Assembly (NCBI GenBank): GCA_003222935.1
Contig: QHXL01000325.1
Span: 6,674 to 24,888 of the forward strand
Source of the DNA: Acidobacteriota bacterium
Lineage (GTDB): Bacteria; Acidobacteriota; Blastocatellia; Pyrinomonadales; Pyrinomonadaceae
Length of the DNA: 18,215 nt
Direction: 5' to 3'
Below the pieces are notes generated by a model. That model did no database searches and was not told the origin of the DNA. It saw only the letters and a list, made by a program, of their open reading frames with translations. Of this stretch, positions 1 through 18,215 are shown piece after piece. Position numbers and translations under genes: made by a program. Position 1 is the stretch's first letter. Each line of letters begins with the position of its first letter.

Positions 1-224
1 CCGCGATCTATCTCCCGAAAGGTTTCGCCCACGGTTTTAAGACACTGACTGACGAAGCGATCGTCGCTTACAAGATCAACGCTTTATATCATCCCGCATC
101 CGCGAGCGGTATCTTCTGGAAGGACCCTGATCTCGCAATTAAATGGAACGAAGAGCATCCAGTAATTTCAGACCGGGACGCCGCGCTTCAGAACTTTTCC
201 GATTTTATTTCACCGTTTGACTAA
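1..224 (+). CDS. rfbC: dTDP-4-dehydrorhamnose 3,5-epimerase family protein, C-terminal part (partial)
   Basis: The gene enters from the left edge. The reading frame begins at base 3 and ends with TAA at 222-224, giving 73 C-terminal residues. The translation contains LPKGFAHGFKTLTDEA, then a KINALYHP segment, a GIFWKDPDLAIKW segment and HPVISDRD. These are the conserved C-terminal blocks of the RmlC cupin family, which epimerises C3 and C5 of dTDP-4-keto-6-deoxyglucose. The cupin N-terminus and the catalytic His lie outside the window. It stands just upstream of a sugar C-methyltransferase and an SDR enzyme, so it probably supplies a deoxysugar nucleotide for the surface polysaccharide. It may act on a branched-sugar intermediate rather than on the rhamnose pathway itself. 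Family assignment is firm; exact substrate is inferred. Confidence 0.85.
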   Translation, partial: AIYLPKGFAHGFKTLTDEAIVAYKINALYHPASASGIFWKDPDLAIKWNEEHPVISDRDAALQNFSDFISPFD

Positions 225-251
225 AACTGAGTTTTTGGTATTCCCAAAAGA

Positions 252-1478
252 ATGAATTGTCGATTTTGCGATACAGCTTTAGAGCATGAATTTGTCGATC
301 TGGGCAGTAGCCCGCCGTCAAACTCATACCTGCGCGCCGAACAGCTTAATGAGCCGGAGGCCTTTTATCCTCTGCGAGTTTTCGTCTGTGAAAAATGTTT
401 CTTGGTCCAGATAGACGAGGTTAAAAATGCTCACGAGATCTTTGACGACAACTACGCTTACTTTTCGTCTTTTTCGAAATCGTGGCTGGAGCACGCGCGG
501 CAATATGTCGAAGACGTATCCGGGCGGTTCCGAATCGACGAGAACTCCCGAGTAGTCGAAATCGCATCCAACGATGGTTATCTGCTTCAGTATTTCAAAC
601 AAAGGGACGTAACGGTCCTGGGTATTGAACCAACCTTGAGTACAGCGACAGTGGCTCGTGAAAAAGGTATCGAGACACTCACGGAATTTTTCGGCGAAAG
701 ATTTGCGAAAGAACTATCTCGAGATAACCGTTCGGCGGATCTGCTATTAGGTAACAATGTTCTCGCTCACGTTCCCGATATCAACGACTTTGTTGCGGGC
801 TTAAAGGTGGCGCTCAATCCAGACGGCGTGATCACAATGGAGTTTCCACACGTTCTGCAGTTAATCGAAAACAATCAGTTCGACACCATCTATCACGAAC
901 ACTTTTCGTACTTGTCTCTATATACCGTCAAACAAATCTTTGAAGCTCGCGATCTCGAGATTTTTGATGTTGAGGAAATCCCGACGCATGGAGGGTCGCT
1001 CAGGATTTTTGCGAAGCACGGCGGAAACACTAAACACAAAGTGGTAAAGAGCGTCGAGGATTTATTAGCAAAGGAGCGTTGGACCGGATTACAAACTCTT
1101 GACTACTATCTTAGGTTTCATCCAAAGGTAGATCGCATCAAAAACCATTTTCTCGAATTTCTTGTCGAACAAAAAAGAAACGGTCAGACGCTTGTCGCTT
1201 ACGGTGCAGCTGCAAAAGGTAATACGCTGCTAAATTACTGCGGCGTGAGGAACGATCTCATCGATTTCGTAGTGGACGCCTCACCCCATAAGCAAGGTTT
1301 GTTTTTGCCAGGAAGTCACATACCGATCGTTGGTGAGAGCCGTTTGAAGGATTCGAAGCCGGATTACATCGTGATCCTGCCGTGGAATCTCAAGCAAGAA
1401 ATCCTCGATCAGCTAGATTATGTGCGCAACTGGGGCGGCCGATTCGTATTGCCCTTGCCCGATCTGAAAATCTTGTGA
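252..1478 (+). CDS. Zinc-binding class I SAM-dependent C-methyltransferase (NDP-hexose C-methyltransferase type)
   Basis: This 408-residue protein has the three-part layout of TylC3-like sugar C-methyltransferases. An N-terminal zinc site is formed by C3, C6, C46 and C49 (MNCRFC and VCEKC). A central Rossmann SAM-binding domain carries VVEIASNDGYLL near residues 101-112. The C-terminal domain contains VAYGAAAKGNTLLNY near 316-330, followed by the FVVDASPHKQG block. The family methylates a carbon, usually C3, of 4-keto-deoxysugar nucleotides in the cytoplasm. It lies 27 bp after the RmlC-like gene and 19 bp before an SDR gene, which fits an epimerase/methyltransferase/reductase cassette making a branched deoxysugar. 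No strong ribosome site is visible before the ATG. Substrate and methylated position are inference. Confidence 0.88.
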   Translation: MNCRFCDTALEHEFVDLGSSPPSNSYLRAEQLNEPEAFYPLRVFVCEKCFLVQIDEVKNAHEIFDDNYAYFSSFSKSWLEHARQYVEDVSGRFRIDENSRVVEIASNDGYLLQYFKQRDVTVLGIEPTLSTATVAREKGIETLTEFFGERFAKELSRDNRSADLLLGNNVLAHVPDINDFVAGLKVALNPDGVITMEFPHVLQLIENNQFDTIYHEHFSYLSLYTVKQIFEARDLEIFDVEEIPTHGGSLRIFAKHGGNTKHKVVKSVEDLLAKERWTGLQTLDYYLRFHPKVDRIKNHFLEFLVEQKRNGQTLVAYGAAAKGNTLLNYCGVRNDLIDFVVDASPHKQGLFLPGSHIPIVGESRLKDSKPDYIVILPWNLKQEILDQLDYVRNWGGRFVLPLPDLKIL

Positions 1479-1497
1479 GTCGAAACCAATCATTCGC

Positions 1498-2358
1498 ATG
1501 AGTTATCTGGAAATTCTACAGGGCAAATCAGTGGCGATAGTCGGCTTGGGCTACATCGGGACGCGTTTGTTTAATTTTCTCACACACCTTCAGAGAAAAT
1601 CTGATTTTCAAATCATCGGTGTTAATCGGCGGAATATTCAGGTATTGGAAGAACAGGAGTTTGACTTCGTCTTTAATTGCGCAGGAAATACTGGTGATTT
1701 CCGCTGCAAGCCACTTGAGACTGTTGAATCGAATATTCAGTTGACTACCTATCTTTTGAGGCATTGTAGGATCTCGGACACTCTCGTTTGCTTAGGTTCC
1801 ACGAGGATCTACGGCTTTACCGCGGATCCCGAGACGATCTTCCGCGAAGGTAATCTCACCCCTTCAAATCACATGTCGGCTGATGCACTATATGACAATG
1901 CGAAAAAAATGATGGAGTGCTTGTTGTTGAATACACCCCGCAGTTATAAAAGGGTCGTGGTTCGACTATCCAATGTTTTCGGGGATTACAGCTCAAAAGA
2001 GCTGAGTGACGGCACTTTTTTGGAATTGATGCTGCAGCACAAGATTCGCAACGAAAAACTTACGGTGCGACAAAACATCAATAGTACGAAAGACTATGTG
2101 TTTATCGAGGATGCCCTTGACGGCATTCTGCGCGCGGGCACTCTCAGTGAAACGAGTGATGTTTACAATATTTGTTCGGGCAAGAGCTACTCAGTTGCCG
2201 ATTGGGCGCACTTTCTAAACTTGTCTATAGAATCAACGTCTAATGCACCGGTTTCTTATTCTCGGGTATCGAACGAGAAAGCCGGCAAGGAGCTCGCCTT
2301 TGTTAGTAAGTTCGATCTGGAAAGACTAAGACTAGAGGATGTCATTAGATATGAATGA
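1498..2358 (+). CDS. NAD(P)-dependent epimerase/dehydratase (extended SDR)
   Basis: This 286-residue extended-SDR protein has a nucleotide-binding GxGxxG motif at the start (VGLGYIGTRL, G16-G18-G21). The acidic/NAD-binding strand region follows, then CLGSTRIYG, which corresponds to the usual SS..vYG strand with a Ser/Thr catalytic residue. The catalytic pair is YDNAK (Y132, K136). The C-terminal half (NINSTKDYVFIEDALDGI and VYNICSGKSYSV) is typical of sugar-nucleotide epimerases and 4-ketoreductases. It follows the C-methyltransferase and overlaps the next gene by a few bases. The likely role is reduction or epimerisation of the keto sugar produced by the upstream enzymes. A GDP- or UDP-sugar substrate cannot be excluded. 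Confidence 0.82.
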   Translation: MSYLEILQGKSVAIVGLGYIGTRLFNFLTHLQRKSDFQIIGVNRRNIQVLEEQEFDFVFNCAGNTGDFRCKPLETVESNIQLTTYLLRHCRISDTLVCLGSTRIYGFTADPETIFREGNLTPSNHMSADALYDNAKKMMECLLLNTPRSYKRVVVRLSNVFGDYSSKELSDGTFLELMLQHKIRNEKLTVRQNINSTKDYVFIEDALDGILRAGTLSETSDVYNICSGKSYSVADWAHFLNLSIESTSNAPVSYSRVSNEKAGKELAFVSKFDLERLRLEDVIRYE

Positions 2359-3085
2359 AATAGAAAAGTTCAAACGCGAGGTGCTTGAGCGGATTGAAAG
2401 TTATGGAAACGATCCAGATTTTAAGCGGCTCGCTTTGGAATGGACCAAGCAGAGCTTGATCAGAAAATACGTTTATAATTTCGAATGGCTTGGTAGACCA
2501 ATCATCCAGATGCCGCAGGACATTATCGGCTTACAGGAAGTCATTTGGAAAGTTAAGCCCGATCTCATAATTGAAACCGGTATAGCACATGGTGGCTCGA
2601 TTATTTTTTCGGCTTCTATGCTCGAGCTTCTTGGTGGTAACGGCAAAGTCGTCGGTGTCGATATCGACATTCGTGAACATAACCGCAAGGAAATTGAAAA
2701 CCATCCGATGTTCAAGCGCATTGAATTGATCGAAGGTTCGTCAATCAGCGAGGATACGGCGCAAAGGGTTCGCGCTATCGCGGCAGATTATTCAAACGTA
2801 ATGGTCATTTTGGATTCTAATCACACACATAACCACGTTTCGAAGGAGCTCGAAATTTATTCGTCCTTGGTCAGCATCGACAGTTACCTGGTAGTTTTTG
2901 ATACATTTGTCGAAGACATGCCGCGTGATTTTTTTCACGATAGGCCTTGGAACGTCGGTGACAATCCGAAAACCGCCGTCTTTGCTTTTTTGAAAGAGAA
3001 CGACAGTTTTGAAATTGACAACGTGATTGAAAACAAATTGATGGTTAGTTCCGCGCCAAGCGGTTTTTTAAAACGGGTACGGTGA
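2351..3085 (+). CDS. CmcI-family (cephalosporin hydroxylase-like) protein, probable SAM-dependent O-methyltransferase
   Basis: About 244 residues match the layout of the CmcI/rhamnosyl O-methyltransferase family. The blocks seen are QMPQDIIGLQEVIWKVKPD, the SAM-binding strand IIETGIAHGGSIIF, VVGVDIDIREHNR, VMVILDSNHTHNHV, YLVVFDTFVED and the NPKTAVFAFL end region. Despite the database name, members in polysaccharide loci are thought to methylate sugar hydroxyls. I prefer the ATG at 2351, which overlaps the preceding stop as ATGAATGA and has AGAGGA 11 bases upstream. An in-frame ATG at 2339 would place that AGAGGA on top of its own start. A non-coding gap of 133 bp follows. The family call is good; the acceptor is unknown. 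Confidence 0.8.
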   Translation: MNEIEKFKREVLERIESYGNDPDFKRLALEWTKQSLIRKYVYNFEWLGRPIIQMPQDIIGLQEVIWKVKPDLIIETGIAHGGSIIFSASMLELLGGNGKVVGVDIDIREHNRKEIENHPMFKRIELIEGSSISEDTAQRVRAIAADYSNVMVILDSNHTHNHVSKELEIYSSLVSIDSYLVVFDTFVEDMPRDFFHDRPWNVGDNPKTAVFAFLKENDSFEIDNVIENKLMVSSAPSGFLKRVR

Positions 3086-3218
3086 CGTGTTCATCACCTT
3101 GGCAGCGATTCTCCTCGATCGAGGCGCGGTCATAACGAAAATAAGAATCAGAACCCAGGTTCGGAAGAAGTGTCAGCACTTCAAGCTCCAAAAGGATTTG
3201 AGTTTGAAATCATAGGGA

Positions 3219-3731
3219 ATGTCTAATATTTTTTCCTCCGCGAACTGTGAAGTATCCGAAAAGGCCGTCATTAGTCCGGACGCGAGAATTCAGCCTTCGG
3301 TGCGAGATTCGCTTCTGAAGATCGGAGACTTTACATGGATAAATGCATTTGCCGTAATTCAGTTTGTCGGAGGCTCTGGCGACATTGAAATCGGCGAGCA
3401 CTGTTATATTAATCAGCACTGCGTCTTGTATTCGGGGAATGGAATAAAGCTGGGAAATTATGTCTTGATCGCGCCAAATACATCTATCGTTCCGACTAAT
3501 CACGCGATCGATAACAGGGACGTTTTAATAAGAAACCAGGGCTTTGCTCCGTCGCGGGGCGGGGTGGTCATCGAGGACGATGTTTGGATCGGAGCAAACT
3601 GTGTGTTGCTCGACGGAACATATATTGAACGCGGCGCTGTTATCGCTGCTGGAAGTGTTCTGAATACACGAGTCGCAGCCTACTCAATTTGGGGTGGCGT
3701 TCCTGCCAGGTTTATCAAGGAACGCGACTAA
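3219..3731 (+). CDS. Left-handed beta-helix (hexapeptide-repeat) O-acetyltransferase
   Basis: This 170-residue protein is built of hexapeptide repeats of the [LIV]-G-x4 type, such as LKIGDFTWINAFAVI, IEIGEHCYINQHCVL, IKLGNYVLIAPNTSIV and VVIEDDVWIGANCVLL. It ends with the GAVIAAGSVLNTRVAAYSIWGGVPARFI block characteristic of maltose/galactoside/WbbJ-type acetyltransferases. The catalytic His is probably in PTNHAI near residue 95. The enzyme transfers acetyl from acetyl-CoA to a sugar hydroxyl. In this locus it most likely acetylates the repeat unit or a nucleotide sugar in the cytoplasm. Its end overlaps one possible GTG start of the flippase gene. The acceptor sugar cannot be read from the sequence. 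Confidence 0.85.
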   Translation: MSNIFSSANCEVSEKAVISPDARIQPSVRDSLLKIGDFTWINAFAVIQFVGGSGDIEIGEHCYINQHCVLYSGNGIKLGNYVLIAPNTSIVPTNHAIDNRDVLIRNQGFAPSRGGVVIEDDVWIGANCVLLDGTYIERGAVIAAGSVLNTRVAAYSIWGGVPARFIKERD

Positions 3732-3753
3732 AGCTTCCTGCCTAATCACATCT

Positions 3754-5265
3754 TTGGCTTCTACAAAAACAAATATTTTTGCGAGTTTCGCCGGTCAATT
3801 CTGGACCGCAATTCTCGGAATTATTTTTGTACCCGTCTACCTTCGCTATATTGGCGTCGAGAGCTACGGTTTGATCGGGATCTTTTTGAGCCTGCAAACT
3901 TTCTTGAATCAGTTGGATTTCGGAATCTCGCCGACGCTCAGTCGGGAAATGGCAAGACTTTCCGTTTCTAAAGACAATGCGCAGGAAATGCATGATTTGA
4001 GACGAACGCTTCAAGTCCCAAACTTGCTGTCAGCAATAACGATATTGATAATTCTGTGTTCGCTATCTCCACTCATCGCGAGATACTGGGTCCAGCCAAA
4101 AGAACTCACGATAACAACCATCACACAGGCATTCTTGCTGATCAGTTTTACTACCGCAATCCAATTTTTGTCGGGCTTTAATGCTGGCGGGTTGATCGGT
4201 CTTCAAAAACAGGTCCTCTTAAATTCGATCAATGCTGCGTGCGGAGCCGCACGCTCTATCGGGGCGTGGCTCGTCCTCGCTTTTGTGTCGCCAACCATTC
4301 AAGCGTTTCTTTGGTGGCAGCTCTTGATCGTAATCGTGCAAACAATCCTCACCAGTGTTGCTTTTCGTAAGAGCATATTTCGGTCCGAAGAGAAGGGCCG
4401 TTTTCGGAAAGATCTACTCCATAAAGTTTGGCGATTCGCTGCAGGTATGTCTATAACGGGAATCCTTGCATTAGCCGTTACGCAAACTGATAAAGTCATA
4501 CTAAGTCGAATGTTGAACCTAGAGCAGTTTGGTTACTATTCGCTGGCGATCACGATCTCATCGATGGCAATGGGGATGATAGTCGGGTCGGTTTCCAACG
4601 TGATATATCCAAAGCTTGCCAGCTTTGTTTCAATCGGCGATGAAAACGCCTTGATTGACTTCTATCATCGTGGGTGCCAATTGATGTCGCTGTTTTTGAT
4701 TCCGACCTCGGTTGTTCTCGCCTTTTTTTCCTATCCGGTCGTGCTTCTCTGGACACGAAACGATGCGATTGCGACAAATACGCACGTGCTATTAACACTC
4801 GTGGTCATCGGTGCGGCGCTAAATGGCCTGATAGTGCTGCCGCACAATTTGCAGATGGCGTATAGCTGGACGAGGCTCGGAATTTATCTTCTGATCGTGG
4901 CGATACTCTTACTGATGCCGTTGATGATAAGCGGAGTTTATCTTTACGGAGCTGTCGGCGGAATTTCGGGGTGGATTGTCTACAATGCAGTAATAGGTAC
5001 GCTGATGGTTCTGATAATGCATGGTCGCCTACTCAAAGGCGAGCAGTGGAGGTGGTTTTTTGGCGACGTTTTGCCTGCGATATTGGCGGCCGTATTTCTA
5101 AATTCAATAGCCTACTATGTGTTCAGCGACTATTTATTGAAATGGAGTTCGACCTTGCGGGTTTTCGTCTTAGGAACAATTGCCTTTTTAACCCTTTCTG
5201 TCACAGCCCTTTCCCTTTCCTCGATCAGGAGCACAGCTCTCAAAAGGGTCTTTGGTTATGAGTAA
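3754..5265 (+). CDS. Wzx-type polysaccharide flippase (MVF/MATE-like)
   Basis: This is a strongly hydrophobic protein of about 503 residues with many predicted membrane segments. It begins with FASFAGQFWTAILGIIFVPVYLRYIGVESYGLIGIF, the classic N-terminus of Wzx/RfbX flippases (quoted here in pieces: FASFAGQFWTAILGII, then VPVYLRYIGVESYGLIG). Further on are LDFGISPTLSREMA and a central VTQTDKVILSRMLNLEQFGYY. It would flip undecaprenyl-linked repeat units across the inner membrane. The start is uncertain. TTG at 3754 puts the first helix at the usual distance from the N-terminus. The frame is open to a GTG at 3694, which would overlap the acetyltransferase by 38 bp. Neither has a clear ribosome site. 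The stop overlaps the next start as ATGAGTAA. Confidence 0.85.
   Translation: MASTKTNIFASFAGQFWTAILGIIFVPVYLRYIGVESYGLIGIFLSLQTFLNQLDFGISPTLSREMARLSVSKDNAQEMHDLRRTLQVPNLLSAITILIILCSLSPLIARYWVQPKELTITTITQAFLLISFTTAIQFLSGFNAGGLIGLQKQVLLNSINAACGAARSIGAWLVLAFVSPTIQAFLWWQLLIVIVQTILTSVAFRKSIFRSEEKGRFRKDLLHKVWRFAAGMSITGILALAVTQTDKVILSRMLNLEQFGYYSLAITISSMAMGMIVGSVSNVIYPKLASFVSIGDENALIDFYHRGCQLMSLFLIPTSVVLAFFSYPVVLLWTRNDAIATNTHVLLTLVVIGAALNGLIVLPHNLQMAYSWTRLGIYLLIVAILLLMPLMISGVYLYGAVGGISGWIVYNAVIGTLMVLIMHGRLLKGEQWRWFFGDVLPAILAAVFLNSIAYYVFSDYLLKWSSTLRVFVLGTIAFLTLSVTALSLSSIRSTALKRVFGYE
5243..5248 (+). promoter_or_regulatory. Shine-Dalgarno site deciding the start of the first GT2 gene
   Basis: AAAGGG lies nine bases before the ATG at 5258, inside the end of the flippase gene. 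It supports ATG 5258 over the in-frame TTG at 5252, which would be only three bases from the site. Confidence 0.6.
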
Positions 5266-6484
5266 CCGTCCACAATTTTCTGTCGTAATACCCACCCGCA
5301 ATCGGGCATCGAGCTTCTTGGCGACGGCAGTTCAAAGTGTCCTCAAACAAACCTTTGGAGATTTTGAACTAATAGTCTCCGACAATTTTTCCGACGACAA
5401 TACATTTGACGTTGTTAAGAGTTTTGACGATTCACGGATCCGGTACGTTAGGACCGCTGGATTTCTTCCCATTAACGAGAGTTGGGAATTTGGTATACAT
5501 CGGGCGAGAGGAGAGTACGTGACTTTTCTTGCCGACGATGACGCCTACGCCGGGATCTATCTTGAATCCTTTGCAAAGGCAATCAATGAGTACGATTCGG
5601 ACATTGTTGCTTGTGGCATTCCGCAATATTACGAAAATCCTCATTACGAAACTCGCCATAAATTTTCCAGCCCGCATTTCACCAATAAGGTTTATACGTA
5701 CGACTGTCGTGGAAAGAAAAATGAGATCTTGCAATACATGTTTGCAAAAGCAGATCTTACAAATTACCCCGAAGGATTTCGTCCAGTAGGCTTACCGTAT
5801 CTCGCGAATGCAGCCTATCGACGCTCGATTTTCGCCGGACTGAAGTCGTCGCTTGATTCGATCTTTCCACGCAATCTTTCTTCGACCGATGTGTACAGCA
5901 CGACAATTATTCTGAGTCAATTTACAAACAAGTATTGCTATCTCGACAAACCGCTATACGTGCAAAGAGTTTCGGATGTGAGCCTCACGCGTTCGCCAGA
6001 CATTGAAAACCAAAGGAAAACTTACGGCAGGCCGACTCATGATCTGGGTCAGTATCAGAACCATTTTCTGGACTTCGCCTACGACAATCGTTGGATCGAG
6101 GCATGCCTGCTTGCGGTTATCGATACCAAAACAGAATTGGACTTCGACTTGTCTTGGGTAAAATATTATGTAAAGTCATTTGATTCCCTAAAATTTCTGC
6201 AAAGTCGCGGGTTCGATATGACCAGGGAAAAGAAACGCTTTTGGGAAACGCTGGAGCGGCAGGAGCAAAATTTCCAGGACGAGGTTTTATCTCTGGTTGC
6301 TACGCCGAGAATGCGAATAAGCGATTTTCTCCGTACCTCGAGGATATTTGGCCCAATGCTTCGAGCCAGGGATAGTTATACAGAGACAAAAGAGAATCTG
6401 GTCGGTCTTAACAATCCACTGAGTATTGACGAATATGCCAGCATGATCGATGAGAAGTTCCTGAGCGATCATGCAGAGCATTAA
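5258..6484 (+). CDS. Glycosyltransferase family 2 (GT-A fold)
   Basis: About 408 residues. The N-terminal GT-A domain begins with FSVVIPTRNRASSFLATAVQ, then ELIVSDNFSDDNT, ESWEFGIHRARGEYVTF and the metal/nucleotide-binding LADDDAY near residue 92. These are standard GT2 hallmarks. The C-terminal 200 residues are less conserved, soluble and without clear membrane helices. The enzyme adds one sugar from an NDP-sugar to a lipid-linked acceptor at the cytoplasmic face of the membrane. ATG 5258 is chosen because of the AAAGGG site and the 8-base overlap with the flippase stop, typical of translational coupling. Donor and acceptor are unknown. Confidence 0.88.
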   Translation: MSNRPQFSVVIPTRNRASSFLATAVQSVLKQTFGDFELIVSDNFSDDNTFDVVKSFDDSRIRYVRTAGFLPINESWEFGIHRARGEYVTFLADDDAYAGIYLESFAKAINEYDSDIVACGIPQYYENPHYETRHKFSSPHFTNKVYTYDCRGKKNEILQYMFAKADLTNYPEGFRPVGLPYLANAAYRRSIFAGLKSSLDSIFPRNLSSTDVYSTTIILSQFTNKYCYLDKPLYVQRVSDVSLTRSPDIENQRKTYGRPTHDLGQYQNHFLDFAYDNRWIEACLLAVIDTKTELDFDLSWVKYYVKSFDSLKFLQSRGFDMTREKKRFWETLERQEQNFQDEVLSLVATPRMRISDFLRTSRIFGPMLRARDSYTETKENLVGLNNPLSIDEYASMIDEKFLSDHAEH

Positions 6485-6495
6485 GAGTTTCGCAA

Positions 6496-7473
6496 ATGCA
6501 ACGAGAACCGACTTCTATAAGCATCGTCACTCTCAACTGGAATGGACTGACTGATACGCTTGAGTGTTTGAGTTCTGTAGAAAAACTGACTTACCCGAAC
6601 GTCAGGACGATCGTTGTGGACAATGCCTCCAGTGACAACCAGGCGGACACGATCGAAAAGGCATTTCCAAATGTTGTCGTATTGCGGCAATCGGAGAATC
6701 TCGGTTTCTGCGGAGGCTGTAATGTAGGGATCAGATATGCCCTCGAAAACGGAGCAGACTACGTAATGCTCCTGAATAATGATGCGATCGTCACTCCCGA
6801 CCTTGTTGACAAACTCTTAGAGGGCGTAGCCAAGGTGGGAAACTTTGGCGCAGCCTCGCCAATCATTCTGGAGCACGAGATACCGAATAACATCTCATAC
6901 AGCGATGCAAAATGGGATACAGCTAAAGCCAGACTTCGTCTGACGGAACCCGGGGTCAGACTAGAAGATGTCTCTAGCCGCGAACCGTATACATCCGAAT
7001 TTGCGAATGGTTGCTGCCTGCTCGCGCCAAGCGACGTTTTCAGGCGAGAGGGACTTTTGGACGAAAGGTATTTTGCATACCATGATGAGGCCGAGTGGTG
7101 TGCCCGCGTAAGGCGCCATGGGTACGAGAGCTATGTCATTCCGAATGCGCTCGTCTATCACAAAGGCTCCGGTTCAACACCCGGACTTGTTTCCACGTAC
7201 CTTCTCACAAGAAATAAAATGCTTTGGATGAAGGAAAACCTACCATTTCGGGAGCGAATAAAATCGTATCCCTATCTGGCGAAGGAGGTAGTCTGGCATC
7301 TGTCGAATCTGGCAGGTCTAACCCATGCGCTTTACTCAAAACAGCACAGCCGTGCGTTATTGCAGGGTTATATAGACTATTTTTGCGGACGCTTCTACAA
7401 ATGGAATAAGCGAACCGAGAAACTAATCTTTCCCAATAAGCCTTCCGCCGATATTGAGTCGACCCGCGTCTGA
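6496..7473 (+). CDS. Glycosyltransferase family 2, WbbL/rhamnosyltransferase-like
   Basis: This 325-residue protein begins SISIVTLNWNGLTDTLECL, with IVVDNASSDNQ, then SENLGFCGGCNVGIRYALE and the LLNNDAIVTP motif near residue 95. The NND replaces DxD, as is usual in the COG1216/WbbL rhamnosyltransferase group. The second half has FANGCCLLAPSDVFRREGLLDE and FAYHDEAEWCARVRRHGY, containing the acidic ED/DEAEW catalytic block of this family. Downstream is a C-terminal region with a possible membrane-associating helix. A rhamnosyl or other 6-deoxysugar transfer would fit the RmlC-like gene upstream, but that is inference. The stop overlaps the next start (TGATG), so the following gene was translationally coupled. 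Confidence 0.87.
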   Translation: MQREPTSISIVTLNWNGLTDTLECLSSVEKLTYPNVRTIVVDNASSDNQADTIEKAFPNVVVLRQSENLGFCGGCNVGIRYALENGADYVMLLNNDAIVTPDLVDKLLEGVAKVGNFGAASPIILEHEIPNNISYSDAKWDTAKARLRLTEPGVRLEDVSSREPYTSEFANGCCLLAPSDVFRREGLLDERYFAYHDEAEWCARVRRHGYESYVIPNALVYHKGSGSTPGLVSTYLLTRNKMLWMKENLPFRERIKSYPYLAKEVVWHLSNLAGLTHALYSKQHSRALLQGYIDYFCGRFYKWNKRTEKLIFPNKPSADIESTRV

Positions 7474-8629
7474 TGAAGATCCTTATAGTGGATACAACGA
7501 TGGACGGGCGCATTTTCGGCGGTGCCCAAACATTTCTCGTCCAGTTCATGAGCGGCTTGAACGCAGCCGGCCACGATGTCCATTTCCTTTCGAAAGGAGA
7601 TCCGGTGGCGAAGTCGGCGGCGGGAATCGAAGAGACCGGCGCCGCGATCCATAGAGATGTGTGGACCGGTTCCATTCTCATCGATGACGGGACGCCGGAA
7701 GTCGCGAAGTGGGTGAATGAACTGCAGCCGGATGTCTTTGTTATCTCGGTATCGCCCGATATTGGCTGGACCGTACTGCCGCTGCTTAATTTTTCGATCG
7801 CAACTCTGACAATCGGTCACAACGACGAGGAAACTTTCTACACACCAGTACGACACTACGAAAAGTTTCTGACGCGTGCGGTCGGCGTCAGCGACGAGAT
7901 TTGCCGGAAGTACGTCGACGACTGCGGCATGGCAGCGGACCGGGTCGAGTGGATCCCGTATGGTGTCGAAACAAACGACAACCAGCCGGTAACGTCGGCG
8001 TCAGGTCCGCTTCGAATGGTCTATGTCGGCCGTTTTGAGAACAAGCAGAAAAGAATTGATGTTTCACGTTCGATCTAGTTGGCGATGGCGTAGAGATGTC
8101 GAATATACGGTCGGTCCTCGCTGACCAGATCGAGAGCGGTCGTGTTGTTATTCACGGGTGGCTCGGTTCGACTGAGGTTCTCCGCGTTTTGCGCAAAAGC
8201 GAAATCTTTATTCTAGCCTCCGAATACGAGGGATTCTGCATCTCGCTGATCGAGGCGATGGCGAACGGCTGCGCTCCCGTCGTCACGGATATCCGCAGCG
8301 GCAACAAGCAGCTCGTAAAGGACGGGGAGAACGGCTTCATTGTCCCCGTTGGCGACATTGACGCCTTTGTTGACAGGATTAAGCTACTGGATAGCGATAG
8401 GGAATCTCTTTCGCAGACGCGGACCGGGGCTTGGGAGACTGGTCGCGAGTACAGCGTGCGGCGAATGGTGGACAACTACGTGGCGTGTTTCGAGCGCGCG
8501 ATCGAGCATGCCCGCGCAACTCCGCGCACGCCGGACCCGTCGTTCCCTTTGATGGAAAGCTGCCGATCGAAGTATCCGTTGTGGCTGCGAAGAGTTAAGG
8601 GGAAGGCGAAGAGTTTTCTGCACGAGTAA
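7473..8629 (+). pseudogene. GT4/GT1-type glycosyltransferase disrupted by an internal deletion and frameshift
   Basis: Two adjacent frames together make one GT-B glycosyltransferase. The first (7473-8078) holds the N-terminal Rossmann domain (MKILIVDTTMDG, FGGAQTFLVQFMSGLNAAGH) and the linker up to MVYVGRFENKQKRID, then ends early at TAG 8076-8078. The second frame, offset by two, is readable from about 8060. It gives F-T-FDLVGDGVE, then VIHGWL, the nucleotide-sugar site EYEGFCISLIEAMANGCAPVV, and the C-terminus to TAA at 8629. In intact relatives a helix of roughly 15-20 residues separates the KRID strand from the LVGDG strand. Here only about five residues lie between them. The lesion is therefore a small out-of-frame deletion near 8060-8066, not a single-base slip. 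The gene looks more GC-rich than its cluster neighbours. ATG 8096 is an internal methionine, not a likely true start. Confidence 0.82.
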
Positions 8630-8630
8630 C

Positions 8631-10040
8631 ATGCACTATCACCTAATCGGAATATGTGGAACCGCAATGGCCTCGCTTGCCGGGATGCTGCAGGCTCGCG
8701 GCCATCTTGTTACGGGTTCCGACAAAGACGTTTACCCACCAATGTCGACGATGCTTGCGGCGTTGGGAATTACAGTCAAACAAGGATTTGACGCGAGTAA
8801 TTTAACTCCGGCACCGGACTGTGTGATCGTTGGAAATGCAATTCCTCGTGGCAACCCCGAAGTCGAAGAAACACTAAAGAGAAAACTACTCTACCGATCG
8901 CAGGCCGAGGTCGTTAAAGAAGAGTTTATTCGGGGAAAGCATTGCCTGGCGGTTGCCGGCACTCACGGGAAGACAACAACTACAAGCATTGCCTCTTGGG
9001 TCATGGATCAGGGTGGACTGAATCCGAGTTTTCTCATCGGTGGAGTAGCGCAAAACTTTGGCACCAGCTTCCGGGTCGCACAGAGCGACTACATGGTCAT
9101 CGAAGCTGACGAATACGACACAGCCTACTTCGATAAAGGTCCGAAGTTCATGCACTATCTTCCGGAACTCGGAATCGTCAACAACATCGAATTTGATCAT
9201 GCCGACATTTACCTCGACCTGAATGCCGTGAACCTTGCTTTTCGACGGTTTATGAATCTGGTTCCTGGCAACGGTCGTCTGATCGCCGGCTGGGACAGCG
9301 GAAATGTGCGTGCGGTTGTCGAGGCAATGGGTTCCAGGTTGTTTACGAATCTTGAGACCTTTGGAATTAGTAACGACGCGAAGTGGCAGATTCGAAATCC
9401 TGACTTCAGCAAAGGATTGTCGCGGTTTGACGTTTATTGCGAGAACAAAGCATGGGGCGAGTTTGAAACTCCGCTACTCGGTGAGTTCAACTTATTGAAT
9501 TGCCTCGCCGTGATCATCGCTGCTGATGCCTGGGGACTCAGCCGCCCTGAAATCCGGGAGGCATTAGTTACTTTCAAGAATGTGAAGCGTCGCGCCGAGA
9601 TTCGAGGAGAACGTCGAGGTGTCGTGGTTATTGATGATTTCGCACATCATCCAACTGCCGTTCGTGAAACTTTGCGCGCACTCAGAGCCAAATACAGTCA
9701 GAAGCGACTGGTCGCAATATTTGAACCTCGATCGTGGTCATCCCGTCTCGCTGTTTTTCAGGATGATTATGCGCGCGCCTTTGAGTCGGCTGACTACGTA
9801 GTGATAGCAAGTGTTTTTGATAGCTCGAAGGTCACAGAAAAGGGACGGGCTCTGGACACAGGCGCACTAATCGAAGCGATTTTGCAACAAGGCAAACCCG
9901 CGCTAGCACTGCCAGGGGCTGATGAAATCGTCGCCCACCTCATTCCGGAACTTCGCTCGGGCGATGTTGTCGCAATCATGTCTAATGGGGGCTTCGGCGG
10001 TATTCACGAAAAGCTTTTGAGTAAACTTGAAGAGTCTTAA
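8631..10040 (+). CDS. mpl: UDP-N-acetylmuramate:L-alanyl-gamma-D-glutamyl-meso-diaminopimelate ligase
   Basis: This 469-residue Mur-ligase-family protein starts MHYHLIGICGTAMASLAGML, the N-terminal nucleotide motif of Mpl and MurC. The ATP-binding P-loop is AGTHGKTTTTS near residues 108-118. Next come ADEYDTAYFDKGPKF and VNNIEFDHADIY of the central domain. The C-terminal domain has VKRRAEIRGE and VVIDDFAHHPTAVRETL. The DEYDTAYFDKGPKF and KRRAEIRGE blocks separate Mpl from MurC. The enzyme joins recycled murein tripeptide to UDP-MurNAc in the cytoplasm, which implies meso-DAP peptidoglycan and murein recycling. It begins one base after the broken glycosyltransferase, probably sharing its transcript. 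The association with the polysaccharide genes may be only positional. Confidence 0.93.
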   Translation: MHYHLIGICGTAMASLAGMLQARGHLVTGSDKDVYPPMSTMLAALGITVKQGFDASNLTPAPDCVIVGNAIPRGNPEVEETLKRKLLYRSQAEVVKEEFIRGKHCLAVAGTHGKTTTTSIASWVMDQGGLNPSFLIGGVAQNFGTSFRVAQSDYMVIEADEYDTAYFDKGPKFMHYLPELGIVNNIEFDHADIYLDLNAVNLAFRRFMNLVPGNGRLIAGWDSGNVRAVVEAMGSRLFTNLETFGISNDAKWQIRNPDFSKGLSRFDVYCENKAWGEFETPLLGEFNLLNCLAVIIAADAWGLSRPEIREALVTFKNVKRRAEIRGERRGVVVIDDFAHHPTAVRETLRALRAKYSQKRLVAIFEPRSWSSRLAVFQDDYARAFESADYVVIASVFDSSKVTEKGRALDTGALIEAILQQGKPALALPGADEIVAHLIPELRSGDVVAIMSNGGFGGIHEKLLSKLEES

Positions 10041-10160
10041 TCTTTCGTGAGTACTCCAAAACCGGTGCGAACTCACCGCTCTTACCACCCACACACTTTA
10101 ACTAAATATTCGTAACGCTCCTGCAGCGAGACTTCACTAGATTGCTCCAAGGTCAGTCGT

Positions 10161-10165
10161 GGAGG
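10161..10165 (+). promoter_or_regulatory. Strong Shine-Dalgarno site deciding a GTG start
   Basis: GGAGG is nine bases before GTG 10175. It makes that codon the likely start of the DICT-domain gene instead of the in-frame TTG at 10142, which lies upstream of the site. Confidence 0.7.
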
Positions 10166-10174
10166 TTCCTCTCC

Positions 10175-10735
10175 GTGAAGAACTTTTCAATATTTGAGTA
10201 CGCACTTGAGTTTTCGATGAATAAAGACGTCGAAAACCTTGGTGAAATCGCGAGCGTTGCGCGGCAAGACTTCGAAAGGCACGAAAGTTTTGTTTGCCAT
10301 ACAACGACCGCATCGGTCGAGTATGCCTGCTTGATGATCGAGAACGCGTTGTTGCTGAGAACAAATCGAGGAGGGCGTGTTTTTGCCGGTTTCGAGAAGT
10401 TTTCTCAGTTGCAGCCGATCATTGATCGATACTTGCGAATTGCCGATGTTTCCGAGTCAGTCTATCTCTTCGGACAAGACGATTGGCAACCACCTCGTCA
10501 TCCAAACATCCGACTCATCAATTTGAAATCGGATTTTAAGTTGTCGCGTGAGTGGTTTGTGATAACTCAATCGTCGAGCTTGAGTTGTGCTTTTCTTGCT
10601 TTCGATGAAGCTGGCAAGGATTCGACCATGCCTGAACAAATTCGCTACTGGGCGTGGAAGACAAACAACCCGGCGGCGGTTGGCGGCTTGGTGAATGCGG
10701 TCGAGGGAGTTATTGACTGGACGTTGGCAGCCTAG
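10175..10735 (+). CDS. Stand-alone DICT sensory domain protein
   Basis: About 186 residues using GTG at 10175, chosen for the GGAGG site nine bases upstream. The sequence begins KNFSIFEYALEF and includes a helix-rich N-terminal part. The core follows the DICT pattern: GRVFAGFEKFSQLQPIIDRYLRIA, then SVYLFGQDDW, then REWFVITQSSSLSCAFLAFDE (each quoted loosely). DICT domains normally accompany diguanylate cyclases, two-component proteins or other sensors and are predicted to sense light or a ligand. Here the domain is alone, with no catalytic or DNA-binding partner, so a signalling role is inference. The gene is followed directly by a palindromic element starting one base after its stop codon. 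Family recognition is by pattern only. Confidence 0.66.
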   Translation: MKNFSIFEYALEFSMNKDVENLGEIASVARQDFERHESFVCHTTTASVEYACLMIENALLLRTNRGGRVFAGFEKFSQLQPIIDRYLRIADVSESVYLFGQDDWQPPRHPNIRLINLKSDFKLSREWFVITQSSSLSCAFLAFDEAGKDSTMPEQIRYWAWKTNNPAAVGGLVNAVEGVIDWTLAA

Positions 10736-10870
10736 TGTCCGATATGCACTGATGGTCCGATAGGCTTTAGCTTGTCGCGACGTAACCTACCAGAACTCGA
10801 AGCTATAACGTTCTTAGGAAGTGCGAACAACAACTCATTAGCGTCACGACAAGCTAAAGCATATCGGACA
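10736..10870. repeat. REPIN-like palindromic element, copy 1 (with a partly duplicated left arm)
   Basis: The left arm (10755-10782) and right arm (10842-10869) are inverted copies matching at 26 of 28 positions. They start GTCCGATA, contain the GCTTTAGC core and enclose a 59-nt loop. The left side carries an extra partial arm at 10736-10747 (TGTCCGATATGC) separated by seven bases. The element fills the whole gap between two convergent genes, beginning one base after one stop codon and ending four bases before the other. It could act as a bidirectional transcription terminator. It shares arms, but not the loop, with copies at 11511 and 17580. Confidence 0.92.
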
Positions 10871-10874
10871 TGGG

Positions 10875-11339
10875 CTACTGCGCGCGATTCTGACTTCTTG
10901 GTTCTGCACGCGGCGCGCGTTCGACGAGAAGTGGTCCTTTAAGACTTTTTGCAGCGCCGGTAGATTCCACGTGAGCCGTCAGTACTCTTCTCAGTCTCTT
11001 CGGAAGAAACTTCGCAGCAATCGTCGCAGTCGCCCCGATCAACTCAACAACATCGCCTCCTCCGCGCCAATGCTCGCGAACTACATTCGGATTTGCCACA
11101 GTTGTGAGTCGCAACAACGACAATGCGATGAGATAAGCGTCGTCGATCTGACCAACGAATGGAAGCATGTCGGGGATAAAGTCGACAGGTAGTAAGGCGT
11201 AGACGATCGCGCCCGCTACCAGCATACGCTCCTTGGTCGGCACGCGCGGGTCGACCATCAACTTGCCACAAAGCATCACCAGGTTGGGGATCAGCAACAG
11301 CAAGTTTTTCATTCGCGCTTTTAGCATTGAGTCGGACAT
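10875..11339 (-). CDS. YkvA/DUF1232 family membrane protein
   Basis: This 154-residue protein contains the DUF1232 signature: VDPRVPTKERMLVAGAIVYALLPVDFIPD, followed by LPFVGQIDDAYLIALSLLRL (the key piece is YALLPVDFIPD then GQIDDA). The family consists of small membrane-associated proteins with a P-x-D-hIPD motif and an unknown biochemical role. The N-terminus has a hydrophobic stretch near residues 12-25. The C-terminal 40 residues are basic and low in complexity. A good ribosome site, GGAGA, lies six bases before the ATG (complement of 11346-11350). It converges on the DICT gene with a palindromic repeat between them and diverges from pta. Confidence 0.82.
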   Translation of the reverse strand: MSDSMLKARMKNLLLLIPNLVMLCGKLMVDPRVPTKERMLVAGAIVYALLPVDFIPDMLPFVGQIDDAYLIALSLLRLTTVANPNVVREHWRGGGDVVELIGATATIAAKFLPKRLRRVLTAHVESTGAAKSLKGPLLVERAPRAEPRSQNRAQ

Positions 11340-11449
11340 TCGTATTCTCCGGGGCCTATGAGTCGTCGACGTCAGATTTGGTTGTATTAGAAATTATCAC
11401 ACTCAGCCTCGAGGGGGCACTGAAGTCAGTGTGTTGCGCTGATTTGAGT

Positions 11450-11498
11450 CTTCTCTGTGCAACCGCTGTGTTCTCTGCGTTTCTATTGCACAGAGAAG
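11450..11498. repeat. 13-bp perfect inverted repeat
   Basis: CTTCTCTGTGCAA at 11450-11462 is exactly inverted as TTGCACAGAGAAG at 11486-11498, with a 23-nt loop that itself contains TTCTCTGCG. It is different in sequence from the REPIN-like element that starts 12 bases further on. It may be another dispersed repeat or a regulatory hairpin. Confidence 0.75.
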
Positions 11499-11510
11499 TA
11501 AACTAAAAAA

Positions 11511-11590
11511 TGTCCGATATGCTTTAGCTTGTCGTTGTGTTCATTACTAACCTTCTTCGAACATCACGACAAGCTGAAGCATATCGGACA
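11511..11590. repeat. REPIN-like palindromic element, copy 2 (compact form)
   Basis: The 25-base arms (11511-11535 and 11566-11590) are inverted copies with one mismatch, which a G-U pair would tolerate in RNA. They begin and end with TGTCCGATATG and its complement and enclose a 30-nt loop. No target-site duplication is evident in the flanks. This is the cleanest copy for defining the element ends. It lies 78 bases upstream of pta. Confidence 0.93.
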
Positions 11591-11668
11591 CTTCAGGACT
11601 TGTCCTCACCGGGCTTGTTCGTTAGACTGCGGTTCAACCCCAAATCAGATCGACAGTAAGTTTCTCCT

Positions 11669-12679
11669 ATGCAGATTCTCGAACGCATTCGTCAACGCGC
11701 AGCCTCCAGACAACAACACATCGTATTACCGGAAGGTAACGATCCGCGCACCGTAGTTGCCGCAGCTCAGTGCGCGAGTCAACGCATCGCGCAAATTACG
11801 ATCCTCGGAGATGAAGAAACTATTCGTTCGACGGCGCGGGACAACTCCGTCGAGCTCACCGGCGTGACGATCATCGATCATCGCAAGGCCGATGATTTCG
11901 ACAAGATGGTCTCTTTCTTTCACGAGTTACGACGCGCAAAGGGCCTGATGGCCGATGAAGCGCGAACGATGGTTTCGGATCCTCTCTACTATGGAAACTT
12001 GATGGTTCGCCTGGGTAAAGCAGATGGATCTGTGGCCGGCGCAACTAATACGACTTCACACACTGTGCGTGCAGCCCTTCACTGCATCGGCGTACGTTCA
12101 GGTTTTAAGTTGGTGTCGAGTTTCTTCTTGATGGCACTGCAATCAAGCGAGTTCGGACACGACGGCGCAATGATCTACGCCGACTGTGGGGTTGTTATTG
12201 AACCAAGCGCAGCTGAGCTTGCAGAGATTGCACTCGCGTCTGCGGATTCCTGTAAAGCCCTGCTTGGTGTCGAACCTCGTGTGGCAATGCTTTCATTCTC
12301 AACCAAGGGAAGCGCGAAACATAAATTGATTGATAAGGTTGTTGAAGCCACGCGAACTGTTAAGGCACGCGCTCCCGAATTACTGATTGACGGTGAGCTA
12401 CAAGCCGATGCCTCACTTGTACCCAAGGTGGCCCAATCAAAAGCGCCCGGGTCTCCCGTCGGCGGCCGCGCGAACGTGCTGATATTTCCCGATCTGCAAG
12501 CCGGCAACATCGCTTACAAGTTGACCGAACGACTCGCAGGAGCCACCGCCATCGGACCTATCCTCCAGGGACTCGATAAGCCGGCAAACGACCTTTCCCG
12601 GGGCTGCAAAGCCGAGGATATTGTCGACGCAGTGGCAATCACTGCGGTTCAAGCTCAAGCTCGAAAAGCCGCTACCTGA
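11669..12679 (+). CDS. pta: Phosphate acetyltransferase
   Basis: This 336-residue protein is the short, catalytic-domain-only form of Pta. Recognisable blocks are [18 protein letters not shown] near the N-terminus, then [19 protein letters not shown], then [14 protein letters not shown]. These are followed by [48 protein letters not shown] and [16 protein letters not shown], with [18 protein letters not shown] at the end. The enzyme interconverts acetyl-CoA and acetyl phosphate in the cytoplasm. The usual partner acetate kinase gene is not in the window. The upstream spacer contains REPIN copy 2, which could influence its transcription. No strong ribosome site is visible before the ATG. Confidence 0.93.
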
Positions 12680-12776
12680 GCATTACGTGCGGGCAACTGA
12701 GCACGAGCCCCGGCATCCAACAGACTGACTTCCAAAACTTCTTAAGTCTGATGTTTTGCTTCGATGTTTTTCTGCG

Positions 12777-13961
12777 ATGTTGTTCAACCAGGCATCTCGA
12801 ATTCAACCTAAGCTGCTACTGTTGCTGACGCTAGTCGTGGTTGCCGCCGGCCCATTGACTGCGCAAACGACCGCGCCAAAGCAAAACCCCTCGCCAACTC
12901 CTTCGCCATCGCCAACCGCAACTCCTATCGAGACCGACCCGGATTCAGTCAGAGTGTTTACCGAGGAAGTTAGACTTCCAGTAACCGCACTCGATGCCTA
13001 CGGTCATTATGATCCAACACTCGAAACGGAAGACGTTTTAATAATTGAAGACGGTGTTATCCAACAAGTGACGAGCGTGCGTCACATTCCGGCGAATGTG
13101 CTGTTTCTACTCGATACCGGCGGTGAGCTAAGCGGGTTGGGAGGACTTTCGAAGAGTACTTTTCTGACCAGGCAAGTTGCGTCTAACCTCATCAGCAAAC
13201 TTCCGGAAGGTTCCTGGTTTGCCGTGTTGCAGTCGGGCAACAGCCCGGAGATCATTCAAAGTTGGACCAGGGACAAAACAGCAACTCTGAAGCTTTTGAA
13301 GAACAAGCTCTACGCAACCAAGCGTTCGCGCATTTCAGATTCAATCGTTGCGGCGAGTGAGCAATTGAACGATCGACCGGAAGGCAGCAGGCATGTCGTA
13401 ATGATCACGGATGGCGTTGATTCGCCAGGCAGCAAGACCGATCGCGCCGATGCCATCAAGAAATTGGTTGCGGCACGCGCAACTGTGCACATCATTAGCT
13501 ACACGGAGTTTGTTCGTCAGAAGTCTGATAATAAGACTACCAGTGTCGCGGTACGCCAGTTACCGAATAGTTCCGACCCAATTCGCAGCAGTGATCCGAC
13601 ACTTCCGCCCGGAGCCACTCGCTCCCCCGCCTTCGGTATTGGTGTCAGGTTCGACCCGGCGATGCGTCGACAGAGAAAGGCTTATGAAGCTGAAGTTAAG
13701 AAAAGTCAGCAGGTCTTGAGCAATATTGCTGTTGAGACGGGGGGGAAACTGATGTTGCCGTTGAACAGCGATGAAATGCTGGCCCAATCAAATGAAGTCG
13801 CTCGGGCAATCGGCGCAGAGTATGTCGTCACCTATCGACCAAAGCGAGCTCTATCAGATGCGCCTCCCGGAGAATACAGACGTATCCAGGTGCAATCTAG
13901 AAAAGTTGGATTGAGTTTGCATTCACGACGTGGATACGTCGTGCCGACACCATCTAAATAG
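12777..13961 (+). CDS. Secreted VWFA-related domain protein (acidobacterial type)
   Basis: About 394 residues if started at ATG 12777. An in-frame TTG at 12756 would add seven residues before the signal peptide. The N-terminus has basic residues, a hydrophobic core (LLLLLTLVVVAAGP) and a probable cleavage near LTAQ. A Pro/Ser/Thr-rich linker follows (NPSPTPSPSPTATP). The family pattern is then clear: VRLPVTALDAYG, LETEDVLIIEDGVIQQV, VLFLLDTGG and HVVMITDGVDSPG, plus a late VETGGKLMLPLNSDE and YVVTYRPKR. Such proteins are numerous in Acidobacteriota; their function is not established. The first MIDAS motif is degenerate here, DTGGE instead of DxSxS near residue 113, so metal-dependent adhesion may be lost. 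It ends five bases from the convergent HD-GYP gene. Confidence 0.83.
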   Translation: MLFNQASRIQPKLLLLLTLVVVAAGPLTAQTTAPKQNPSPTPSPSPTATPIETDPDSVRVFTEEVRLPVTALDAYGHYDPTLETEDVLIIEDGVIQQVTSVRHIPANVLFLLDTGGELSGLGGLSKSTFLTRQVASNLISKLPEGSWFAVLQSGNSPEIIQSWTRDKTATLKLLKNKLYATKRSRISDSIVAASEQLNDRPEGSRHVVMITDGVDSPGSKTDRADAIKKLVAARATVHIISYTEFVRQKSDNKTTSVAVRQLPNSSDPIRSSDPTLPPGATRSPAFGIGVRFDPAMRRQRKAYEAEVKKSQQVLSNIAVETGGKLMLPLNSDEMLAQSNEVARAIGAEYVVTYRPKRALSDAPPGEYRRIQVQSRKVGLSLHSRRGYVVPTPSK

Positions 13962-13966
13962 GCCAG

Positions 13967-15094
13967 TTAGCTTACCGCTACTTCAAGTTGCGACTCTAAC
14001 ATTTCGACCATTCGCCGCACTTCATACTCTTCGTGCTTCGGCATCAGTGACTGCCGGTGCAATTCTTCCCAGTCGTCTTTTGGAACTCGATGGAAGGCCT
14101 CGACCACTTTTGGATCAAACTGCCGGCCAACCCAGTCATCTAATTCCTGAGCCGCCGCTTCATACGACTTACCACGACGATAGACGCGATCGCTCGTGAT
14201 TGCGTCGAAGGCATCAGCCACCGCAAAGATTCGAGCGTTCACATCAATCTCTTCTTCACGAAGACCGAGCGGGTAGCCACTTCCATCCCACTTCTCGTGA
14301 TGTTGCGCAACTACTCGAGCAGCGCCTTGTAGAAACTCGATGCCGCGCAGGATCTGTTGACCGTGCATCGGATGTTCACGCATCAAGACCCATTCTTCTT
14401 CAGTTAACTTTCCGGGTTTGCGAAGGATTAAATCAGGCACGCCAATTTTGCCGATGTCGTGCAGTAGAGATCCAAATTCCAGTGCCTTCAGCACATCGCG
14501 ACTCAATCCGTACTCACGGCCCAGGCGCAAACTATAAGTGACAACTCTCTCGGAGTGTCCGTGCGTTTCCTGGTCGCGTGTTTCGAGTGCTGTGGTAAGT
14601 GCTTTGAGAGTTGAACGATAAGCATCTTCAAGTGAGTCGAGCGTACGATCAAGTTCTGCTGTTCGTTGTTCAACTAACTCTTCGAGATGGTTCTCGTAGC
14701 GCTGCTTCGCGGTAACGAGGTCGTAGTGCTCGAGCGCGCGTTTTACCACGGCTTCTACCTGACGCAGATCGAAAGGCTTCATCAAGTAATCGAACGCACC
14801 GACGCGCAGCGCTCCGATAGCGCTTTCGACGGTTTGCATTCCACTAATCATCACAACGACTGTGTTTGGAGAAAGCTCTTTGATATGCGGAATCATTTCC
14901 AGGCCGGTCATGCCGGGCATGGTTATGTCGCTTATGACCAACTGAAACTCCGAGGCTTGCAATCGCGCTAAAGCTTGTTCGGCGGAGCCGGCTTTTTGGC
15001 AGTCGTACTCCGTGCTGAGCAAGTCAGCGAGGATCTCAGTAATCTCCAGTTCGTCATCAACTATGAGAATGCGGGGCGGCACTTTGTTCAGCAT
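13967..15094 (-). CDS. Response regulator with REC and HD-GYP domains (putative c-di-GMP phosphodiesterase)
   Basis: The N-terminal receiver domain has ILIVDDE, phospho-acceptor D56 in VISDITMPGMTG, VVVMISG and the conserved Lys in DYLMKPFD. A coiled-coil linker (about 125-160) leads to an HD-GYP domain with THGHSERV, the HD pair in LLHDIGKIGVPD, REHPMHG, AQHHEKWDGSGYP and VADAFDAITSDRVYR. All metal and GYP residues look intact, so it is probably an active c-di-GMP phosphodiesterase of the RpfG type. No histidine kinase is adjacent, so the input partner is unknown. A clear AGGAG lies seven bases before the ATG (complement of 15102-15106). Length of 375 residues is normal. Confidence 0.92.
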   Translation of the reverse strand: MLNKVPPRILIVDDELEITEILADLLSTEYDCQKAGSAEQALARLQASEFQLVISDITMPGMTGLEMIPHIKELSPNTVVVMISGMQTVESAIGALRVGAFDYLMKPFDLRQVEAVVKRALEHYDLVTAKQRYENHLEELVEQRTAELDRTLDSLEDAYRSTLKALTTALETRDQETHGHSERVVTYSLRLGREYGLSRDVLKALEFGSLLHDIGKIGVPDLILRKPGKLTEEEWVLMREHPMHGQQILRGIEFLQGAARVVAQHHEKWDGSGYPLGLREEEIDVNARIFAVADAFDAITSDRVYRRGKSYEAAAQELDDWVGRQFDPKVVEAFHRVPKDDWEELHRQSLMPKHEEYEVRRMVEMLESQLEVAVS

Positions 15095-15607
15095 CTATTC
15101 ACTCCTGAGGTGACAGGAACCCCTGGGCAAGTGTTCTGTTTCCAAAAATTTAAATTGCTTCGTGAGGTATCTGAGGCAGGCGCGCGATCCCGGGGCCCAA
15201 ACAGGCAAAGGCATTCTAGACGATTCCACAGACCGTGGCAAACATGTTTTTACGTTTGCGCTAAGTGAATAAATAATAGGACTTACAGTTGCTGTCTACG
15301 GAGAATTACGGACGGAGTGCGGAGATTTTGTCCGAAAGAGTGACCAACTCGAGATTTTCCAGCTCCGGGAGGCCTTCGACGAAGGGTGGATTGCGTCTGT
15401 GTCTGATGCAATGAAGCTTGGAGGCGGTGTGGTCATTTACAGCCGGTGCTGCTTCAATCAATAGGACCACGGCGCAGACGATTTTAAGCCGAAGACGTAA
15501 TTTGCTACGACAAGCTCAACCTGCCGCCTGTTGATTTTGCACGGTATCCCACATTTAACTGCGGTTGCGAAACTTTGAAGTGAGGTCGTATTATGTCTGC
15601 CCGCTGC
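15095..15607. other. Intergenic region between HD-GYP regulator and tRNA-Leu
   Basis: About 510 bp without a supported gene. A stop-to-stop frame of 63 codons (15273-15461, ending at TAG 15462-15464) reads plausibly, with LEIFQLREAFDEGWIASVSD in the middle, but has no usable start codon and no ribosome site. It may be a gene remnant. The bases nearest 15607 hold a likely tRNA promoter. A short stretch near 15508-15518 resembles part of a REPIN arm (ACGACAAGCT) but has no partner. Confidence 0.5.
15565..15594 (+). promoter_or_regulatory. Probable sigma-70-type promoter for tRNA-Leu
   Basis: TTGCGA (15565-15570) and TATTAT (15589-15594) are 18 bases apart. The expected start of transcription falls a few bases before the tRNA at 15608. 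This is a consensus judgement only. Confidence 0.45.
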
Positions 15608-15694
15608 GCCGGAGTGGCGAAATTGGTATACGCACTAGACTCAAAATCTAGCGAGGTCACACTCATGTCGGTTCGAGTCCGACCTCCGGCACCA
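15608..15694 (+). tRNA. tRNA-Leu, anticodon CAA
   Basis: The 87-base cloverleaf has an acceptor stem GCCGGAG / CTCCGGC, a D-arm with GGCGAAATTGGTATACGC, and an anticodon stem CTAGA/TCTAG around loop CTCAAAA (anticodon CAA). It has a long class II variable arm and the T-arm GTCGGTTCGAGTCCGAC. The CCA end is encoded (15692-15694). The long variable arm and anticodon identify leucine reading UUG. It is convergent with the LarA-like gene, whose stop codon lies only 12 bases downstream. Confidence 0.96.
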
Positions 15695-15706
15695 AACCTA
15701 AACCCA

Positions 15707-16984
15707 TCACACTTCAACCTTGTAAAGATCGCGGCCGGCGTTCTCAACGATCAACGTATCAGGATCGTTACGAAATATTTCGAGATCGAAGGAACGATAA
15801 TCAAGGTAGCCGAGGTTTACTCGTTTGCAGGTCGCCTCGTCCAGACCCGAGGCCATGGTGATCCGGTAACGGGGAACGATTTGTCCATTCTCGTCATGAC
15901 GTCCAGCGTACGACACGTGGGCCAGGTGAGCGGCAATGCAGAGGTTCTCACGGAGTTCCTGCGACACACCTAACATGTCGCGCACACTCTCGAGTGGCGC
16001 GTAGCCGTACTTCTCGATCAGCGCTCCGTGCGTTTCCGATAATTTGGTGAGGCGAGGGGCATAGATGATCAGCTCACCGCCGTCGTCGATCACCGCCCCG
16101 AGTTTGTAACTTGCCTTTCCACCGACCCACATTTCATCGTAGTGCGGATCTAACACTGCTACGACGCGCTGGTATTTCCGTCCCGTGTAGCGAATGTGGA
16201 CCAGTCGACTGACCTCGGCGGCGCGGCGAAACGCTTCACGTACCTCACCTGCAAAAAGGCCATATGTAATCAGCCGACCTTCATCATTTCGCGAGACTAC
16301 CGTGTTCAATGAAATGATTTTTGCAGGAACAAAATCGGCAGCAGCTTCGATCATATGTCGTGTCGGTGTCTCCACCTGTCCGATGATGTTTTCGATGCCG
16401 GCGAGTGCGCCGAGCCAGTGAGTAGTGTGCGTCAGTTCAGGACCAGCAACACCAGGGAAGAAATACTTGGCGCCACCCGCAAAGCCTGCGACTTCGTGAG
16501 GCACTGTCGCGCCGAAAATGAGAACTCGATCATAAACACCTGGTGCGAGTAATTTGTTTAGGCTTACAGAGACCGGTTCACTGATGAGGCCACCGGTTAG
16601 TTCCCCGACTCGTTCACCACTTAACTCACCCAGTGTTATCAATTCATCAGGAATGTCCCAGCGATGATCGAAGAGCGATCCGGCAAAGTCATTGAGCCCG
16701 AGCTTAGAAAGCTTTTGCTCCTGGGACATCGGCGGGTGAGTGCCCTGGGCCACGAGTACGTCAAAACTTCTGACGTCGCGTTCGGTGAGTATTCGCGTGG
16801 CGACGGGAAAAAGTAGATCGGTATTATCGTCGCGCGTTCTATCAGGAACGATCGCGAGCACTCGCTCTCCGGGCGCAACAACTTCGAGAGCTTGTTCGAC
16901 GATCTTCGCCAAAGTCGTCGGGTCCAGTTCGCTCTCCGACGAACCTTCTCCGACGACGCCTGGTGTAAGTAGTTCAGTAGACAC
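15707..16984 (-). CDS. LarA-like nickel-dependent racemase family protein (DUF2088)
   Basis: This 425-residue protein has the LarA fold signatures: VPDRTRDDNT near residues 47-55 (compare DHTRPTP in lactate racemase), AQGTHPPMS near 79-87, VPHEVAGFAGGAKYFFPG (161-178) and HTTHWLG. H163, K173 and H189 have the same mutual spacing, 10 and 16 residues, as H174, K184 and H200 of Lactobacillus plantarum LarA, as I recall the numbering. There the Lys carries the nickel-pincer cofactor and H200 binds nickel. This argues for an active NPN-cofactor enzyme acting on an alpha-hydroxy acid. The substrate need not be lactate. The start is GTG at 16984 and no strong ribosome site is seen. It follows the OsmC gene by 27 bases, so the two probably form an operon. 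No larB/C/E genes are in the window. Confidence 0.8.
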   Translation of the reverse strand: MSTELLTPGVVGEGSSESELDPTTLAKIVEQALEVVAPGERVLAIVPDRTRDDNTDLLFPVATRILTERDVRSFDVLVAQGTHPPMSQEQKLSKLGLNDFAGSLFDHRWDIPDELITLGELSGERVGELTGGLISEPVSVSLNKLLAPGVYDRVLIFGATVPHEVAGFAGGAKYFFPGVAGPELTHTTHWLGALAGIENIIGQVETPTRHMIEAAADFVPAKIISLNTVVSRNDEGRLITYGLFAGEVREAFRRAAEVSRLVHIRYTGRKYQRVVAVLDPHYDEMWVGGKASYKLGAVIDDGGELIIYAPRLTKLSETHGALIEKYGYAPLESVRDMLGVSQELRENLCIAAHLAHVSYAGRHDENGQIVPRYRITMASGLDEATCKRVNLGYLDYRSFDLEIFRNDPDTLIVENAGRDLYKVEV

Positions 16985-17011
16985 AGTGAAACTGGATTGA
17001 AAGAACCCGCC

Positions 17012-17437
17012 TCAGCTTTCGAGAGTAGCGTTCATTGTGATCTCCGCTTTCAACAAACGAGAGATCGGACAACCCGCTTTAGCGTTTCCGGCGGCTGTTT
17101 GAAATGCCTCATCGGTTGCACCGGGAATTTTTGCTGAGACCTCAAGGTGAACAGTCGTAATCGTGAACCCAGCATCGGTCTTTTCGAGTGTTACTGCAGC
17201 TGAAGTGCTGATGCGTTCTGCGGTTAGACCCGCGTTTCCAAGCTGACCTGAAAGAGCCATCGAGAAACAGCCGGCATGAGCAGCAGCGATCAGCTCTTCA
17301 GGATTTGTCCCCTTCCCTTCTTCGAAACGCGTGCTGAATGAATACTGCGTATTTTCAAGTACACCGCTGTCAGTAGATATCGAACCCTTGCCGTCCTTAA
17401 GACCGCCTTCCCAGACTGCCGAAGCTTTCCGTTTCAT
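17012..17437 (-). CDS. osmC: OsmC/Ohr family peroxiredoxin
   Basis: 141 residues starting at ATG 17437, [19 protein letters not shown], which matches the usual OsmC N-terminus and length. The frame is open 13 codons further upstream, but AAAGGG (complement of 17444-17449) sits six bases before 17437. The catalytic residues are present: R37 ([14 protein letters not shown]), the Glu of PEEL, C57 in [10 protein letters not shown] and C123 in [10 protein letters not shown]. The enzyme reduces organic hydroperoxides in the cytoplasm with a Cys-based mechanism. It is followed by the LarA-like gene in the same direction. Confidence 0.92.
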
Positions 17438-17579
17438 TTGAATCCCTTTCAAGTTTTGATTTGTGCGCGACCTCATTGTCGCTGGACTATGCGGGATGTA
17501 GCAAGTACATGAGGCTTAAAACCTCTTACAAGAAGACAGGACCAGCGGAAAAGGAACTTCACTTCAGCGCAAGTTGAAA

Positions 17580-17901
17580 TGTCCGATATGCTTTAGCTTG
17601 TCGTGACTGCATTGCTGACGCGCGCAGGTGAAGTTTAAACCTTTAGCAATCTTGCTCACGACAAGCTAAAGAGCTTCTTGCAAAACTCTCATTCTCCCCG
17701 TGCTTCAGCTCGGGGTGCGGCGGAGCTCATGGAGTGAAGTAACCGTTTTCAACGGTTTGCTGCGGTGAGCCGCGCTCCACGTCTGTCAGCAAGAATGTCA
17801 AACCGAAGAAACGGTTCCCTCGATTTAAGCGCCACCTGTGCCCCGAGCTAAAGCACGGGGAGAATGAGAGTTTTGTAAGAGGCTCTAGAGCATATCGGAC
17901 A
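17580..17901. repeat. REPIN-like palindromic element, copy 3, interrupted in its right arm
   Basis: The left arm is 17580-17606, starting TGTCCGATATG and ending TGTCGTGA. The right arm begins at 17656-17671 (TCACGACAAGCTAAAG) and resumes at 17891-17901 (CATATCGGACA). Without the insert the arms pair perfectly and the rejoined arm equals that of copy 1. The loop is 49 nt and contains smaller inverted repeats (ATTGCT 17611-17616 / AGCAAT 17645-17650). Confidence 0.92.
17672..17884. mobile_element. MITE-like element with 44-bp terminal inverted repeats nested in REPIN copy 3
   Basis: The ends at 17672-17715 and 17841-17884 are inverted copies matching at 41 of 44 positions. They share the block CAAAACTCTCATTCTCCCCG and the core TGCTTTAGCT (left copy TGCTTCAGCT). 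Possible 6-bp target duplications are CTAAAG (17666-17671) and CTAGAG (17885-17890), differing by one base. The 125-bp interior is non-coding and contains small hairpins such as AACCGTT-ttc-AACGGTT. No transposase is encoded, so it would need one in trans. Confidence 0.85.
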
Positions 17902-17946
17902 TTCCAACTTGCGCTGGATGGCAATAGCGCTTAAACCTCAAAGCAA

Positions 17947-17970
17947 ATCACCGGGCCAAGACCCGGTGAT
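17947..17970 (-). terminator. Probable intrinsic terminator of the UxaA-like gene
   Basis: ATCACCGGG (17947-17955) and CCCGGTGAT (17962-17970) form a perfect 9-bp stem with a 6-base loop. It lies 28 bases beyond the stop of the - strand dehydratase gene. Read on the - strand it is followed by TTGCTTTG, a weak T-rich tail. Confidence 0.65.
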
Positions 17971-17998
17971 CATAGAAGCTATTCAAGTTATCCGACTG

Positions 17999-18215
17999 TT
18001 AGAGCGACACGGTCTGCTCGGCCCAGAATTGAAACTCGCGATGCTTATGGATTTCAGCTTTTGCCTGCAAGCCACTCGCAACGTCGCAAATTGTATCGAA
18101 CACTCTTTTCCCAACTTCATCAATCGTCTCAGTGCCATCTATCACTCCGCCTGCCGAGAGATCGAGATCTTGCGACATCCGCTCGAACACTGGTGAGTTC
18201 GAGGCAAGTTTTATT
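17999..18215 (-). CDS. UxaA-family (altronate/galactarate dehydratase-like) protein, C-terminal part (partial)
   Basis: The frame is open to the right edge and ends with TAA at 17999-18001, giving about 71 residues. It begins IKLASNSPVFERM, then DLDLSAGGVIDG, ETIDEVGKRVFDTICDVASG and ends near EFQFW. This matches the C-terminal domain of UxaA/GarD-type dehydratases (typically K-x-x-[ST]-N...M..D.D.NAG...G..T). These enzymes dehydrate sugar acids such as altronate or galactarate. The GTG at 18188-18190 is internal, not a start. Its proximity to a LarA-like racemase could indicate hydroxy-acid metabolism, though REPIN copy 3 separates them. Confidence 0.78.
   Translation of the reverse strand, partial: IKLASNSPVFERMSQDLDLSAGGVIDGTETIDEVGKRVFDTICDVASGLQAKAEIHKHREFQFWAEQTVSL

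Follow-up and report, generated by a model that had tools for sequence, protein, structure and literature searches.

The palindromes nested between osmC (17012-17476; PF02566) and an open frame on the minus strand (17999-18214) are best explained by a MITE of an insertion sequence (IS) that has a DDE transposase and inserts in REP loops. The MITE entered one arm of a REP-A REPIN with duplication of the loop, and the REPIN itself lies inside a probable decayed MITE; we give this reading a probability of about 0.85. The inner element would be a non-autonomous derivative of a DDE IS that inserts at the apical loops of REP hairpins. It would have entered the right REP-A arm at its loop CTTTAG, the duplicated part being TTTA if the element starts with G and CTTTAG if it starts with A. 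The host REPIN would in turn occupy an element with a similar tip, whose subterminal inverted repeat would be the 12-bp outer hairpin. The window, which is the whole stretch of 18,215 nucleotides that was analysed, spans positions 6674-24888 of contig C522 of the source genome (G000), a 5.19-Mb assembly of 695 contigs with a completeness of 88.6%. Each base of the nested structure was checked and agrees. Inverted repeats I1 (57 nt, 88%), I3 (32 nt, 94%) and I5 (29 nt, 100%) were found independently in the window, where the sole Rfam match is a tRNA. The minus strand of 17540-17940, folded with RNA parameters, reaches -215 kcal/mol (z = -15.2), and none of 100 shuffled sequences folds equally well. 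Next to osmC, at 15707-16984, lies a minus-strand gene whose product has the N-terminal domain of lactate racemases (Lar_N).

The left remnant of the presumed outermost element, a decayed S-type MITE, occupies 17520-17576 of the plus strand, with a tip-like AAACCTCTTACAAG at the outside followed by an S subterminal part that ends in CAGCGCAAGTTG. The right remnant (17905-17928, plus strand) consists of CAACTTGCGCTG and a short stretch outward of it, and its outer limit is uncertain. Inside them, the left REP-A arm of the REPIN (17577-17607, plus strand) is an intact hairpin with the apical loop CTTTAG at 17591-17596, and the REPIN loop (17608-17655, plus strand) separates it from the right arm, which lies on the minus strand and is split. 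The inner half of the right arm (17656-17671) ends with the first loop copy, CTAAAG (17666-17671; TAAA at 17667-17670 in the 4-bp reading), and the outer half (17885-17903) begins with the second, CTAGAG (17885-17890; TAGA at 17886-17889). The B-type MITE between the two halves is 213 bp long (17672-17884, or 17671-17885 when the tip is read as GAGCC...GGCTC); its inverted ends of 44 bp carry the tip AGCYTCTTRCAAAA together with a hairpin, termed REP-B, whose loop is CTTYAG. The three-level nesting of the original prediction is present in full: the outer arms of 12 bp, the REPIN within them, the insert of 213 bp and two hexamers of nearly the same sequence. The outer arms (17565-17576 and 17905-17916) are exact reverse complements, as had been stated. 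Removal of the insert was also said to restore the arm of an uninterrupted copy, and it does: once 17672-17884 and the hexamer 17885-17890 are omitted, 17656-17671 joined to 17891-17901 equals 10844-10870 of REPIN copy 1 at all bases. Because the two hexamers differ at one base, this perfect restoration requires that the first be kept.

Since a REP-A arm is interrupted by the MITE, and the outer element by the REPIN, the nesting implies the order outer element, REPIN, MITE. An alignment of the osmC intergenic region with related genomes, proposed as a check, yielded no orthologous empty site and no base-level answer, since the intergenic region of the nearest congener (G013) is short and unalignable there. 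The osmC gene is present in 13 of the 16 genomes of the genus, and the far side of the window is matched by tblastx in G013 only (1.5-kb flanks searched). In G013, the corresponding intergenic region (L180, about 1970-2060) has an inverted repeat of unrelated sequence, formed by TTTGTGCTTTGA with its complement.

REP-A reads TGTCCGATATG-CTTTAG-CTTGTCGTGAC and folds, with DNA parameters, into a weak hairpin; TTTA forms the apex, and pairing is interrupted by a single-base bulge and a single mismatch. The REP-A pattern TGTCCGATATGCTTTAGC has 287 matches in the source genome at up to two mismatches (149 forward and 138 reverse), and a pattern of 21 internal bases of the insert ends has 58 at up to three mismatches (29 in each direction). 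The reversed controls gave 0 in both cases, so both patterns occur more often than by chance. The structure at 17577-17903 has the make-up of a REPIN, being an inverted pair of REP hairpins that is dispersed; paired REPINs number 70 in the sequence fetched from the source genome and 13 in the fetched loci of relatives. Two uninterrupted REP-A REPINs lie in the window itself, copy 1 at 10755-10871 (inverted repeat I6) and copy 2 at 11508-11593 (I2). In the left flank of copy 1 (10736-10765), the outer REP-A half is partly duplicated (TGTCCGATATGC, then TCCGATAGGC).

The insert belongs to a family that is short, lacks a transposase, has terminal inverted repeats and is multicopy, as befits MITEs. 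Manual pairing of the B ends gave 27 two-ended copies, which measure 174-285 bp and in 20 cases 265-285 bp. The window copy, whose ends are 93% alike over 44 bp, is about 65 bp shorter inside than the copy of contig C629, which measures 277 bp between the same tips. At up to two mismatches, the B pattern is found in 12 of 119 genomes of the family, with 55 matches in the source genome, two in G012 and one in each of ten others. As expected from the original prediction, uninterrupted REP-A REPINs are common in the source genome and present in congeners, and the inner unit is dispersed, occurring at 26 further two-ended sites in the source genome. The REPIN thus exists without the insert and the insert without this REPIN, which supports the entry of the MITE into the REPIN. 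The description of the insert as MITE-like was right as to its class and is refined in two respects: the window copy is an internally deleted member of its family, and the landing was not random, REP-A loops being the usual site of the tip family.

Each B end forms a hairpin with a CTTYAG loop, REP-B, and the inner element might itself be a REPIN of two inverted REP-B hairpins moved by a Y1 transposase (RAYT) and not by a DDE enzyme. The 44-bp ends do contain CTCTCATTCTCCCCG-CTTYAG-CGGGG, and a Y1 gene on contig C476 is bracketed (L141, 499-529 and 1176-1206) by inverted copies of CTCTCATTC-CCCCGAC-CTTCAG-GTCGGGG, whose CTCTCATTC-CCCCG portion also occurs in the MITE ends. However, the C476 repeats are not accompanied by the outermost 14 bp of the tip, which are present in elements that lack REP-B and use the same target. 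Moreover, the loop is duplicated, which IS200/IS605-type transposases are not known to do. Given this tip distribution, the loop duplication and the existence of a DDE IS with the same tip, we consider such an origin improbable and have rejected it.

The tip (G)AGSCTCTTGCAAAA is common to at least four unrelated interiors, and its pattern CTTYAGAGSCTCTTGCAAAA has 128 matches at up to three mismatches in the source genome (control, 2). The fetched sequence holds 146 tips, two of which start contigs without a flank and were dropped. Among the remaining 144, an outer REP-A half adjoins 69, an inner half 48 and neither 27, so that 117 lie in REP-A (control, 0.9%), a figure that is biased at six bases because the tip search pattern included CTTYAG. 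The set of 58 B ends is independent of the flanks and free of this bias; 26 adjoin the outer half, 22 the inner half and 10 neither, which gives 48 of 58 in REP-A, the threshold being reached by 387 of 20,000 random 28-mers from the same fetched REP-rich sequence. Inspected by eye, five of the ten unscored B ends (C264, C334, C430, C482 and C686) resemble decayed halves and one (C42) is a doubled end whose outer copy lies in REP-A; a likeness to REP-A is absent by eye at C260, C335 and both C599 ends. Pairing of the tips gave 47 two-ended elements and left 50 tips single (23 at outer halves, 11 at inner halves, 16 at neither). By sequence, the 47 elements form clusters of 19, 13, 9 and 3 with three singletons. 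By their flanks, 32 lie between an outer and an inner half and one between two inner halves, while one side is unclassified in five and both sides in three. In the remaining 6, which count against the preferred reading, both flanks are outer halves; in one of these, C532, a flank looks doubtful.

In genome G007, four of the five pattern matches were examined and all four adjoin REP-A halves; there is one end per contig, each 125 bp from the contig end, as expected of collapsed multicopy elements. The six of 13 matches examined in G001 have flanks that end in CTTTAG (three), CTTCAG, CTCTAG and CTAAAG and are unlike REP-A outer halves. A tip with one mismatch in G013 (C100) has a flank that ends in CTAAAG and lies outside REP-A. 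In the source genome, the tips of C145 (L120) and C370 (L124) have CTCTCATTCTC in common with the B type and continue into another interior with ACCACCGGCTTTAGCCGCG hairpins, termed REP-C.

DNA folding places the insertion site, CTTYAG, in the apical loop of the REP hairpin. A comparison of its variable base between the two flanks was possible for 25 of the 32 outer/inner pairs: it is T/T in 17, C/C in 5 and T/C in 3 (one-sided Fisher p = 0.001), the three discordant pairs counting against a duplication. Target-site duplication is found across the family, with one mismatch at the window copy. The base that precedes AGSC is G at 132 of the 146 tips, a count that is partly built into the tip pattern, and the related elements of loci L285 and L290, whose repeats are of 4 bp, start with GAG. 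For these reasons, a tip GAGSC with duplication of the 4-bp tetraloop is preferred; a tip AGSC with duplication of the 6-bp CTTYAG suits this genus equally well.

REP-A halves flank most B copies, so REPIN and MITE might have spread together, as one composite unit, through the RAYT transposase of the REPIN. A Y1 transposase gene, split over two frames, does lie about 285 bp from a REP-A arm near the end of contig C165; it is one of 15 Y1_Tnp matches and the only one of 19 Y1 loci scanned in the source genome and its relatives that has a REP-A arm nearby. Yet among the 15 B copies with an outer and an inner flank, one end of the MITE points toward the outer half in 8 and the other end in 7, and the same site is taken by elements with other interiors. 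A partner REP-A arm is found within 330 nt at 23 of the 32 hosts (all MITE types), and when the 22 host REPIN loops of sufficient length were compared, two pairs were alike and the loop of the window REPIN matched none of the others. The two orientations and the mostly unrelated hosts indicate independent insertions and mostly refute spread of the composite, which we regard as very unlikely. Near another Y1 transposase gene (L138, contig C327 of the source genome), four CTTTAG-loop hairpins follow one another at 1215-1390 with a spacing of 52 to 54 nt.

An assembly artefact or a chance palindrome might also be suspected, given a fragmented assembly of 695 contigs and the repeats involved. This is hardly credible, since the window MITE is internally deleted relative to that of C629, the REPIN loop is unlike the others compared, and interrupted REP-A arms are also found at other loci and in G007.

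A candidate for the autonomous element is present in a congener, G012 (contig C827). This IS of 1,418-1,420 bp bears the MITE tip, has CTTTAG (or TTTA) on both sides and lies in an arm of REP-D, TTCAAG-CTTTAG-GTTG, whose pattern TTCAACCTTTAGCTTG has 130 matches at up to two mismatches in G012 (control, 6). The encoded protein of 367 amino acids contains DDE_Tnp_1 and DUF772 domains (PF01609, 57.5 bits; PF05598, 37.7 bits), DDE_Tnp_1 being the present name of Transposase_11. The best NCBIfam match, IS1182, scores 87 bits and does not reach its cut-off of 270, and the next, IS5_4, scores 62.6 against 140. Residues D149, D274 and E323 are invariant in 12 homologues and are presumably catalytic; a search of the PDB gave no sequence match at 0.001. 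On sequence grounds, the G012 IS is likely to be the autonomous partner of the MITEs, and a transposase of its type may have moved them in trans. It counts against this partnership that, by eye, only about the outer 14-19 bp of the ends are common to both. The REP-targeting IS that Tobes and Pareja class as type 1 are flanked by the two parts of a disrupted REP, an arrangement found in the one complete copy of G012 and in 32 of the 47 MITEs. A match to the transposase is absent from the source genome, a weak negative at 88.6% completeness and 695 contigs. Homologues of the transposase amount to at least 8,000 candidates. Two of the 119 family genomes match it at 1e-60, one of them partially, at a contig end with a flank other than REP-A. 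The ends were searched at eight of 11 transposase loci: the record of G012 itself, L285 and L290 have inverted ends with repeats, L286 has similar ends without repeats, and the other four gave nothing convincing.

These data bear on whether the hairpin or the duplex is recognized. TTTA or TTCA is apical in the folded DNA hairpins of REP-A, REP-B, REP-D and C476, and the extruded hairpin, not the duplex sequence, would be what the transposase acts on. That the duplex sequence of REP-A alone directs insertion, the hairpin being irrelevant, is nevertheless a serious possibility, to which we give somewhat less than even odds. The REP-A hairpin is weak, its two strands folding at -3.5 and -2.7 kcal/mol, values equalled by 1 and 12 of 200 shuffled sequences. 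Besides 119 intact REP-A loops, the fetched sequence holds about 60 REP-B loops with the same CTTYAG and 25 REP-C loops, none with a convincing insertion, so that the loop by itself is insufficient; a loose pattern of the REP-B half is met by a single tip (C134), whose flank is by eye a REP-A inner half. By contrast, the G012 IS lies in REP-D, the stem of which is unlike that of REP-A outside CTTTAG and the neighbouring bases, and the site is apical in both. With two REP classes of different stems hit in different genomes, recognition of structure and recognition of sequence both stand as readings.

The outermost level resembles the S-type elements. Positions 17522-17576 of the window match positions 3-57 of the S-type MITE of C389 at 82% over 55 nt (E 5e-12 in the set of 47 elements), and CAGCGCAAGTTG falls within the subterminal repeat of that MITE. 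On the right outer side, the S-type matches are short, with weak E values (0.012 at best; 0.11 for the match that reaches 17928). The outer hairpin is thus probably the subterminal repeat of an older, decayed S-type MITE with the same tip, in the centre of which the REPIN settled. The predicted order of hairpin, REPIN and MITE is upheld in its last step; that the hairpin preceded the REPIN is inferred from the nesting, and the hairpin is better read as this older MITE.

REPINs at hairpin apices are more frequent than chance would give: 7 of 83 have flanking stems that score at least 8, against 0.44 expected from mismatched flanks, and two of the seven (C320 and C78) involve, by eye, other REP-like copies. 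A general rule that hairpins precede REPINs was considered and rejected, as 54 of 57 REPINs have flanking stems of at most 6 bp. Longer inverted repeats with a REP-A REPIN at the apex were also noted at C320 (5864-6206), C103 (18924) and C599 (8912) of the source genome and at L102 (G007, contig C428); in one of these four cases, the REPIN is enclosed by the arms of another REP pair. In G007, the REPIN flanks of C419 mirror those of C518, and those of C412 mirror those of C652 (by eye); each pair of contigs may represent the two sides of one IS copy.

A wider scheme can be offered as speculation, and we hold it unlikely as a whole. The extruded REP hairpin would be recognized, the element joined at the loop and the 4-nt loop duplicated, as in the loop-only branch that Wan et al. 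proposed as possible for IS1272; with both hairpins of one REPIN extruded, bridging of their two loops would delete the REPIN core, which would explain the outer/outer elements (6 of 47 as scored). REPINs would settle on hairpin apices, including those of decayed MITEs, and the DDE and Y1 systems would alternately use the hairpins of each other, building nested palindromes.

Studies of REP repeats usually treat them as parasites or regulators; here they are where miniature elements with a variety of interiors usually land. The many natural filled sites beside intact ones provide material on whether a DDE transposase reads hairpin structure or sequence, and the locus illustrates the build-up of nested palindromes between genes. 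REPINs and their RAYTs are known as two inverted REP arms, with hundreds of arms per genome, and Y1 transposase genes. The present REPINs share the inverted arms and the hundreds of arms, in a genome that has Y1 genes, and differ in that they host insertions and sit at hairpin apices more often than expected by chance. Among the titles and abstracts searched, no IS or MITE of Pyrinomonadaceae that targets REPs was found. A set of MITEs with different interiors on one REP target, a loop duplication with matched variants and an alternating nesting were likewise not found in the literature searched, in so far as its texts were available, and the word MITE is absent from the text of PMC1525189.

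Insertion sequences that target REPs are already established. Tobes and Pareja (2006, PMC1525189) describe ISRm22 of Sinorhizobium meliloti, for which a Transposase_11 domain is listed: 10 of 10 copies are associated with REPs, insertion is at the axis of the palindrome, and the direct repeats measure 6 bp and are perfect in six of nine chromosomal copies. By that description, the resemblance to the present elements extends to the DDE_Tnp_1-type IS, the REP association and the repeats at the palindrome axis. ISRm22 is an autonomous IS; the present elements are for the most part MITEs, their interiors are of several unrelated kinds, and the REP families, the phylum and the nesting also set them apart. 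IS1397 and ISKpn1 of the IS3 family and IS621, ISPpu9 and ISPpu10 of the IS110 family, listed in the same source, likewise insert specifically in REPs, with transposases of families other than that of the present IS. In staphylococci, IS1272 (IS1182 family) takes the place of hairpins that are unrelated in sequence, and no duplication results (PMC5678879); the targets of three older copies are not inverted repeats. The model of Wan et al. has one branch, drawn as a possibility, in which the loop alone is duplicated, and one in which the stem-loop is replaced. IS1272 and the present elements are alike in taking inverted repeats as targets; the present ones differ in that their target hairpins have a common sequence and in that duplication of the loop is usual.
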